From Humidesulfovibrio mexicanus (lineage in GTDB: Bacteria; Desulfobacterota; Desulfovibrionia; Desulfovibrionales; Desulfovibrionaceae), in contig NZ_FZOC01000003.1 in assembly GCF_900188225.1 (NCBI RefSeq), positions 124,001 to 188,000 of the forward strand: a stretch of DNA of 64,000 bases. Reading direction: 5' to 3'. A program made the position numbers and the translations under genes. The notes under the pieces are model-generated. The model worked only from the letters and a program-made list of their open reading frames with translations. It was not told the DNA's origin and ran no database searches. Of this stretch, positions 1 through 64,000 are shown piece by piece (positions within the stretch are counted from its first letter, which is position 1; every line of letters starts with the position of its first letter).

Positions 1-127
1 TGTAGGAGTACCCGGCGCGGGTGGACTCCACGGTGAAGGCCTGGGCGCAGTCCTTCAGGGGCTGGTTGCGGCCCATGGTGTCGATGCGCTCTGCGCGTTC
101 CTTCAGAAATTCGGCGTGCTTGTCCAT
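1..127 (-). CDS. Cephalosporin hydroxylase-like protein, 5' fragment
   Basis: The first 42 codons of a leftward gene; the rest lies beyond the left edge. The start ATG at 127 is preceded by a GAGGT ribosome site. The fragment opens with MDKHAEFLKERAERIDTMGR and reaches STRAGYSY, which resembles the N-terminus of CmcI/cephalosporin-hydroxylase-type proteins, an SAM-methyltransferase-fold family often found in surface polysaccharide loci. It lies 11 bases after the epimerase gene and is probably cotranscribed with it. The family call rests on a short stretch and could be wrong; the catalytic part is not visible. Confidence 0.5.
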   Translation of the reverse strand, partial: MDKHAEFLKERAERIDTMGRNQPLKDCAQAFTVESTRAGYSY

Positions 128-138
128 GTTTGACTACC

Positions 139-1056
139 TCATGCGCGGTCCGGGGCGTCCTGGTCCGCGCGGCTCGCGTCGTACGCCGCCAGGGCGGCGG
201 CGAGTCTTGTCGTGTCGGCCCAGAAACGCATGGGCTCGTAGTCCGGATAGGGATAATGGCCCAGGTTGAGCCGCAAGGCCGCCCCCCGGCGTCGCAGATG
301 TTCCTCCACCAGGGCGCGCACGGTCACCGGTCGGCCGCTGGCGCAGTTCACCACGCCGGTCACGCGGTCCTGCAGGGCCACGCGCACCAGCAGGCGGGCC
401 ACCTCGGCCACGGGCAGGTAGTCGCGCTCCTGCTCCCCGCCGGACATGTCAAAGGAGTCCGCGCCCGCCGTGATAGCCCGGTCAAGTTGGGAGAGCAAGG
501 ATTTTTCGGCCTGTCCAGGACCGCGCATATAGAAGAGCCGCGCCCAATGGAGCGCCACGTCGTGCGCCGCGCACAGGGGCTCCAGCTCCCGGCGCAGATC
601 GTCCTTGGCGCGGCCGTAGGCGGTCACGGGGTCCGTGGGCAGGTCCTCGGCAAGCGGGCCCTCCTTGAGGCCGTATTCCAGGCAGGTGCCGGTGACCAGC
701 AGATGTCTGGCCCCGGCCTGCACAAGCCGGGTCAAAAACCGCAGGTGCCGGGGCAGTTCCTCGTCCAGGTGGGCCGGGCTCTTGAAGGCGTTCAGCCCGC
801 CCCAGGCCAGGTGCAGGATGCGCCCGTGCCCGGCAAGGTCCGCCATCTGCGCGTCGGAGAGCGTGTCCAGGTCCGCCGCGAGCACGCGCACGCGCTCCGG
901 CGCGCTGCGGGCCCTGGCCCAGGCTTCTGCGCGCCCGGCGTCGCGGCACAGGGCCGTTACGGCGTATCCGCGCGCCAGGAGCTCCTCCGTGACCGGAGTG
1001 CCGATGAAGCCCGTGGCCCCGGTGACCAGGGCCTTGCGCCGTGTTTCCAGCGTCAT
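139..1056 (-). CDS. NAD-dependent epimerase/dehydratase (extended SDR)
   Basis: A 305-residue nucleotide-sugar epimerase/dehydratase of the extended short-chain dehydrogenase family. A Rossmann glycine motif GATGFIG lies at residues 13-19, and the catalytic pair is Y147 and K151 (YGRAK). A Thr-rich strand at 121-125 fits the usual Ser/Thr site. The start has a good AAGGAGG site. It sits between a glycosyltransferase and a cephalosporin-hydroxylase-like gene on the same strand, so a cytoplasmic role in making or modifying a sugar for a surface glycan is likely. The exact substrate cannot be read from sequence. Confidence 0.85.
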   Translation of the reverse strand: MTLETRRKALVTGATGFIGTPVTEELLARGYAVTALCRDAGRAEAWARARSAPERVRVLAADLDTLSDAQMADLAGHGRILHLAWGGLNAFKSPAHLDEELPRHLRFLTRLVQAGARHLLVTGTCLEYGLKEGPLAEDLPTDPVTAYGRAKDDLRRELEPLCAAHDVALHWARLFYMRGPGQAEKSLLSQLDRAITAGADSFDMSGGEQERDYLPVAEVARLLVRVALQDRVTGVVNCASGRPVTVRALVEEHLRRRGAALRLNLGHYPYPDYEPMRFWADTTRLAAALAAYDASRADQDAPDRA

Positions 1057-1092
1057 GGGGATGTGCCCTCCTTGGAATGGTGCGTCCGCGCC

Positions 1093-2124
1093 TCAGCCCG
1101 GAGCGGAGCGGAAGCGTTCCAGCATGGCCGCAAGCTCGGCCCGGCCCTCGGGGCCGACAGGGGCGAGGTAGGCGTTGAGCGCGGCTTGGCGCTGACACGC
1201 TGCTTGCGCCCTGGCGCGCGCGGCCAGGGGCGGCAGCAGGGCGCGCGCTGCGCGGCGGCAGTACTTGGGCAGTTTCTGGATAAAATTCTTGCGGCCTCCT
1301 GGCAGGCAATAGCCGTCCACAAAGGCCTGGACCGAGGCCAGCACCGCGCGTCTGGCCGCGTCCGCGTCCAGCCCGGCCGTGCGCCCAAGCAGGGCCGTCA
1401 TCCTGTCCACGAAGCGCTGGTAGACGGGGCGGTATTCCGGCGCCGTAGAGACCACAAGCAGGTTGTGGTTCTTGCGGCCGCCCAGGTCCTGGCTGGGCAC
1501 GATGTCGCGCAGGGTGTGCAGCGTGGGCAGCACGGCCACCTTGCCCAGAATGGCCGTGGCCATGCCCAGGGCCAGCTCGCTGGCCGCGTAGAAGCGTTCG
1601 GCCTCGTGCCCGGAGCCGAACGCCTCGCGCAGCACCTGGGCGCGCAGCACGGCATAAAACAGGGGCACGTAGGGTCGGCTCAGCTCCAGCAGGCGACCGG
1701 CCGGATCGCCGCTTGCGATGCGCGCCACGTGGGTGTCGGGGTAGCAGGGCTCCACCACGGCCTCGCCGGGTCCCCGCACCACCCGCACATAATGCCCGTG
1801 CGCGCCGCTGTGGTCAGGGTTGGCGTCGAGAAACGCCGCGCAGCGCAGGATGCTTGCGGTGGAGGTGAGGTCGTCGTCGGCGCAGAGCACGGCGTAGGGG
1901 GTTTGGAGCATGGCGGCCATGCGCTGGAGCTTTTCCTCGAAGGGCGCGCCGGGCAGGTGCAGGTAGCGCACGGCGGCGAACTCTTCGGCCGTGTCCATGG
2001 GCTGGGCCGAGGAATCCGCCACCACAACGGGCAGGCCCGCCTGGACGTACTGCCGCAAGGCGCGCGCCAGCAGCTTCGGCCGCTGGTGGCTCGGGATCAG
2101 CACGGTGACGCGAGGGTGACGCAT
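1093..2124 (-). CDS. Family 2-type glycosyltransferase (TIGR00180-like)
   Basis: A 343-residue GT-A fold glycosyltransferase. The N-terminus TVLIPSHQRP is the first strand of the nucleotide-sugar fold, and ADDD at residues 82-85 is the metal-binding DxD motif. The rest resembles the TIGR00180 group that accompanies epimerases in glycan clusters. No membrane segment is evident, so it probably acts on the cytoplasmic face. It ends 36 bases before the epimerase gene and begins 106 bases after selD, all on the same strand. No strong ribosome site is visible before the ATG. Donor and acceptor sugars are unknown. Confidence 0.8.
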   Translation of the reverse strand: MRHPRVTVLIPSHQRPKLLARALRQYVQAGLPVVVADSSAQPMDTAEEFAAVRYLHLPGAPFEEKLQRMAAMLQTPYAVLCADDDLTSTASILRCAAFLDANPDHSGAHGHYVRVVRGPGEAVVEPCYPDTHVARIASGDPAGRLLELSRPYVPLFYAVLRAQVLREAFGSGHEAERFYAASELALGMATAILGKVAVLPTLHTLRDIVPSQDLGGRKNHNLLVVSTAPEYRPVYQRFVDRMTALLGRTAGLDADAARRAVLASVQAFVDGYCLPGGRKNFIQKLPKYCRRAARALLPPLAARARAQAACQRQAALNAYLAPVGPEGRAELAAMLERFRSAPG

Positions 2125-2230
2125 GGCACGAAGCTATGACCGATGGAGGCAGGGCGTGTCAAACGGCCATATCCGGGGCCGGAGCGGTTGGGTGGGCATG
2201 GCGGCTGGTGCCGGTGGCGCGTCTCGCCCG

Positions 2231-3310
2231 CTACACCAGCGACAGGGGCTGTCCCGTGGGCAGGGCCTCAACCGCGCGGCCGATGGGCGCGGCCAAGTCG
2301 CCCGCCTGGGTGAGGATGGCCTGGGCCTGGACCGCAAGGTGCTCCGGCACGCCCAGGATGAGCCCGCCGGAGGTCTGGGCGTCAAAGGCCAGCGTGACGA
2401 GCAGCTCGTCCAGCCCAGGGGCCACAAGGGTGCGCGGCAGGTAGTGGTTCCGGTTCTGGATGCTCCCGGCCGGGATGAGCCCCATTGCGGCGAGGTCCAG
2501 GGCTTCGGGCATGAAGGGGATGTCGTCCAGGCGCAGCTCCGCGGTGACGGAGCTTGCCGCGGCCATTTCCAGCAGGTGTCCGCCCAGGCCGAAGCCGGTC
2601 ACGTCCGTGCTGGCCACAAGGCCCAGGGTGCGGATGGCCTCGGCCCCGGCGCGGTTCAGGCGCGCGGCCCAGCGGTGGATGAGCTCCTCCAGGCGGTCCG
2701 AGCCCGGCCGCCCCGCCTTGAGGCCGGTGGCCAGCACGCCGGTGCCGATGGGCTTGGTGAGCAGGAGCACGTCGCCGGGCCTGAGCCCCCGGTTGGTGGC
2801 CATGCGCTCCGGGTCCACCAGGCCGGACACGGACAGGCCGTACTTGATCTCCGGGTCTTCCACGCTGTGCCCGCCGCAGAGCACGGCCCCTGCCTCCTCC
2901 ACCTTGGACAGGCCGCCCTTGAGGATGTCGGCCAGCACGGCGGGGTCGGAACATTTTGCCGGGAAGCAGCAGACATTCATGGCCGCATACGGCTCGCCGC
3001 CCACGGCGTACACATCGGACAGGGCGTTGGCCGCGGCGATTTGGCCGAAGCGGAAGGGGTCGTCGACAACGGGAGTCAGGAAATCGACGGTCTGCACCAG
3101 GGCCTTGCCCGGCGGCAGACGCAACACCACGGCGTCCTCTCCACCGCCGCGCGGTCCGGAGAGGATTCTGTCGTCCCGGCCCAGGGTCAGGCCGGAGAGG
3201 ATACGCTCCAGGTCCCCTGGAGCAACTTTAGCCGCTCAGCCCGCGGCGCGCACGCCCTGGGTGAGGCGCGGCGACTGCGAGGCCTGCGGCTTGGAGGTTT
3301 CCATTGTCAT
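2231..3310 (-). CDS. selD: Selenide, water dikinase with selenocysteine at UGA
   Basis: SelD makes selenophosphate from selenide and ATP for Sec-tRNA and selenouridine. Reading from ATG 3310 (second ATG at 3304), codon 25 is TGA (3238-3236) in the context RAAG-U-AAK. This aligns with the catalytic GAGCGCK loop of SelD, so TGA is read as selenocysteine; the second Cys of that loop is Ala here and the catalytic Lys is kept. The frame then runs open to TAG 2231, giving 359 residues with VDFLTPVVDDPFRFGQIAAA and TDVTGFGLGGH, both typical of SelD. A stop lies two codons before ATG 3310, which fixes the start region. A conventional call starting at 3130 would lose the active site. Confidence 0.93.
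3205..3223 (-). promoter_or_regulatory. SECIS-like hairpin in selD
   Basis: Twelve bases after the TGA, an 8-bp perfect stem (GCTCCAGG / CCTGGAGC) closes on a GGA loop. Bacterial SECIS elements are stem-loops at about this distance from the UGA, with an apical G pair contacting SelB. Position and shape fit; the exact SelB contacts are inferred. Confidence 0.75.
3236..3238 (-). other. Selenocysteine codon TGA (codon 25 of selD)
   Basis: In-frame TGA, 24 codons after ATG 3310, followed by a hairpin and by hundreds of open codons that encode conserved SelD sequence. It stands at the place of the catalytic Cys/Sec of the family. Confidence 0.9.
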
Positions 3311-3311
3311 G

Positions 3312-3330
3312 GCCTATGCCTAGCATAGGC
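3312..3330. promoter_or_regulatory. Inverted repeat overlapping the selD ribosome-binding region
   Basis: GCCTATGC-N3-GCATAGGC, a perfect 8-bp inverted repeat that ends one base before the selD ATG. In RNA it would enclose the AGG-containing ribosome-site region. It could be a translational control hairpin or an operator; there is no direct proof of either. Confidence 0.45.
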
Positions 3331-3461
3331 GACCGCCACGGCCAAGGGGAGATTTGCATTTCGGCCATTAAGTGAATGAATGATCCGCCGATAAGACCAG
3401 CGACACAGGCACGCGTCATGCAGGGATCTGTCCCGCACAGCACCCCAACACGGGAGGCATC

Positions 3462-3665
3462 ATGATCAGACGCAGCTGCGCCGCCTGCGGACGGCCCATC
3501 AACCGCACCGACCGCTTTTTCGAGGCTTCCGACGGCACCCTGTGCCAGGACTGCCAGGCCCGGCTGGCCAAAGGCGTTTCGCTCCGTTTCGGGGGCTGCG
3601 CCCAGGCCGCCATGCCTCCGGTGTTCGCCCAGCTTCCGGAGCTGGCCCTTGGCGGACACCGCTAG
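3462..3665 (+). CDS. Small double-CxxC zinc-ribbon protein
   Basis: A 67-residue protein with CAACG at residues 6-10 and CQDC further on, the pattern of a treble-clef or zinc-ribbon fold that binds one zinc ion. A further single Cys lies in GGCAQ. A GGGAGG site stands six bases before the ATG, which supports a real gene. It is divergent from selD and convergent with the next gene; the two TAG stops overlap within one CTAG. I recognise no specific family; DNA, RNA or protein binding is the usual role of such small proteins. Confidence 0.6.
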   Translation: MIRRSCAACGRPINRTDRFFEASDGTLCQDCQARLAKGVSLRFGGCAQAAMPPVFAQLPELALGGHR

Positions 3666-4153
3666 GCGTCTTGCTCCGCATCGTCTTCCTCTCCGGGTTC
3701 CGGCCAGGGGGCGGCGTTCTGGTCCGCTTCCGCTCCGGACTCGGCGGGCATGTCGATCTCCAGGCTGAACACGCGTTCCGGCACCCCTGCCTGCGCCTCC
3801 TTCGCGTCGTCCCTCCCGGCCTTGCCGCCGTAACGCTCCGGCTGCAGGCTTTTGAGCAGGAACATCAAAAGCTGGTCGGAGTGCTTCACCGTGCTGCCGC
3901 ATTCCCGCCCCTGGTGGAACACCGGTATGCAGACGCCTGAAAGCGCGCGCCGAACGGCCTCGGCCTCCAGTCGGGCGATGGCGGTGTCGGCTGTGTCCGG
4001 GCGGTGTGCGCCGCGCAAGGCTGTTGCGGCGTGCACGCGGTTGTGTCGCGGGCAGCGTGTGCGCCCAGGGCAGCGGGCGCGGCGTACGGCCGCGCTGAAG
4101 GCCTTTGGCGAGACAAGGGCCAGCCGGTACAGCCGGGAATGGTTGCGGTCCAT
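3662..4153 (-). CDS. Phage terminase small subunit-like orphan protein
   Basis: 163 residues, starting at ATG 4153 behind CCGGAGGACGAACC. The middle (VFHQGRECGSTVKHSDQLLM followed by FLLKSLQPERYGGK) is close to the segment of phage terminase small-subunit-like helix-turn-helix proteins that read YSDTLLIFLLK..RPEKYR. The N-terminal DNA-binding part is poorly conserved and the C-terminus is acidic (EPGEEDDAEQDA). No other phage gene is adjacent, so this looks like a domesticated or decaying phage remnant. The function in the host is unknown. Confidence 0.6.
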   Translation of the reverse strand: MDRNHSRLYRLALVSPKAFSAAVRRARCPGRTRCPRHNRVHAATALRGAHRPDTADTAIARLEAEAVRRALSGVCIPVFHQGRECGSTVKHSDQLLMFLLKSLQPERYGGKAGRDDAKEAQAGVPERVFSLEIDMPAESGAEADQNAAPWPEPGEEDDAEQDA

Positions 4154-4401
4154 GGTTCGTCCTCCGGGAATCGTCGTTTGGCGGGCCCTGCTTGCGCACC
4201 CGCGTTGCGCAGTATACCCCCCGCTTCGGGCCGATGCCGAAATGGTCCGCAATATGGCCGGGAAAAGGATGATTTTCCCCTGTTGACGGCGCTTTGGCCG
4301 CGCGGGCCGTGGCGCGGGCGCAAAGTCGTTGCCAGTGGCCTTCGGAAAGGGTAGAGTTCGAGCCCAAGACACGCAAAGAACCCTTAGACAAAGGAAGGCC
4401 C

Positions 4402-4581
4402 GTGGCGAAACCGAACTATCAATACGAGAAGCGCGCCAAGGAACTGGCAAAGAAGAAGAAGAAGGAAGAGAAGCTCCGCCGCAAGCAGGAGAACGCCAAG
4501 CGAGGCGTAGGCGGCGAGGATGAGGCTCCGGCCGAGGGCGAAGAGGCCCCCGCCGAAGGAGAAGCGGCCGCGCAGCCCTAG
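4402..4581 (+). CDS. Small highly charged Lys/Glu-rich protein
   Basis: 59 residues from a GTG start (4402) with AAGGAAGG just upstream. The start resembles a widespread short proteobacterial hypothetical family opening with KPNYQxEKRxxELAKKKKKE. The middle is a run of Lys/Arg/Glu likely to form one charged helix, and the C-terminus is an acidic Ala/Glu/Pro tail with two GEEAPAEG-like repeats. A longer in-frame extension upstream lacks a ribosome site and is not used. No function is known; nucleic-acid or ribosome association would fit the charge pattern but is a guess. Confidence 0.7.
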   Translation: MAKPNYQYEKRAKELAKKKKKEEKLRRKQENAKRGVGGEDEAPAEGEEAPAEGEAAAQP

Positions 4582-4593
4582 GCGACGGCCGTC

Positions 4594-5688
4594 CTAGAAC
4601 GTCACCGAGAGGCTGACGGACCCGAACATCTGCGGGCTTTTCTGCCCGTCATACTCCTCTGTCCTGTATACGTGCGTATAGGTCAGTTTTGTCACGCCCA
4701 GCACCAGCCCTATGCCCGCCGAAAGGTCGGCCACGAAGTTCTTCTTGGTGACGCTGGGGCTGTGCTCCCAGGTGTTGCCGTCCAGAAAGATGTTGCGCGC
4801 CACGGCGCGGCCCTCGGCCCCGGCGAACAGATGCAGGCCGAAGGCCGTGTCGCGCCGCAGGCGCGGATCTTCGGGGTCCGCAGGGGCGCTTACCCCGCCG
4901 CCCGGCGTGATGAGCGAGGTACCGAAGTCCCAGGGCAGGTTCAGGCCCAGGCGCGTCTCGAAGCCCAGGCTGGCCTGGGTGAGCACGTTGCCCGCCGTGG
5001 CCCCGAAGCGCGGGAGGAAATCCCAGGCCACGTCGCGGCCGATGTCCACACGCGCCGCGCGCAGGGTGCGCTGCCACGAGAGCATGAGTCCCGGTTCGTC
5101 GTGGATCTGGTGCTCCCAGCCTTGCGCGCGCTTGAAGCCCATCATGGTGTGGTAGTTGTTCTGCGTCTCCCCCGCGCGGGCCGACGGCCCGACAATGCCC
5201 AGCGTGGTCTCGAAGCTGTCCAGCTGGCGGGGCGTCTTGGCGTGCAGCGCCAGGGAAAAATACGTCCAGCCCGCGTAGGGCCTGTCGTCCGGCTGGTAGG
5301 TGGAAACGCCCGTGTCGCCTGGGGTGTACATATTCTGCCCCAGCGACAAGCCCACATTGTACTGCTGGCCCGCCTCGTTCACAAAGGGCAGCAGCTGCAA
5401 ATACGGCAGCACGAAGTCCGGCAGGCGCTCGTCCTGCGCGTACGTGAGCAGGTCGCCCGAGACCCAGGACAGCTTGATGCCGTTGGTGTAGTGCTCGTCC
5501 GTGCCGGCGAAGAAGTCGTTCTCCTCGATGAGGATCAGCGTGGAGGCCGTGGACGCGTCGGACGCCGCGCCGGACGCCTCCCCGCTCCCCCGCTCCGCCG
5601 CCTGGGCCGGACTGGCGGCAAGGGCCAGCAGCGCCGCAAAAAGCAGCAGCAGCGCCCCCGCGCGCAGACATGACGCAATGCCGAACAT
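4594..5688 (-). CDS. LpxR-family outer-membrane lipid A 3'-O-deacylase
   Basis: 364 residues from ATG 5688. A signal peptide (hydrophobic core then PAQA-A near residue 30) leads to an outer-membrane beta-barrel. ENDFFAGTDEHYTNGIKLSW is the hallmark N-terminus of LpxR/DUF2219, supplying the conserved Asn-Asp pair, and GWEHQIHDEPG carries the conserved His and Glu of the active site. Alternating aromatic strands continue to a C-terminal Phe (SLSVTF), as in barrel proteins. Members remove the 3'-acyloxyacyl chain of lipid A. An ATG 42 bases earlier is possible but would disturb the signal peptide. Divergent from the hydrolase at 5821. Confidence 0.85.
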   Translation of the reverse strand: MFGIASCLRAGALLLLFAALLALAASPAQAAERGSGEASGAASDASTASTLILIEENDFFAGTDEHYTNGIKLSWVSGDLLTYAQDERLPDFVLPYLQLLPFVNEAGQQYNVGLSLGQNMYTPGDTGVSTYQPDDRPYAGWTYFSLALHAKTPRQLDSFETTLGIVGPSARAGETQNNYHTMMGFKRAQGWEHQIHDEPGLMLSWQRTLRAARVDIGRDVAWDFLPRFGATAGNVLTQASLGFETRLGLNLPWDFGTSLITPGGGVSAPADPEDPRLRRDTAFGLHLFAGAEGRAVARNIFLDGNTWEHSPSVTKKNFVADLSAGIGLVLGVTKLTYTHVYRTEEYDGQKSPQMFGSVSLSVTF

Positions 5689-5820
5689 GCACGGCCTTTG
5701 CCCGCCTGCACCCGCGCTGTCAAGGTGCAAGATGTTTTAAACGGAGGACTTGCGTTCCCTAAGCTCCCTGGCGTACCGTCCGCATCTGTTTCCCAATATC
5801 CTCTCACCATGGAGCCGCCA

Positions 5821-6726
5821 ATGAGCTCAGCTTCCCTCCTCCGTGCGTCAGCCCGCTTTCTGCTCTTGTCCCTGCTTCTTTCCCTGTGTGTGTGCGGCGC
5901 GGCCCTGGCCGCAGGCGACTCGCCGCGCCAGGCCAGCGCCCGCATGGGCGATGCGCGCATCCACTATCTCCACCAGGGCCAAGGCCCGGACGCCGTGGTC
6001 TTTGTGCATGGCTGGAGCTGCGACGCCAGCTTCTGGGATGCGCAGATGGCCGCCATTGGCGCTAAACGCCGCGTCATCGCCCTGGACCTGCTGGGCTGCG
6101 GCGCAAGCAGCGCGCCCGATGCCCAGTACACCCAGGATCTGCTGGCCCAAAGCCTTGCGGCCGTCATGGACGCGGCCAAGGTGCGCCGCGCCGTGCTCGT
6201 GGGCCACAGCATGGGCCTCAGCGTGGCCAAGCGCTATATCGACGCGCACCCCGACCGGGTGGCCGGGCTGTTCATCGTGGACGGGGCCTACATCAAGCTG
6301 CCCGACGACCAGAAGCAGGTGGACCAGTTCACGGCCATGCTCCACACCACGGAAAACGCTCCCGATGCGCAGTGGCGCGCCTTCGTGGGCCAGTTCGTCC
6401 AGCCCATGCTCGCCCCGCAAACTCCGCCCGCCGCGCGCCGAAAGATCCTCTCCACCATGCAGGGTTCGCCCCGGCAGCCCGCGCACAACGCCTTTCGCCA
6501 CTTCCTGGAGCCCGGCGCCTGGAGCGCCACGCCAGCACCCCTGCCCGTGCGCGCCGTGTACGCCGCCGACCTCGCCAAAGGGCTCGGCGTGCGCCAATAC
6601 CTCGCCACAGTCTTCCCGAACCTCGACTATACCGAATGGACCCGCTGCGGACACTTCATCATGTTCGACCACCCGCAACGCCTGAACAGGGACATCGAAG
6701 CCTTCGCCGCCCGCGTTCTGCGTTAG
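5821..6726 (+). CDS. Exported alpha/beta hydrolase
   Basis: 301 residues with an N-terminal signal-peptide-like segment (about residues 12-31, ending ALAAG). The nucleophile elbow is GHSMG (128-132), the oxyanion motif is HGW (63-65), and the likely catalytic His is in FDHP near 278. The family includes esterases, lipases and haloalkane-dehalogenase-like enzymes; the substrate cannot be predicted. ATG 5821 was chosen because GGAG lies six bases upstream; an in-frame ATG at 5809 contributes that site. Signal peptide and fold suggest a periplasmic or membrane-attached enzyme. Confidence 0.8.
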   Translation: MSSASLLRASARFLLLSLLLSLCVCGAALAAGDSPRQASARMGDARIHYLHQGQGPDAVVFVHGWSCDASFWDAQMAAIGAKRRVIALDLLGCGASSAPDAQYTQDLLAQSLAAVMDAAKVRRAVLVGHSMGLSVAKRYIDAHPDRVAGLFIVDGAYIKLPDDQKQVDQFTAMLHTTENAPDAQWRAFVGQFVQPMLAPQTPPAARRKILSTMQGSPRQPAHNAFRHFLEPGAWSATPAPLPVRAVYAADLAKGLGVRQYLATVFPNLDYTEWTRCGHFIMFDHPQRLNRDIEAFAARVLR

Positions 6727-6758
6727 CAGATCGTTGTGCCTGTGTATGCCTCCGGCGG

Positions 6759-6915
6759 CCAAGGGGCCTCCCCGGCCCCTTGGAACCCCGGATAAGGGGG
6801 AAGGCGAGGGGGCCGCTGTCCCATTTTCTTTTCACGCGGGTCCAGGGGCGCGTAGCCCCTGGCCTGCGGAGCATGAAGCAAGCACAGCGTTCTGTCCTGG
6901 CCTGCGGAGCATGAA
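6759..6915. repeat. Intergenic hairpins and 20-bp direct repeat
   Basis: Between two convergent genes lie a 10-bp perfect hairpin (6759-6768 / 6774-6783), an 8-bp hairpin CCAGGGGC/GCCCCTGG (6842-6862), and a 20-bp direct repeat (6858-6877 and 6896-6915, 38-bp period). No T-run follows the hairpins, so they are not classic terminators. Such palindromic sequences recur in intergenic regions of Desulfovibrio-type genomes, which I recall but cannot check here. Confidence 0.6.
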
Positions 6916-6933
6916 CCGCGCAGAGTGTCAGGC

Positions 6934-7380
6934 TCAGGGCCAGGGGACGGTGGTGTCGGTGATGGCGGTGGACTCGCCCTTGTTGAAGGCGGTGACGGTG
7001 AGGTCTGAGCCGGTGGAGGTATAGAGCAGGTCGTAGGTGCCGGTGTTCACGCGGCCATCGCCGTCGAGGCCCAGGTATTCCGCCGCGCTCAGGTTGTCTA
7101 CGCCGGAGGGTCTTTTCCCTGTGGTGGTAAGATACTGCGTGTACGCGCCCTTGAAGCGGCTCAGGCCGTCGTTGATGGCGCTTTCGGCCATGGTGCGCCG
7201 GGTGTCCTGCACGAAGTCCACGTAGCGCGGAATCAGCAGCGCGGCGAGGATGCCGATGAGCACCATGACGATGATGAGCTCGACAAGGGTGAAGCCGCGC
7301 GCGCGGCGGGAGCCGCGTACGGTGTGCGTTGGCCGCTGCGTGGGCCGCTGCGGCGGCGATGCGGACGGAATTTGCGCCAT
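6934..7380 (-). CDS. Type IV prepilin-like protein
   Basis: 148 residues from ATG 7380. The prepilin peptidase site is G29-F30 with the conserved Glu at residue 34 (GFTLVE), followed by a hydrophobic helix ending LIPRYVDF. The leader is long (29 residues, Pro/Arg-rich) compared with most type IV prepilins. The C-terminal domain has no cysteines and ends TVPWP. It follows the other prepilin gene of the pilus locus but a terminator separates the two. It is probably a major or minor pilin or pseudopilin. No strong ribosome site is visible, so the start is less certain. Confidence 0.85.
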   Translation of the reverse strand: MAQIPSASPPQRPTQRPTHTVRGSRRARGFTLVELIIVMVLIGILAALLIPRYVDFVQDTRRTMAESAINDGLSRFKGAYTQYLTTTGKRPSGVDNLSAAEYLGLDGDGRVNTGTYDLLYTSTGSDLTVTAFNKGESTAITDTTVPWP

Positions 7381-7427
7381 ATATAGGCCGTAGCATGAAC
7401 TGTTCGTGTCTTGCAACGGGACGGCGC

Positions 7428-7455
7428 AAAAAAGAAGGGGGCCTTGGCGGCCCCC
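7428..7455 (-). terminator. Terminator between the two prepilin genes
   Basis: On the minus strand GGGGGCC-N5-GGCCCCC is followed by TTCTTTTTT, a good intrinsic terminator. It lies 30 bases after the stop of the upstream prepilin (7486), so the downstream prepilin needs read-through or its own promoter. Confidence 0.8.
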
Positions 7456-7485
7456 TGTACGGTGTCGAACTCGATGGTGTGCGAA

Positions 7486-7899
7486 TTAGTTGCTGTTGGG
7501 CCAGGCGGTGGTCATGGTGCTCAGAACAGTCGCGCCACCCTTGCTGCGCAGCGTGACCTGCAGTTCGGTGGCGCTCTTGACGTACTGCATGTTGTAGTCG
7601 CCGATGTTCACGCCGGTGTCGGTTTCTGCGCCGGTGCCCAGGTAGGACGGGGTGGCGAGGACGCCCGGGATGTCCGTGGGCACGGCGTTGGTATTCATGA
7701 TGTACTGGGCGTAGGCCATGTTGAAGCGGGCCATGCCCTCGCTCATGGCGCCTTTGTACGCGGCGCTCTGGGCCTTGTCGGTCATGTCGAAGTACTTGGG
7801 CACCACCACCGCGGCCAAAATGCCCAGGATGATGATGACCGAGATGAGCTCGATGAGGGTGAAGCCGCCTTCGCGCCTGTTCTGTTTCTTCTGCTCCAT
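7486..7899 (-). CDS. Type IV/MSHA-like prepilin
   Basis: 137 residues from ATG 7899, with an excellent AAGGAGG site. A short charged leader (MEQKKQNRREGG) is cut before F13; the conserved Glu5 of the mature pilin is E17 (GFTLIEL). The transmembrane helix is followed by VVVPKYFDM and a globular domain with an Ala/Met-rich first helix, as in MshA- and PilA-type pilins. It follows the PilC/GspF gene with a 163-base gap. The strong ribosome site and its own downstream terminator are consistent with high expression, so this is the better candidate for the major pilin. Confidence 0.9.
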   Translation of the reverse strand: MEQKKQNRREGGFTLIELISVIIILGILAAVVVPKYFDMTDKAQSAAYKGAMSEGMARFNMAYAQYIMNTNAVPTDIPGVLATPSYLGTGAETDTGVNIGDYNMQYVKSATELQVTLRSKGGATVLSTMTTAWPNSN

Positions 7900-8062
7900 G
7901 GGGTCCTCCTTGGTGTGCTTCCCGGCAAGGCCGGAAAAAAGGTTCCTGTTTCCCCTCCCGGGGTCCCCCAGGAGTCGACTTGTTACGTATAGCAAATGGC
8001 GTTCCACCGCGTCCACCCTTTGCGCCGGGCTTTTTGGGTGGGGATTGAAAAAATGAATGGAA

Positions 8063-9304
8063 TTATTTGATCCCGCTCATGGAATTCTGCATCAGCTCCA
8101 CCAGCGGCAGGAAAATGGCCAGGGCGAAGAAGCCCACCACCCCGGTCAAGCCTGCCACCAGCACAGGGCCCAGGAGCTCGCTCATCTTGCTCACGGCGTA
8201 CTCCACCTCGTAGTCGTAGTGCTTGGCCGCCTCCTTGAGCATTTCCTCCAGGTTGCCGGTCTCCTCGCCGATGGTGATCATGGAGACCATCATGGGCGTG
8301 AAGGAGGGGCAGCCGCGCAAAGGGGCGGAAAGACCGCGGCCCTGCTCCAGCTTGTCGCGCAGGTTTTTGAAATCGCGGGCGATGTAGGCGTTGCCTATGG
8401 TGCCGGTGAGGATGTCCATGGCCTCCAGCACGGTGATGCCGCTGGCCTGCAGTATGGCGAAGATGCTGGCGAAGCGGGCCATGGCGGCCTTCTTGAACAC
8501 GGGGCCCAGGATGGGCAGGCGCAGGAAGAAGCCGTCGCGGGCGATTTTCCCGGCCTCGGTGCGGAAGTAGGCGGAGAGGCCGAACACGAGGCCGCCCAAG
8601 GCGACCAGGCCCAGGTGCCAGAAGTTCGTCAGCAGGTCGTAGAGCCCCAGGCACACGCGTGTGGGCAGCGGCAGGGCGATGCCCGCCTTGGCGAACATCT
8701 CCACGAAGTGCGGCAGCACGAAGAGGATGAGGATGAAGAAGGCGGCCACCAGGGCCACCACCACCACCATGGGATAGGTGAGCGCGCTCTTGATGTCCTT
8801 TTTGACCTTGAACTCGTGCTCCACGATGTAGATGAGGCGCTCCAGCACCTCGGTGAGCGTGCCGCTGATCTCGCCTGCGCGGATCATGTTGCAGTAGAGC
8901 TCGGAGAAGACGCCCCGATGCTTGGCGAAGGCCCGCGAGAGGGTGGCCCCGCTTTTGATGTCCGCGCCGATGCTGATGATGGCGGCCTTGAGGCGCGGGT
9001 TTTCGGTCTGGTTCTGCAGCACGTCCATGGATTGCAGCACGGGTATGCCCGCGTTGAGCATGGTCCGAAGCTGCTTGGTGAACAGGATCAGGTCCTGCGG
9101 CTTGATCGACTGCATCCGGTTGGAAAGCGCCGTCAAGAAACCGTCGGCCGATGCGCCGTCCTGGCCCTTGGTTTCGGAAACAGCGGTGGGGATGAGCCCG
9201 CGCGCGGCCAGCATGTCCTGGGCGGCCTCCGGACTTTGCGCCTCCACAACGCCCTTGGCGTTCTTGCCGTCGCCGTCCAGGGCCGTGTATTTGTAGAAGG
9301 GCAT
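8063..9304 (-). CDS. Type II secretion/type IV pilus inner-membrane protein F (PilC/GspF)
   Basis: 413 residues with two repeated T2SSF domains. Three membrane helices lie near residues 168-200, 217-245 and 378-405. Signature segments include FTKQLRTMLNAGIPVLQSM and GEETGNLEEMLKEAA. It is the polytopic platform protein that works with the assembly ATPase, whose gene lies 11 bases upstream. The N-terminus FYKYTALDGDG is typical of the family. In this locus it belongs to an MSHA-like pilus or secretion machine; sequence alone does not separate the two uses. Confidence 0.92.
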   Translation of the reverse strand: MPFYKYTALDGDGKNAKGVVEAQSPEAAQDMLAARGLIPTAVSETKGQDGASADGFLTALSNRMQSIKPQDLILFTKQLRTMLNAGIPVLQSMDVLQNQTENPRLKAAIISIGADIKSGATLSRAFAKHRGVFSELYCNMIRAGEISGTLTEVLERLIYIVEHEFKVKKDIKSALTYPMVVVVALVAAFFILILFVLPHFVEMFAKAGIALPLPTRVCLGLYDLLTNFWHLGLVALGGLVFGLSAYFRTEAGKIARDGFFLRLPILGPVFKKAAMARFASIFAILQASGITVLEAMDILTGTIGNAYIARDFKNLRDKLEQGRGLSAPLRGCPSFTPMMVSMITIGEETGNLEEMLKEAAKHYDYEVEYAVSKMSELLGPVLVAGLTGVVGFFALAIFLPLVELMQNSMSGIK

Positions 9305-9315
9305 GGGTCGGCTCC

Positions 9316-11031
9316 CTAGATCATCACCGCGCTGGCGGCTTCTTCCAGGGTGGTGAGCCCGCGCGCAACCTTGGCCAGGGCGTCGGCCTTGAGGGTGCGC
9401 ATGGTGCGCGTCTGTACGCAGGCCTTGGCGATGTCCTTGGCCGTGGCCCCGCGCATGATCATGTCCTGCACCAGTTCGTTCACCGGCAGCACCTCGTAGA
9501 TGGCCATGCGGCCGGAGAAGCCGGTCTGGTGGCAGGTGCGGCAGCCCGCGCCGCGCTGGAAGCTGAAGCGGGACAGCATTTCCTCGCGGATGCCGAAGGC
9601 CGCGAGCAGTTCCTTTTTGGGCGTGTAGGGTTCCGAGCAGTGGGGGCAGTTCTTGCGCAGCAGGCGCTGGCTGATGGAGGCCAGGAGCACCGTGGACACC
9701 AGGTAGGGCTGTATGCCCATCTCTATGAGGCGGGTGATGGCGGTGGCCGCGTCGTTGGTGTGCAGGGTGGTGAGCACGCGGTGGCCGGTCAAACCCGCCT
9801 GCACGGCGATCTCCGCGGTTTCGGCGTCGCGCACCTCGCCCACCAGGATCACGTCCGGGTCCTGGCGCAAAATGCTGCGCAGGCCCGAGGCGAAGGTCAT
9901 GCCGGCCTTCCGGTTCAGCTGCACCTGGCGCACCGTGGGCACCCGGTACTCAACGGGGTCTTCCAGGGTCACGATGTTGATGTCGGGCGTATTGATGTGC
10001 TTCAAGAGCGCGTAGAGGGTGGTGCTTTTTCCGCTGCCCGTGGGGCCCGCAGCCACAATGAGCCCGTAAGGCTTGGTCGCGGCGGACTCAACCTTGGCGC
10101 GGTCCTGGGCGGTGAGGCCCAATTCGCCGAGGCTCAGGCCGTGGGCGTTGCGCTCCAGCAGGCGCAGCACGATGTTTTCGCCGTGCACCGTGGGCAGGGA
10201 GGACGCGCGCACGTTGAATTCCCTGCGCTGGGTGACGAAGGTGAAGCGGCCGTCCTGCGGAATCTTGGACACGGAGATGTCCATGTTGGCCATGATCTTG
10301 AGGCGCGAGACCAGGGGCAGGAAGCTGGCCTTGGGCGGGGCGGGGATCATGCGCAGCTTGCCGTCCACGCGGAAGCGCAGCTGTATGCTGTCTTTTTCCG
10401 GGCTGATGTGCACGTCGCTGGCGTGCTCGCGCACGGCCTGGCCCAGGATGGAGTTGACCATGCGGATGACCGGCGCCTGCGAGGCCTGGTCCTGCAGGGC
10501 GTCGATGGCGATGTCTTCCTTTTCCTCGCCGCCCACCTGGGTGGTGATGTCGGAGTCGTCCTCGGCGATGCCGCCGAAGAGGTCCTTGCCCGCCTCGCCC
10601 CGGCCATAGATGGCGCTGAACAGCAGCTCGAAGTCGTTTTCCGAGCAGATGACCGGCTCCGCCTCCAGGTTGGTGGCGATCTCCACCGCGTCCAGGGCGT
10701 TGATGTCCATGGGGTCGGTCATGGCGATGAGCAGCAGATGCCCGCGCCTGGACAAGGGCGCCAGCCGGTGCTTCTGCGCCAGCTCCTCCGGCAGGAGGGT
10801 GTCGATGCGGTCCTCGTAGGGGTGCTTGTCCGGGGTGTAGCGCTCGATGCGCAGCTGCTTGCTCACCGAGTCGATGATGACGTTCTCTTTGAGAATGCCG
10901 GACTGCACGAGATACTGCCCGAGCTTCAGTCCGGATTTTTTCTGCCCGGACAGCGCGGTTTGCAGCTGGGCTTCGGTCAGCGCCCCGGTCTCGATGAGCA
11001 GCTCGCCCAGACGTTTGCGTTCGCGTTTCAT
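9316..11031 (-). CDS. Pilus assembly/type II secretion ATPase (PilB/GspE)
   Basis: 571 residues. An N-terminal MshEN-like domain (residues 5-140) begins with [20 protein letters not shown] and may bind cyclic di-GMP as in MshE, which is inference. The ATPase core has Walker A GPTGSGKST (329-337), an acidic box near 356, Walker B VILVGE (394-399) and a His box around THLHT-type sequence at 421-425. A tetracysteine zinc site is C462, C465, C497, C500. It powers polymerisation of the prepilins encoded downstream. It follows the ExeA-like gene by 16 bases. Confidence 0.93.
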   Translation of the reverse strand: MKRERKRLGELLIETGALTEAQLQTALSGQKKSGLKLGQYLVQSGILKENVIIDSVSKQLRIERYTPDKHPYEDRIDTLLPEELAQKHRLAPLSRRGHLLLIAMTDPMDINALDAVEIATNLEAEPVICSENDFELLFSAIYGRGEAGKDLFGGIAEDDSDITTQVGGEEKEDIAIDALQDQASQAPVIRMVNSILGQAVREHASDVHISPEKDSIQLRFRVDGKLRMIPAPPKASFLPLVSRLKIMANMDISVSKIPQDGRFTFVTQRREFNVRASSLPTVHGENIVLRLLERNAHGLSLGELGLTAQDRAKVESAATKPYGLIVAAGPTGSGKSTTLYALLKHINTPDINIVTLEDPVEYRVPTVRQVQLNRKAGMTFASGLRSILRQDPDVILVGEVRDAETAEIAVQAGLTGHRVLTTLHTNDAATAITRLIEMGIQPYLVSTVLLASISQRLLRKNCPHCSEPYTPKKELLAAFGIREEMLSRFSFQRGAGCRTCHQTGFSGRMAIYEVLPVNELVQDMIMRGATAKDIAKACVQTRTMRTLKADALAKVARGLTTLEEAASAVMI

Positions 11032-11047
11032 GCCGCGTCCTCGGGGC

Positions 11048-12364
11048 CTAGGGCCTATCCACGTCGCCGGTCGCGGGCCGGGCCAGGCCGGTAAGCGCCT
11101 CCGGGCCGAGGGAGGCCTGCTGCGAGGACCAGTGGGTCACGGGTGCGGGCTCCGGGGCCGTGCGGCGGGCCGGAGCCGGGCGCTCGGCTGCGTTTTCCCG
11201 GCCTGCGTCCGCCTGGCCGGCCTCGGGCTGGAAAGGCCGGAATTCCACGGCCTTGCGCATGGAGGGTCCGCTGTCGCGCGGGGGCAGCAGGGACACGCCC
11301 GCATTGGGCCGGGCTCCGGGCTCCTGGGCGTTGGTTTCGTCGTCGCCCAGGCGCAGGCCAGCGGTGGAGATGCCCGGCGAGGCGTCCACGGCCGGGGCCA
11401 GGGCCGGAGATGTGGCGGGGGCGCTTTCGGTGCGGGCCTGCGCGGCGCGCATCACCGGGCCTTGGGCGTCCAGAGAAAGCCACAGGCCGCCCAGAGCCAG
11501 GCACAGGGCGGCCAGCCCGGCCAGGGCCAGGCGGCGGCGCGGCGTCGGGGACGGCCCGGAGCGCAGGGCGTGCAGGACCTCGGCCAGGCCCACGCGCGCC
11601 CGTCCGCGCACAAGGGTCTCCAGCATGGCCAGGTGGCACAGGCGCAGGGTCTTGCGCGGGGAGCCCCCGGAGGCCAGGTGCACGGCCAGCCCGGCCATGG
11701 GGGTGAAGCGCACCGCCGGGGCCGCGTCTCCGGCGGCCACGGCCAGTCGGTGCTCGATCATGGCCACGGTCTCGCGGGCGGACAGGGGCTTGAGCCTGCG
11801 GCGCACGTTGATGCGGTCGGCCAGGTTGGGCATGGCGTCGATGACGGGCTCCAGCTCGCGCTGGCCGAACAGGACGATTTGCAGCAGCTTGGCGGTGTTC
11901 GTTTCATAGTTCAGCATCTCGCGCAGGATCTCCAGGTTTTCCGGCGCGATTTTCTGTCCTTCGTCGATGATGAGCACCACCAGGCGCTTTTCCACCAGCC
12001 CCAGGCGGAACAATTGCTGCTTGAGGGTCTCCTTGAGGGCCCACAGGCCCATGCCCGTGTCCGGGCTGCGGCCCGTCACGCTGGCCAGAATCACCTGAAG
12101 GAACTCCTCGCTGGAGTCGAAGTGCGGGTCCAGCAGCAGGTGGACATCGGCGTCCTGGTCCTCGGCAAAGGCGCGCAAGAGGCTGCGGCACAGGGTGGTC
12201 TTGCCGGTGCCGATGTCGCCGGTGACGAGGTTGAGGCCCCGGCGCAGGCGCAGGGAGATTTCCAGCTCCTGCAGGCAGGTGGCGTGCTGGCGCGTGCCCA
12301 GCAGAAAGCCGGGGTCCGGCGAGTTGGAGAAGGGCTCGCGCTCGAAGCCGGCGTAGTGGCTCAT
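11048..12364 (-). CDS. ExeA/MshM-like AAA ATPase with membrane anchor
   Basis: 438 residues from ATG 12364, which overlaps the secretin stop as ATGA. Walker A is GDIGTGKTT (49-57), Walker B LVVLIIDEGQ (128-137). A single membrane helix at 279-297 separates the cytoplasmic ATPase from a Pro/Ala-rich periplasmic tail of about 140 residues. The architecture matches GspA/ExeA and MshM proteins that help insert or position the secretin through peptidoglycan; here no obvious peptidoglycan-binding motif is seen in the tail. A longer in-frame reading further upstream is antisense noise over the secretin gene. Confidence 0.88.
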   Translation of the reverse strand: MSHYAGFEREPFSNSPDPGFLLGTRQHATCLQELEISLRLRRGLNLVTGDIGTGKTTLCRSLLRAFAEDQDADVHLLLDPHFDSSEEFLQVILASVTGRSPDTGMGLWALKETLKQQLFRLGLVEKRLVVLIIDEGQKIAPENLEILREMLNYETNTAKLLQIVLFGQRELEPVIDAMPNLADRINVRRRLKPLSARETVAMIEHRLAVAAGDAAPAVRFTPMAGLAVHLASGGSPRKTLRLCHLAMLETLVRGRARVGLAEVLHALRSGPSPTPRRRLALAGLAALCLALGGLWLSLDAQGPVMRAAQARTESAPATSPALAPAVDASPGISTAGLRLGDDETNAQEPGARPNAGVSLLPPRDSGPSMRKAVEFRPFQPEAGQADAGRENAAERPAPARRTAPEPAPVTHWSSQQASLGPEALTGLARPATGDVDRP

Positions 12365-14223
12365 GCTGGGCCTCCGTTGCGCAGGCGTTGCGGCAGCGCG
12401 CAGGGCTGCGCCGGGAGGGCGAAGCACCGCTGCGCTGCTGTATGCTTCGCCGCGGCGGCCAGGGCCGTTTTGGGCGGCGCGGCCGCCAGGGCTGGCGCGG
12501 TCGGCTCGGGGGCGCAGGAGCGCTCCAAGGTTTGGCCATCCCTGGTCGGGGCGGACGGGCCGCCGCCGTCCTCCTTGGCCTTCTTCGCGTCCTTCAGCTC
12601 CCGCTCCAGTTCTTCGTAGCTCTTCTGCCGCTCGTTCTCCTTCCAGTCGGCCAGCACCGTGGGGGTGATGAAGATCATGAACTCGTCCTTGAGGTCGTCC
12701 TTGTACTGGCTCTTTGCGGCCCAGCCCAGTCCGGGAATGTCCATGACGCCGGGGATGCCCGCCTCGTTGAGCTGCTTGCGCAGCTTGGACAGGCCGGAGA
12801 TGACCACGGTCTCGCCGTTTCTGGCGATGAGGGTGGTCTCGGTCTTCTTTTTGACGATGTACGGGTTGCCCGACACGGTGCGCGAGGTGTCCACCTCGTC
12901 CTTCTGCACCAGGATGGTGAGCTTGATGAACTCGTCGTCGATGATGTGCGGGGTGATCTCCAGGCGCAGCACGGCGTCCTGGAAGCTTACGGAATAGGTG
13001 ATGTCCGTGCCGGTGCCGGTGGAGGTCTGGTAGGGCACGCGCTCGCCGGACTCGGTGTAGGCCTTCTGGTTGTCCATGGTGGAGATGGACGGGCTTGAAA
13101 TGATGTTCAGCTTGTTCTCCGTGGCCAGGGCCTGCAGCTGGGCCTCCAGGATGCTGCCGCCCACCTTGCCGAAGGTCATGTCCAGGGCCATGCCCGTGCC
13201 GCTGCTTTTCACCGTGCTGGCGGGGAAGTTGAGGCCCCACGGCCCCTGGGTGCCGGTGCCGATGATGGGCGTTGTGGTGGTGCTGGTGCTGCCCCCTGTG
13301 GTGCTGGTGCTGGTGAGGGAGCTGCCGCCGGATATGCCGAGGCTGTTGCCCGAGCGCACGCGGCCGGAGTAGTTGCCGCCCCACATGATGCCCAGGTCGC
13401 GTGCCACTTCCTTGGTGGTCTCCACGATGTGCGCCTTGAGCTTGATCTGGGCGCGGGGGGAGTCGAGCCTGGAAAGCAGGCGGGTGACCTTGCGGATGTC
13501 CTCGTCCACGCTCTGGATGATCAGGGAGTTGGTGAGCTCGTCCACCTCCACGCTGCCCAGGGGCTTGCCGTCCTTGTCCTTGGTGAGGGTCTTCTCCAGG
13601 GTGGGCTTGAGGAGCTTGGCGTCGGCGAAACGCACCTTGGCCACGGTGGTGGAGAGCGGCTCCTCCTTGAAGCGCATGTTGCGCTGCAGGTGGGCGCTTT
13701 TCCTCGCGGCTTCCAGCTCGATGTTGGTCTTGAGGTCGGCGAGGGACATGACGCGGATGGTGGCGCCGTCGAAGGTGTAGGTGAGGTTGTTGGAGCTGAG
13801 GATGCCGGTGAAGACCTCGTCCCAGGGCCGGTCCACGATGTTCAGGTTCACCGTGCCGGTGACCCCGGGCGAGAGCACGATGCTTGTGCCCGCCGCGCGC
13901 GAGAGCGCCTGGAGCACGGCCATGATGTCGGCGTTGTGCATCCGCAGGCTGATGTGCGAGGCGGGCAGTTTTTTTCCGGCGGTCAGGAGGGCAGGGTCGG
14001 CCGGGGCCTTGTCGATGACCTGGGGCGGTTCGGTCACGGAGAAGTGTCCGCGCGGGGAATGCCCCTGGGATTGCTTCTCCATGGCCTTCCAGGTCTCGGC
14101 CATGTCCTCCACGGGGGTGGCTTCGGGCTGGGCCTTGGCGGCGCAGCCAGCGGCGCAGACGGCCAGCAGCAGGGCGAGAAGCGCTGCCGACAGCCGGAAG
14201 CGTGCGGTAGGCGTTCGTTTCAT
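12361..14223 (-). CDS. MshL/PilQ-type outer-membrane secretin (lipoprotein)
   Basis: 620 residues. A lipoprotein signal ends in AAGC with C27 as the lipidation site. An N-terminal STN/secretin-N region (about 90-260) precedes a Gly/Ser/Thr-rich loop (SLTSTSTTGG and neighbours) and the secretin barrel domain, which contains TVSGNPYIVKKKTETTLIAR and VVISGLSKLRK. This is the ring through which the pilus or substrate leaves. The last 60 residues are Ala/Pro-rich and variable. Its start overlaps the stop of the PilP-like gene, and its stop overlaps the ExeA-like start, so translation is likely coupled. Confidence 0.92.
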   Translation of the reverse strand: MKRTPTARFRLSAALLALLLAVCAAGCAAKAQPEATPVEDMAETWKAMEKQSQGHSPRGHFSVTEPPQVIDKAPADPALLTAGKKLPASHISLRMHNADIMAVLQALSRAAGTSIVLSPGVTGTVNLNIVDRPWDEVFTGILSSNNLTYTFDGATIRVMSLADLKTNIELEAARKSAHLQRNMRFKEEPLSTTVAKVRFADAKLLKPTLEKTLTKDKDGKPLGSVEVDELTNSLIIQSVDEDIRKVTRLLSRLDSPRAQIKLKAHIVETTKEVARDLGIMWGGNYSGRVRSGNSLGISGGSSLTSTSTTGGSTSTTTTPIIGTGTQGPWGLNFPASTVKSSGTGMALDMTFGKVGGSILEAQLQALATENKLNIISSPSISTMDNQKAYTESGERVPYQTSTGTGTDITYSVSFQDAVLRLEITPHIIDDEFIKLTILVQKDEVDTSRTVSGNPYIVKKKTETTLIARNGETVVISGLSKLRKQLNEAGIPGVMDIPGLGWAAKSQYKDDLKDEFMIFITPTVLADWKENERQKSYEELERELKDAKKAKEDGGGPSAPTRDGQTLERSCAPEPTAPALAAAPPKTALAAAAKHTAAQRCFALPAQPCALPQRLRNGGPA

Positions 14224-14750
14224 CGTCTTTTGACCACCCGTATGCGGATCTTGTCCGTGTCGTCCTCCACCAGGGGAACGCGCCGCGTAAATTTGCGCCC
14301 CGAGGAGCCATCCGTTCGCTCCAGAAGCACGCTGGCCTTGTCTATGGCCTGGACACGGTAGCCGCCCTCGGCCAGTTCGTCGCCCTGGGCGTATTCCACG
14401 CCGTTGATGACGGCCAGCAGTTTTTGGCCGATCTTGATATACCCGGAGTACACGAACTCCGTTCCGCCTCCGGCCTCGGCCTCGTCCTGCGAGAGGGAGT
14501 CCTGCCCGCCGTAGAAGGGGTCCAGGGCGGCGGCGTCGGTCAGCAGGGCGATGCGATAGGCCTGGGGAGGCGCAAGCTTGGCCTTTTCCAGCTTGGCCAG
14601 TATTTCGTCGGGCCGTGGGGCGGCGGCCTGTTCCTGGCCGACAGCGCCAGCTGGCGCATCGGGCGTGTCCGGGCCGGAGAAGTGCAGTGCCCCGGCCACG
14701 GCCATAGTGGCCGCAAGGACGCCCAGCATCAGTTTTTCGCGTTTCTCCAT
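14220..14750 (-). CDS. PilP/GspC-like pilus assembly protein
   Basis: 176 residues with one N-terminal membrane helix (about 7-23) and a periplasmic part. The C-terminal segment FVYSGYIKIGQKLLAVINGV followed by YRVQAIDKASVLLER is a short beta domain of the PilP/GspC homology-region type, which contacts the secretin periplasmic domains. Position between PilO-like and secretin genes is the standard order pilM-N-O-P-Q. Start ATG 14750, 36 bases after the PilO-like stop; its end overlaps the secretin start. The family assignment rests on both position and fold pattern. Confidence 0.75.
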   Translation of the reverse strand: MEKREKLMLGVLAATMAVAGALHFSGPDTPDAPAGAVGQEQAAAPRPDEILAKLEKAKLAPPQAYRIALLTDAAALDPFYGGQDSLSQDEAEAGGGTEFVYSGYIKIGQKLLAVINGVEYAQGDELAEGGYRVQAIDKASVLLERTDGSSGRKFTRRVPLVEDDTDKIRIRVVKRR

Positions 14751-14786
14751 ACCCTGGCCAAGCCGCTCCCTGTAACAGTTCCGGCG

Positions 14787-15341
14787 CTAGGCCCCAAGGG
14801 CCACGCGCAGCTGCACAAACATTTCGATCCGTCCGTCAACCGCGCGCAACTCCACCTTTTCGACGCGCGAAAGGCTCGCCATGCGGCCAAGCTCCACAAG
14901 AAAGGCCCGTGCCTGCGCCAGCTCGCCGCTGAACACCCCCTGGGCCTGGATGCTGCCGGGATCCTGGGCCATGCTGGAGGCGTCCAGGCTCACGTCCAGG
15001 GGCTCCAGGCCGACGGCCCGGGCCATGTGGCCCAGCTGCTCGGTGACGAGATAGGCCTCGGCCCTGGCGATGGGTTCGGCCTTCAACGGCAGGAGCGCCT
15101 CCACCGTGGCGTTGTGCGCCTCCGCCCCCAGCCCGGCCAGTATCGGGGCCAGCTTTTGCTGCCGCTCCAGCCGGGCCTTCTGCTCCGCGACCTCGCGGTC
15201 CAGCCTGCGGCCTTCCACATAGGGCTGCACGGCGAGCAGATACGCCGCGGCGGCCAGCAGAAGCACGCCCACGCCCACGCGCAGGCCCAACTGGCGCATT
15301 TGCGGGGTGAGCTTCAGTTCCGTTTTCAGCGACAGGGGCAT
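14787..15341 (-). CDS. PilO/MshJ-like pilus alignment protein
   Basis: 184 residues. One membrane helix at about 19-37 is followed by a coiled-coil segment (EGRRLDREVAEQKARLERQQ) and a ferredoxin-like periplasmic domain, the plan of PilO, GspM and MshJ. Its ATG shares bases with the TGA of the PilM-PilN fusion (TGATG), indicating coupled translation. It should dimerise with the PilN part to connect the cytoplasmic PilM ring to PilP and the secretin. Sequence in the periplasmic domain is not diagnostic, so gene order carries much of the call. Confidence 0.78.
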   Translation of the reverse strand: MPLSLKTELKLTPQMRQLGLRVGVGVLLLAAAAYLLAVQPYVEGRRLDREVAEQKARLERQQKLAPILAGLGAEAHNATVEALLPLKAEPIARAEAYLVTEQLGHMARAVGLEPLDVSLDASSMAQDPGSIQAQGVFSGELAQARAFLVELGRMASLSRVEKVELRAVDGRIEMFVQLRVALGA

Positions 15342-17539
15342 CAGCGCACCCCCATGTGCATGACGAAGAACAGCACGGTTTCGCCCGAGCCCAGCTCGCG
15401 CAGGCCGGATTCCTTGACCACGGGCATGTGCAGCATGGGCGAGCCCTGCAACCCGATGACGAAGCGCGAGAGGGCGGCGTCGAGGTCCTGGCGTTCGCCC
15501 ATGACCACGCCCTCAATGGCCAGGGCGCCTTGCGCGGAAGGCTGACCCGGCTGTTGGCCCGCTTGCGGGGCGGCCCCGGGTTTCGCCGCCGCGCCGGGTT
15601 GGCCGCCCCCCCCCGTGGCGGGATAGTCCACCGTGAGGGAGAGCAGGCGGACGTTTTCCGGCACGCGGCGGCCCATTTCGGCCACGGCTGAGAGGGCCAG
15701 CAGGCGCTGGTCCACCAGGCGCAGGCCCTCCTGCCGGAGCATGAACGTCGCGGCGCGCTGGCTTACGGCGCTGTCGTCGGCCAGCGGCCCCAAGGCGGCG
15801 GACTGGGTCTTGAGCTCCTCAAGCTGGGCGCGCCGGGAGGCGTTGGCCCGTTCCAGCATGGCCCCCCCCGCGCCGATGAGGATCATGATTCCGGCCAGCC
15901 CCAGGATGATGCAGCGCGTGACGAAATTTTTGGCATCCTGCGCCGTGCGGACCGTGTAGTTGGCGATGAGGTTGATGCCCCGTCCGGGTTGGGCAAGGGC
16001 GGCGGCCAGGGCAGGGGCCATGGCCATGCGGTCTCCTGGGGAGGACCTCGCTCCCTCGGCGCGGAGGATGGCCAAGGGGTCGAAAACCTGGGGCTGGAAG
16101 CCCAGCTGCCCGGCCAGGGCCTCGGCCAGCGCGGGGCAGGCGAAAATCTCGCCGCTCAAGTGCAGGGCGTCGCAGCGCCGCTGCTGGCTGCCCGCATAGT
16201 ATTCCAGGGTGCGCTCCACCTGCCGGGCCAGCCGCTCTATGGCCGGTGCTATGGCGTCGAGCATGGCCTTGGGCGCAAGCAGGTGCTCCGGACCGGCCCA
16301 TGCGGGCTTGGGCGCGCCCAGCAGCACATGGCGCAGCAAATCCAGGGCCTGGGCGGGGTCGATGGGCTGGGGCGGCTCTTCCCGCGCGGAGTCCTTGGCT
16401 GCGGCGGTCCCGGCGGCGGCCAGCGCCTCGGGCAGTTGCAGCTCCAGCTCCGCCAGGGGGGCGGGCTTGGGCTTGGCCAGGGCCTGAAAGTGTTCGGCCA
16501 GCGCCTCGGCCATGCTTCCCGCCCCGGAACGGATGAAACGGCTGAACACGAGCCTGTCCGTGGTGTACAGGCCGATGGCGGAGAAATCCGGCTCCACGTG
16601 GATGTTGGCCGCGAGCTGATGCCCGGCGGGTGCTCCGGGCGCGCGGTACAGGGCCATGAAAGCGTTGGGGATGGCGGTTATCCCGGCCAGCGGCAACCCT
16701 GCCTGCTCGAAGGCTTCGCGCAGACGGTCCACATCGGCCTTGCGGGCCAGGCAGGTGAGCGCCTCCAGGCGCGCACCGCCCTGCGACGGCCCAAGGGGCG
16801 CATAATCAAGGGCATAGTCCGTATCGGCGAACTTCTTTTCTTTTTGCAGGGTCCAGTATACGGCGGCGTCCAGCTTGGCCCCGGAGAGCTTGGGCACGGC
16901 CAGCACGTTCAGGTCCTGGTCCGAGGAGCGCAGCACGGTCCAGATGTCCGCGCTGGAGGGGGCGACGCCCAGGGCCTCCAGCCCGGAGCGCAGCAGGAGC
17001 CCGAAGCCTTTTTCGCCGGGGGCCTGGTCCGGGCCCATGGGCAGGCGCACCGTGGCCAGCACGTCGCCGCCCGGTCGGCGCACCGCCGCCATGCACAGGC
17101 TTGTGCCGTTGATGCTGACCCCGACGCCGTGAGGCTTGCCGCCGCTTAAGCGCAACTGGCGGCTCCAGAGTGGGGTGCGCCTGCGTTCGGGTGGCGCGGC
17201 GGGCGGGACAGGAGCGGCCGCACCCTTGGCCGATGGGGCCTCCGGGGCGGAAGGGGCCGCGGTTTCGGAGACGGCGCGTTCGGTCCGCGTCTGGGGCGAC
17301 GGCGCGTCGGTCTGGGCAGGGGCGGGGCCTTCTTGGGCGGAAGGCGCTGGCGCGCTCTTGGCGGCGTTGGCGCGGCGGGCCAGGCCGGGAACAAGCTCGC
17401 GCACGGAAATGGGGCGGGTCCAGATGGAACCGGTGCGCGCGGGCGGGGCCTCCCCGCCGGGAACGGACGGCGGGGTTTCTCCACTACGTATGGAGCGCAG
17501 CAGCTTATCCGTGGAGGTCAGGCGTTCCTTGAAATTCAC
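15341..17539 (-). CDS. PilM-PilN fusion protein of the pilus locus
   Basis: 732 residues from a GTG start. Residues 1-125 are a Pro/Ala-rich extension without evident fold. Residues 130-500 have the actin-like PilM plan (GVSINGTSLCM, DLNVLAVPKLSGAKLDAAVY, and an LSGEIFACPALAEAL nucleotide-site segment). A short linker leads to INLIANYT, one membrane helix (about 543-562), a coiled coil and a periplasmic PilN-like domain, interrupted by a Gly/Pro/Gln-rich linker near 641-670. PilM and PilN are usually separate interacting proteins; here they are covalently joined. First gene of the operon. Confidence 0.82.
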   Translation of the reverse strand: MNFKERLTSTDKLLRSIRSGETPPSVPGGEAPPARTGSIWTRPISVRELVPGLARRANAAKSAPAPSAQEGPAPAQTDAPSPQTRTERAVSETAAPSAPEAPSAKGAAAPVPPAAPPERRRTPLWSRQLRLSGGKPHGVGVSINGTSLCMAAVRRPGGDVLATVRLPMGPDQAPGEKGFGLLLRSGLEALGVAPSSADIWTVLRSSDQDLNVLAVPKLSGAKLDAAVYWTLQKEKKFADTDYALDYAPLGPSQGGARLEALTCLARKADVDRLREAFEQAGLPLAGITAIPNAFMALYRAPGAPAGHQLAANIHVEPDFSAIGLYTTDRLVFSRFIRSGAGSMAEALAEHFQALAKPKPAPLAELELQLPEALAAAGTAAAKDSAREEPPQPIDPAQALDLLRHVLLGAPKPAWAGPEHLLAPKAMLDAIAPAIERLARQVERTLEYYAGSQQRRCDALHLSGEIFACPALAEALAGQLGFQPQVFDPLAILRAEGARSSPGDRMAMAPALAAALAQPGRGINLIANYTVRTAQDAKNFVTRCIILGLAGIMILIGAGGAMLERANASRRAQLEELKTQSAALGPLADDSAVSQRAATFMLRQEGLRLVDQRLLALSAVAEMGRRVPENVRLLSLTVDYPATGGGGQPGAAAKPGAAPQAGQQPGQPSAQGALAIEGVVMGERQDLDAALSRFVIGLQGSPMLHMPVVKESGLRELGSGETVLFFVMHMGVR

Positions 17540-17899
17540 GTTGGCCCCGGAGCGTTGGTTTATCTTGCTTTGTAGACAGAGCTTTTTATTTTGCTGCTGT
17601 GGCGCGTGGTGCAGGCCCGCACCGTTGGCCCGTGCGGCTGTTGAGCGTGCTGCGAGAATTTCTAAACTATTTATAAATTCTTGTTAAGAACTAGTTCTAC
17701 TCTGTGAGCCGTGTCAAGTCGAAACTGCCCCGGACACGCGTCCGGCCAAGAATAGGGCGGCTTGCGAAGGGCGGTCGGCCACCCTCCCGGCAGGGTGGAG
17801 CGGCTGCGCGCGGACCGGCGCTTCCAGTTTACACCAGACCTGGAATGATATAAGTAGTAGTCGGATGAGAAGTCCCGGAAGACGTATTGCGGAGGAAAC
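17540..17899. promoter_or_regulatory. A+T-rich divergent control region between pilus operon and cheV
   Basis: 360 bases without a gene. An A+T-rich stretch near 17656-17700 holds a perfect 12-bp palindrome AGAACTAGTTCT (17687-17698) partly overlapping TTCTT-GTT-AAGAA (17678-17690). A 7-bp hairpin (CCACCCT/AGGGTGG, 17779-17798) lies in the cheV leader. No clear sigma-28 or sigma-54 site was found. The cheV ribosome site GGAGG is near 17890. Confidence 0.5.
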
Positions 17900-18886
17900 A
17901 TGAGCCAGACGAACATCTTGCTTGAGTCCGGCACCAATGAGCTTGAGCTCGTAGAGTTCTTCATCGACGAGAAGGACGAGGCCACGGGCCAGGTGTACCG
18001 GGGATTCTACGGGGTCAACGTGGCCAAGGTGCTGGAAATCATCCGGATGCCCTCCGTGACGCAGTTGCCGGAAATACCGCATCCCTCGGTGCTCGGGGCG
18101 TTCAACCTGCGCACGCGCATCATCCCCCTGGTGGATTTGGCCCAATGGCTGGGCAAGCACATGGACACCTCGCAGAAGGACACCAAGGTCATTGTCAGCG
18201 AATTCAACCGCATGACTTCCGCCTTCATGGTCTCCGGGGTGACGCGCATCCACCGCCTGAGCTGGACCCAGGTGGAGCCGCCGGGCAGCCACCTGAACGA
18301 GTACTCGGGCTCCAGCGTCACCGGCGTGGTGCGCTTCGAGGACCGCATCCTGCTCATTCTGGACATGGAGAAGATTCTGGCCGACCTGAACCCCGGTCTG
18401 GCCATGAAAATCGAGGAACAGGCGCTCGCGGAGATCAAGGAGCACAGCCACCCGCCCAAGAAGGAGCATTTCCGCGCGCTCATTTCCGACGATTCCACCA
18501 GCATCCGCAAGATGATCGGCACCATGCTGGAAAAGGCCGGGTTCGAGGTCACCCAGACCGTAAACGGCCAGGAGGCCTGGGACGCCCTTGTGCAGATGAA
18601 GAACACGGCCGCCGGCGAGAACAAGCCCCTCACCGACTACGTGGACATTCTCGTGTCCGACATCGAGATGCCGGTAATGGACGGCCACAACCTGACCAAG
18701 CGCGTGAAGGACGACCCCGTCCTCAAGGAACTGCCCGTCATCCTCTTTTCCTCGCTCATCACCGACCGGCTGCGCCACAAGGGCGAAAGCGTGGGCGCCG
18801 ACGACCAGGTGAGCAAGCCCAACATCACCGAGCTCACCAAACGGGCCTACGAGCTCATCGCCGAGCGCCAGGGCATCACCCTGTAG
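17900..18886 (+). CDS. cheV: Chemotaxis coupling protein CheV (CheW-receiver)
   Basis: 328 residues. An N-terminal CheW domain (about 15-175) contains GFYGVNVAKVLEIIRM and LRTRIIPLVDLAQWLG, which couples receptors to CheA. The C-terminal receiver (190-325) has acidic residues in ISDDS (196-200), phospho-acceptor D254 in VSDIEMPVMDG and Lys306 (SKP). CheV-type proteins adjust kinase coupling and support adaptation. It has a GCGGAGGAAAC ribosome site. It stands alone, divergent from the pilus operon; whether it serves flagella or pili is not shown by the sequence. Confidence 0.95.
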   Translation: MSQTNILLESGTNELELVEFFIDEKDEATGQVYRGFYGVNVAKVLEIIRMPSVTQLPEIPHPSVLGAFNLRTRIIPLVDLAQWLGKHMDTSQKDTKVIVSEFNRMTSAFMVSGVTRIHRLSWTQVEPPGSHLNEYSGSSVTGVVRFEDRILLILDMEKILADLNPGLAMKIEEQALAEIKEHSHPPKKEHFRALISDDSTSIRKMIGTMLEKAGFEVTQTVNGQEAWDALVQMKNTAAGENKPLTDYVDILVSDIEMPVMDGHNLTKRVKDDPVLKELPVILFSSLITDRLRHKGESVGADDQVSKPNITELTKRAYELIAERQGITL

Positions 18887-18950
18887 CCGCGCCGTTTTCG
18901 GCCAGGCTCCCCGCCTTCTTGCGCGTCCCGGCTCGCCCGGGCGCGGTCGC

Positions 18951-18979
18951 TTGCCGCCCGATGGCGGAGCCGATATGGT
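18951..18979 (+). promoter_or_regulatory. Candidate sigma-70 promoter for ldh
   Basis: TTGCCG, 17-bp spacer, TATGGT, ending 57 bases before the ldh ATG. Acceptable match to the -35/-10 pattern; no experimental support. Confidence 0.4.
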
Positions 18980-19036
18980 GCGGCCGTTGTCGCCGGAATC
19001 CCTCGGCCGCATCCCCCCAACGCCTGGAGGTCCGAC

Positions 19037-19996
19037 ATGCAGGAACGCCCCCACTCGAAGAAGATCGCCATCGTCGGCATGGGCAACGTGGGCGCCGCCT
19101 TCGCCTACGCCCTCATGCTGCGCAGGCTCGCCACGGACATCGTGCTCATCGACCTGGACCGCAAGCGCGCCGAGGGCGAGGCCCTGGACCTGCGCCACGG
19201 CCTGCCCCTGGTGGGCCCCATGAACGTCTTTGCCGGAGACTATGCCGATTGCGCCGACGCCGCCATGGTGGTCATCACCGCCGGGGCCAACCAGAAGCCC
19301 GGCCAGACCCGCCTGGAGCTGCTCAAACAGAACGCGGGCATCACTGCGGACATCGTGCGCCGCGTGCTGGAGCAGGGGGGCAAGCCCATCCTGCTCATGA
19401 CCACCAACCCCGTGGACGTGCTGACCCGCGCCGCCCTGGACGTGGCCGGGTCCATGGGCCTGCCGCCGGGACGCGTGTTCGGCTCGGGCACCGTGCTCGA
19501 CAGCTCGCGCCTGCGGCACCTGCTGGCCGAGGCCGCGGGCGTTGACCCGCGCGGGGTTCACGCCGCGGTCCTGGGCGAGCATGGCGACTCCGAGGTGTGC
19601 GTGTGGAGCCGGGCCAACGTTTCCGGCATTCCCCTGGCCGAGGCCTTGGCCCTGCGCGGGGTGGTGCTGGATAACGGCTTCCGCGAACGCGCCGCCACCG
19701 ATGTGCGCCGCGCGGCCTACGAGATCATCAACCGCAAGGGCTACACCAACACCGCCATCGGCGTGGCCCTGTGCCGCATCGTGGAGGCCGTGCTGGGCGA
19801 CCAGAAGTCCGTGCTCACCGTGTCCACCGACGCCGAGGGCCGCTATGGCCTGCCCAGGGTGTGCATGTCCCTGCCCTGCGTGGTGGGGGCGGGCGGCGTG
19901 GAGAAGGTCATCGACGCGCCCCTGGCCCCGGAGGAGGAGGCCGCCCTGCGCGCCAGCGGCGAGGTGCTGTTCGCCTCCTGCCGGTCGCTGCTGTAG
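19037..19996 (+). CDS. ldh: L-lactate/malate dehydrogenase family, probably L-lactate dehydrogenase
   Basis: 319 residues. The NAD site is GMGNVG (14-19). The substrate loop reads GANQKPGQTR, with Gln86 and Arg92: Gln at the specificity position favours lactate/pyruvate, whereas malate enzymes carry Arg. The catalytic dyad is D154 (DSSR, with R157) and H181 in LGEHGDSE, the L-LDH signature. The enzyme interconverts pyruvate and L-lactate with NAD(H) in the cytoplasm. GGAGG precedes the ATG. It appears monocistronic and ends at a strong hairpin shared with the convergent lipoprotein gene. Confidence 0.88.
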   Translation: MQERPHSKKIAIVGMGNVGAAFAYALMLRRLATDIVLIDLDRKRAEGEALDLRHGLPLVGPMNVFAGDYADCADAAMVVITAGANQKPGQTRLELLKQNAGITADIVRRVLEQGGKPILLMTTNPVDVLTRAALDVAGSMGLPPGRVFGSGTVLDSSRLRHLLAEAAGVDPRGVHAAVLGEHGDSEVCVWSRANVSGIPLAEALALRGVVLDNGFRERAATDVRRAAYEIINRKGYTNTAIGVALCRIVEAVLGDQKSVLTVSTDAEGRYGLPRVCMSLPCVVGAGGVEKVIDAPLAPEEEAALRASGEVLFASCRSLL

Positions 19997-20021
19997 CGCA
20001 AAGACGACGCCCACTAGCCGC

Positions 20022-20060
20022 ACAGGGCCGGAAGGGATGCGCAATCCCCTCCGGCCCTGT
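20022..20060. terminator. Bidirectional hairpin between ldh and DUF3313 gene
   Basis: An 11-bp perfect stem ACAGGGCCGGA / TCCGGCCCTGT with a 17-base loop, placed between convergent stops (19996 and 20084). Only a weak T-rich tail (CGTTCTT) follows on the plus strand. Confidence 0.65.
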
Positions 20061-20083
20061 CGTTCTTCGCGTTCGCCAAGCGG

Positions 20084-20800
20084 CTACTCTTTGCGCACGC
20101 CCCAGTTTTTGAGGATGCCCTCGCGCAGCGCCTCGGCCCACTGGTCCATGGCCTTTTCGGCCTGGCCCAGGGCCTGGAAGTTGGCGGAGTCGTACTTGTC
20201 GCCGTCCTTGTGGTCGGCGAAGAGGGCGATGCTCTCGCCGGTCTGCGCATCGGAGAAGCGGAACTCCATGGTGCAGGAGCCCACGTTGGGGTCGCTTGAC
20301 CCCGCGGCCTTGCGCCCCAGGGTGATGAGGATGCCCACGGGCAGCACGCTGGAGATGGTGTTCCTTGTGGGATTGCTGGCCTTGACCTGGGTGACCGCCG
20401 CGGAGATGCGCAGCACGCGGGGCTGCGGGTATGCCGCCAACGGGAAGTCGATGCTCTGCATGGTCTTTACGAGCACGCCGTCGAAGTGCTGGGCCAGGGC
20501 GGTCAGCTCCTCGGGTTTGACCCCGCTTTCCTTGGCCAGTTCGTCCATGCGCCAGATGACGGTCTTGTCAAGAAGCACGGCGTTGTAGTGCTTGGGGTCG
20601 ATGCCGGGCTTGCGCCAGGCGAAGCGCTCCGGGTGGCCGGGCACCTGGGTCATCTTGGCGTACTCCGCCCCCAGGAAGTGCTGTGCGGCGGCGGCCTGTT
20701 CGGGCGTCTGGTTCGGGTCCGCCGGGGCCGGGTCCTTGGCGGCGCAGGCGCAGAGCAAAAGCAGCAGGGCTGGCAGGGCAAGGCGGGCCATGGTGCGCAT
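20084..20800 (-). CDS. DUF3313-type lipoprotein
   Basis: 238 residues with a lipoprotein signal (LLLLLCACAAK). The body matches DUF3313 by HYNAVLLDKTVIWRMDELAK, VLRISAAVTQVKASNP and a C-terminal FSDAQTGESIALFADHKDGD followed by a helix that ends KNWG. The function of DUF3313 is unknown; it is a periplasm-facing membrane-anchored protein. Start ATG 20800 has AGGAG nine bases upstream. It is a single gene between convergent ldh and the topA 3' end. Ala/Pro-rich residues 22-40 form a linker after the lipid anchor. Confidence 0.8.
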   Translation of the reverse strand: MRTMARLALPALLLLLCACAAKDPAPADPNQTPEQAAAAQHFLGAEYAKMTQVPGHPERFAWRKPGIDPKHYNAVLLDKTVIWRMDELAKESGVKPEELTALAQHFDGVLVKTMQSIDFPLAAYPQPRVLRISAAVTQVKASNPTRNTISSVLPVGILITLGRKAAGSSDPNVGSCTMEFRFSDAQTGESIALFADHKDGDKYDSANFQALGQAEKAMDQWAEALREGILKNWGVRKE

Positions 20801-20898
20801 GGGGCGTGTCTCCTGAGGGTTGCGGCGTTCCCGGCGGCGGAATTGCCCCCGGCCTGCCTCCCCTGTACAGGATTCGCGAAGCGCGCGCTACTCCCCGG

Positions 20899-23364
20899 CT
20901 ATTTTTCGCCCTCGCCTTCGTCCTTCACCCAGTCGCAGTCCTTGTTGCCGCAGGCGATGAAGTCGCCCTTGGCCTTGCTGTGCTTTTCCACCAGCAGGGG
21001 GAAGCCGCACTTGGGGCAGGGGCCGGGCACGGGCCGGTCCCACAGGGAAAAGGTGCAGTCCGGGTAGCGGGAGCAGGAATAGAACACCTTGCCCCGGCGC
21101 GAGGTCTTTTCGACCATTTCCCCGGTGCAGCCCGGCTGCGGGCAGGCCACGCCCGTGGGCAGGGGCTCCGTGTGCTTGCAGGCCGGGTAGCCCGTGCAGG
21201 CGATGAATTTGCTGCCGCGCCGCGCAGTCTTGATGACCATGGGCTTGCCGCACTCCGGGCAGGTTCCGGCGGGAATCTCCTCCGGGGCCTCCAGCACGAT
21301 GATTGCCCCGAATTCGTCGCGCTTGAAATTCTTTATGTTCTTGCACTTCGGGTAGCCGGTGCAGCCCAGGAAGGGGTCGCTTGCGCGGCCCTTGCGCGGA
21401 ACTTTGACGGCAAAGGGTTTGCCGCACAGCTCGCAGAGGATGTCCGTGATCTCCTCCTTGGGCCGGTCCACGGGGATGATGGTTCCCTGCTCGTCGCGGG
21501 TGAACTCGCGGATGGCCTTGCACTCCGGATAGCCGGAGCAGCCCAGGAACTCGCCGTTCTTGCCGAATTTCACGTGCATGGGCCGACCGCATTCCGGGCA
21601 GGCCACGCCGGAGTCGATGGTGGCGCGGCTCATTTCGGTCCCGGCCTTTTCCAGCGCCGGGATGAATTCGGCCATGAATTCCTCGATGACCTCTTCCCAG
21701 GCGCGGCCGCCCGCGGCGATCTCGTCCAGCTTGGTCTCCATGCCCGCGGTGAAGCCGATGTCCATGAGCGTGGCGAAGTGCGCCACCAGCTTGTCGCTTA
21801 CCGTCGCGCCAAGCTCCGTGGGGGCGAAGCGCTTGTCCTCCATGGCCACGTACTCGCGGTCTTGCAGGGTGCTGATGATGGCGGCGTACGTGCTGGGACG
21901 GCCGATGCCCTCCTCCTCCAGCGCCTTGACCAGCGTGGCTTCGCTGTAGCGCGGGGGCGGCTGCGTGAACTTCTGCTCGCTGGTCAGGTCCAGGAGCTGC
22001 AAGGCTTCGCCAACGGCCACCTTGGGCAGCTGGGCCGACTGTCCGTCCTGCGGCTCGGCGTCCGCATCGGCCTCGGTGGGGGCTTCCAGGCCCTGCACCT
22101 TCAAGAAGCCGGGGAACAGCAGGCGCTCGCCCTTGGCGCGCCACAGGGTCGTGCCGTTTTTCGCGCTCACGGTGGTGTCGTGGAACCTGGCCGGAGACAT
22201 CTGCGAGGCCACAAAACGCCGCCAGATGAGCTGGTAGAGCTTGAACTGGTCGGCGGGCAGAAACTGCTTCACGCTTTCGGGCGTCAGGGTCACGTCCACC
22301 GGGCGGCAGGCCTCGTGGGCGTCCTGCGCGCCGTCCTTGGTCTTGTAGACGCGGGCCTTGGCCGGGGCGTAGTCCTTGCCGTAGGCGGAGAGAATGAACT
22401 CGTGCGCGGCCTTTTTGGCCTCGTCGGCGATGCGCACGGAGTCGGTACGCATGTAGGTGATGAGCGCCACCGTGCCGCGTTCGCCCAGGTCCACGCCCTC
22501 GTACAGCTTTTGGGCCGCGCCCATGGTCTTCTTGGCCGGGTAGCCAAGGGCCCGGTTGGCCACCTGCTGCAGGCTGGAGGTGGTGAAGGGCGGCGGCGCG
22601 CTTTTGCTGCGCTCCTTTTCTTCCACCGCGTCCACCACAAAGGTTCCGGCGCGCACATTCTGGACCAGCGCCCCGGCGGCCTCCGCGCTGCCGATGTCCT
22701 TCATGCCCGGAGCCACGGTCTTGGTCCCGATCTTCCACAGATCGGCGCGGAAGGGCGGCGGGTTTTCCCCGGCCAGCTTCGCCTTGAGCGCCCAGTGCTC
22801 CACGGGCTGGAACGCCCGGCGCTCGCGCTCGCGGTCCACAATCAGCCTGAGCGCCACGCTTTGCACGCGTCCGGCCGAAATGCCGCGCTTCACGTGCTTC
22901 CAGAGGATGGGGGAAATCTTGTAGCCGACCAACCGGTCCAGCACCCTGCGCGCCTGCTGCGCGCCCACCAGATCGGCGTTGATGGGGCGCGGGTTCTCCA
23001 GCGCCTCCTTCACCGCGCGGGCGGTGATCTCGTTGAACTGGATGCGCGAGACGTTCTTGTTCTGCGTGCGGATGAGCTCGGCCACGTGCCAGCCGATGGC
23101 CTCTCCTTCGCGGTCGGGGTCGGGCGCGAGGTAGACGTGCTTCGCAGCCTTGGCCGCCTTGCGCAGACGGCCCACCACATCCTCTTTGCCCTTTATGATC
23201 TCGTAGCGCGGCGCGTATCCATGCTCCTCGTCGAGGCCCATGTCGCCCTTGGGCAGGTCGCGCACGTGGCCCACGGAGGCCTCCACGGCGTAGTCCTTGC
23301 CCAGGAATTTGCCGATGGTCTTCACCTTGGCGGGAGACTCGACGATGATGAGGTCTTTTGTCAT
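20899..23364 (-). CDS. topA: DNA topoisomerase I with five C-terminal zinc ribbons
   Basis: 821 residues from ATG 23364 (MTKDLIIVES). The TOPRIM domain includes DPDREGEA (82-89); catalytic Tyr304 is in LITYMRTDS. The enzyme relaxes negative supercoils. After the core, five zinc-ribbon repeats are visible, beginning CPECGRPM, CELCGKPF, CPECGKPM, CPQPGC and CPKCGFP, each with a second Cys pair (for example CSGYPEC, CTGYPKC). E. coli TopA has fewer intact tetracysteine motifs, so this is a well-equipped tail. Longer in-frame readings upstream have no ribosome site. Divergent from the toxin-antitoxin pair. Confidence 0.96.
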   Translation of the reverse strand: MTKDLIIVESPAKVKTIGKFLGKDYAVEASVGHVRDLPKGDMGLDEEHGYAPRYEIIKGKEDVVGRLRKAAKAAKHVYLAPDPDREGEAIGWHVAELIRTQNKNVSRIQFNEITARAVKEALENPRPINADLVGAQQARRVLDRLVGYKISPILWKHVKRGISAGRVQSVALRLIVDRERERRAFQPVEHWALKAKLAGENPPPFRADLWKIGTKTVAPGMKDIGSAEAAGALVQNVRAGTFVVDAVEEKERSKSAPPPFTTSSLQQVANRALGYPAKKTMGAAQKLYEGVDLGERGTVALITYMRTDSVRIADEAKKAAHEFILSAYGKDYAPAKARVYKTKDGAQDAHEACRPVDVTLTPESVKQFLPADQFKLYQLIWRRFVASQMSPARFHDTTVSAKNGTTLWRAKGERLLFPGFLKVQGLEAPTEADADAEPQDGQSAQLPKVAVGEALQLLDLTSEQKFTQPPPRYSEATLVKALEEEGIGRPSTYAAIISTLQDREYVAMEDKRFAPTELGATVSDKLVAHFATLMDIGFTAGMETKLDEIAAGGRAWEEVIEEFMAEFIPALEKAGTEMSRATIDSGVACPECGRPMHVKFGKNGEFLGCSGYPECKAIREFTRDEQGTIIPVDRPKEEITDILCELCGKPFAVKVPRKGRASDPFLGCTGYPKCKNIKNFKRDEFGAIIVLEAPEEIPAGTCPECGKPMVIKTARRGSKFIACTGYPACKHTEPLPTGVACPQPGCTGEMVEKTSRRGKVFYSCSRYPDCTFSLWDRPVPGPCPKCGFPLLVEKHSKAKGDFIACGNKDCDWVKDEGEGEK

Positions 23365-23409
23365 GCGGCAGGCTATAGCCACCATGCGGAGCCTTGGCAA
23401 GGGGCGGGG

Positions 23410-23438
23410 TTGACGGGGCAGCGGTGAAGTTATAACTT
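23410..23438 (+). promoter_or_regulatory. Promoter and palindromic operator of the toxin-antitoxin pair
   Basis: TTGACG (23410) and TATAAC (23431) with a 15-bp spacer; the -10 lies in a perfect 12-bp palindrome AAGTTATAACTT (23427-23438). A palindrome over the -10 is what autoregulation by an AbrB/MazE-type antitoxin would use. Confidence 0.55.
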
Positions 23439-23476
23439 TTGTATGCACGAAAAGCGTTCGGCGCGAGGAGGTCGCA

Positions 23477-23719
23477 ATGCAGGCGGTGAAGGTTCGGAAA
23501 ATCGGCAACTCCCTGGGCGTGGTCATCCCCAAGGAGGTGCTCTCGCGCATGAAGGTTGCCGAGGGCGAGACGCTCTATTTCACGGAGTCCCAAGACGGAG
23601 GGGTGCGCCTGACCCCCATGAACGAGGCTTTCGCGCAGGAGTTCGCCCAGCAGATGGAGGCGGCGGAGAAGCTTATGCGCCAAGACCGGCACATCCTGCG
23701 CGAGCTGGCCAAGCGCTGA
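23477..23719 (+). CDS. AbrB/MazE-type antitoxin
   Basis: 80 residues. The swapped-hairpin AbrB/MazE DNA-binding domain covers residues 1-48 (VRKIGNSLGVVIPKEVLSRM). The remaining helix, rich in Glu/Gln/Met and ending ILRELAKR, resembles toxin-binding tails. It should bind and neutralise the Doc-like toxin encoded 11 bases downstream and repress the shared promoter through the palindrome. GAGGAGG precedes the ATG by five bases. The pairing of an AbrB-type antitoxin with a Fic/Doc toxin, rather than Phd, is noted as a mixed module. Confidence 0.88.
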   Translation: MQAVKVRKIGNSLGVVIPKEVLSRMKVAEGETLYFTESQDGGVRLTPMNEAFAQEFAQQMEAAEKLMRQDRHILRELAKR

Positions 23720-23730
23720 GCGGAGGCTCC

Positions 23731-24150
23731 ATGAACCCCGTGTCCAAACCGCCGGACCCTTGGCGCTGGATTCTGCCCGCCACCGTGCTGGCCATCCACG
23801 ACGCCCAGCAGGCCGAGCACGGCGGTTTGCCCGGCCTGCGCGACCTGGGCCTTCTGGAAAGCGCCCTGGCGCGGCCGAAAAATTTGCTGGCCCACGCCCC
23901 GCACGAACCCGGCTCGCCCGCCCCGGACGCCTTTGATCTGGCGGCGGCCTATGCTTACGGCTTGGCCCGCAACCATGCGTTCATCGACGGCAACAAGCGC
24001 ACGGCCTATGTGACCGCGCGGCTGTTCCTCGTGCTGCACGGCCTCGATCTCGCCGCGCCGGACGTGGAGCGCGTGCTGGTGTTCGAGCGCCTGGGCAAGG
24101 GCGAGGTGGGCGAGCAGGAGTTGGCGGGGTGGATGCGGAGCAAAAGCTAA
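23731..24150 (+). CDS. Death-on-curing (Doc/Fic) family toxin
   Basis: 139 residues from ATG 23731, with GGAGG upstream. The Fic core HAFIDGNKRTA (82-92) has the catalytic His, the acidic metal residue and the anion-binding GNKRT loop. In Doc the family motif supports phosphorylation of elongation factor Tu; other Fic proteins transfer AMP. The short length and motif (HxFxDGNKRTA) favour Doc. The N-terminus WRWILPATVLAIHDAQQAEH fits Doc. The last gene before an A+T-rich region with a probably acquired gene. Confidence 0.9.
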   Translation: MNPVSKPPDPWRWILPATVLAIHDAQQAEHGGLPGLRDLGLLESALARPKNLLAHAPHEPGSPAPDAFDLAAAYAYGLARNHAFIDGNKRTAYVTARLFLVLHGLDLAAPDVERVLVFERLGKGEVGEQELAGWMRSKS

Positions 24151-24239
24151 ACCTTGCTGGTAAGGCTAGGAGCGAGGCAGAGGAGTGGCGTACCACCTAA
24201 CCTCGGGTTTTTCTGGCTTATCTTTGGACAAGCACAATA

Positions 24240-25052
24240 TTAGCTAAGCAGTGTGTTTTTTAGGTAGAACATTGCTATGTTGTATATGCGATTTGCCTTC
24301 GCATCCGCAGACAAGAAGCCGTCAAAGAATGTAGCATATGCGGCGAAGTGCATATCTATAAGATCATTCCTGATTTTTTTAGGTCGCGCTTGTTGTGCTC
24401 CTCCCTTAACTCCCCACTCAAGTGCTAGCAGATACGTGCAAAGCGACACTCTGAAAATAAATGTGTTTGCGAGCTCATTAATATTGGGAAGCGTCACAAC
24501 TCTCGGATGCTTTGAAAATAAGGTGACAGCAATCTCCATGATATGACGCATGGATTTATCTAGCATACTTTGTGTAAAAGCTTGGTCTGTGCGCAAAATA
24601 TTTCTTTCTTCAGCTGAGTATGTTTTCGCAAAAATGTCAAAAGCTGGGGCCATTGATTCTGCATCCCTAAGAATTCTTTTTATGTTTTCACAAGCTTTTT
24701 TACTGAGAAGAAATAACTCTTGTTGTAATAGTCTATCCCCACTTTGCGCCTGTTGAATTTGTTTTGCGAATTTTTGAAAATCCCTAGTCTGCCTAGTGTC
24801 AATTAGACGTCGCTGAAGACCCGCCGCTTTTCCATTAAAACCGCATACATTAATTGTATTGTTTAGAACGAGAACTTGTTTCGGAAATTCAGAAATGATT
24901 TTCATCGACTTATAAATGCCAGTAATACTGTCGCAGCAATAGGCTTCCATCGCAGCGTATTCGCTAATTAAAACATAATTATTATGCGACCCCTGGAAGA
25001 AATGCCGTAAGGCTGGTGATGTTAGCATATTACTGTCAACAACTTTGCGCAT
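24240..25052 (-). CDS. PIN-like domain orphan in an A+T-rich island
   Basis: 270 residues, ATG 25052 with AAGGAGG. I do not recognise a named family. Features suggest a PIN-type metal nuclease fold: VVDSNML at the N-terminus (first acidic residue), an early Glu in ISEYAAMEA, and a C-terminal RNDLIDMHFAAYATFFDGFL then SADAKAN, like the terminal Asp cluster of PIN domains. The gene is far richer in A+T than its neighbours, with codons such as AAT and TTA that are rare elsewhere, so recent horizontal transfer is likely. It lies beside a toxin-antitoxin pair. A role in defence or RNA cleavage is inference only. Confidence 0.6.
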   Translation of the reverse strand: MRKVVDSNMLTSPALRHFFQGSHNNYVLISEYAAMEAYCCDSITGIYKSMKIISEFPKQVLVLNNTINVCGFNGKAAGLQRRLIDTRQTRDFQKFAKQIQQAQSGDRLLQQELFLLSKKACENIKRILRDAESMAPAFDIFAKTYSAEERNILRTDQAFTQSMLDKSMRHIMEIAVTLFSKHPRVVTLPNINELANTFIFRVSLCTYLLALEWGVKGGAQQARPKKIRNDLIDMHFAAYATFFDGFLSADAKANRIYNIAMFYLKNTLLS

Positions 25053-25171
25053 CGTTGCCTCCTTGAAATGGCGCAGGCTATGCGTCCCAGTTTACGCCTA
25101 AGCTCTCTTCGCAGCATAATATACAATAGACATTATAACAGCAACTCTCGCACCAAATATGCCCCGCGCAA

Positions 25172-25204
25172 AAGCCCCCCAGCACATTCCTGCACCGGGG
25201 GCTT
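25172..25204 (-). terminator. Terminator after the lysozyme-inhibitor gene
   Basis: On the minus strand AAGCCCCC ... GGGGGCTT is followed by TT (GGGGGGCTTTTGCG). It lies 22 bases after the stop at 25226. Confidence 0.75.
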
Positions 25205-25225
25205 GTCTTTCCCTTCCTTCGTCGC

Positions 25226-25765
25226 CTACTTCGGCGCTTCCGCCGTGCCCAGTTGCGCAAAGGCCTCTTTCAGCGCGTCCGGCGGGTCGCCCAGCCAGAG
25301 GCTTTCGCCGTTCTGCTTCAGCAGGGCGTAGGTGGCCTTTTCCTTTTCGCAATACAGCACCACCACGCTGCCCGCCGCGCAGGCGTTGGCCTTGCACCCC
25401 TCCACGCGCAGGTACTCCGCGCCGCCAATGCTCACCAGGCGCACGGGCACCTGCGGCCCGTCAAAGCGGATGAGCCAGGTCTCCCTGCTCTTGCCGCTGC
25501 GCCGCAAAAGCGCGCGCCAGGCCGTGCTGAAGGGCGGCGTGTTGCGGATGTCGTGCCCGGTGAGCGGCTGGCCGTGCTTGCCTGTAAGGGTGCCGAGGAC
25601 GCTGACGCTGCGCTGGGGCGCGGCCTGCACCGCTGGCGGCGCGGGCTGGGCAGGCTGTTGCGGCGCGCAGCCGCTGGCGCAAAGGCCGAGCAGGGCAAGT
25701 ATCACGACAAGAAAGCGAGCGGCGCGGCGGGCCGCTGTGGTGAGGCTTCGCATGGGCTGATCCAT
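25226..25765 (-). CDS. Ivy-like lysozyme-inhibitor family lipoprotein
   Basis: 179 residues. A signal with lipobox LCASGC places it in a periplasm-facing membrane. EGCKANACAAGSVVVLYCEK corresponds to the CKxxxC loop of Ivy-type C-type lysozyme inhibitors, which blocks the lysozyme active site, and the end LGDPPDALKEAF matches the family tail. An Ala/Pro/Gln-rich linker follows the anchor. Start ATG 25765 has no strong ribosome site; ATG 25753 (MRSLTT) is an alternative that would give a more usual signal peptide. Free-living or gut bacteria use such proteins against lytic enzymes. Confidence 0.72.
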   Translation of the reverse strand: MDQPMRSLTTAARRAARFLVVILALLGLCASGCAPQQPAQPAPPAVQAAPQRSVSVLGTLTGKHGQPLTGHDIRNTPPFSTAWRALLRRSGKSRETWLIRFDGPQVPVRLVSIGGAEYLRVEGCKANACAAGSVVVLYCEKEKATYALLKQNGESLWLGDPPDALKEAFAQLGTAEAPK

Positions 25766-25861
25766 TCGTATTATTCTGTATTGCGGCGGCCTTATGACGC
25801 GCCGGGGCGTTCCTTACGCCCACGCGCACCGCATCGGCAAGCACCGATTGCCGCCAGACGC

Positions 25862-25907
25862 AAAAAAGCCCCCGCCTCAACGCCGGAAAGGGCGTGAGAC
25901 GGGGGCT
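25862..25907 (-). terminator. Terminator of the lrp-ald unit
   Basis: On the minus strand AGCCCCCGTCTCACGCC and GGCGTTGAGGCGGGGGCT form a long stem with one internal imperfection, followed by TTTTTT. It is 26 bases downstream of the ald stop. Confidence 0.9.
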
Positions 25908-25933
25908 GAAGCAAAGGCCCTGGCGGAGGGGGA

Positions 25934-27040
25934 TTACGCCAAAGCCTGGGCGGGGGTAATGGCCGGAATGCCCAGGGCCTCGCCCACGGCGGGGCAGGTC
26001 AGCTTGCCCTTGTAGGTGTTGAGGCCGGCCAGCAGGGCGGGATCTTCGCGCAGGGCGTCCACGCCCTTTGCGGCCAGCTTGAGGGCGTAGGGCAGGGTCT
26101 GGTTGACCAGGGCGAAGGTGCTGGTGCGGGGCACGGCACCCGGCATGTTGGCCACGCCGTAGTGCACCACGCCGTCCACAACGTAGGTCGGCTTGTCGTG
26201 GGTGGTTGCCTTGGTGGTCTCGATGCAGCCGCCCTGGTCCACGGCCACGTCCACGATGACCGAGCCTTCGCGCATGGTGCCGATCATTTCGCGGGTGACG
26301 AGCTTCGGGGCCTTGGCGCCGGGCACCAGCACCGCGCCGATGACCAGGTCGGCCTCCTTGACGGCGGCGCGGATGTTGGGTTCGGTGGAGCTCATGGTGA
26401 TGATGCGCGAGCCGAAGATGTCGTCCAGGTACTGCAGGCGCGCGTGGGAAAGGTCGAGCACGGTGACGCGGGCGCCCATGCCCACGGCGATCTTGACGGC
26501 GTTGGTGCCCACCACGCCGCCGCCGATGACCACGACGTTGGCCGGGGCCACGCCCGGCACGCCGCCCAGCAGCATTCCGCGCCCGCCCTGGGTCTTTTCC
26601 AGATAGTGAGCGCCCACCTGTGTGGCCATGCGTCCGGCCACTTCGCTCATGGGCAGCAACAGCGGCAGGGAGCGGTCGGCCAGCTGCACGGTCTCGTAGG
26701 CCACGCCGGTGGTGCCGCCGGCAAGCAGCGCCTTGGTCTGGGCCTCGTCGGCGGCCAAGTGCAGGTAGGTGAAGAGCAAAAGGTCGTTGCGCAGGTACTG
26801 GTACTCCGCGGCCATGGGCTCCTTGACCTTGATGACCATCTCCGCGCCCCAGGCCTCTGCGGCGGAAACCATTGCGGCCCCGGCGGCGACGTATTCTTCG
26901 TCCATGAGGCCGGAGCCGACGCCCGCGCCCTTCTCCACCAGCACGCTGTGGCCGCGCCGGACAAGGGTCTCCACGCCGCCGGGAGTCATGGACACGCGGT
27001 TCTCCAAGGTCTTGATCTCTTTGGGGATGCCGATGATCAT
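25934..27040 (-). CDS. ald: Alanine dehydrogenase
   Basis: 368 residues from ATG 27040 ([10 protein letters not shown]), AAGGAGCAGCAC upstream. The N-terminal catalytic domain has the conserved Arg (ENRVSM) and Lys (MVIKVKEP); the NAD site is [20 protein letters not shown]. The enzyme oxidises L-alanine to pyruvate, NH4+ and NADH, or runs in reverse. It follows an Lrp-type regulator by 31 bases and ends at a strong terminator, so the two form a small operon. Length equals the family norm (about 370). Confidence 0.95.
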
Positions 27041-27071
27041 GTGCTGCTCCTTGAAAGGTTGTTGTTGCAAA

Positions 27072-27554
27072 CTATTCACTGAACCAGGTGCGAGCGCCCT
27101 TGGGAAGGGGAATCCACTTGCGCCTGGCCTTCATGACCACGAAGGATTCGCTGGAGGCGATGCCGCCGACTCCGGAAAGCGCCTTGTCGAGGAAGTTGTA
27201 CAAATCGGCGATGTCCTCGCTGGTGACCAGCTCCACCAGGATGTCGTAGCGGCCGGTGACGGCGGCCGCCCAGTTGACGTCCGGCAACGCGGAGATTTCC
27301 TCCAGCTTCTGGTCCAGCTGCATCTGGCTGTGCAGCTTTATGCCCACCAGCGCCACGGAAAGCCCCTTGACCGCGGAGGGGTCCACCAGCCCGGCGACGC
27401 GCAGCAGCCCTTGCGCCACCATGTTTTTCATGCGCGCGCGGATGGTGGGGGCGGTGACGCCCAAGGTCTCGGCGAGCACTGCGGCCGAAGCCTGGCCGTC
27501 TTCCGCCAGGGCGGCGACCAAACGGCGGTCTGCGGCGTCCATGGTTTTTTTCAT
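27072..27554 (-). CDS. Lrp/AsnC-family regulator, probable ald regulator
   Basis: 160 residues. An N-terminal helix-turn-helix (residues 5-60; [20 protein letters not shown]) and a C-terminal RAM ligand-binding domain ([20 protein letters not shown]-like segment near 100-115) are typical. Lrp/AsnC proteins sense amino acids, often alanine or leucine, and commonly sit next to the operons they control. Placed first in an operon with ald, it is a likely alanine-responsive autoregulator. Its last residues AFGARTW are variable. A good promoter lies 50 bases upstream in an A+T-rich stretch. Confidence 0.9.
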
Positions 27555-27604
27555 CTTGGCGTTTCCCCTGCTGTCGTTTTTCGTTTCCGAAAAAATGTGA
27601 TGAC

Positions 27605-27634
27605 AAAATATTTCAAAAACAAAATTCTTGTCAA
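27605..27634 (-). promoter_or_regulatory. Sigma-70-type promoter of lrp-ald
   Basis: On the minus strand TTGACA (27634-27629), an 18-bp A+T-rich spacer and TATTTT (27610-27605). It lies 51 bases before the Lrp start. Confidence 0.7.
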
Positions 27635-27808
27635 GAAAAACCGGAGAATTTCCCCCTCTGCGCTGCGACTTTTTCCCGCTAGGTTTGTGCCAATGTCCCG
27701 CCTGCTGCGCAGGTCCCTTGTGGCCGCGCCGTCCTTGATGTAGGCTTGGCGGCGAAGCTCGCCCCCCGCCAGAGCTTGTCCCCGCGCATCAGATTCGAGG
27801 AGGCTGCC

Positions 27809-28501
27809 GTGTCGCCGGAAGAACGCTTGCTCTCCGTGGCCGAGATCGCCCGCAGGCTCTCCGTGCCGGAGTCCACCGTGCATTATTGGAAGAACCGCTT
27901 CGCCCAGCACCTGCCCAGTTCGGGCACGGGCAGGCAGAAGCGCTTCCGGCCGGAGGCCGTGGAGGTGTTCCGCGTCATCGCGGAGATGTTCAGCCTGGGG
28001 CACAGCGCACAGGACGTGATGGAGGCCTTGGGCAAGAACTTCCCCCTTACCGCCGCCTTGGACGACGCCCCCGGCGCGCAGGGGCAGGACGCCCCCTTCT
28101 CGCGCAAGCGCCCGCAGCAGCGCGAGGCGGAGAGCGCCGAGACCGCCGTGCGCATGGCCGCGGCCATTGCCAAGGAAATGGGCCAGGAGATCGCGCGCAG
28201 CATTGGCGAGGGGTTGCGCCAGCACCTTTCCGGGCTCCCGGCCGCCCTTGCCGCCGGGGAGGTCCGCGAGGCGCTGCCCCCGGCCCTGGACGCCGAGGAG
28301 ATCAGCGCCATCAAGAACGCCGTGGAAGAGACCTGCGGCAAGCTGGACGCCAGCGCCGGGGAAATGGCCCGCCTGAACGCCGAGAACACCCAGCTCAAGG
28401 CCAAGCTCTCTGTGCTGGAGGCGGAACTGGTGCGCCTGCGCAAAGACCGCCGCGAGATGGAAAAGTTCCTTCTTGACAAGATAAAAGCCGTGACTACTTA
28501 A
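27809..28501 (+). CDS. MerR-type regulator with coiled-coil tail
   Basis: 230 residues from a GTG at 27809, where GAGGAGG stands five bases before. The winged-helix MerR domain (about 8-75) reads SVAEIARRLSVPESTVHYWK and RFRPEAVEVFRVIAEM. The following region is rich in Ala/Glu and ends in a long coiled coil (LNAENTQLKAKLSVLEAELV). No metal-binding Cys pattern is present, so this is not a metal-sensing MerR; the type resembles the Desulfovibrio MerR regulators with long helical tails. Ligand and targets are unknown. Confidence 0.82.
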   Translation: MSPEERLLSVAEIARRLSVPESTVHYWKNRFAQHLPSSGTGRQKRFRPEAVEVFRVIAEMFSLGHSAQDVMEALGKNFPLTAALDDAPGAQGQDAPFSRKRPQQREAESAETAVRMAAAIAKEMGQEIARSIGEGLRQHLSGLPAALAAGEVREALPPALDAEEISAIKNAVEETCGKLDASAGEMARLNAENTQLKAKLSVLEAELVRLRKDRREMEKFLLDKIKAVTT

Positions 28502-28584
28502 CCCTTCGACGAAGGCGCCACACCTTTCGTCGCGTTCCGGGGGGCATCCTCCGGAAGCCGGAACCAAATCCTCCATGTCCTGCC

Positions 28585-28610
28585 AAGGCCCCGCCTCACC
28601 GCGGGGCCTT
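28585..28610. terminator. Hairpin before htpG
   Basis: A perfect 10-bp stem AAGGCCCCGC / GCGGGGCCTT with a 6-base loop, between the MerR stop and htpG. No T-run follows, so it may be a weak terminator or part of the htpG leader. Confidence 0.5.
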
Positions 28611-28655
28611 GTGCGATTGACGACACGAAAGCCCTGCACCAAGGAGAAACCGACC

Positions 28656-30542
28656 ATGTCCACGCACGCAACCTATGAGTTCAAGGCCGAAATCAAGCAG
28701 TTGCTCGAAATCCTCGTGCATTCCCTGTACACGGATCGGGAAATATTCCTGCGCGAGCTGGTCTCCAACGCCTCCGACGCCCTGGACAAGCTGCGCATCA
28801 CCGCGGCCGAGGCCACGGACGAGGCCCCGCTCGAAATCCGCATCGAGGCCGACAAGGACAAGAAGACCCTCGCCATCAGCGACAACGGCATCGGCATGAC
28901 CGAGGCCGAACTGGTGGAGAACATCGGCACCATCGCCCACTCCGGCTCCGCCGCCTTCCTGAAGGCCATGAAGGAGGCCGGAAACAGCGCCGACGGCATC
29001 ATCGGCCGTTTTGGCGTGGGCTTCTATTCCGTGTACATGGTGGCGCAGAGCGTGCGCATCCTCACCCGCAGCCATCGCGAAGGCGCCACCCCGGTGGAAT
29101 GGATCTCCGAAGGCCAGGGCGCCTACTCCATCCGCGAGCTTTCCGGCGAGGAGGCCCAGGCCGTTGGACGCGGCACGCGCATCGAAATCAGCCTGAAGGA
29201 CGATCTGGCCGAGCAGTTCACCGAGGCCGACACCCTGCGGCACATTATTCGCAAACACTCGAACTTCCTAAGCTTCCCCATAATCGTCGACGGCGAGCGG
29301 GTGAACACCGTGCCCGCCTTGTGGCGCGAGCCCAAGTTCCAGATCACCAAGGAACAGTACAAGGAGTTCTACTCCTTCCTGACCTACGACCTGGACGAGC
29401 CCATGGATACTCTGCACGTTTCGGTGGATGCGCCGGTGCAGTTCAACGCGCTCTGCTTCATCCCGAAGAAGAGCAAGGACTTCATGGGCTTCGACCGCGA
29501 GGACTGGGGGCTTGACCTCTACGTGCGCCGGGTGCTCATCCAGCGCCAGAACAAGGATCTCATTCCGCAGTACCTCATGTTCGCGCGCGGCGTGGTGGAC
29601 ACCGAGGACCTGCCCCTGAACATCAGCCGCGAGACCCTGCAGGACAACCGCCTCATCCGAAAGATCAACACCACCCTGACCAAGCAGATCCTCTCGCAGC
29701 TTGCCAAAATGGCCGAGGACAAGGACGCCTACGCCACGTTCTGGCGCGAGCACTCCCGCGTGTTCAAGGCCGGGTACATGGACTTCGCCAACCGCGAGGC
29801 CTTCGCCGCGCTCCTGCGCTTCAACTCCAGCTCCTGCGAGGCCGCGGACGAGCTTGTCAGCCTGGACGAGTACATCTCCCGCGCCAAGCCGGACCAGAAG
29901 CAGGTGTACTTCGCCTTCGGCCCCAGCCGCGAGGCCCTGAAGCTGAACCCGCACCTGGAGCTGTTCCGCAAGAAGGGCGTGGAGGTGCTGTACCTGTACG
30001 AACCCATCGACGAGTTCGTCATGGACGCCTTGCACACCTACAAGGAGTTCACCCTGACCCCGGCCGAGCTGGCCAAGCCGGACGATTTGGCCAAGCTGCC
30101 CGATGTGGAGCAGGCGCCCGAGGAGGCCGCAGCGGCCCCGGAGAAGGACTCTCTGGAGGCCCTGCTCGTGCGCTTCAAGGACATCCTGGGCGACGGCGTG
30201 GCCGATGTGCGCGCCACCTCGCGCCTCACCGGCAGCCCCTGCTGCCTGGTGAACCCCGACGGCCACACCACCTCCAGCATGGACAAGATCATGCGCGCCA
30301 TGAACCACGACGCCTCGGTGCCCAAGAAGGTCATGGAGCTCAATCCCACCCATCCGCTGGTGCGCAACCTGGCCGACCTGCACCAGGCGGACCCGCAGGA
30401 TCCTTTCGTGGAGCAGGCCGCGCGCCAGCTGTTTGAGTCCGCCCTGCTGCTGGAAGGCTACCTCTCCGACCCCCACGCCCTTGTGGGACGCGTGCAGGAC
30501 CTGCTTTCCAAGGCCAGCGGCTGGTACGCCAAGTCGAAATAA
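28656..30542 (+). CDS. htpG: Molecular chaperone HtpG (Hsp90)
   Basis: 628 residues from ATG 28656 with AAGGAG upstream. The GHKL ATPase domain contains [26 protein letters not shown] and [13 protein letters not shown]. The middle domain carries the catalytic Arg region ([13 protein letters not shown]), and the C-terminal dimerisation domain follows an Ala/Glu-rich insert near 487-500. HtpG assists late folding and stress protection in the cytoplasm. An 81-base extension upstream in frame lacks a ribosome site. The family is unambiguous. Confidence 0.98.
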
Positions 30543-30550
30543 CCGCGTCC

Positions 30551-30576
30551 GGGGGGACTGTTTTGGCAGTCTCCCC
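30551..30576 (+). terminator. Hairpin after htpG
   Basis: GGGGGGACTG and CAGTCTCCCC pair over 10 bp with one G-T pair, loop TTTTGG, nine bases after the htpG stop. No T-run follows; probably a partial terminator or a processing structure. Confidence 0.5.
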
Positions 30577-30598
30577 GCGCCCCCTGCGAGGCCGCCCC

Positions 30599-30901
30599 AT
30601 GACCGATGTCGCTGAAACCGTTCTGCTTGCCGAAATGCGGCTGGCGCAGCCAGCCGACCCCGAGACCCGCGAGCGCCTGGCGCAGCTTGTGCTGGCCGTG
30701 CGCCAGGAACCGGGCTGCCTGGAATACGCTGCCCACCTCGATGCCGACGACCCCGCGCGCATCGTCTTCTACGAGCGCTGGCAAAGCCGCGAGGCCTTGG
30801 AAACCCACGCCGAGGCTCCGGCCCTGTCCGCTTGGCGGGCCTTCGCCATGCCGCGCGCCCTGGGCCTGCCGAAGCTCACGTTTCTGCACAGGCTCGCTTA
30901 G
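30599..30901 (+). CDS. Antibiotic biosynthesis monooxygenase-domain protein (YgiN-like)
   Basis: 100 residues starting at ATG 30599. It has the ABM dimeric ferredoxin-like pattern: EMRLAQPADPETRERLAQLV, a central REPGCLEYAAHLDAD-like turn, FYERWQSREALETHAEAP and a C-terminal helix. Members include quinol monooxygenases and heme-degrading proteins; many have no known substrate. No cofactor-specific residue can be assigned here. It follows htpG by 56 bases and ends before a long hairpin terminator located inside the next, convergent, Rhs remnant. Confidence 0.75.
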   Translation: MTDVAETVLLAEMRLAQPADPETRERLAQLVLAVRQEPGCLEYAAHLDADDPARIVFYERWQSREALETHAEAPALSAWRAFAMPRALGLPKLTFLHRLA

Positions 30902-30978
30902 CGCAGAGGAGCGCGGCGACTCAGGGGCGCCGCCGTCGGCCCGCTCAAGGGAAGAAAGGAAACACCCGGTCGCGCGTT

Positions 30979-31548
30979 TCAAGAGTGCCGACGGGGCGAG
31001 GAGAGTGTAGCTCCCCGCCCCGTTTTCTTTCCCTCCAGCCCCCACACGTCCACCCGGTTTACCGGGTCATCCACGCAATAGCCGTACCAGTCGCTGTCGC
31101 CGCCTTTGTCGCCCAGCGGGTCCAGGGCGGTAAAGCGCCCGGTGTCCGCGTCGTAGTCGCGCCAGACGAAGCGCGTCAGGCCGGTGTCGGCGTCAAAGAG
31201 CCCGCCCGCGAAGCCGATGGGCAGGCGCACCGCTCTGCCGTGCGTTTCCAGCAGATTCCCGAAGGCATCGTACCGCATTGCCTGTACAATGTTTCCGTCA
31301 AGGTCGACAAGGGCAATCGGCGTGCCCAACTGGTCGGCAACAATGAGAAAAGAGCTTGAGCCGTCAGTGAGGCCAACAGGCGTACGACTCGGGCGCTCGG
31401 GGTCGTACGCCAGCCGCCACCAGCGCTCACCGTCGAAGAACTCCTCCACCCGCAGCGGGTCCCGCCACTGGTATGCCTCGACGAGTCGGCCGTTTGCACG
31501 CTTCTCGCGTCGCAATGAGAGAAATGAGGAGGGCCTGGGGGGCTGCAT
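30979..31548 (-). pseudogene. Rhs/YD-repeat protein, C-terminal remnant
   Basis: 189 residues if translated from ATG 31548 (AGGAG upstream). It holds the end of an Rhs core: GTPIALVDLDGNIVQAMRYD followed by AFGNLLE, then GLFDADTGLTRFVWRDYDAD and a terminal NRVDVWGLEG. Complete Rhs proteins are over 1000 residues and carry a toxin after this core; here only about 16 residues follow WGL and the tail is encoded by a plus-strand terminator. No YD-repeat barrel is present upstream. I read it as a decayed fragment, although short orphan Rhs cores of this type do exist as annotated genes. Confidence 0.72.
30991..31030 (+). terminator. Terminator of htpG-monooxygenase unit, inside the Rhs remnant
   Basis: ACGGGGCGAGGAG and CTCCCCGCCCCGT form 13 paired positions with one mismatch around a 7-base loop, followed by TTTTCTTT. 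It lies 90 bases after the monooxygenase stop and overlaps the 3' end of the convergent Rhs reading frame. Confidence 0.8.
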
Positions 31549-31782
31549 GGGGGCTCCTGGCGTTTGCGCGCCAGACGAAATGCCCGGCGCAAATGTCGCA
31601 AGGATACCACTGGGTTTTGGGGTCGGGCACAAACGGAATGCTCTTGGACGGGAAAGGGTCGAAAAGTGTGGATTGACAGAGCGTTGGATGGGGTCACGGG
31701 CTGTCGTCCCCCCGCCAACGGGCCGCGGCATTTGGCGGGAGAGGGTGAAGCTGGGGACGATGGTTGCACTCGGCAACCGTTG

Positions 31783-32265
31783 TCAATCGTAGTCCGCGGA
31801 GTCGAGCAGGATGGTCACCGGACCCCAGTTGACGAAGTCCAGGCGCATTTCGGCCCCGAAGACGCCGGTGGCGAAGGGGCCGGGACACCGGGCCGAAAGG
31901 TCGGCGGCCAGGCGGTCGTAGAGGCTGCGGGCCAGCTCCGGCGGCGCGGCGTTGCTGAAGGAGGGCCGCCTGCCCCGGCGCGCGTCCGCGTACAGGGTGA
32001 ACTGGGACACCAGCAGCAGCCCCCCGCCCAGGCCCGTTGCCGCCGTGTCGCGCAGGCTCAGGTTCAGCTTGCCCTCCGCATCCGGGAAGATGCGCAGGTC
32101 CAGCACCTTGTCGCACAGCGTGCGCCAGATTTTGCCACCGGGCAGATCCGGGCCGTCGCTTTGGCCGAACCCCGCCAGGACCAGCAGGCCCTGGCCGATC
32201 TCTCCCACCGTGCGGGCGTCCACCTCCACGTGGGCGCGCTCCACGCGTTGCAGCAGCAGGCGCAC
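31783..32265 (-). CDS. dtd: D-aminoacyl-tRNA deacylase
   Basis: 160 residues, the normal length. Family hallmarks are LLQRVERAHVEV at the N-terminus, the SQFTL motif (VSQFTLYAD) and the C-terminal NWGPVT, close to the usual N-x-GPVT cross-subunit loop that screens out L-amino acids. The enzyme releases D-amino acids from mischarged tRNA. It begins four bases after the queD stop and is probably cotranscribed with it. No frameshift or missing residue was seen. Confidence 0.95.
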   Translation of the reverse strand: MRLLLQRVERAHVEVDARTVGEIGQGLLVLAGFGQSDGPDLPGGKIWRTLCDKVLDLRIFPDAEGKLNLSLRDTAATGLGGGLLLVSQFTLYADARRGRRPSFSNAAPPELARSLYDRLAADLSARCPGPFATGVFGAEMRLDFVNWGPVTILLDSADYD

Positions 32266-32269
32266 AGGG

Positions 32270-32659
32270 TCAATCCTCCAGGTAGGTGGCGCGGGAGGTG
32301 CCTTTTTCCGACACGCTGACGCTCACGAGCCGGGCCTGCGGAGCCAGGGCCGCCAGCTTCTCCCTGATGCCCTGGTACAGGTGCCGGGCGATGTTCTCGC
32401 TGGACGGGTTGCGCTCGGCAAAGGCGGGCAGGTCGTTCAGATGCGCGTGGTCCAGGGCGTCCACGGCCTCGCGGGCAAGCCGCTTGAGCTCGCCGAAGTC
32501 CACCAGGATCTCCACGGCCGGGTCCAGCTCGCTGCCCTCCACCTCCACGCTGACGCCGAAGTTGTGCCCGTGCAGGTGCTCGCACTTGCCGTTGTAGTTG
32601 CGCAACTGGTGCGATGCGCAGAAGCCTTCGTCGATGGTGAGCCGCCATTTTCCGGCCAT
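32270..32659 (-). CDS. queD: 6-carboxytetrahydropterin synthase (QueD family)
   Basis: 129 residues from ATG 32659, AAAGGAGC upstream. Zinc ligands are His17 (CASH), His30 and His32 (LHGHN), and Cys26 (NGKCEHL) is the catalytic residue. The end of the family motif DALDHAHLND is also present. QueD makes 6-carboxytetrahydropterin from dihydroneopterin triphosphate in the queuosine pathway. It starts an apparent operon with dtd. Members of the same fold make 6-pyruvoyltetrahydropterin; context without other pterin genes leaves the name slightly open. Confidence 0.9.
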   Translation of the reverse strand: MAGKWRLTIDEGFCASHQLRNYNGKCEHLHGHNFGVSVEVEGSELDPAVEILVDFGELKRLAREAVDALDHAHLNDLPAFAERNPSSENIARHLYQGIREKLAALAPQARLVSVSVSEKGTSRATYLED

Positions 32660-32682
32660 GGGACGCTCCTTTGTTGTGGGCA

Positions 32683-32712
32683 GGGATATGGGGCCTGGGC
32701 GGCGGTTGTCAA
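32683..32712 (-). promoter_or_regulatory. Promoter of queD-dtd
   Basis: On the minus strand TTGACA (32712-32707), an 18-bp spacer and TATCCC (32688-32683), 24 bases before the queD ATG. Divergent with the msrAB promoter, whose -35 box starts 22 bases away. Confidence 0.6.
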
Positions 32713-32734
32713 CCACAGGGGCGCGGCCGGGGCG

Positions 32735-32762
32735 TTGACAATCCCGCAGACCTGGCTACAGT
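32735..32762 (+). promoter_or_regulatory. Promoter of msrAB
   Basis: TTGACA, 16-bp spacer, TACAGT, ending 39 bases before the msrAB ATG. Confidence 0.6.
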
Positions 32763-32801
32763 TTTCCGATGCTCCGGACTCCCAGCCACGAGGAGAGCGT
32801 C

Positions 32802-33818
32802 ATGGCCGTCGATCCCTTTCCCGCCGCCACCTTTGCGGGCGGCTGCTTCTGGTGCCTGGAGGCCGACCTCCGGCATGTGCCGGGCGTGTTCGCGGCCATG
32901 CCCGGCTACACGGGCGGTCAGACCCCGAACCCCGGCTACGAGGAGGTCTGCCAGGGCCATACGGGCCACTATGAAGCCGTGCAGTTCCGCTTCGATCCGG
33001 GCCTTGTGGACTACCGGGCGCTGGTGGACTGGTTCTGGCGGCGCATCGACCCCTGCAACGCCCACGGCCAGTTCTGCGACCATGGCCCGCAATACCTCCC
33101 GGCCATCTTCTTCCACGATGCGGCCCAGCGGCGCGACGCGCGCGACTCCATGGCCGCCCTGACCGCCCTGGGCCTGCTGCCTGGTCCCAACGTCACCGCA
33201 TTGTTGCCCGCCGGACCGTTCCACCCGGCCGAGGCGTTTCATCAGGAGTACAGCCGCAAAGAGCCGCGCCGCTACCAGCAGTACCGCCTGGGCTGCGGCC
33301 GCGATGCCACCCTGGAGCGGCTGTGGGGGCCGGAAGCTGCGGACCCGCTCTTGGGCTACGTTCCGCGCCTGCCCAAGGGCGCGCCCCCGGACGATGTGCT
33401 GCGCGCCCGGCTCTCGCCCCTGGCCTATCGCGTGACGCGGGAGCAGGGCACGGAGCCGCCCTTTGACAACGCCTACTGGAATGAGCACCGGGACGGCCTC
33501 TATGTGGATCCGGTGAGCGGCGCGCCGCTGTTCTCAAGCCGGGACAAGTTCGACTCCGGCACGGGCTGGCCCAGCTTCGCCAGGCCCCTCATGCCCGGCA
33601 ACCTCGTCACCCGCCGGGACACGAGCCTGCTGTCCCCGCGTACCGAGGTGCTGGCCTGGCATTCGGGCAGCCACCTTGGGCACGTGTTCCCGGACGGCCC
33701 CCGTGAGCTGGGCGGAATGCGCTATTGCATGAATTCCGTCAGCCTGCGTTTCATTCCCCTGGCGGAGCTGGAGCAGGAGGGCTACGGCCGCTACGCCGGG
33801 CTCTTCTCCCCCCGGTAG
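32802..33818 (+). CDS. msrAB: Fused methionine sulfoxide reductase MsrA-MsrB
   Basis: 338 residues from ATG 32802. The MsrA half has the GCFWC site (nucleophile C15), and the MsrB half ends with the catalytic Cys of RYCMNS (C309). Fused proteins reduce both S- and R-methionine sulfoxide. The MsrB half keeps [11 protein letters not shown], but at the place of the first zinc CxxC the sequence is [20 protein letters not shown], so the structural zinc cysteines are missing; this corresponds to the zinc-free MsrB type. No signal peptide, so cytoplasmic. Divergent from queD. GAGGAG precedes the ATG. Confidence 0.93.
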
Positions 33819-33914
33819 AACGCCCGTGGGGCAAAGCACGCCGTTCACCAGCGGCGGGCGTCCGTTCCCCGGTTTTGCGTTGCGCCTGGACAAGGCAAGG
33901 CGCATTCCGGCTTT

Positions 33915-34883
33915 ATGGACAGCCATCCCCAGCCAGCGCGCCAGTCAGCGCGTCAGTCGGCATCGGTCGCCGACGCCGCACAGCCCCCGCCCGCCATGTC
34001 GGCGGCCGGACGCGCCGCGCCCCTGCCCTTGCTGTCCACGGGCTCGCTGTTCCATCTGCCCCTGCCGCACATCGCCCGCATCGCGCGGGCAGCGGGCTTC
34101 CAAGGGCTCGATCTGGTCATGGGCTCGCCGAAAATCGGCCCCGGCCCGGACCTGGACGCCGCCCACGCCCTGTGCCCGGTGCATGTGATCCACGCGCCCT
34201 TCCGCAACTGGAGCGCCTGGGGCGGGCACATGGACGCCTGGCGCGCCGCCGTGGCCCTGGCAGGGAGGCTGCGCTGCGAGGCCAACGGCCGCGCCGTGCA
34301 CGTGACCCTGCACCCGCCCGCGGGCACCCTGCGCGACGCCATCCAGACCCGTTGGTTCGCCAGGGCCGTGGGCCTGCCCCGGCTGCTGGACGCGGAGCCC
34401 GGCGTGGACCTCTCCCTGGAAAATCTGCCCTGGGCCGCAGGCGCGCTCTTTGGCCGCGACAACCTGGCCGCCCTGGTGGAGCAGTGCCGCGAAAAACAGC
34501 TGGGCCTGACCCTGGACTGTTGCCACCTGGGGGTGTCCGGCCGCGACATCCTGGCGGATCTGGAACGCATTCCGGCCGGGCTGGTGCGGCATGTGCACTG
34601 CTCGGACGCGGCGGGCTACATGGAGCACCTGCCGCCAGGGGCTGGGGAGCTGCCCGTGGGGCCGTTTTTGGCGCGGCTGGGCAGCCTGTGCGCGGGCCAT
34701 GCCCCCACCGTGAGCCTGGAGCTGGACCCTGCGCATCTGCCTGAGGACGAGGACGGCCAGACGCGCAGCCTGGACGCCCTGCGCAGGGGCGTGGAGGCGG
34801 CCCTGTCCGGGCGGCCTCCGGAGGCCTGGGCGGGCCGCTCCGGGGGGCGCGAGGCCGGGACTGCCCTGGCCGCTCTGGGCTGA
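33915..34883 (+). CDS. TIM-barrel sugar phosphate isomerase/epimerase-like protein
   Basis: 322 residues. It fits the xylose-isomerase-like/AP endonuclease 2 TIM barrel: STGSLFHLPLPHIARIARAA, a conserved VHVTLHPP strand with the metal His, LSLENLPW with the metal Glu, TLDCCHLG and HVHCSDAAG. These residues usually bind a divalent metal for sugar isomerisation or epimerisation; the substrate is unknown. The N-terminal 30 residues are Gln/Ala/Ser-rich and variable, so the start may lie further in (for example Met28). The ribosome site is weak. Confidence 0.75.
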   Translation: MDSHPQPARQSARQSASVADAAQPPPAMSAAGRAAPLPLLSTGSLFHLPLPHIARIARAAGFQGLDLVMGSPKIGPGPDLDAAHALCPVHVIHAPFRNWSAWGGHMDAWRAAVALAGRLRCEANGRAVHVTLHPPAGTLRDAIQTRWFARAVGLPRLLDAEPGVDLSLENLPWAAGALFGRDNLAALVEQCREKQLGLTLDCCHLGVSGRDILADLERIPAGLVRHVHCSDAAGYMEHLPPGAGELPVGPFLARLGSLCAGHAPTVSLELDPAHLPEDEDGQTRSLDALRRGVEAALSGRPPEAWAGRSGGREAGTALAALG

Positions 34884-35197
34884 CGGGCTTCCGAAGCCTT
34901 CCGCCGCAGACGGCCCGTCCGGCGCGCCGTTTGCCGGGCCTGAGGCGTTTCCGGTTTGAGGCGCAACCGCACCTGCCCGAACACGCCGTTGGCCAACGGC
35001 AAGGCCATGGGGAGACGGCGCTTCGACGTTCGGCGGAAACAGCCAGCCCCGCCAGTTCAAGGGAAAGAGCTGACGAGCCGCCCCGCCGCCCCGCTGGCCC
35101 GCCGTGCTCGATGTCTCTCGCAATCACAGAGCGGCACAAGCCGACCCCCGGTCGGCCGGATCCGGCAGGCCGGGGACCATGGCTTGCCGCGCCGCAC
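34884..35197. other. Intergenic region without a recognised gene
   Basis: 314 bases between the convergent epimerase and CobD-CobQ genes. It contains GACGGGC (34884 region) pairing with GCCCGTC about 25 bases later and a perfect 14-bp palindrome CCGTTGGCCAACGG near 34985-34998. I see no open reading frame with a ribosome site, no tRNA and no T-run terminator. Confidence 0.5.
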
Positions 35198-37963
35198 CTA
35201 GCTCAGCAGGCCGCCGGGCTTCTGCAGGCCCATGATTTGATACACCCGCGCCATGTCCAGGTGCTGGCGCAGGGCGTCGGCCAGGCGCTCCAGGGCGGGC
35301 TCCAGGCCGAAGCGCGTCTGCGGTGCGCCCAGGGGCGCAAGACCCTTGCGCGCACGCACTCCGTCCAGCACGTAGCGGCGGAAGCCGTCGTCGTCGAACA
35401 CCCCGTGTACATAGGTGCCCCAGACGCGCGGCAGGCCGAAGGCCTCTGGCCGGGCCTCGGCGAGGCCGAAGGCCAGGGCCCGGCCAGACGCGTCCGCGAG
35501 CAGCGGTTCTGCGGCCTGGCCAACCGCCAGGCTGGCGATGTCGGCGTCCAACACCGTGTCGCCGTGGTGGATCTCGTAGCCGCGCACCGCGCAGCCAGAG
35601 GCCGCGTGCACGAGGCCGACGCGGGTGAGGGTCTTGCCGGGCTTGAGCTCCGTGCGCAGGGGCAGCAGGCCGAAGCCTTCGGCCTCGCGCTGGCTGGACT
35701 CCAGGCCATGGGGATCGGCCACGCCCAGGCCGAGCATTTGCAGTCCCGCGCAGATGCCCACAACGCTGGCCGTGGGCGGCAGGGCGCGCAGGGCCGCGGC
35801 CAGGCCCGCGCCGCGCAGAGCCCGCATGTCGTCGATGGTGTTCTTGCTGCCGGGCAGGATGACCAGGTCCGGCGCGCCCAGCTCGCGGGGATCCTGCACC
35901 AGGCGCAGGCGCACATCCGGCTCGGCCGCCAGGGGGTCCAGGTCGTTGAAGTTGGCGATGCGCGCGGGAACCACAACGGCTACGTCCAACGCATCCGCAT
36001 GTTTGCCGGAGTTGTCTCCAACAACGTTGCGGACGCCCAGGGAGTCCTCCTCGGGCAGGGCCCCGCCGGAGAGCTCCGGCAGCCAGGGGACGACGCCCAG
36101 CACGGGCCGCCCGGTGCGGCGGTACAAAAAGTCCAGGGCCGGGCCGAGGATGCTTGCGTCGCCCCGGAATTTGTTCAGCACATGCCCGGCCACCAGGGCG
36201 CGCTCGGCCTCGTCCAGGATGTCGAAGGTGCCGGAGAGCGCGGCGAACACCCCGCCCCGGTCGATGTCGCCCACCAGCAGCACCTTGGCCTGGGCGTGCA
36301 GGGCCATCTTCATGTTCACGATGTCCTGGTCCTTGAGATTCACCTCCGCCGGGCTGCCCGCGCCCTCCAGCACCATGACCTGATGCTCGGCGCTGAGACT
36401 GTCGTAGGCGCTGGTCACGGCCTCCCAGGCCTTGGGCTTGAAGGCGTGGTACTCGCGCACGTTCATCACGCCCACGGCGTGGCCGTGCAGCAGCACCTGC
36501 GATCCGGTTTCGCCCGTGGGCTTGAGCAGCACCGGGTTCATGCGGGCGTCCGGGGTCAGGCGGCAGGCCTGGGCCTGGGTGGCCTGGGCGCGGCCGATCT
36601 CGCGGCCGTCCGGCGTGACGGCGGAATTGTTGGACATATTCTGGGCCTTGAACGGGGCCACGTCGAAGCCGTCCTCCAGCAGGATGCGGCAGAGCCCGGC
36701 GGCCAGCACGCTTTTGCCCGCATTGGAGCAGGTGCCCTGAACCATGAGGGCCGGAATCTTGCGCCGCACGATGGCGGCCGGGGCCTTGGCCACGCCGGAG
36801 AAGCGGGCCAGGGCCTCCACCAGCCGGGCGTTTTCCTCCTTGGGGCGCACCGCGATGCGGAAGGAGCTGTCGTCCAGGCCCTCGAAGTTGGCGCACAGGC
36901 GGATGGCCAGCCCCTCGGAAAGCAGGCGCTCGAAGAGCGGGGCCGCGCTCATTCCCACGCGGTCCAGACGGCAGAGCAGGAAGTTGGCCTGGGAGGGGAA
37001 CACGCGTAGGCCGGGGATCTCGCGCAGTTCCGCCGCAAGGGCCTCGCGCAGGGCCGCTGTCTCGCGGATGCTGCGTTGGCGGTATTCCAGGTCGCGCAGG
37101 CAGCGCGCGCCCACCTTTTGCGCCAGGGTGCCCACGTTCCAGGGCGGCAGCCGCCTGCGCAGGGCCTGGGCGTTGTCTGGCGAGGCGAAGCAGAGCCCCA
37201 GGCGCAGGCCGGGCACGGCGTAGAACTTGGTGAGCGACACCAGGACGATGACGTTGTCCGGCCGCTGGCGCACCAGCCTGCCCGCCCCGCCCGCGGCCTC
37301 GTCGTCGATGCCGGGCACGAAGTCGGCGAAGCTCTCGTCCACCACGAACAGGCATTTAGGGAAGGCGCGGGCCAGGTCGCGCACGTGGCGGGCCGGTATG
37401 CACACGCCCGTGGGGTTGCCGGGACTGGTCAGGAGCACCAATGCGGGCGTTTCCAGCCGGGCGGCGAGCCCCTCCATATCCGGGGCGAAGCCCTTTTGCG
37501 CGGTGCAGGGCAGGGTTTCCACGGCAAGGCCCGCCTGGCGGCAGCAGCGGTCCTGGTCCACGTAGGCGGGCACGGGGATGATGGCCCGCGAGAGGCCTTG
37601 GCGCGCGGCCAGGCGGCAGATCTCGGGCAACAGCTCCGAGGCGCCGCTGCCCGCAACGGCCTGGGTGGGCCAGACCTTGTACAGCTCGCAGGCGGCCAGG
37701 GTCAGGTCGCTCGCCTCGGGGTCCGGGTAGTGGCGCACCTGGGCCAGCGCGTCGGACACGGCCTCTGGCAGCCAGGGGGGCGGGCCAAGGGGGTTCAGGC
37801 TGGCCGAGAAGTCGATGAGCTCTTCGGGCCGCACGCCCGCGCGCTCGGCCAGCTTCCAGACGTTGCCGCCGTGGGCGTAGCGGTCGGCCGCGTGGACCGG
37901 GGAAGCGATGGTTCCCAGCAGTCCGGACGCTCCCGTGTCTCCGCCAAGCAGACTCTGTCGCAT
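35198..37963 (-). CDS. CobD-CobQ fusion: threonine-phosphate decarboxylase-cobyric acid synthase
   Basis: 921 residues from ATG 37963 (AAGGAG upstream). Residues 1-390 form a PLP fold-type I enzyme: N-terminal HGGNVWKLAERAGV, SPGNPTG, VVDESFADF and PLP-Lys246 in SLTKFYAVPGLRLG, typical of CobD (makes aminopropanol phosphate). From about 403 the CobQ part starts with MVQGTCSNAGKS (P-loop-like 410-418), includes FKAQNMSNNS, and ends with a glutamine amidotransferase domain (Cys in GICAGLQMLG, His in the late GTYVHGVFDDDG). CobQ amidates the corrin ring. Fusing two cobalamin steps is unusual; both halves look intact. No cobalamin riboswitch was found upstream. Confidence 0.93.
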   Translation of the reverse strand: MRQSLLGGDTGASGLLGTIASPVHAADRYAHGGNVWKLAERAGVRPEELIDFSASLNPLGPPPWLPEAVSDALAQVRHYPDPEASDLTLAACELYKVWPTQAVAGSGASELLPEICRLAARQGLSRAIIPVPAYVDQDRCCRQAGLAVETLPCTAQKGFAPDMEGLAARLETPALVLLTSPGNPTGVCIPARHVRDLARAFPKCLFVVDESFADFVPGIDDEAAGGAGRLVRQRPDNVIVLVSLTKFYAVPGLRLGLCFASPDNAQALRRRLPPWNVGTLAQKVGARCLRDLEYRQRSIRETAALREALAAELREIPGLRVFPSQANFLLCRLDRVGMSAAPLFERLLSEGLAIRLCANFEGLDDSSFRIAVRPKEENARLVEALARFSGVAKAPAAIVRRKIPALMVQGTCSNAGKSVLAAGLCRILLEDGFDVAPFKAQNMSNNSAVTPDGREIGRAQATQAQACRLTPDARMNPVLLKPTGETGSQVLLHGHAVGVMNVREYHAFKPKAWEAVTSAYDSLSAEHQVMVLEGAGSPAEVNLKDQDIVNMKMALHAQAKVLLVGDIDRGGVFAALSGTFDILDEAERALVAGHVLNKFRGDASILGPALDFLYRRTGRPVLGVVPWLPELSGGALPEEDSLGVRNVVGDNSGKHADALDVAVVVPARIANFNDLDPLAAEPDVRLRLVQDPRELGAPDLVILPGSKNTIDDMRALRGAGLAAALRALPPTASVVGICAGLQMLGLGVADPHGLESSQREAEGFGLLPLRTELKPGKTLTRVGLVHAASGCAVRGYEIHHGDTVLDADIASLAVGQAAEPLLADASGRALAFGLAEARPEAFGLPRVWGTYVHGVFDDDGFRRYVLDGVRARKGLAPLGAPQTRFGLEPALERLADALRQHLDMARVYQIMGLQKPGGLLS

Positions 37964-38158
37964 GGGACGCTCCTTGCTTGAATGGGCTCGCACTTGAGCA
38001 CCTGTAGCCCCATTGGCCGCCTTGGGCAACAGGAGGGCGGGAGAATGGGCGAGCGGGGCATTGCGCCGTCGCAACGCGCGGGCAAGGGCTCACGCCTTGA
38101 CCTGAGGCCCTGTGCGGGGCTAGCGCAGGCCACCGGGCACGACGCCCGAGGAGACGCG

Positions 38159-39436
38159 ATGCCCAGCCCCCGCCCCCCGCTGTTCACCTTCCGTTTTCTG
38201 GCCCTGTGCCTGCTCATGCTCTTGGCCTATTGCAACATATCGGTCTTCTACAACCTGTACCCATACATGGAGCAGCTTGGCGTGCCCCAGGCCTGGCGAG
38301 GAACCATCATCTCCGCCTCGTCCGTGGCCACCATAGCGGGCTTTCTGCTCATCACGCCGCGTATCGGCGTGCACAGCGCGCCCTGGGTCATTCTCGCGGG
38401 CATAGGGCTGCTTGTGGCCTGTGGGGTGGGCTATCTGCACGTGACGGGCGTTCCCGGTTTGTTCGCCTTGCGCATCATGAACGGCGCGGGCATCGCCCTG
38501 GTGACGGCCTCGGCCACCACGCTGCTGGTGGCGCACATCGCCCCGGAGCGCAGCGGCCAGGCCTTTGGCGTATACTCCATCGCCGCATTGCTGCCGTATT
38601 CCATCGTGCCCTTCGTGTTCGACCACCTGCCCGTGCCGCTCTCCTCCCCGGCGGAAGGCTACGCGGCCATGTCTCTTGCCCTTGCGCCCGCCGCCTTGCT
38701 GGCCCTTGCCCTGGCGCGCGGCCGCTGCGGGCGTGACGCCGGGCCGGAGCGCGCCGGGGCCGCCACGATGCTCAAGAGCCTGCGCACCCCGCAAACCGCG
38801 TTGCTGCTGCTCATGAACATCGTCTACTACCTCAATTTCTCTTCCTTGTTCTTCTTGTCCAAGACGCTGTTCGCGGCCCGGGGCCTGGGCGGCGTGGGCG
38901 TGTTCTTCAGCATCCAGACCATGGTGATGCTGGCCATCCGCGTGCTGGGCTCGCGCCTGTTCGACGAAATCCAGAAGCCGTTGCTGGTCCTGTGGTGCTA
39001 TGGGCTCACCGCGCTGGGCTTCGGCATGTTGGGGGCCACGCGGGGCGAGGGCATGGCCGTGGCCACGGCGCTGGTGCTGGGGCTGGGCATGGGGGTGGGG
39101 CCGCCGTCCATGAACGCGTTGATGTTCGCGCTTTCCGAGCGCCGGGTGCAGGCGGTGAACTCCAACCTCATGGTCATGGCCCTGCAGGCGGGCAATTTCC
39201 TGGGCCCGATTCTGGGCGGCGCGGCCGTTGGGCTGCTTGGGCATGACGGTTTTTTGGGCGTGGGCGGCCTGAGTTGCCTGGTCGGCATGTGGCTGGCGCT
39301 GCTGTTTTTGCGCCGGGGCTGGACCGGCGGGGCCGGGCGCGAAGGGAAGGGGCTGCTGGACGGCGGGCCGGGGCGAAAAAAAGACCCGGCGAACACGCCG
39401 GGCGCTCTGCAAGGCCGGGAAAAGCGTACGATTTGA
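38159..39436 (+). CDS. MFS transporter
   Basis: 425 residues from ATG 38159 (CGAGGAGACGCG before it). About twelve hydrophobic segments begin with FRFLALCLLMLLAYCNISVF; the usual MFS loop 2-3 basic motif is replaced by LLITPRIGVHS. It sits in the inner membrane; the substrate is unknown. The last 30 residues (GPGRKKDPANTPG and on) are encoded by the terminator of the convergent acs gene and are probably unstructured. It is divergent from CobD-CobQ, so a link to cobalamin precursor or another transported solute is possible but not shown. Confidence 0.85.
   Translation: MPSPRPPLFTFRFLALCLLMLLAYCNISVFYNLYPYMEQLGVPQAWRGTIISASSVATIAGFLLITPRIGVHSAPWVILAGIGLLVACGVGYLHVTGVPGLFALRIMNGAGIALVTASATTLLVAHIAPERSGQAFGVYSIAALLPYSIVPFVFDHLPVPLSSPAEGYAAMSLALAPAALLALALARGRCGRDAGPERAGAATMLKSLRTPQTALLLLMNIVYYLNFSSLFFLSKTLFAARGLGGVGVFFSIQTMVMLAIRVLGSRLFDEIQKPLLVLWCYGLTALGFGMLGATRGEGMAVATALVLGLGMGVGPPSMNALMFALSERRVQAVNSNLMVMALQAGNFLGPILGGAAVGLLGHDGFLGVGGLSCLVGMWLALLFLRRGWTGGAGREGKGLLDGGPGRKKDPANTPGALQGREKRTI
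39376..39402 (-). terminator. Terminator of acs, inside the MFS reading frame
   Basis: On the minus strand CCCGGCG-N4-CGCCGGG is followed by TCTTTTTTTC. It lies about 100 bases after the acs stop and within the last codons of the convergent MFS gene. Confidence 0.85.
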
Positions 39437-39452
39437 GACTCCGGGGGGTCAA

Positions 39453-39477
39453 GCGGGGGCGGCCGATCCGCCCCCGC
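39453..39477. terminator. Strong hairpin between MFS and acs
   Basis: A 10-bp perfect stem GCGGGGGCGG / CCGCCCCCGC with loop CCGAT, between the convergent stops. No T-run; may act with Rho or protect mRNA ends. Confidence 0.55.
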
Positions 39478-39503
39478 AACCCCGGATGATTCCTGGGTCG
39501 GCG

Positions 39504-41492
<1,989 letters not shown>

Positions 41493-41794
41493 ATCCCTCA
41501 CTCCTGCCTTGTCGTTGGGGTGCGCCAGCGCCAGTGCGCAGCGGAATCCGCAGCGGTCCTCGCCGATGTGTTCTTGACCTGCCCCGGTCCTACGTCAGGA
41601 AGCAAGGCCTTGGCCCGTGTTCTTCGGTGAACGGCGAAAAAGCCAAAGTGAACGGCGATGGAGGGGGCAAGGCCGGATATGTGCGGATTTTCACGAAAAG
41701 AAACGGCCGCCCGCCGTGGTTCTGGCGTGCGGCCGCAGGTTCTTCGGCGCGGGGCGGCAACATGGAAGGGCAGAAGAGGCGTTGGCGTATCGCT
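41493..41794. other. Acs upstream region
   Basis: 302 bases between the acs start and the FlxA-like stop. It contains the FlxA-like terminator (41693-41735) and two copies of GTGAACGGCGA 22 bases apart (near 41624 and 41647). I could not identify a convincing acs promoter. Confidence 0.45.
41693..41735 (-). terminator. Terminator after the FlxA-like gene
   Basis: On the minus strand a 12-position stem CGGCCGCACGCC / GGCGGGCGGCCG (one mismatch) is followed by TTTCTTTTC. It is 59 bases after the stop at 41795. Confidence 0.75.
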
Positions 41795-42427
41795 TTATTT
41801 GGCGTCGCCCCCGCCCGTATCGGTGGGGAGCATGTGCGATGTCATCTGGAAGGACGCCCCTTCCGCCCGCGTGCCGCCCATGTAGGTCAGCGGGTCTCCT
41901 GCGCTCATGGCCTTGGCCTTCACCAGCTGGTTTTGCAGGGACAGCAGTTGCTGTTGCAGCTCCTGCACTCTGACCCGCTTCTGCTCCTCGGTCAGGCTGG
42001 AGTCGTTCTGCACCTCCTTGATCTGTTCCTGAAGCTTTTGGATTTCCTTGAGGATTTTCTCGTATGTGCTGTTGGCCGTCTCGTTGCCGTCATAGGCGCT
42101 GACAGCGGCTTGGGCCTCGCGCGCCGAAGCGCTTAGGCTGAGCGCCCCGCCCTGGCCTGAGGCGTCGCCGGACCCGGAAGCGTCGGCGGATTCTTCTCCC
42201 TGCGTGACCGCGGCGGTCTCGTCCGTGGCCTGCGCGCCGTCTTCTCCGGTCGCTGCCAGGGCGGCCAGGGCGCGCCCCTGCTCGGAGATATCCACGGTGT
42301 CGGCCTCGGCCACGCCGCCGCGCTGCTCGGTGAGGACGGAGGTTTTCGTTTTCTTGCTCAAGGCCGAAATGGTCAGGCCGTCCGCTCCCTCCGCCTGGAC
42401 GCCATCATTGATGCCAGTGATGCGCAT
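41795..42427 (-). CDS. FlxA-like coiled-coil protein with a FlgM-like N-terminus
   Basis: 210 residues from ATG 42427, GAGGAGG upstream. The C-terminal part YEKILKEIQKLQEQIKEVQN then SSLTEEQKRVRVQELQQQLL is the FlxA-family coiled coil, seen in flagellin-coregulated proteins. The N-terminal part contains VAEADTVDISEQGRALAA, like FlgM-type anti-sigma proteins. The centre is a Gly/Ser/Ala-rich acidic linker. A flagellar or envelope role is suggested but not proven. No membrane helix or signal. A C9/A8 tract lies 70 bases upstream. Confidence 0.68.
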   Translation of the reverse strand: MRITGINDGVQAEGADGLTISALSKKTKTSVLTEQRGGVAEADTVDISEQGRALAALAATGEDGAQATDETAAVTQGEESADASGSGDASGQGGALSLSASAREAQAAVSAYDGNETANSTYEKILKEIQKLQEQIKEVQNDSSLTEEQKRVRVQELQQQLLSLQNQLVKAKAMSAGDPLTYMGGTRAEGASFQMTSHMLPTDTGGGDAK

Positions 42428-42498
42428 GATCGCCTCCTCGTGCATGTGTATGGGTTACGCCATGCACTGCATATCGGCGAACGCGTACCAAATCTTGA

Positions 42499-42517
42499 CC
42501 CCCCCCCATAAAAAAAA
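42499..42517. repeat. Poly-C(9) and poly-A(8) tracts upstream of the FlxA-like gene
   Basis: C9 at 42499-42507, then ATA and A8 up to 42517. On the coding strand this reads T8-T-A-T-G9 about 70-90 bases before the ATG of the FlxA-like gene. Homopolymers of this length can slip. Confidence 0.7.
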
Positions 42518-42618
42518 CGGTTGGATGGGGTGCTTGTGCTGTTGGCGAGGATGCGGTTTTGCGGGCAGACGCGCGCCTCTGGCGGACGCGGGGAGGCTGT
42601 CCGGCAGGCGGGGAGAAG

Positions 42619-42643
42619 GGGGGCCGCCCGAGCGACGGCCCCC
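42619..42643 (-). terminator. Hairpin after ilvD
   Basis: An 8-bp perfect stem GGGGGCCG / CGGCCCCC with a 9-base loop, 8 bases after the ilvD stop on the minus strand. Followed only by CTTCTCCCC, so its strength is uncertain. Confidence 0.6.
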
Positions 42644-42651
42644 GCGTGGAC

Positions 42652-44343
42652 TTATTCCAGCACTGCGCCCTGGGCGGCGCTGGTGACGTGTTTGACGTAG
42701 CGCTTGAGGAAGGGCGATTTGACGCTCTTGCGCTTGGGCCGGTGCGACGCCTTGCGCTGGGCCAGGGTGTCCTCGTCCACCAGCAGGTTCAGCGTGCGGC
42801 CGGGGATGTCGATCTCGATGGCATCGCCGTCCTGCACAAGCCCAATGAGCCCGCCGCTCGCAGCCTCGGGCGAGACGTGGCCGATGGCGGCCCCGCGCGA
42901 GCCGCCGGAGAAGCGGCCGTCGGTGATGAGCGCCACGGATTCGCCCAGGCCCATGCCCATGATGGAGCTGGTGGGGGTGAGCATCTCGCGCATTCCGGGG
43001 CCGCCCTTGGGGCCTTCGTAGCGGATGACCACGGCGTCGCCGGGCTTGATCTCCCCGGCCAGGATGGCGGCCACTGCGGCCTCCTCGGAGTCGAAGGGCC
43101 GGGCCTTGGCGGTGCGCTTCATCATTTCCGGGGCCACGGCGCTTTGCTTCACCACTGCGCCCAGCGGGGCCAGGTTGCCGGTCAGCACGGCGATGCCGCC
43201 CTGCTTGGCGTAGGGCGCGTCGATGGGGCGCACCACCTCGTGGTTGCGCACGGCGGCCTTGAGCTCGGCGAGGTTCTCGCCCACGGTCTTGCCCGTGCAG
43301 GTAAGCGCCCCGGTCTCGATGAGCCCGGCCTTGGAGAGTTCGGCCATGACGGCGGGGATGCCGCCCGCGGCGTTGAGGTCCTGGATGTAGTCCGGTCCTG
43401 CGGGGGACAGGCGGCAGAGGTTCGGGGTGCTGCGGCTCAGCTCGTCGAAGATGGCCAGGGTGAGGTCGAGCCCGGCCTCGCGGAAGATGGCGGGCAGGTG
43501 CAGCACGGTGTTGGTGGAGCAGCCCAGCGCCATGTCCAGGCGCACGGCGTTTTTGACGCTTTTTTCGGTCACGATGTCGCGCGGGCGGATGTTGCGCTTC
43601 AAAAGCTCCATCACCTGCATTCCGGCGCGCTTGGCCAGGCGGATGCGCGCGGCGTCGATGGCCGGAATGGTGCCGTTGCCGGGCAGGGCCAGGCCGATGG
43701 TCTCGGAGAGGCAGTTCATGGAGTTGGCGGTGAACATGCCCGCGCAGGAGCCGCAGCCCGGACAGGCGCACTCCTCCAGCTCGGCCAGCTCGCTCTCGTC
43801 CATCTTGCCCAGCTTCACGCGGCCCACGGCCTCGAACACGTTGATGAGGTCCACGCGCTTGCCGCGCACCTCGCCCGCGAGCATCGGCCCGCCGGAGACC
43901 ACGATGGTGGGGATGTTGAGCCGCAGCGCGGCCATGAGCATTCCGGGCACCACCTTGTCGCAGTTGGGCACCAGCACCAGGGCGTCGAAGGGGTGGCCGG
44001 AAGCCATGATCTCGATGGAGTCGGCGATGAGTTCGCGGCTGGGCAGCGAGAAGTGCATCCCCTCGTGGTTCATGGCCAGGCCGTCGCACACGCCGATGGT
44101 CGGAAACTCCATGGGCGTGCCGCCGGCCATGCGCACCCCGTCCTTCACGGCCTGGACGATCTTGTCCAGGTGGATGTGGCCGGGGATGATCTCGTTGGCC
44201 GAGTTGGCGACGCCGATGAGCGGACGGCGCATCTCCTCGCGCGTCATGCCCAGGGCGGCCAGAAGCGAACGGTGGGGCGCCTTTTCCAGGCCCCCGGTCA
44301 TCTTGGCGCTGCGGGCGGTCATTCTTTTTGTTGCGGCGGGCAT
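42652..44343 (-). CDS. ilvD: Dihydroxy-acid dehydratase
   Basis: 563 residues from ATG 44343 (AAGGAGTAGCCC). Iron-sulfur cluster cysteines are in VCDG, VPNCDK and [16 protein letters not shown]. The catalytic Lys/metal region is kept, and the tail [19 protein letters not shown] is typical. IlvD makes 2-keto acids for isoleucine, valine and pantothenate. It stands 43 bases after the FtsX stop; Fe-S dehydratases of this family are sensitive to oxygen, which fits an anaerobe. Nothing odd in length. Confidence 0.97.
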
Positions 44344-44387
44344 GGGCTACTCCTTGTGCAAATGGGTAAACATGCGGGGGATGGGGA

Positions 44388-45416
44388 TCACCTGCGCGCG
44401 GCGATGAACGCGGCCAGTCCGGCCACGGCCGTGGTTGCGGCCACAAGGGCCGCGCATTGCCAGACGGGCAGGAAATGCACCTTGAGGAACAGCGGCGGCA
44501 CGTCGAGCAGGCTGGCGAGCCACAGCTGCAGAAATTTCAGGCAGACAAGGGACAGCGCGCCGCCCACAAAGCCCTGCACCAGCCCGTTGGCGAAGAGCGG
44601 GGCGCGGATGTACCAGGGCTTGGCGCCCACCAGGGACAAAATTTCCACCTCGTCGCGGCGGGCCATCATCATGAGCTTGAGGGTGTTGCCCACCACAAGC
44701 CCCACCACCAGGGCGAAAAAGCCGAGCGCCGGCCAGGCCGCCTGCTGCACCAGGGCTATCCAGCCCGTGGCCAGGTTCAGGTGCGTGGCGTTGTAGGTCA
44801 CCTTTTCCACGCCGGGCAGGTTGCGCAGCCGCGCGTACATGCGGCCCATCCAGGGCTCCGGCGCCTCGCCGGAGGGGATGTCGAAGCTCACCAGCGCAGT
44901 GGGCGGCAGAATGTCCTGCCCCTCCAGCCAGGAGAAGTCGTCCAGGGCCGGATCGGGCGCGGGAGTGGCGCTTGCGGTGGCGTTGGCCGCCGTTGCGGGG
45001 CTTGTTGGGGTGTTGTTGGTGGCGTTGTCGGTGGCGTTGTCCGCCTCCGTGGCGTTCTGCGCCGCCGTGTTCAGGGTGACCTTGGGCGGCGCGGGAATGG
45101 CCTCGGAAAGCCCGCGCATGAGCTCGGCCATGGCCGCGCGCGGGGTGAAGGTGGACAGCTCCGCCAGACCAGCGGCCCCGCGCAGATCGGCCCACTGGGC
45201 CTCCACCTCGGTCATGTTGGAGCTGGCGCTCCAGTAGACCTGGAAGCGCGCCTGGCCCTGGGCCTTGAGCACCTCGGTCTGCACGGTGTGCAGGATGAGC
45301 AGGCCCACGCCCGCAAGAAGCGCCACCATGCACACGGTGACAAGGGTCAACAGCTGCGGCAGCGGGTGGCGGGCCATGTCGGCCACGCCGCGCCGCATCA
45401 GCTTGCCTGTGCTCAT
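44388..45416 (-). CDS. ftsX: Cell-division protein FtsX with an Asn/Thr/Ala-rich insert
   Basis: 342 residues. FtsX pattern: one membrane helix (about 22-43), a large periplasmic domain, then three helices at the end (TLKLMMMARRDEVEILSLVGAK marks the last cytoplasmic part). The periplasmic domain contains a low-complexity insert at about 114-156 with repeated NAT/ATN units, not in typical FtsX. FtsX with FtsE regulates peptidoglycan hydrolases at the septum. It overlaps ftsE by ATGA. It starts ATG 45416; the repeat region could vary in length between strains. Confidence 0.9.
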   Translation of the reverse strand: MSTGKLMRRGVADMARHPLPQLLTLVTVCMVALLAGVGLLILHTVQTEVLKAQGQARFQVYWSASSNMTEVEAQWADLRGAAGLAELSTFTPRAAMAELMRGLSEAIPAPPKVTLNTAAQNATEADNATDNATNNTPTSPATAANATASATPAPDPALDDFSWLEGQDILPPTALVSFDIPSGEAPEPWMGRMYARLRNLPGVEKVTYNATHLNLATGWIALVQQAAWPALGFFALVVGLVVGNTLKLMMMARRDEVEILSLVGAKPWYIRAPLFANGLVQGFVGGALSLVCLKFLQLWLASLLDVPPLFLKVHFLPVWQCAALVAATTAVAGLAAFIAARR

Positions 45417-46129
45417 GCGCCCCTCCTGGCGGCCCGGATGGGCGAAACGGGGTCGGCGTCCAGCACCTCGGCCTCGGGCAGGCTCATGCGGCCGCGCTCG
45501 ATGTGCGCCTGCCGGGCCTCCGGCGCCCAGGCAAGCACCTCGCGGTTGTGGGTGGCCATGATGATGGTGGTGCCGTACGTGTTGAACTGCTTGAACAGCT
45601 CGATGAGATGCCGGGCCAGGTCGGCGTCGAGGTTGCCGGTGGGCTCGTCGGCCAAAATCAGCTCCGGGTTGACCACCATGCTGCGGGCGATGGCCACACG
45701 CTGCTGCTCGCCGCCGGAAAGCTCGCGGCAGGGCGCGTAGGAGCGTTCTTCGAGGTCCAGGGCGCGGATGACCGCGCGCACGCGGCGGTCGATGCTGGCC
45801 TTGGGCACGCCGCGCACCTCCAGGGCCAGGGCGATGTTGTCGAACACGCTGCGCTCGGGCAGGACCTTGAAGTCCTGGAACACCACGGCCACCTTGCGCC
45901 GCAGCCCCGGCAGGCCGGAGGCCTTCAGGCGCATGAGGTCCACCCCGGCCACGGTTGCCGCGCCGCTGGTGGGCTTGAGGTCGCCGTACAGCACGCGCAA
46001 GAGCGTGGTCTTGCCTGCGCCGGAAGGGCCGGTCAAGAACACGAACTCGCCGCGCGCAACGTGCAGCGAAACGTCGACAAGGGCCTGGGACCCGCCGAGC
46101 GTGCAGTTCACATGGTCGAGATGCACCAT
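45413..46129 (-). CDS. ftsE: Cell-division ATP-binding protein FtsE
   Basis: 238 residues from ATG 46129. Walker A is GPSGAGKTT (34-42), signature LSGGEQQR (137-144), Walker B LILADEPTGNLDAD (158-170). FtsE drives FtsX, whose gene overlaps the stop. A longer in-frame reading to 46348 is rejected because it runs across the divergent gene start region. The ribosome site before ATG 46129 is weak, which is the main uncertainty. No other ABC genes nearby. Confidence 0.92.
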   Translation of the reverse strand: MVHLDHVNCTLGGSQALVDVSLHVARGEFVFLTGPSGAGKTTLLRVLYGDLKPTSGAATVAGVDLMRLKASGLPGLRRKVAVVFQDFKVLPERSVFDNIALALEVRGVPKASIDRRVRAVIRALDLEERSYAPCRELSGGEQQRVAIARSMVVNPELILADEPTGNLDADLARHLIELFKQFNTYGTTIIMATHNREVLAWAPEARQAHIERGRMSLPEAEVLDADPVSPIRAARRGA

Positions 46130-46265
46130 AACGCCGAAGGTTCTACGCCAAAGATTGGCGGGAGGGAAGGGGCGGAACGCCTCCCCGCCCCGGCGAGGGT
46201 TTGGGCTTTGCAGGCCGGGGCGTATCGGGTAGTGGATAGGGTGAGGTTGGGAGAAGGAGGGGGAG

Positions 46266-47678
46266 ATGGAAGGGAAGTGCTGCAAGTGCGAAGAGTACAA
46301 TTGGCCGGACCCGCAGGAAGTGGTGTGGGAGGACCCGGTGGATGGCAAAGGGTATTGTGTTTTTCATGCGCAAAAGGCGGAGACGAAGCTGGCGTCGGCT
46401 GATTCAGCGAAGCCTTTGACGAGCCAAGCCTTCAATAAATTAGTCCTTGACCGAATGAATAATGCTGTTTTGTCAAACGAGATTACTTGCCTCAAAGGGG
46501 TGGTGTTCCCTTGGAAGTTTGAAATTATAGGTAAAAATACCAATAAGAGAATAGTGCGAGCGGATTTCTCATGTGCTTTATTCTGTTCTAGTGTACGGTT
46601 TTACGGAGTAAAATTTTCTGACAGTGAATTTAAAAACGCCATTTTTAAAGATGCAACCTTTGACTATTCAGAATTTGAAAGTGGTTGTCCGAAGTCAGAA
46701 AGCAACGGTGAATTTCTATTTCATGGCTCGAAGTTTGTAATAGGAGTTTTTTATAACTGCATCTTTCAAAAGGTAAACTTTTGTGAAATCAATGTTGAGG
46801 AACGAATTCATTTTAAAGAATGTTCTTTTAATGCTGAAGCACTTTTCCATGGCTGTAGTGGCAAGGATAAGTCGATACTCTTTTCCAGGGTAGGCGCTCC
46901 GACAGTTCCTGGCCACGGCTCTCGCAACGGCGGAGGCAATGAAGTATTTATGAAGAATGTAATATTCAGAAGCCATGACGTTCACTGGATGAGTTTCTCT
47001 GTGTTCACATGGCCAATGAGGCTTGGCTATGAGACGTACGCATCAACGGTGCAAGGTGATACTGTTAGCCCAGAAGAGCAAGTTAGAAAAAATAAGATCC
47101 ATATGAAAGAATGCGAAGAACTCTACCGCGCCATGAAGCAACGCGCCTTGGAGCTGCACGACCAACCTCAAGCCTCCCGCTGGCACTTCCGCGAAAAGCT
47201 CATGCAGCTCAAGCTGCAGCTGCTACCAGCAAAATCAAATGCACTCGTTGATGCTTTCGAGGATGAATCCCTATGTGTCAAGAATCGGATGTCGGCATTG
47301 TGGGAGTTATTTCGTGCTCTCCCTTGGCGGATGCGCCGCTCCTTGCTGTTCCTATACTGGATATCTAGCGGTTTTGGAGAGCGTTCAGGGCGCGCAGCCA
47401 TTAGCTTACTGGCTCTCATCGTGTTGTCATTATTAACGCTTGTCGTCCTCAAACTATTTGAGACCGGCTTGAGTCTCCGGTTTGACGCGCTGAAGGTCGG
47501 TGAAGTGCTGTACGAGTGGGTGCGTTGTATGCCTTTGGTCAAAATTGATGCAACCATAAACACTTCCGCCCCTATTGTGTCGGGAATTCGTACCATATTC
47601 TCCGGCTTAGCCCAAGTTGCAACCGCCCTCCAGGCCACCCTCTTCGCCCTGGCCGTGCGCAACCGCTTCCGCCGCTAG
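46266..47678 (+). CDS. Pentapeptide-repeat membrane protein, A+T-rich
   Basis: 470 residues, ATG preceded by GAAGGAGGGGG. N-terminal Cys/His cluster (CCKCEEYNW, YCVFHA) is zinc-binding-like. Residues 90-215 show pentapeptide-type units (ADFSCALF, VKFSDSEFKNAIFKDATFDY). The last third has two membrane helices (about 378-397, 445-463) bracketing a short loop, and ends ALAVRNRFRR. The central part is much richer in A+T than flanking genes, consistent with acquisition. Proteins of this plan occur in several anaerobes; function is unknown, membrane-associated sensing or defence being guesses. Confidence 0.72.
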   Translation: MEGKCCKCEEYNWPDPQEVVWEDPVDGKGYCVFHAQKAETKLASADSAKPLTSQAFNKLVLDRMNNAVLSNEITCLKGVVFPWKFEIIGKNTNKRIVRADFSCALFCSSVRFYGVKFSDSEFKNAIFKDATFDYSEFESGCPKSESNGEFLFHGSKFVIGVFYNCIFQKVNFCEINVEERIHFKECSFNAEALFHGCSGKDKSILFSRVGAPTVPGHGSRNGGGNEVFMKNVIFRSHDVHWMSFSVFTWPMRLGYETYASTVQGDTVSPEEQVRKNKIHMKECEELYRAMKQRALELHDQPQASRWHFREKLMQLKLQLLPAKSNALVDAFEDESLCVKNRMSALWELFRALPWRMRRSLLFLYWISSGFGERSGRAAISLLALIVLSLLTLVVLKLFETGLSLRFDALKVGEVLYEWVRCMPLVKIDATINTSAPIVSGIRTIFSGLAQVATALQATLFALAVRNRFRR

Positions 47679-47699
47679 GGGGGGGGGCGCGCGGGGCGC

Positions 47700-47731
47700 A
47701 AAAAAGCCCTCCGGCCATGTTGCGGGAGGGC
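47700..47731 (-). terminator. Terminator of the BON lipoprotein gene
   Basis: On the minus strand GCCCTCC-N12-GGAGGGC is followed by TTTTTT. It lies 85 bases after the stop at 47816 and directly follows a G10 tract on the plus strand. Confidence 0.85.
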
Positions 47732-47745
47732 GGCGCGTGGCAGAT

Positions 47746-47781
47746 GTCGGGAGCGAAGTCGGGAACGAAGTCGGGAATGGC
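47746..47781. repeat. Three tandem 12-bp repeats
   Basis: GTCGGGAGCGAA, GTCGGGAACGAA, GTCGGGAATGGC in direct tandem (47746-47781), between the BON stop and its terminator. Confidence 0.8.
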
Positions 47782-47815
47782 GTTGGGTGTGGCGGCGGCC
47801 GCGGCGGCGATCGCG

Positions 47816-48982
47816 CTAATACAGCTCCAGAATCTTTTCGATCTGCGCCTTGGATTGCGTTTGCGTGGCCTGCTCGGCCGCCACGGACAGCCGGTCCGAG
47901 ATGGACACGTCGCGGTCCTGGGCCACCTGGTCGGCCAGGGCCAGCAGTTCCGCCCGGGCCAGCTGGTTGTGCTCGCGCTTGGCCAGGGTGATGAGCTTCT
48001 GCTGCATGTGCGCGCGCACCTTGTTCACGGCGGGCGCTGCGGCGTGCGTATGCGCGGGGGCGATGCGCGGCCGCGCGGGCAGAACATGGGTGGCGGCGGC
48101 CACGACGGGCGCTGTGCGCAGGGCGTGTTCCAGAGTCTGGCCCACGGCGGGCGCGGCGGCCTGGAGCACCACCGGGGCGTCGGGCAGGGGCAGGTAATCC
48201 GCGTCGTGCGCGCTGTCCTGGGCGGCCGCACCGGCCGGGCCCGCGTCCAGGGGCGCGGCTGTCGGCGGGGAGAGCAGGTACAGGCCGTTGGTCTCCACGC
48301 GGCCGCTGGCGTATTCGTTGCGGATGGCCAAAAGCGAGATGGCGCGCGCGCCGGTCATGGACTCCACATATTGGATGAGGTCCAGGGCCTCGGCATGGGA
48401 ACCCACCACGCCCATGAGGCACAGGTCGCCTCCAACGGCCTCCACGGCCACGCCGGCGTTCTTGTGCAGCAAATGGCGCGAGAGCGCGAGCCGCGTCCTG
48501 TTTTCCAGCAGCGTATCCGCGCCGCTTGGCGCGACGGCGTCGGGGTCGCGCAGGGGCAGGTGTCCCTTCACCTCGTCCACACCGTCCACGGTCTGCAGGG
48601 CGGCGATGATGCGCCCGCGCTCTTCGGTGCTGGCCACGGTGCCCACCACGAAGATGTCGCCGTTCAGTGCCAGCGCCTCCACGTCGTCCGGGGCCTTGGC
48701 CTCGGCCAGCGCGCTTTGCGCCTTGAGGGTCAGCACGTTGTCGCGCAGGATGGTGTTCATGTCGCGCTCGTCGCTGGCGATGACCGCGCCGTTGTACGCG
48801 CTTTTGACGCCGCTCATGGCGAGCGACGCCGCCTGCGGCATGGCGAAGGAGGCCGTGGTGGTGATGGCGAAGGGCACCAGGGCGCAACCGCCCGCGCAGA
48901 ACAGCCACAGACCAAGCAGCGCCAGCATGGCCGGTCTGGCCAAGCGGCGTGCGCGGGTGCTGCGGGCGGAATCTGCGTTCAT
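47816..48982 (-). CDS. BON-domain lipoprotein
   Basis: 388 residues. A lipoprotein signal ends in CAGGC (C33). Two BON domains follow: about 72-140 (LNGDIFVVGTVASTEERGRI) and 150-215 (VEAVGGDLCLMGVVGSHAEA), the OsmY-type envelope-binding fold. Then a Pro/Ala-rich linker (240-310) and a C-terminal coiled helical region ending KAQIEKILELY. BON proteins bind phospholipids or outer-membrane components. Start ATG 48982. Its promoter region holds two conspicuous hairpins. Single gene between the pentapeptide and M16 genes. Confidence 0.85.
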   Translation of the reverse strand: MNADSARSTRARRLARPAMLALLGLWLFCAGGCALVPFAITTTASFAMPQAASLAMSGVKSAYNGAVIASDERDMNTILRDNVLTLKAQSALAEAKAPDDVEALALNGDIFVVGTVASTEERGRIIAALQTVDGVDEVKGHLPLRDPDAVAPSGADTLLENRTRLALSRHLLHKNAGVAVEAVGGDLCLMGVVGSHAEALDLIQYVESMTGARAISLLAIRNEYASGRVETNGLYLLSPPTAAPLDAGPAGAAAQDSAHDADYLPLPDAPVVLQAAAPAVGQTLEHALRTAPVVAAATHVLPARPRIAPAHTHAAAPAVNKVRAHMQQKLITLAKREHNQLARAELLALADQVAQDRDVSISDRLSVAAEQATQTQSKAQIEKILELY

Positions 48983-49047
48983 GCCGTTTCCTTATGCAAT
49001 ATCGGGGCCACTATTTTCAATTCCAAGGGCCGCAGGGACGTGAAATC

Positions 49048-49068
49048 GATCTAGAAAAAATCTAGATC
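49048..49068. repeat. A+T-rich hairpin (GATCTAGA inverted repeat)
   Basis: GATCTAGA-AAAAA-TCTAGATC, perfect 8-bp arms, in the BON gene upstream region. On the minus strand it has a T5 loop. Confidence 0.7.
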
Positions 49069-49073
49069 TACTC

Positions 49074-49113
49074 TTCGTGCCAGGGCGTCAGCGTCTCGAC
49101 GCCCTGGCACGAA
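49074..49113. terminator. 16-bp perfect inverted repeat after the M16 peptidase gene
   Basis: TTCGTGCCAGGGCGTC and GACGCCCTGGCACGAA around an 8-base loop, six bases after the peptidase stop (49120). No T-run; the second hairpin lies five bases further. Confidence 0.75.
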
Positions 49114-49119
49114 GAAATG

Positions 49120-52100
49120 TTACAAAGCCTTGGTCAGGGTCAGGCCCAGGCCGGAGCGTTCCAGCGCATCGCGCCCGCCGACAACAACCACTGGGCCGTC
49201 CTTGAGCACGGCTGCCACGGCTTCGCCAAAGGCGGCGAAGTCAGCCTGGCTGGCGGAAAGCACCGCTTCGCGCACGGCCTGCCGGTACCCCTCGTCCTCG
49301 CCGGTCAGCTCGCGCGCAAGGGCGGTAAAGCCCTTGGTGTCGGGCAGCATGTAATGGTCCATGTCGCCGATGCTGCCGATGATGTTCTTCTCCAACTCCG
49401 AAGGGTCTAGAGAAAGTCCCGACAAGTATGGACCAATACCGCCATAGGCGTCAAGGGTGCGGGCCACGTTGGGATCGCGGTACGAGGCCAGCACGATGTT
49501 GCCCGAAAGGCGGCTGTACGCGCAGGAGGCCCCGTAGGCGCCGCCCTGCACGCGCACGCGTTCCCACAGGTAGCCCGCGCGCAGGAACTTGGCGGCCACG
49601 GCCGCGGCCGCGCCGGGCTCGAAGCCCAGGGCGCGCGCGTTGCCGCCGGCGGCCACGTAATTCACCTGGGCGGGCAGGGTCAGGCCCTCGCGCAGGGGCA
49701 GGGCCGGAATGGCGCGCGAGGCCGGGGCCAGGGCGCTGTCGGGCAGGCTGGCGGCCAGCGCCCCGATGCGCGGCAAAGCCGCGCCGATGGCCGCGCCGTC
49801 GGCCGTGAGGTTGACCACCAGCCCCCGCTTCGAGAGCAGCAGCGACAGAAGCCGATGCAGGTCGGCGCTCACGCTTTCGGGCGCGGTCTCCATGCGTGCG
49901 GAAAGCTCGCGCACGGCGTTCAGCCCGGAAAGGCCGTTCATGGCCTCGCCCATGGCCTGGGCCACGCCGAAGCGCGCCTTGAGCCGCATGGCGGCCAGGG
50001 TGTGCCCGGCCGGGATGAGCCGCTGCTCGCGTCGGGCCTTGGACTCCAGGATGATTTTGCCCAGGCGCTCGGCATCGCCGAAGTCGGCCTCGCAGAGCAC
50101 CTCGGCCATGATCTCCAGCAGGGCCGGCAGCTTGTCGGCTGTGGCCTTGCCGCGCAGGAACAGCCGCTGCGACGTGGCCTCCGGCCCCTGTCCCCGCACC
50201 GAGGACAGGAAGGTCTGCGCCCACACGCCGCCCGTATGCATGGCCATGGCGCGGGAAAGGTCCACGAAGCCGCGCTTTTTCGTGCCCATTTCCAGAAGCG
50301 TCCGGCCCAGAATGGGCACCAGGGGCACAAGCTCGTCGGGCACGGCCGCGAGGTCGAAGCCCAGGTCCAGGTACACCACGCCGCTGGTGGGCAGCTCGTG
50401 CACGAAGCCCGCCGCCCCGGCCACGTCCACCCGCTCGTGCGGGATGCGCGCGTTCTCCTTGGGCAGGTCGGCCAGGGTCAGGCGCGGGATCTTGGCCAGG
50501 TCCTCGGGCGCGTCCGGGGCCTCCTGCAGGGCGTGCAGCTCGTGGGTCTCGGCCACAAGCCGCTCCAGATCGACCGGGGAAAGGGCGTCCTTCACCGCTT
50601 GCAGGCGCGCGGCCTCGGCGGCCTCGCGGCGCTGCCCCAGGGCGGCGTCGGGCTTCAAAATCACCAGGACGCGGTGAGGATTGTCCAGGAAGTGCGCGCG
50701 GATGAGGTCCTGGAACACGGGCTCGCCCGCGTCCAGCCTGGCCTTGAGCCGGGCCAGCGGCCCCTCGAAGGGCAGATGCGCCAGCGGGTCGCCCCCGTAC
50801 AGCCAGGTGGACAGGGCCTCGAAGAAGATCACCAGGCCGCGCGGGTAGCTGCCTGTGTTGTTTTCGCGCAGGTCGAACTCCACGCTGTTCAGCCCGGCGC
50901 GGATGTCGTCCGGGTGCAGGCCGTCCGCAGCGCCGGGCACGGCCAGCCGCGCCAGGGTGTCCAGCACCAGGCGCTCCACCTGCCCGGCCGCGGCCTCGGC
51001 GTCACGGCCTTTCTCCGTCACCAGCCCCTTGAGCCCCACGGAAAACGACATCTGCCGCAGGTCGGTCTCCAGGCCGCCGCCGGCCAGGTCCTCGCCAAGG
51101 CCGGAATCCACCAGGGCCTTGCGCAGCGGCGAGGACGGCAGCCCGATGAGCACGTGCTCCAGCACCTCCAAGGTCAGGCTCAGGTCCGGATTCTGCGTGT
51201 CCGGCAGGCCGAAGTTCACCGTGCACATGGCCCCTTCGTCCCCTTCGCCCCCTTCGGGGGTTTCGGGGGCGTTGGCGGCGTCTTCGGCGTCGCGTTCCTT
51301 GGCGTAGACGTGCACAAAGCGCCGGGGCGCGTCGAAGGCGGGCTGCAGGCCCACCTCGGAGGCGGGCTCGCCGGGGGCGGGGGCGTCGAATTGCGAGAAA
51401 TACTCGTCCACAATGGCCAGCCTGCGCTCGGGGTCGTCGTCGCCGGAGAAGAAGGCGTAGGCGTTGGACGGGTGGTACAGCCGCCGGTGGAAGTCCATGA
51501 ACTGCGCGAAGGTCAGGTCCGGAATGCGCTCCGGGTCGCCGCCGGAGTCCAGGCCGTAGCAGGTGTCCGGGTAGAGCGCGCGCTGGGAGTACTCGGCCAG
51601 CAGGCTGTCGGGCGAGGAGTACACGCCCTTCATCTCGTTGAACACCACGCCCTTGAAGGCCAGCGGGTCGCCGGGCTTCTCCACGTCGTAGTGCCAGCCT
51701 TCCTGCTTCAGCGTGTTCTCCGTGAGCCGGGGGAAGAACACCGCGTCCAGGTAGACATCAACAAGATTGTAGAAGTCCTGCAGGTTGGCGCTGGCCACGG
51801 GGTAGCAGGTCTTGTCCGGAAAGGTCAGCGCGTTCAGGAAGGTGTTCAGCGAGCCTTTGATGAGCTCCACGAAGGGCTCTTTGACCGGGTACTTTCGCGA
51901 TCCGCAGAGCACGCTGTGCTCCAGGATGTGCGGCAGGCCGGTGGAATCGGCCGGAGGCGTGCGCAACGCCACGCCGAAGACCTTGTTCTCGTCCGGGCTG
52001 ATGAGGGACAAGAGCCGCCCGCCGGTTTTGGCGTGGCGGTAAATGCGCGCGGTGGCGGAGAGTTCGGGGATGGCCTGCTCGCGCTCAAGGATGAAGCCGT

Positions 52101-52125
52101 GGGTTGTCTGGGAAGGCTGGGTCAT
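49120..52125 (-). CDS. Zinc metallopeptidase, M16C (presequence-protease-like)
   Basis: 1001 residues from ATG 52125. The inverted zinc motif HILEH (66-70) and third ligand E164 (FNEMKG) are intact. The family of PreP/falcilysin-like M16C enzymes is indicated by length, LPHILEHSVLCGSRKYPVKE and FVELIKGSLNTFLNALTFPD. Such enzymes form a clam-shell and degrade small unstructured peptides. No signal peptide, so cytoplasmic. A Gly/Glu-rich loop lies near residues 283-290. The upstream in-frame extension overlaps the diguanylate-cyclase gene and is not used. Confidence 0.93.
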   Translation of the reverse strand: MTQPSQTTHGFILEREQAIPELSATARIYRHAKTGGRLLSLISPDENKVFGVALRTPPADSTGLPHILEHSVLCGSRKYPVKEPFVELIKGSLNTFLNALTFPDKTCYPVASANLQDFYNLVDVYLDAVFFPRLTENTLKQEGWHYDVEKPGDPLAFKGVVFNEMKGVYSSPDSLLAEYSQRALYPDTCYGLDSGGDPERIPDLTFAQFMDFHRRLYHPSNAYAFFSGDDDPERRLAIVDEYFSQFDAPAPGEPASEVGLQPAFDAPRRFVHVYAKERDAEDAANAPETPEGGEGDEGAMCTVNFGLPDTQNPDLSLTLEVLEHVLIGLPSSPLRKALVDSGLGEDLAGGGLETDLRQMSFSVGLKGLVTEKGRDAEAAAGQVERLVLDTLARLAVPGAADGLHPDDIRAGLNSVEFDLRENNTGSYPRGLVIFFEALSTWLYGGDPLAHLPFEGPLARLKARLDAGEPVFQDLIRAHFLDNPHRVLVILKPDAALGQRREAAEAARLQAVKDALSPVDLERLVAETHELHALQEAPDAPEDLAKIPRLTLADLPKENARIPHERVDVAGAAGFVHELPTSGVVYLDLGFDLAAVPDELVPLVPILGRTLLEMGTKKRGFVDLSRAMAMHTGGVWAQTFLSSVRGQGPEATSQRLFLRGKATADKLPALLEIMAEVLCEADFGDAERLGKIILESKARREQRLIPAGHTLAAMRLKARFGVAQAMGEAMNGLSGLNAVRELSARMETAPESVSADLHRLLSLLLSKRGLVVNLTADGAAIGAALPRIGALAASLPDSALAPASRAIPALPLREGLTLPAQVNYVAAGGNARALGFEPGAAAAVAAKFLRAGYLWERVRVQGGAYGASCAYSRLSGNIVLASYRDPNVARTLDAYGGIGPYLSGLSLDPSELEKNIIGSIGDMDHYMLPDTKGFTALARELTGEDEGYRQAVREAVLSASQADFAAFGEAVAAVLKDGPVVVVGGRDALERSGLGLTLTKAL

Positions 52126-52235
52126 GGCGCCTCTTGGGTTTTGTGGGTGGGAAGGGCGCGGGAAATCGTCCGCCGCCGTGGGGGCATAGATATAGCACGA
52201 TTGGCCGGGAGGGAAGGGGGAGGCGGAAGGGGGGC

Positions 52236-53588
52236 TCAGGCGCGTCCGGGTTCCACGCGGTCCTTGCCCGCCGCCTTGGCGCGGTAGAGGGCCAGGTCGG
52301 CGCGCTTGAGCAGTTCGTCCACCGAGGGCGCTTGCGGGGAGTTCTCCGGCGGGGGGCAGCATTCCGCCAGGCCGCAGCTCAAGGTCTGCCGCAGCTCGCC
52401 AGCAGGCGTCCGCAACGGGGTGGAGCGCACGCGCTCCAGAATGCGCCGAATGGCCTCCATCCCGGCGTCGAGGCCGGTTTGCGGCAGCAGCACGCAGAAC
52501 TCTTCTCCCCCCAGGCGGCCCAGGGCGTCCACGCTGCGCAGCGATGCCTTGACCAGCGTCGTCACGTGCCGCAGCATGGCGTCGCCCACATCGTGCCCGT
52601 GGACATCGTTCACCCGCTTGAAGTCGTCCAGGTCCAGCATGGCCACGCACAAGGGCTGGCCGTAGCGCAGGGCCCGTTCGCGCTCCTCGTGCAGGATCTC
52701 CAGCAATCGCCGTCTGTTGGCCACTCCGGTCAGGGGATCGGCGTTGGCCAGCAGCTTGAGCTGCTCCTCGGCGGCGTGGTGTTCGGTCATGTCCAGCAGT
52801 GCGCCGTGCCGCCGCGTCGGGCGGCCCAATGGGGTCAGGTCGTAGTCGCAGATCAGGGAAACAAACCGCTCTCCGCCGCCCAGAGGCAGAATCCGGAACT
52901 CCGCGTGGAAGCTGCGGCCGTCCCTGTCCCCCTGGGCGAAAAGGGCCGCCACCGCGTCCCGGTCGTCCGGGTGCACATGGCGCAGGAAGTCGGCGGCGGT
53001 CGGCCCCTCCACGCTCCTGGGCTCGTGGCCGAAGATGCGGTGCAGCTCTTCGGACCATTCGCCCTTGCCGCTCTCCAGGTCGCGCTCAAAGCTGCCCACA
53101 TGGGCCAGGCGCTGGGCGGTCTTGAGCCGGGCTTCGCTTTCGCATTGGCGCTTTTCGGCCAGCACGCGGTCGGTGATGAGCAGATGCGAGACCACGCCCC
53201 CGGCAATGGCTCCGTCGTCATTGCGCAAGGGGGTCGCGTACATGAGGAACCAGCGCTGCTCCGATGGCGAGTGGCAGGGGTATTCCATACGGAATTCCGC
53301 TATCTTTCCGGCCAGCACCCGCCGTATCCCCTCGGCCGCGGGAAGCGCCTCCTTGGCGCATTCGCCGTTCGCGCTGTCGCAGGTGCGCAGGTAGTTCAGG
53401 CCGAAGTTCTCCGGCTGCGCGGGCGCGCCGTTGTCCTCGGCAAAGCGCCGCCAGCTCCGGTTCACGGCGATGATGTCTCCGTTCAGGTCCAGCACGGCGA
53501 TCTGTTCCGCAAGGCTGTCCAGTGCGCTGCACATGAGGGGGGCATGGCCTGTCCGCTTCTCTGCGCCATTGGCTGCGATGCTGTTCAT
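52236..53588 (-). CDS. PAS-PAS-GGDEF diguanylate cyclase
   Basis: 450 residues. Two PAS domains: about 22-140 (IAVLDLNGDIIAVNRSWRRF) and 155-275 (HVGSFERDLESGKGEWSEEL). The GGDEF domain (280-445) has GGEEF at 360-364 and an I-site RSVD (351-354) five residues before it, so cyclic-di-GMP synthesis with product inhibition is expected. No membrane helix. The signal sensed by PAS is unknown. A promoter with 17-bp spacing lies upstream, back-to-back with the peroxiredoxin promoter. Downstream lies the M16 gene. Confidence 0.93.
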   Translation of the reverse strand: MNSIAANGAEKRTGHAPLMCSALDSLAEQIAVLDLNGDIIAVNRSWRRFAEDNGAPAQPENFGLNYLRTCDSANGECAKEALPAAEGIRRVLAGKIAEFRMEYPCHSPSEQRWFLMYATPLRNDDGAIAGGVVSHLLITDRVLAEKRQCESEARLKTAQRLAHVGSFERDLESGKGEWSEELHRIFGHEPRSVEGPTAADFLRHVHPDDRDAVAALFAQGDRDGRSFHAEFRILPLGGGERFVSLICDYDLTPLGRPTRRHGALLDMTEHHAAEEQLKLLANADPLTGVANRRRLLEILHEERERALRYGQPLCVAMLDLDDFKRVNDVHGHDVGDAMLRHVTTLVKASLRSVDALGRLGGEEFCVLLPQTGLDAGMEAIRRILERVRSTPLRTPAGELRQTLSCGLAECCPPPENSPQAPSVDELLKRADLALYRAKAAGKDRVEPGRA

Positions 53589-53668
53589 GCGTCCTCCTTC
53601 CGAGCGGGGATCGGCACTGCACAGGCGGGGCGGCTGCGGCCCTGCGGCCCAGTTCGCCTTCTACGTAG

Positions 53669-53697
53669 GACATACGCCCCGTCATGTGAAGCGTCAA
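53669..53697 (-). promoter_or_regulatory. Promoter of the GGDEF gene
   Basis: On the minus strand TTGACG (53697-53692), 17-bp spacer, TATGTC (53674-53669); 80 bases before the ATG. Confidence 0.55.
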
Positions 53698-53722
53698 TGC
53701 GGGCTGCGGTGCGCGCATCGTC

Positions 53723-53751
53723 TTGACGCGCACCGGCGGAGCACCTATCGT
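53723..53751 (+). promoter_or_regulatory. Promoter of the peroxiredoxin gene
   Basis: TTGACG, 17-bp spacer, TATCGT; the -10 ends 77 bases before the ATG. Same -10 hexamer as the greA candidate promoter. Confidence 0.6.
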
Positions 53752-53828
53752 TGCAAAAGTTGGGCAACCCCGCTGCGGGACGTTTTCGGCGTTCCCCCCC
53801 CTACACTGAAACACATGGAGTCGGACAT

Positions 53829-54470
53829 ATGGACTGCTGCGACCACGACCACGACGAGATGGACTACCTGGAATGCGCCAAGGTGGGCCAGAAGATCCGC
53901 CACTTCAGCATGGAGGCCTATGACCCCGCCGAGGGCGGCTTCGCCGTGGTGGATTCCGAAAAGATTTTGAAAAAGAAGAAATGGCTGGTGCTGGTGTTCT
54001 ACCCGGCGGACTTCACCTTCGTCTGTCCCACGGAGCTGGCCGACCTGGCCGCCCAGCACGCAAGGCTCAAGAAGCTCGGAGCCGAGGTGGTCAGCGTGTC
54101 CACGGACACCAAGTACGCCCACCTGGCCTGGCGGACCAGCGAGCGCCTGCTGCAGGACGTGAAGTTTCTCATGGCCGCAGACCCCGCGGGCCATGTGTCG
54201 CGCTTTTTCGATGTCTGGGACGGGGAGTCCGGCCTGGCCCTGCGCGGCACCTTCATCATCAATCCCGAGGGCGTGCTGGTGTCCAGCGAGGTGAATTTCT
54301 ACAATGTGGGCAGGAACGCCGACGAACTGGTGCGCAAGTTGGAGGCCAACGTGCATCTTATGAAGCACCCGAACGAGGCCTGCCCGGCCAAGTGGACCCC
54401 CGGCGCCAAGACCCTGGCCCCCTCCGAGGCCCTGGTGGGCAAGGTGTACGAGGCCCTGAACGAGAACTAG
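53829..54470 (+). CDS. Typical 2-Cys peroxiredoxin with Cys/His-rich N-terminus
   Basis: 213 residues from ATG 53829. The peroxidatic site is FTFVCPTE (C66) and the resolving Cys is C185 (EACPAKW), the AhpC/Prx1 layout. It reduces hydrogen peroxide and organic hydroperoxides. The first ten residues, MDCCDHDHDE, plus C16, are extra and could bind a metal, which is unusual. No reductase gene is adjacent. GGAG lies ten bases before the ATG; an in-frame extension upstream has no ribosome site. Confidence 0.93.
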   Translation: MDCCDHDHDEMDYLECAKVGQKIRHFSMEAYDPAEGGFAVVDSEKILKKKKWLVLVFYPADFTFVCPTELADLAAQHARLKKLGAEVVSVSTDTKYAHLAWRTSERLLQDVKFLMAADPAGHVSRFFDVWDGESGLALRGTFIINPEGVLVSSEVNFYNVGRNADELVRKLEANVHLMKHPNEACPAKWTPGAKTLAPSEALVGKVYEALNEN

Positions 54471-54557
54471 CGGCGTGCCGCGACGCCCCTCGGGTCCAGG
54501 CGGGCCCGGGGGGCCTTCCCCCACAGCCCCCCCCGCACCACGGGAAGAAGGCCGCGC

Positions 54558-55286
54558 ATGGACTGGGACGCCAAACGCTACGAGCAGTGGTTTGCCACCC
54601 CGGAGGGCCGTTTCGCCCTCGGGGCGGAACGTCGCCTGCTGGACAGCATGGTGGCCGAGTGGCCGCGCCGCAACCAGCGTGTGCTGGAGATCGGCTGCGG
54701 CACGGGGCTGTTCCAGCAGATTCTCTTCGACGACGGTTTTGCCGTGGCCGGGCTGGACAAAAGCCCGCAAATGATCGCCGGGGCGCGCCGCCGCCTTGGG
54801 TCCGCCGCCGAACTCTACGTGGGCGACGGCTCGTGCCTGCCCTTCGCGGACAACGAATTCGACTTCTGCGTGCTGTGGACCGTGCTGGAGTTCTGCGAGT
54901 ATCCGGGCGCCGTGCTGGCCGAGGCCACGCGCGTGGCCTCCAAGGGGCTGCTCATCGGCTTTTTGAACCGCAGCTCCGCCTACTGGCTGGCGCGCGGCCG
55001 CCCCTGGCCCTGGAACCACGGCCGCACGCTGGCTAAGGCCCGCTGGTACACCTGGGCCGAAATGCGCGCTCTGGCCCTGGTCCACACGGACAAGACCCCC
55101 GCGCGCACGCGCTCCGTGCTGCTGGGGCCGCCGTGCACCTGGCGCGCGGCGCAGCCCTGGAAGGCGCTGAACACCCTGCTGCTGCCGCCCATGTTCGGGG
55201 CCATCTGCGCCATGCGCATCGACCTGGTTGGCTACCAGCCGCTCACGCCCATCTATTCTTGGACCACCGAACCCGGCATCGGATAA
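54558..55286 (+). CDS. SAM-dependent methyltransferase
   Basis: 242 residues. Class I methyltransferase fold: VLEIGCGTGLF (motif I), VAGLDKSPQMI, FADNEFDFCVLWTVLEFCE (motifs II/post). The C-terminal part, with WPWNHGRTL and TPIYSWTTEPG, is not diagnostic. Substrate unknown: such proteins may act on lipids, quinones or small molecules. It follows the peroxiredoxin gene by 87 bases and may be cotranscribed. GGAAGAAGG before the ATG supports the start. Confidence 0.82.
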   Translation: MDWDAKRYEQWFATPEGRFALGAERRLLDSMVAEWPRRNQRVLEIGCGTGLFQQILFDDGFAVAGLDKSPQMIAGARRRLGSAAELYVGDGSCLPFADNEFDFCVLWTVLEFCEYPGAVLAEATRVASKGLLIGFLNRSSAYWLARGRPWPWNHGRTLAKARWYTWAEMRALALVHTDKTPARTRSVLLGPPCTWRAAQPWKALNTLLLPPMFGAICAMRIDLVGYQPLTPIYSWTTEPGIG

Positions 55287-55300
55287 GGCCTTACCGCCCC

Positions 55301-55329
55301 TTGACAGACAGCCGCAGGCGGGCGATTAT
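55301..55329 (+). promoter_or_regulatory. Promoter of the yqjD-yqjE-yqjK-like set
   Basis: TTGACA, 17-bp spacer, GATTAT; 68 bases before the first ATG. Good match to the consensus. Confidence 0.65.
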
Positions 55330-55396
55330 CACAATGACGCATTTTCTGGACCGCACAAAACGGCGCTGCAGCCAGACACAGCCCAAGGAGGCTCCC

Positions 55397-55693
55397 ATGT
55401 TCAATGATTCCGCCCACGGCGAGGAAATGGCCAGCGAACTGCGCGAGGTCATCAGCCACGCCCAGAAGCTCATCGAGGCCACGGCAGGGGAGATCGACGA
55501 CCGCACCCGCGCGGCGCGCGCCGTGCTGGAGGAACGCTTGGCCGTGGCCAAGGTCAAGTGCGGCGAGCTTGAGGGCCACCTCAAGAACCGCCTGCAGGAC
55601 ACGGACAAGCTCATCCGCGAGAAGCCCTACTACGCCATCGGCGGCTCCTTCGTCATCGGGCTTTTGCTCGGCTGGCTCATGGGGCGGAAGTAG
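55397..55693 (+). CDS. DUF883 (YqjD/ElaB-like) membrane-anchored protein
   Basis: 98 residues, AAGGAGGCTCCC before ATG 55397. A long helical N-terminal region (MASELREVISHAQKLIEATA, ERLAVAKVKCGELEGHLKNR) ends in one C-terminal membrane helix, PYYAIGGSFVIGLLLGWLMG. E. coli YqjD/ElaB members bind ribosomes and the membrane in stationary phase; that is family knowledge. It begins a three-gene set that mirrors yqjD-yqjE-yqjK of enterobacteria. Confidence 0.88.
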   Translation: MFNDSAHGEEMASELREVISHAQKLIEATAGEIDDRTRAARAVLEERLAVAKVKCGELEGHLKNRLQDTDKLIREKPYYAIGGSFVIGLLLGWLMGRK

Positions 55694-55698
55694 CCGCC

Positions 55699-56085
55699 AT
55701 GTCTCAGCTTCTGGAGGAGCTGGACCTCGGCGGAGCTTCGGGCCGCGTGGCCGAGGCCCTGGTCCAGACCGCCAAGGACCGCGTGGAGCTCCTTGGCATA
55801 GAATTGCGCGAGGACAAGATCCGCCTGGTGCAGGCGCTCATCCTGGCCTGCGCGGGGGTGGTGCTGGGGCTTATGGCCCTGGTGCTTGGGGTGCTGGCGC
55901 TTTTGGCCGTGTTGCCCGAGTTCTGGCGCGCCCCGGCCATGGGGTTTGTGGCCTTGGTCTGCGCCGTTGCGGCGGTCTGGGCCTTTGGCGCCCTGCGCAG
56001 CAAGATCGCCGGGCGCGGCCGCCTTTTCGCCCAGACCTTGGACGAGCTGGAAAAGGACAAGACATGTTTCTCGACGCGGAACTGA
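55699..56085 (+). CDS. Phage holin-like (YqjE-type) membrane protein
   Basis: 128 residues. An amphipathic start (SRVAEALVQTAKDRVELLGI-like) precedes two membrane helices near 45-68 and 75-95 with a short charged tail RSKIAGRGRLFAQTLDELE. This corresponds to the Phage_holin_3_6/YqjE family, which usually stands beside YqjD and YqjK. The gene starts five bases after the DUF883 gene and overlaps the next gene by 22 bases. Inner-membrane location; cell function unknown. Confidence 0.85.
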   Translation: MSQLLEELDLGGASGRVAEALVQTAKDRVELLGIELREDKIRLVQALILACAGVVLGLMALVLGVLALLAVLPEFWRAPAMGFVALVCAVAAVWAFGALRSKIAGRGRLFAQTLDELEKDKTCFSTRN

Positions 56086-56273
56086 AGGAATTGGCTCAGG
56101 CCAAGGCCCGGCTGGCCGTCCAGGCGGACCTGCGCCGACAGGTCATCCAGCTGGAGCTGCTGGCCCTGCGTTCGCGCGCCCGGCGCAGCCTTACGTCGTT
56201 GAGTTTGGGCTTCGGCCTGGCGGGCAAGGTGCTGGACTTTCTGGCCGCGCGTCGCAGGCGGCGCGGGGCGTAG
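56064..56273 (+). CDS. YqjK-like small membrane-associated protein
   Basis: 69 residues starting at ATG 56064 inside the end of the YqjE-like gene. A charged helix (ELAQAKARLAVQADLRRQVI) is followed by an amphipathic or weakly hydrophobic end LSLGFGLAGKVLDFLAARRR. It corresponds to YqjK of the yqjDEK set by order and layout, though sequence is short. Ribosome site: AAGGAC before the ATG. The set ends at a terminator-like hairpin with a T-run, itself upstream of greA. Confidence 0.68.
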   Translation: MFLDAELKELAQAKARLAVQADLRRQVIQLELLALRSRARRSLTSLSLGFGLAGKVLDFLAARRRRRGA

Positions 56274-56295
56274 GCGGCGCCGGGCGGGCGCGGCC

Positions 56296-56324
56296 TTGAC
56301 CGCGCCGTGTCGATGCTCTATCGT
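56296..56324 (+). promoter_or_regulatory. Candidate greA promoter
   Basis: TTGACC, 17-bp spacer, TATCGT. A start near 56331 would place a hairpin-terminator 14 bases into the transcript. Confidence 0.55.
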
Positions 56325-56344
56325 TCCCTCAACACTGGCAGGCG

Positions 56345-56382
56345 GCCTGCGGGAAGGTCCCCGCAGGCTTCCTTTTTGTTTT
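56345..56382 (+). terminator. Terminator/attenuator in the greA leader
   Basis: A 9-bp perfect stem GCCTGCGGG / CCCGCAGGC with a 6-base loop is followed by TTCCTTTTTGTTTT. It closes the yqjDEK-like operon and may also attenuate greA; a leader RNA of about 50 bases would result. Confidence 0.85.
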
Positions 56383-56432
56383 GCCCGGACCCCGGCGGCG
56401 GCCCCCGCCGCGCACATGAGAGGCGTTGAGAC

Positions 56433-56930
56433 ATGACGAGCATTCCCATTTCCCAGGAAGGCTACAAGCTCATGAAGAAGGAGCTGGACAGCCTGAAAAA
56501 GCAGCGCCCGGAGGTTTCCGAGGCCATCCGCCTGGCCCGCGAGGAAGGCGACCTGCGCGAGAACGGCGGCTACCACGCCGCGCGCGAACGCCAAGGCATG
56601 ATGGAGGCGCGCATCAACTTCATCGAATCGCGCATGGCCCGGTACAACGTCATCGACATGAAGACCCTGGGCGGGGAGAAGATCAGCTTCGGCGCCACTG
56701 TGGAGCTGGAGGACGTGGAGAGCGGCGAGAAGAAGCGCTACACCCTGCTCGGCCCGGACGAGACCGGCTTCTGCAAGGGCAGCGTGTCCATCCAGTCCCC
56801 GGTGGGCCTGGCCCTGCTGGGTAAGAGCGTGGGCGACGAGGTGGTCATCCAGGTGCCGCGCGGCCGCGTGGAATACGAGGTCCTGTCCATTGCATTCAAC
56901 GGGCCGGCCATCACCCTCGACGAGGAGTAG
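56433..56930 (+). CDS. greA: Transcription elongation factor GreA
   Basis: 165 residues. Canonical N-terminal coiled coil with an acidic tip: LAREEGDLRENGGYHAARER, where D40 and E43 match the conserved tip residues that stimulate transcript cleavage in RNA polymerase. The C-terminal FKBP-like domain ends VEYEVLSI. Length is standard. Its leader carries a terminator-like hairpin 50 bases before the ATG, and the next gene starts 22 bases after the stop. Confidence 0.97.
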   Translation: MTSIPISQEGYKLMKKELDSLKKQRPEVSEAIRLAREEGDLRENGGYHAARERQGMMEARINFIESRMARYNVIDMKTLGGEKISFGATVELEDVESGEKKRYTLLGPDETGFCKGSVSIQSPVGLALLGKSVGDEVVIQVPRGRVEYEVLSIAFNGPAITLDEE

Positions 56931-56952
56931 CTCCGGTTTTTGGAGGACGGCC

Positions 56953-57993
56953 ATGATCCTGCGCGCCCTGTGCCGCATTGCCGTGTTGCTGGCGGTCCTG
57001 GGCGTGGCTCCCGGCGTCGCCGGGCAGCCTGCCGCAACGCCTTCGGGCGCACGGCCCGGCTCCCTTTCCCTGTGGACCGCCGCACAACTGCGCGAGCCCT
57101 CCCTTCGGCCGCAGGCCGGGGCCGAACGCGCCATCCGCCAACTGCCCCGGCCCGACACCACCCCGCCCGCCCGCACCGAGCCTCTTGCCGCGCCGCAAGC
57201 CCCGGCCCTGCCCGGCGTCATCCGCCGCGTGGCCCTGCCCGAGGCCGACCGCCGCGTGGCCCTCACCTTCGACCTCTGCGAGCGCAGCGTCCATGTCACG
57301 GGCTACGATGCCCGGCTGGTGGACGTGCTGCGCGCGGGCAACGCCAAGGCCACCTTTTTCGCCGGGGGCAAGTGGCTGCGCTCCCACCCGGAGCGCGCCC
57401 TGCAGCTCATGGCCGATCCCCGCTTCGAGCTGGGCAACCACGCCTGGACCCACGCCAACATGGCCGTGGCCGCGCCGGACGAGCGGCGCAGGCAGACCCT
57501 GTGGACCAGCGCCCAGTACGAGCTGCTGCGGGAGGAGCTGGACCGCAGGCTTCTGGCGCGGGGCCTTCCCGCCTCTGGCTTGCCGCCGCTGGCGCTGTTC
57601 CGCCTGCCCTATGGCCGCGGCGGGCCGGAGGTCTGGCGCGAACTCAATGCCTTGGGCCTGTCGGTTATCCAGTGGGATGTGGTGGGCGAAGGCGGGGGCG
57701 GAACCCCGCGCGCCCGCGCCGAGGCCGTGGCCAGGGCGCTGCGTCCGGGGTCGATTGTGCTGTTTCATGCCAACTGCGTGCCGCGCGACACGGCGCTGCT
57801 GCTGCGCGAACTCTTGCCGCTGCTGGCCCGGCGCGGCTTCGCCACGGCTACGGTTTCCGAATTGTTGCGCGCAGGCGCGCCCGAGGCCGTGGATCAGGGC
57901 TGGTTCACCACTCCGGACGACAACGCCGTCTATGACCACATGTTCGAGGCGGCGGGCACGGGCGCTCGATACAAAAAGAGCCAGGGGCGATAG
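56953..57993 (+). CDS. Exported NodB-like polysaccharide deacetylase
   Basis: 346 residues from ATG 56953 (GGAGGACGGCC upstream). Signal peptide 1-24 (AVLGVAPGVAG). A Pro-rich region (25-90) leads to a CE4-like domain: TFDLCE (105-110, catalytic D107), metal His at GNHAWTHAN (H163, H167), FRLPYGR, and VLFHAN late. The TFDLCE form resembles the TFDACE subgroup. Such enzymes remove N-acetyl groups from peptidoglycan or other glycans in the periplasm. It follows greA closely; cotranscription is possible. Confidence 0.85.
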   Translation: MILRALCRIAVLLAVLGVAPGVAGQPAATPSGARPGSLSLWTAAQLREPSLRPQAGAERAIRQLPRPDTTPPARTEPLAAPQAPALPGVIRRVALPEADRRVALTFDLCERSVHVTGYDARLVDVLRAGNAKATFFAGGKWLRSHPERALQLMADPRFELGNHAWTHANMAVAAPDERRRQTLWTSAQYELLREELDRRLLARGLPASGLPPLALFRLPYGRGGPEVWRELNALGLSVIQWDVVGEGGGGTPRARAEAVARALRPGSIVLFHANCVPRDTALLLRELLPLLARRGFATATVSELLRAGAPEAVDQGWFTTPDDNAVYDHMFEAAGTGARYKKSQGR

Positions 57994-57996
57994 GGG

Positions 57997-58467
57997 TCAC
58001 GGGTAGCGGGGCCGCGAGCGCGCCAGCTCCAGAAAGGCGGCCGGACCCTTTTCGTGCAGGATCTCCCCGTTTTTGCGCCAGCGCTCCACAAGGGGCTTGG
58101 GCAGTTTGGGCGACGCGCAGGGGAACTCCGGGCACTGGCCGCAGAAATCCACCTCATGGGCGGCGGCGCAGGCGCGCACGCCGCAGCCTTCCAGCAGACA
58201 GCCGCCCTCGCGGCAGCCCGTGCACGCGCCTTTGGCCAGGTACTCCAGCAGCGCCGAAAAGTCCGCGTAGCCTTCCAGGGCCGGGCTCATGGGGGCCAAG
58301 CGTTTTGCGTACGCCGCGAAGCTTGGGCCGAGCAGGTCGCGCAGGGCGCGCGCATGGTTGCGGATGGCGCCTCCGGCGAAGGCCAGGCAGCCGCCGCAAT
58401 ACAGCCCGCACGGCGCGATGAGCCGCCTGAGTTCCGAGCGCGAGGGGGGTATGGAGGGGATGGACAT
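57997..58467 (-). CDS. DUF3795 cysteine-rich protein
   Basis: 156 residues. Cys-rich DUF3795: CGLYCGGC near the start, then GACTGCREGGCLLEGCGVRA and VDFCGQCPEFPCASP. Members have about ten conserved Cys, probable metal or Fe-S binding, and no known function; they are common in anaerobes and sulfate reducers. It is convergent with the deacetylase, with four bases between stops. Start ATG 58467; no ribosome site is strong. The fold is predicted from the Cys spacing only. Confidence 0.85.
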   Translation of the reverse strand: MSIPSIPPSRSELRRLIAPCGLYCGGCLAFAGGAIRNHARALRDLLGPSFAAYAKRLAPMSPALEGYADFSALLEYLAKGACTGCREGGCLLEGCGVRACAAAHEVDFCGQCPEFPCASPKLPKPLVERWRKNGEILHEKGPAAFLELARSRPRYP

Positions 58468-58572
58468 GGGCGTCTCCGCTTGAGGGATGCCTCATGCTAG
58501 CCGAGTCCGGCCCATGGGCCAAGGGGACGGACTACGCAGTTTCGGCCTTGCGGCAATGTTTTGCCGCAGGCG

Positions 58573-59715
58573 TCAGCAGGGCAGGCTCACCACAACCCGC
58601 GTGCCGCTGCCCACGGTGCTGGAGATGTCGATGTCTCCGCCCATGGCTTTGACCGTGCCATAGGCCACGGAGAGCCCCAGCCCGGTGCCCTGTCCCACCT
58701 GTTTGGTGGAGAAGAAGGGTTCGAATACGCGCGGCAGGTGCGCGGGCAGGATGCCTTGCCCCGTGTCCTCGATCTCGATGCGCACATGATGCTCTGCGCG
58801 GCTGGCGCTGATGCGCAGCTCCCCCCCCGTGGGCATGGCGTCCAGGGCGTTGTCCAGGATGTTTCCCAGCGCCGTGGCCAGGTCGGCCCCGGGCAGGTCG
58901 GCGTTCATGGCGGCGGGGGGCAGGGCCAGCGCGGGCAAATCTCCGGGCAGGCGGGACACGGTGCGCACGCCGCTTGCTTCGGCGCGCGCGCGGCGGGCCG
59001 CAAGCTGTCCGTCGAGCAGGCCGCCAAGGTCGATCTGGGCGGAGGCCCGGTCAGCCGGGCGCTGCTGCTGTTCCGGGTGGCAGAGGCACAGCAGCTGGGC
59101 GGTGATGTCCTTTACCCGGCGGCCGTGTTCGCGCATCTTGGCGGCGGCGTCGAGCATTTCGCGCAGAACCGCGGCGTCCGGGCCATCCTTGGGGCGCGTC
59201 CCGGCCAGTTCGTTGGCCAAGTCCTCCAGCCAGCCGGTAAGGCTGAGCATGGTGTTGACGGGATTGTTGATCTCGTGGGCGACGCCCTCGGCCATGCGGC
59301 CCAGCGCGGCCATTTTGGCCGTTTCGGCCATGCGCTGGCCTTCAAGCCGCTCCTCGCGCCGTTCCTGCGCGCGCAGGATGGCCTCGGTGAGCCGCTCTAT
59401 GGGCACGGGCTTCACAAGGTAGTCCGTGGCACCAAGCTTCATGCCCTGGATGGCCGTGGCCAGATCGCGCTGCCCGGTGAGCATGAGGGCCTCGGCCTGG
59501 GGCTTGACCTTTTTGAGTTCCCGCAGGACCTCAAGCCCGTCCATGCCGGGCAGGTTGACGTCGAGCACGGCCACGTCGATCTCGCCGTCCGCGGCCAGGC
59601 GCAGGGCCTCCTCGCCATCGTAGGCGGTCTTGACCTGGAAGCCCCGCGCCGTGAGCCGTTCGGCGAGAAGATCGGCGAAGTCGCGCTCGTCGTCCACGAG
59701 CAGCACGGCGTTCAT
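58573..59715 (-). CDS. Receiver-histidine kinase hybrid protein
   Basis: 380 residues. N-terminal receiver: acidic VDDE (7-10), phospho-acceptor D52 (LDVNLPGMDG), Lys in YLVKPV. HisKA follows with H147 (GVAHEINNP), then HATPase with DNALDAM, DTGQGI and GTGLGLSVAYG. There is no membrane segment, so this soluble kinase probably takes a phosphoryl group or acts downstream of another. It ends a leftward cluster and is separated from the upstream receiver by 9 bases. No effector domain. Confidence 0.93.
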   Translation of the reverse strand: MNAVLLVDDERDFADLLAERLTARGFQVKTAYDGEEALRLAADGEIDVAVLDVNLPGMDGLEVLRELKKVKPQAEALMLTGQRDLATAIQGMKLGATDYLVKPVPIERLTEAILRAQERREERLEGQRMAETAKMAALGRMAEGVAHEINNPVNTMLSLTGWLEDLANELAGTRPKDGPDAAVLREMLDAAAKMREHGRRVKDITAQLLCLCHPEQQQRPADRASAQIDLGGLLDGQLAARRARAEASGVRTVSRLPGDLPALALPPAAMNADLPGADLATALGNILDNALDAMPTGGELRISASRAEHHVRIEIEDTGQGILPAHLPRVFEPFFSTKQVGQGTGLGLSVAYGTVKAMGGDIDISSTVGSGTRVVVSLPC

Positions 59716-59724
59716 GCTGCGCCC

Positions 59725-60186
59725 TTACTTTTTCTCTTCACCCTCTTTGAGCACGGAGTTGGCGTCGTCGAAGTCGCCGGCCTGGGCGAAGGTGGCCGCC
59801 ACCATGGCGTCTTCCATCTTCTGGCGGTAGGCGCCCTTGATGCTCTTGACCAAGTGGTCGATGTCCACCGGCTTCTTGTGGTACTCGTACGCGCCCAGCT
59901 GCATGCAGATTTCCTGATCCTGCTCGGAGCCGTGGCCGGTGAGCACGATGACCTGCACCTCGGGGTGGGTCTTCTTGACCTTGCGCAGCACCTCGACGCC
60001 GTCGATGCCGGGCATCCGCAGGTCGAGGACCATGACATCGGGCGTGCCGTCCTTGATCATCTCCAGGGCGGTTTCGCCGTCATGGGCCACATCGGAGCCC
60101 AGGTCGCGCATCTTCATGCGCTCGGCCAGGGTGTTGACGAAATTTTCCTCGTCGTCGACCAGCAGCAGCTTGATCTTCTTGCTCAT
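59725..60186 (-). CDS. Single-domain response regulator with a C-terminal FAQAGDF motif
   Basis: 153 residues from ATG 60186 (AAGGAGTGCAC). Receiver 1-120 with D55 (LDLRMPGIDG), Thr in LTGHGS and Lys in HKKPVD. A 30-residue tail has MVAATFAQAGDFDDA (128-142), which matches twice a motif in the next-but-one small protein upstream (60266-60553). No DNA-binding domain. It may act as a phosphorylation relay or sequestering protein. Its gene directly precedes the receiver-kinase hybrid. Confidence 0.93.
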   Translation of the reverse strand: MSKKIKLLLVDDEENFVNTLAERMKMRDLGSDVAHDGETALEMIKDGTPDVMVLDLRMPGIDGVEVLRKVKKTHPEVQVIVLTGHGSEQDQEICMQLGAYEYHKKPVDIDHLVKSIKGAYRQKMEDAMVAATFAQAGDFDDANSVLKEGEEKK

Positions 60187-60265
60187 GTGCACTCCTTGTT
60201 TGGCGCTTGCGCGCCTTGTTCCGGGGGCCTTGGCCGCGTGCCGCGGCCCCCGGTCGGCGTTTGGT

Positions 60266-60553
60266 CTAGGCTTCCGCCAGGCCGTAGGCCACGCGCACGC
60301 CCGTAAGCCCGACGGACTCCAGGAATCCGCAAGCCTGAGGCGGCGGTGCAAGGCGCTTGGGCGTAATCCCCATCAGCTCCCTGGCTTCGTCGAAGCACCC
60401 GACCTCGGCAAAGGCGACGGCTGCGTAGACATCAGCCACGCTGGCCGCGCTCTCCGTCACACCGGCCATTCGCATGGCCTCCTCCCGCTCCCCGGCCTCG
60501 GCAAAAGCCAAGCCGGCGAAGGTGTCCTCGATCCTCTTGAGCATTCCAAGCAT
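60266..60553 (-). CDS. Small protein with two FAxAGxxxEA repeats
   Basis: 95 residues, CAAGGAGGACTCT before the ATG. Residues 12-26 (FAGLAFAEAGEREEA) and 43-57 (YAAVAFAEVGCFDEA) are an internal repeat, likely two short helical hairpins of tetratricopeptide-like type. The same 15-residue pattern occurs in the tail of the neighbouring response regulator. I recognise no named family; small proteins with AFAEAGE motifs are, as far as I recall, common in Desulfovibrio. It lies between receiver genes of the cluster, so a partner in the phosphorelay is inferred. Confidence 0.7.
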   Translation of the reverse strand: MLGMLKRIEDTFAGLAFAEAGEREEAMRMAGVTESAASVADVYAAVAFAEVGCFDEARELMGITPKRLAPPPQACGFLESVGLTGVRVAYGLAEA

Positions 60554-60661
60554 AGAGTCCTCCTTGGGTCGGCGTCAGCGGCGTGCACTCCCCTGGCGCG
60601 ACATGTGAAGTCAAGCTGCTATGATTGAATGCTACTCCTCTTGAACCAGAAATCAAGTGCC

Positions 60662-61288
60662 CTAGGCCACGGGTTTGGGCAGCGAAAGCGCCACCCCCTG
60701 CCCACCCGGCCCGGCGCACAGCCCGGCGTGGCAGGCCTTGGCCGCGCGCTCCAGCCCGGCATGGCCCGGCAGGCTGCGCAAGGCCTCGTAACTTGGCCCG
60801 TCCAGCCGCACCACGGCCAGACCGCCGTGCTCCTCGACCGAGAGCATGAGCTGCCCGTTTCGGGGCAGCAGGGGCAGGGCCAGGTCCAGCGCCTGTCCCA
60901 CCAGGGCCATCGTCTCCAGGGCGCGCAGCTCCGTGCGCAGCCCGGAACGCCCCGGCGCCAGCACCAGGGCCACGCGCTGACGCGCGGCCTCGCGCCGGTA
61001 GAGGCCCACCAGCGAGCGCATGGCCTCGTTGACCTCGGCGCCGGTGGGGCTCGGCTCGGGCGCATGGGCGCAGTAGTTCAGCTGCTCGGAAAGGGCCATG
61101 CCGCGCTCCACCTGCTCGGAGAGCACCCCCAGGCCCTTCTTGAAGCGCTCGGCGTGCGCAAACCCCTCGCCGCCAAGGGCCAGAAGATCCTCCATGAGGC
61201 CCGCGGACTCGCGGATGGTGGCCAGGATGTTCTGCATCTCGTGGGTGGCCCCGGCGGTGAGCCTGCCCATGAATATGGCGTCGCACAT
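60662..61288 (-). CDS. Histidine-kinase-like protein lacking a recognisable ATPase core
   Basis: 208 residues, AGGAGG before the ATG. It starts with a HisKA-like helix, MGRLTAGATHEMQN with H16, and a coiled-coil dimer region. The rest lacks the N, G1 and G2 boxes of HATPase; only a diverged end GQGVALSLPKPVA remains. It may be a histidine phosphotransferase-like relay or a degenerate kinase. Position between a receiver gene and the small repeat protein suits such a function. Sequence evidence for phosphotransfer is weak. Confidence 0.68.
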   Translation of the reverse strand: MCDAIFMGRLTAGATHEMQNILATIRESAGLMEDLLALGGEGFAHAERFKKGLGVLSEQVERGMALSEQLNYCAHAPEPSPTGAEVNEAMRSLVGLYRREAARQRVALVLAPGRSGLRTELRALETMALVGQALDLALPLLPRNGQLMLSVEEHGGLAVVRLDGPSYEALRSLPGHAGLERAAKACHAGLCAGPGGQGVALSLPKPVA

Positions 61289-61301
61289 GGCTGGCGGCCT
61301 C

Positions 61302-61700
61302 CTATCGTCCCAGGCTGGCGGCCTTGCCCGCGTAGTCGATGGCCGATTCCATCTTTTCGATGAGCGTGTCGATGTTCAGCGGCTTCATCATGTAGTCGAA
61401 GGCGCCCAGGCGCATTCCCTCGATGCCGTCGCGCGTGCTGCCGTGCCCGGTGAGCAGCAGCACCTGCACCTTGGGGTTGCTGCGCTTCACGCGCTCCAGC
61501 ACTTCCAGGCCCTTAATGCCGGGCATGAGCACGTCGAGCACGATGACCTGCGGCTCGTCCTCGGCCACGGCGGAAAGCGCGGATTCGCCGTCAAAGGCCA
61601 CACGGGCGTTGATGCCCCTGAGCTCCAGGCGTTCGGCGAGGGTGGTGATGAATTCGTGTTCGTCGTCCACCAAAAGAATCTTCCAGTCCTGCTTGTTCAT
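61302..61700 (-). CDS. Single-domain response regulator
   Basis: 132 residues. Receiver fold only: VDDE (11-14), phospho-acceptor D56 (LDVLMPGIKG), LTGHGS, and Lys of MMKPLN. It begins inside the end of the sensor kinase gene (ATGA overlap with 61697) so both are translated together. It lacks an output domain, typical of relay or CheY-like proteins. Family certain, partner deduced from the overlap. It ends 13 bases before the kinase-like gene. Confidence 0.95.
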   Translation of the reverse strand: MNKQDWKILLVDDEHEFITTLAERLELRGINARVAFDGESALSAVAEDEPQVIVLDVLMPGIKGLEVLERVKRSNPKVQVLLLTGHGSTRDGIEGMRLGAFDYMMKPLNIDTLIEKMESAIDYAGKAASLGR

Positions 61701-63421
61701 GCCAATGCCTCGCGCTGCCCCTTGGGCAGGGTGATGGTGAGCGTTGTGCCCACTCCTTGCGTGCTCTCGACGGAGATGTCGCCGCCGAGGCGCTTGATGA
61801 TGCCGTAGGTGATGGACAGGCCCAGGCCGGTGCCCTTCCCCTTCTTGGTGGTGAAGAACGGCTCGAAGATGTGCTTCATGGTCTCTTCGGACATGCCGCA
61901 GCCGTTGTCGGTCACGGTCACGCGCACGCCGCCGCCCTCCTCCTTGGCGAACACGCTGATGACCCCGCCATCGGCCACGGCGGCCAGGGCGTTGTTCAAG
62001 AGATTGAGGAACACCTGCTGCAACTGGCTGCGGTCGGAGACGATCCTGGGCAGTTCGGGGTCCAGGTCGAGCTGGACGTTCACCTTGCGGTGCATGGCCT
62101 CGTTGGCCAGGAACCCGGCGGTCTCGCGGATGAGTTCCGCGAGGTCCAGCTCCTCGATGCTCACGTCCATGCGCCGGGCGAAGCCGAGCATCCGGTGGGT
62201 GATGCCCCGGCAGCGTTCCACGGCGCGCAGCACGCTGTCCACCTGGGCCAGCAGCTTTTCCTTGGTGGGAAAGTCCGGCTGCATGGAGAGGATGTCCTTC
62301 ATGAGCCCGGTCTTTTCGTTGATGATGGCCAGCGGGTTGTTGACCTCGTGGGCCACGCCCGCGGCCAGCCGCCCGATGGAGGAAAGCTTCTGGGAGTGCT
62401 CCACCTCGCGCAGGGCCAGTTCGCGCCGATCCTCGGCCTCCTTCATACGCTGGATCAGGGCGTCGGTGACGCGCATGGCGGCGATGAGCACCACCACCAC
62501 CCCGGCGACGAAGATGAACAGCAGGTCCCCGCGCACGGTGTACCAGGTCTTGAGGGAGCTGGACCGGGGCTTTACGGCCATGAGCACGAAGTCCGCGTCC
62601 GCGAAGTAGGCGTAGGACAAGAACACCTCGCGGCCACGGGGGTCGCGCATGGTGAGCACGTTTGGCTCGAAGGTCTGCGGCGGCAGGGGCAGGGTCATGC
62701 TCTCCAGTACCTTGCCGTAGTTGTTGGAGTTGGTTTGCAGAAGGCCGCGCGTGTTCACCAGAAAGGCGTCGGCGTCCGGCTCCAGGCCCATGCCGGCGAT
62801 GATGCGCTCGAACTGCTTGGTGTCCAGGGTGGCGCGCAGAATCCAGACCCGCCCGTCCTCGGCCATGTGCTGCACGGCCACAATGACGTGCGGGAACTGC
62901 CGGAAGCCCAGGAACACGTCGCTGACGTACTTGCCCTTGAGGCGCACCTCCTGGAACCAGCGCTGTTCGGAGAAGTCGATGCCCTTGAGGTTGTACGGAC
63001 CCACGTAGTTCACCTGCACGCCGTTCTCGTCGATGAGCCCCAGGTCCACGAAGCCCTCGAATTCGCGCTTCATGACGCTGAAGATGCGCGCGAGTTTGTG
63101 CTGGTCCGCCAACTCCTGATAGGTGTAGGCGCTGGCGATGAGGCTCATGGTGCTGGTGCGCTCGGCCAGGAAGAGCTCGAAGGAGTTTTTGGTCTTGTTC
63201 ACCAGCACGCGCAGGGGGTTCTGGATCTCCCGCGTCATGGCCTTCTGGTGCTCGTAGTAGTTGAGCACGGCCATGACGGTGAGCGGGATGAGGGTGGCCG
63301 CCACCATGAGCGCCACGATCTTGCGCTGGAGCAGGGTGTAGCGCTCCGGCGAGACCGCCTCGTCCACCTCTCCGGTGAGTTCGCGCAGGGGGTGCTTGAG
63401 GAGCCGCGCAAGTTTACGCAT
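61697..63421 (-). CDS. Membrane sensor histidine kinase with a Cache-like domain
   Basis: 574 residues. Two membrane helices (35-54 and 299-317) enclose a periplasmic domain of about 245 residues resembling Cache (DLGLIDENGVQVNYVGPYNL, WILRATLDTKQFERI). HisKA contains H358 (GVAHEVNNP). HATPase has NLLNNALAAV, DNGCGMSEE and GKGTGLGLSITYG. No HAMP is visible; a short helix links TM2 to HisKA. It should sense a small ligand outside and phosphorylate the partner receiver whose gene overlaps. The start overlaps the NifX-like gene. Confidence 0.94.
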   Translation of the reverse strand: MRKLARLLKHPLRELTGEVDEAVSPERYTLLQRKIVALMVAATLIPLTVMAVLNYYEHQKAMTREIQNPLRVLVNKTKNSFELFLAERTSTMSLIASAYTYQELADQHKLARIFSVMKREFEGFVDLGLIDENGVQVNYVGPYNLKGIDFSEQRWFQEVRLKGKYVSDVFLGFRQFPHVIVAVQHMAEDGRVWILRATLDTKQFERIIAGMGLEPDADAFLVNTRGLLQTNSNNYGKVLESMTLPLPPQTFEPNVLTMRDPRGREVFLSYAYFADADFVLMAVKPRSSSLKTWYTVRGDLLFIFVAGVVVVLIAAMRVTDALIQRMKEAEDRRELALREVEHSQKLSSIGRLAAGVAHEVNNPLAIINEKTGLMKDILSMQPDFPTKEKLLAQVDSVLRAVERCRGITHRMLGFARRMDVSIEELDLAELIRETAGFLANEAMHRKVNVQLDLDPELPRIVSDRSQLQQVFLNLLNNALAAVADGGVISVFAKEEGGGVRVTVTDNGCGMSEETMKHIFEPFFTTKKGKGTGLGLSITYGIIKRLGGDISVESTQGVGTTLTITLPKGQREALA

Positions 63422-63800
63422 GGTCCTGCTCCGCCGCCGCCTGCGCGGCCTCCCCGCCGGGGCCGCGGGGGAAAAGGATGGCGCCGCTTTCCAGGCGGTC
63501 CTCCAGGTAGAGGCGCAGGGCCTCCTCCGCCGGTCCGGCGATGCCGTCCAGCACGGCCAGGCGCTTCCAGCGCAGGTAGTGGTAGTGCTCCTCCTCCATG
63601 CCGCCGGTGATGACCACCGAGACCTCGCGGTCCAGGATCAGGTCGCAGAGGTCGTCGGCGCTGGAATGGGCCAGCACCAGTTCCTGGCGCTTGGCTTCGC
63701 GGCCTTCGGCGTTGACGGTGACGAGCAGCACTTCCGTGGTCAGGTCGAAACGCGGAGCCACTTCGTCCCGGTACAGGGTGACGAGGATTTTCTTGCCCAT
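63414..63800 (-). CDS. NifX/NifB-type cofactor-binding-like protein
   Basis: 128 residues from ATG 63800. The pattern of the dinitrogenase Fe-Mo cofactor biosynthesis fold is visible: KILVTLYRDEVAPRFDLTTE, a strand with AHSSADDLCDLI, then VSVVITGGMEEEHYHYLRWK. Members bind Fe-S or metal cofactors, for example NifX, NafY or MTH1175-like proteins. Here it lies in a signalling cluster, eight bases overlapped by the sensor kinase, so a redox or metal sensor for the relay is a possible role. No nif gene is visible in the window. Confidence 0.72.
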   Translation of the reverse strand: MGKKILVTLYRDEVAPRFDLTTEVLLVTVNAEGREAKRQELVLAHSSADDLCDLILDREVSVVITGGMEEEHYHYLRWKRLAVLDGIAGPAEEALRLYLEDRLESGAILFPRGPGGEAAQAAAEQDHA

Positions 63801-63811
63801 GGCGCGCCCCC

Positions 63812-64000
63812 CTAGGCCTTTTTCCTGTGGCGCGGCCGTGGCGTCGCGTCGTTCAGGGCTTCTGGCGCCTGCTCCGGGGATTCGGGGCGGAAGCGCACGT
63901 GCGGGGGCAAATGCTCTGGCAGCACCAGCTCGTCTGCGCACACCATGACCGCGTACTCCACCATGTTGCGCAGCTCGCGCACGTTGCCGGGGTAGTCGTA
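63812..64000 (-). CDS. Sigma-54-dependent regulator, C-terminal part
   Basis: The last 62 codons of a gene that enters from the right edge. YPGNVRELRNMVEYAVM is the end of an AAA+ sigma-54 interaction domain (arginine-finger region), as in NtrC-type activators. The tail is Pro/Glu-rich and ends HRKKA, without a visible Fis-type helix-turn-helix. It is the first known gene of the leftward signalling cluster here. The N-terminal sensing domain is outside the window. Stop TAG at 63814-63812, 11 bases before the NifX-like start. Confidence 0.85.
   Translation of the reverse strand, partial: YDYPGNVRELRNMVEYAVMVCADELVLPEHLPPHVRFRPESPEQAPEALNDATPRPRHRKKA

Follow-up and report, generated by a model that had tools for sequence, protein, structure and literature searches.

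A UGA-containing selD gene with a bSECIS hairpin in Humidesulfovibrio mexicanus, and a possibly leaderless selD message in its genus

The DNA analyzed here, referred to as the window, is a 64,000-nt stretch of the Humidesulfovibrio mexicanus genome (contig NZ_FZOC01000003.1, positions 124,001 to 188,000). On its minus strand lies a gene for selenophosphate synthetase, selD, together with the features listed in Table 1. A first-pass annotation of the sequence had proposed that 24 codons, a TGA and the remainder of SelD share one reading frame and, indeed, translation of 2231-3310 gave a single frame of codons 1-24, the TGA (3238-3236) and 334 further codons. Since an in-frame stop occurs two codons upstream, no start further out than the ATG at 3308-3310 is possible in this frame. 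Under the standard code (table 11), the selD ORF begins at GTG 3130 and encodes 299 aa, so that the active site is lost, as the annotation had warned of an ordinary gene call. The UGA-extended product scored 326.1 bits against TIGR00476, the SelD equivalog HMM (cut-off 125), and two other SelD models scored below their cut-offs (NF002098, 276.7 with a cut-off of 299; NF010705, 134.7 with a cut-off of 291). Its top SelD chain in the PDB was 2yye (E 1.2e-60). The extended N-terminus aligned to SelD, as had been anticipated, with U25 opposite Cys17 and K28 opposite Lys20 of the E. coli enzyme (3u0o; numbering of the aligned chain). Hence the feature by which SelD proteins are recognized, an active-site Cys or Sec followed three residues on by Lys, is present as U25 and K28. 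Excerpts of PMC3956282 describe Cys17 of E. coli SelD as the selenide-binding residue and its Ser mutant as catalytically inactive.

Table 1. Features at the selD locus (window coordinates).
Feature	Position	Strand	Basis
selD, encoding selenide water dikinase (selenophosphate synthetase); 359 residues if the TGA counts as Sec	2231..3310	-	translation, TIGR00476, PDB 2yye
In-frame TGA, codon 25, predicted active-site selenocysteine, opposite E. coli Cys17	3236..3238	-	translation, alignment, conservation
selD ATG start	3308..3310	-	in-frame stop two codons upstream
bSECIS hairpin, 8-bp stem, GGA apical loop 3213-3215, 20 nt from UGA to loop	3205..3223	-	folding, conservation, published constraints
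Promoter-like block CTTGGC-N13-TATGCTA, 10 nt from ATG, genus-conserved	3321..3346	-	genus alignment, pattern search

Conservation of the UGA was followed among relatives. SelD was matched at E <= 0.001 in 108 of the 119 genomes searched, the window's own included, several of these matches being weak and to other families, and 90 SelD loci (again with the window's own) were compared. The active-site motif was found in 89 of them, with TGA in 88 and TGC in one (L094); this count takes in L105, where the motif was missed by a narrow search and recovered in a later reading. The ninetieth locus, L106, is cut off by a contig end and has no motif. The proposal that the TGA stands in place of the catalytic Cys was thus borne out by the count as well as by the alignment with E. 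coli Cys17. A draw across the phylum gave SelD matches at E <= 1e-30 in 228 of 247 genomes, and among the matches listed an in-frame TGA was present in all but G229, with an additional TAA in G201 and G294. The stretch ahead of the TGA, RLTQGVRAAG, was found in all 14 loci of the window's genus (the window selD plus L019-L031; probably Humidesulfovibrio). The UGA therefore has what is looked for in a selenoprotein, namely alignment to the Cys or Sec of homologues and conservation. Two loci stood apart. L104 (genome G111) keeps the TGA at its SelD motif, but its frame is disrupted, with stops soon downstream. L094 (G022) encodes a Cys-form SelD, and the hairpin considered below still folds after its TGC. 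PMC1794560 also reports SECIS-like structures following Cys codons.

The window's genome (3.52 Mb, 15 contigs, completeness 100) was searched for the selenocysteine machinery, which the first-pass annotation had expected to lie elsewhere in it. Results showed one match over the cut-off for selA, one for selB, and a tRNA-Sec of 86 bits that ARAGORN called tRNA-SeC with anticodon tca. A second tRNA-Sec match above the gathering score was set aside, being tRNA-Trp by ARAGORN. The gene order is selA, an aminopeptidase-like frame that we take to be an M18-like aminopeptidase, and selB; the tRNA-Sec gene is on the same contig at a separate place. With selA, selB, selC (tRNA-Sec) and selD all present, the gene set of a selenoprotein-making bacterium is complete. 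SelD itself gave one match only and, since just one selD was found in the genome, no Cys paralogue stands in for the Sec form. The suspicion that other UGA genes exist in the genome also proved right. Four formate dehydrogenase alpha genes scored over the cut-off, and two of the four contain a single internal TGA: L108 and L110 have UGA at the Sec site (ARIUHS), whereas L109 and L111 have TGC. None of the six matches to the NiFeSe hydrogenase family returned by the search had an internal TGA. Within the 64-kb window, a composition-based scan for in-frame TGA codons, with thresholds set loose enough to recover selD, kept 15 of 466 candidates, selD included; on inspection by eye the remaining 14 looked like ordinary gene ends or antisense frames, and none was convincing.

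An 8-bp hairpin beginning 12 bases past the TGA had also been predicted, and folding of 3190-3245 returned it. Its sequence is GCUCCAGG-GGA-CCUGGAGC; after a gap of exactly 12 nt (3235-3224), the 5' arm (3223-3216) and the 3' arm (3212-3205) form a perfect 8-bp stem around the loop. PMC13188914 gives four constraints on a bSECIS element: a loop of 3-9 nt with a G within its first two nt, a stem of 4-16 bp, a UGA-to-loop distance of 16-37 nt, and an MFE at or below -7.5. The window hairpin agrees with all of these (loop GGA, 3 nt; stem 8 bp; distance 20 nt; -14.8 kcal/mol, computed on a 27-nt segment). An Rfam search of the window at gathering thresholds gave no family match. Against dinucleotide shuffles the 56-nt fold stood out only slightly (z -1.43, matched or bettered by 14 of 200 shuffles), and none of 500 synonymous-codon variants of the window hairpin reached its pairing or its energy.

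The same comparison, with 500 synonymous-codon variants each, was performed on 87 Sec-type loci (84 distinct sequences), leaving out L104 for its disrupted frame, L094 as a Cys form, and L106, which has no motif. The -7.5 energy limit was reached by 86 of the 87, at least 7 of the 8 stem pairs were formed in 80, and the energy beat 95% of the synonymous variants in 78 and failed to do so in 9, counts that are not to be read as probabilities since related sequences are not independent. Mean hairpin energy was -12.99, vs. -6.00 for the variants. Compensatory changes were seen in the stem: at the outermost position G-C (41 loci) alternates with C-G (15), T-A (7) and T-G (7), leaving 17 of 87 unpaired, and the loop-adjacent pair, formed in 83 of 87, is mostly G-C (75), with A-T in 6. 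These results indicate that the hairpin is kept beyond protein constraint. The columns of the outer pair, 15 and 33 from the UGA (70 of 87 paired), are both first codon positions, so that the choice of amino acid there may be influenced by RNA pairing. When 54 nt from the UGA were folded, the window gave an MFE structure that competes with the hairpin and pairs the nucleotides immediately following the UGA. It was shared by four other genus loci (L025, L029, L030, L031) and, outside the genus, the 54-nt fold of L044 also differed from the bSECIS hairpin. The bases right after the UGA, paired in the competing fold, should lie in the ribosome during decoding. The 54-nt folds and the modest shuffle z-score tell against the bSECIS reading.

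With the frame, the homology, the kept UGA, the kept hairpin and the full machinery all observed in this analysis, the minus-strand segment 2231-3310 is almost certainly a gene for a Sec-containing selenophosphate synthetase. Actual insertion of Sec, and the enzyme activity of the product, we infer from the known pathway. In this pathway, SelB with Sec-tRNA(Sec) would bind the hairpin just past the UGA and decode the UGA as selenocysteine at the catalytic position of SelD. The finished enzyme would convert selenide and ATP to selenophosphate, and SelA would use this for Sec-tRNA(Sec), including the Sec needed by SelD itself. A near-cognate tRNA (Trp or Cys) might conceivably read through the UGA in place of Sec-tRNA, and the TGC homologue L094 suggests that Cys is tolerated at the position; however, the presence of tRNA-Sec (tca), SelA and SelB and of a bSECIS-conforming hairpin after the UGA makes such readthrough highly improbable. 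Still harder to credit is a TGA that acts as a true stop, through pseudogene formation or sequencing error, with a working protein made from GTG 3130: table 11 does leave a 299-aa ORF open from there, but against it stand the TGA shared at this very codon by 88 of the 89 loci with the motif (the window's among them), the conserved stretch before it in all 14 genus loci, the hairpin retained beyond protein constraint, and the Sec machinery of the genome. That selD is read through its UGA as Sec is scientifically expected, and its consequence is chiefly for annotation, where a stop-based gene call drops the active site of an enzyme on which selenoprotein synthesis depends.

Alignment of the 14 genus loci at the selD ATG revealed a conserved block upstream, with the consensus CTTGGC-N13-TNTGNTA-N10-ATG, exact in 13 loci and with a variant -35 in one. 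Between -60 and -1, 13 or more of the 14 loci had the same base at -57, -36 to -31, -17, -15, -14, -12 and -11; pairwise identity over the 60 upstream columns was moderate (median 0.52, range 0.37-0.72). The TNTGNTA part lies exactly 10 nt from the ATG in 14 of 14, the ATG having been picked by requiring TGNTA at -15; the chosen ATG is the sole in-frame ATG in 11 of the 14 and the outer of two in L001, L019 and L020. In L028 the ATG is 21 codons before the UGA, not 24, and the block shifts along with it. Because the motif was drawn from selD loci themselves, its presence there is by construction, and what a pattern search of 24 genomes adds is its absence elsewhere: the exact pattern occurred once each in 13 genus genomes, always at selD by coordinates. 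It was absent from the other 11, which comprise G011 (a differing -35), G008 (no selD match) and nine genomes of other genera. The backward control gave 0 matches in all 24 genomes, and a looser pattern had a single match in the window's genome, at selD.

A sigma-70 consensus scan found no promoter, which counts against a promoter reading of the block; the window hexamers are poor by the E. coli consensus, the -10-like one being TAGGCA. A sigma-54 reading of CTTGGC...TGC was dropped, its GG-to-GC distance being too long when compared with the consensus spacing for sigma-54. In the window, a perfect 8-bp inverted repeat, GCCTATGC-3-GCATAGGC (3312-3330), overlaps the -10-like site. It was considered as an operator and rejected, the full repeat being absent, by eye, from the 13 genus relatives, with a partial version in L020; the pattern search made alongside, with 3 mismatches allowed, also matched 34 of 100 shuffles and is not a significance test. 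Beside selD, a small divergent ORF (3462-3665, plus strand) encodes two CxxC pairs and appears zinc-ribbon-like by eye.

Taking TTGGCN as the -35 and TANNNN as the -10, the block has a 17-nt spacer, an extended -10 TG, and six bases between the -10 and the ATG. If the block is a promoter, this spacing means that transcription would begin at the A of the AUG. A C occurs at -1 in 12 of 14 genus loci, which fits a common start-site preference. SD-like pairing was weaker than -5 kcal/mol in 10 of 14 genus loci vs. 16 of 73 other relatives (75 non-genus loci less L043 and L081, which had no start codon), and in 4 of 42 gene-like ORFs of the window, under a scoring that chose the best start for each gene and so favours finding an SD. 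Pairing reached -5 in the remaining four genus loci, at the ATG in L019, L023 and L031 and at a GTG two codons upstream in L027. Judged from these sequence features, there is an even chance that the selD mRNA is leaderless in the genus, with a genus-wide promoter and transcription from the A of the AUG.

The block could instead serve as a regulator's operator, or as a promoter whose transcripts start elsewhere, a reading that we hold plausible though somewhat doubtful. It would accord with the poor match of TAGGCA to the E. coli consensus and the failure of the consensus scan, with the overlap of the window block and the inverted repeat, and with the SD-like pairing that persists in 4 of 14 loci. 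The fixed distance of TNTGNTA from the ATG in 14 of 14, L028 included, speaks against it, as do the 17-nt spacer and the -1 C, both suited to transcription from the first base of the ATG, the 10 of 14 loci whose SD-like pairing falls short of -5, and the lack of the full repeat in the 13 relatives (partial in L020). Among the titles and abstract openings searched, which took in few subscription papers, we found no literature on leaderless selD. If the message is leaderless, the enzyme that supplies selenium to every selenoprotein would itself be made by leaderless initiation, its mRNA opening with just 24 codons before the UGA (21 in one species), and SelD synthesis could be tied to the state of the ribosome rather than to SD strength. 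The predicted message would offer a natural test case for SelB-dependent recoding without a leader or SD.

Leaderless bacterial mRNAs start at the AUG or no more than a few nt from it and carry little or no SD, with a -10-like element about 6 nt before the ATG. The selD locus resembles them, since its -10-like element ends about six bases before the ATG and a weak SD occurs in 10 of the 14 loci of the genus; it differs in that the selD case is predicted from sequence, with the exact motif found only at selD, in 13 of 24 genomes. The protein is homologous to E. coli SelD (3u0o) over residues 12-349 and shares its active-site position and Lys, but has Sec25 where the E. coli enzyme has Cys17. 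FdhA and SelD are given as the most widespread bacterial selenoproteins in parts of PMC1794560, and Table 3 of that paper lists SelD as a selenoprotein in both Desulfovibrio vulgaris and D. desulfuricans. Set alongside this published listing, the window shows the same pairing of SelD with a Sec-containing FdhA, and its Sec-SelD is a correct but ordinary case of what has long been known in its bacterial group.
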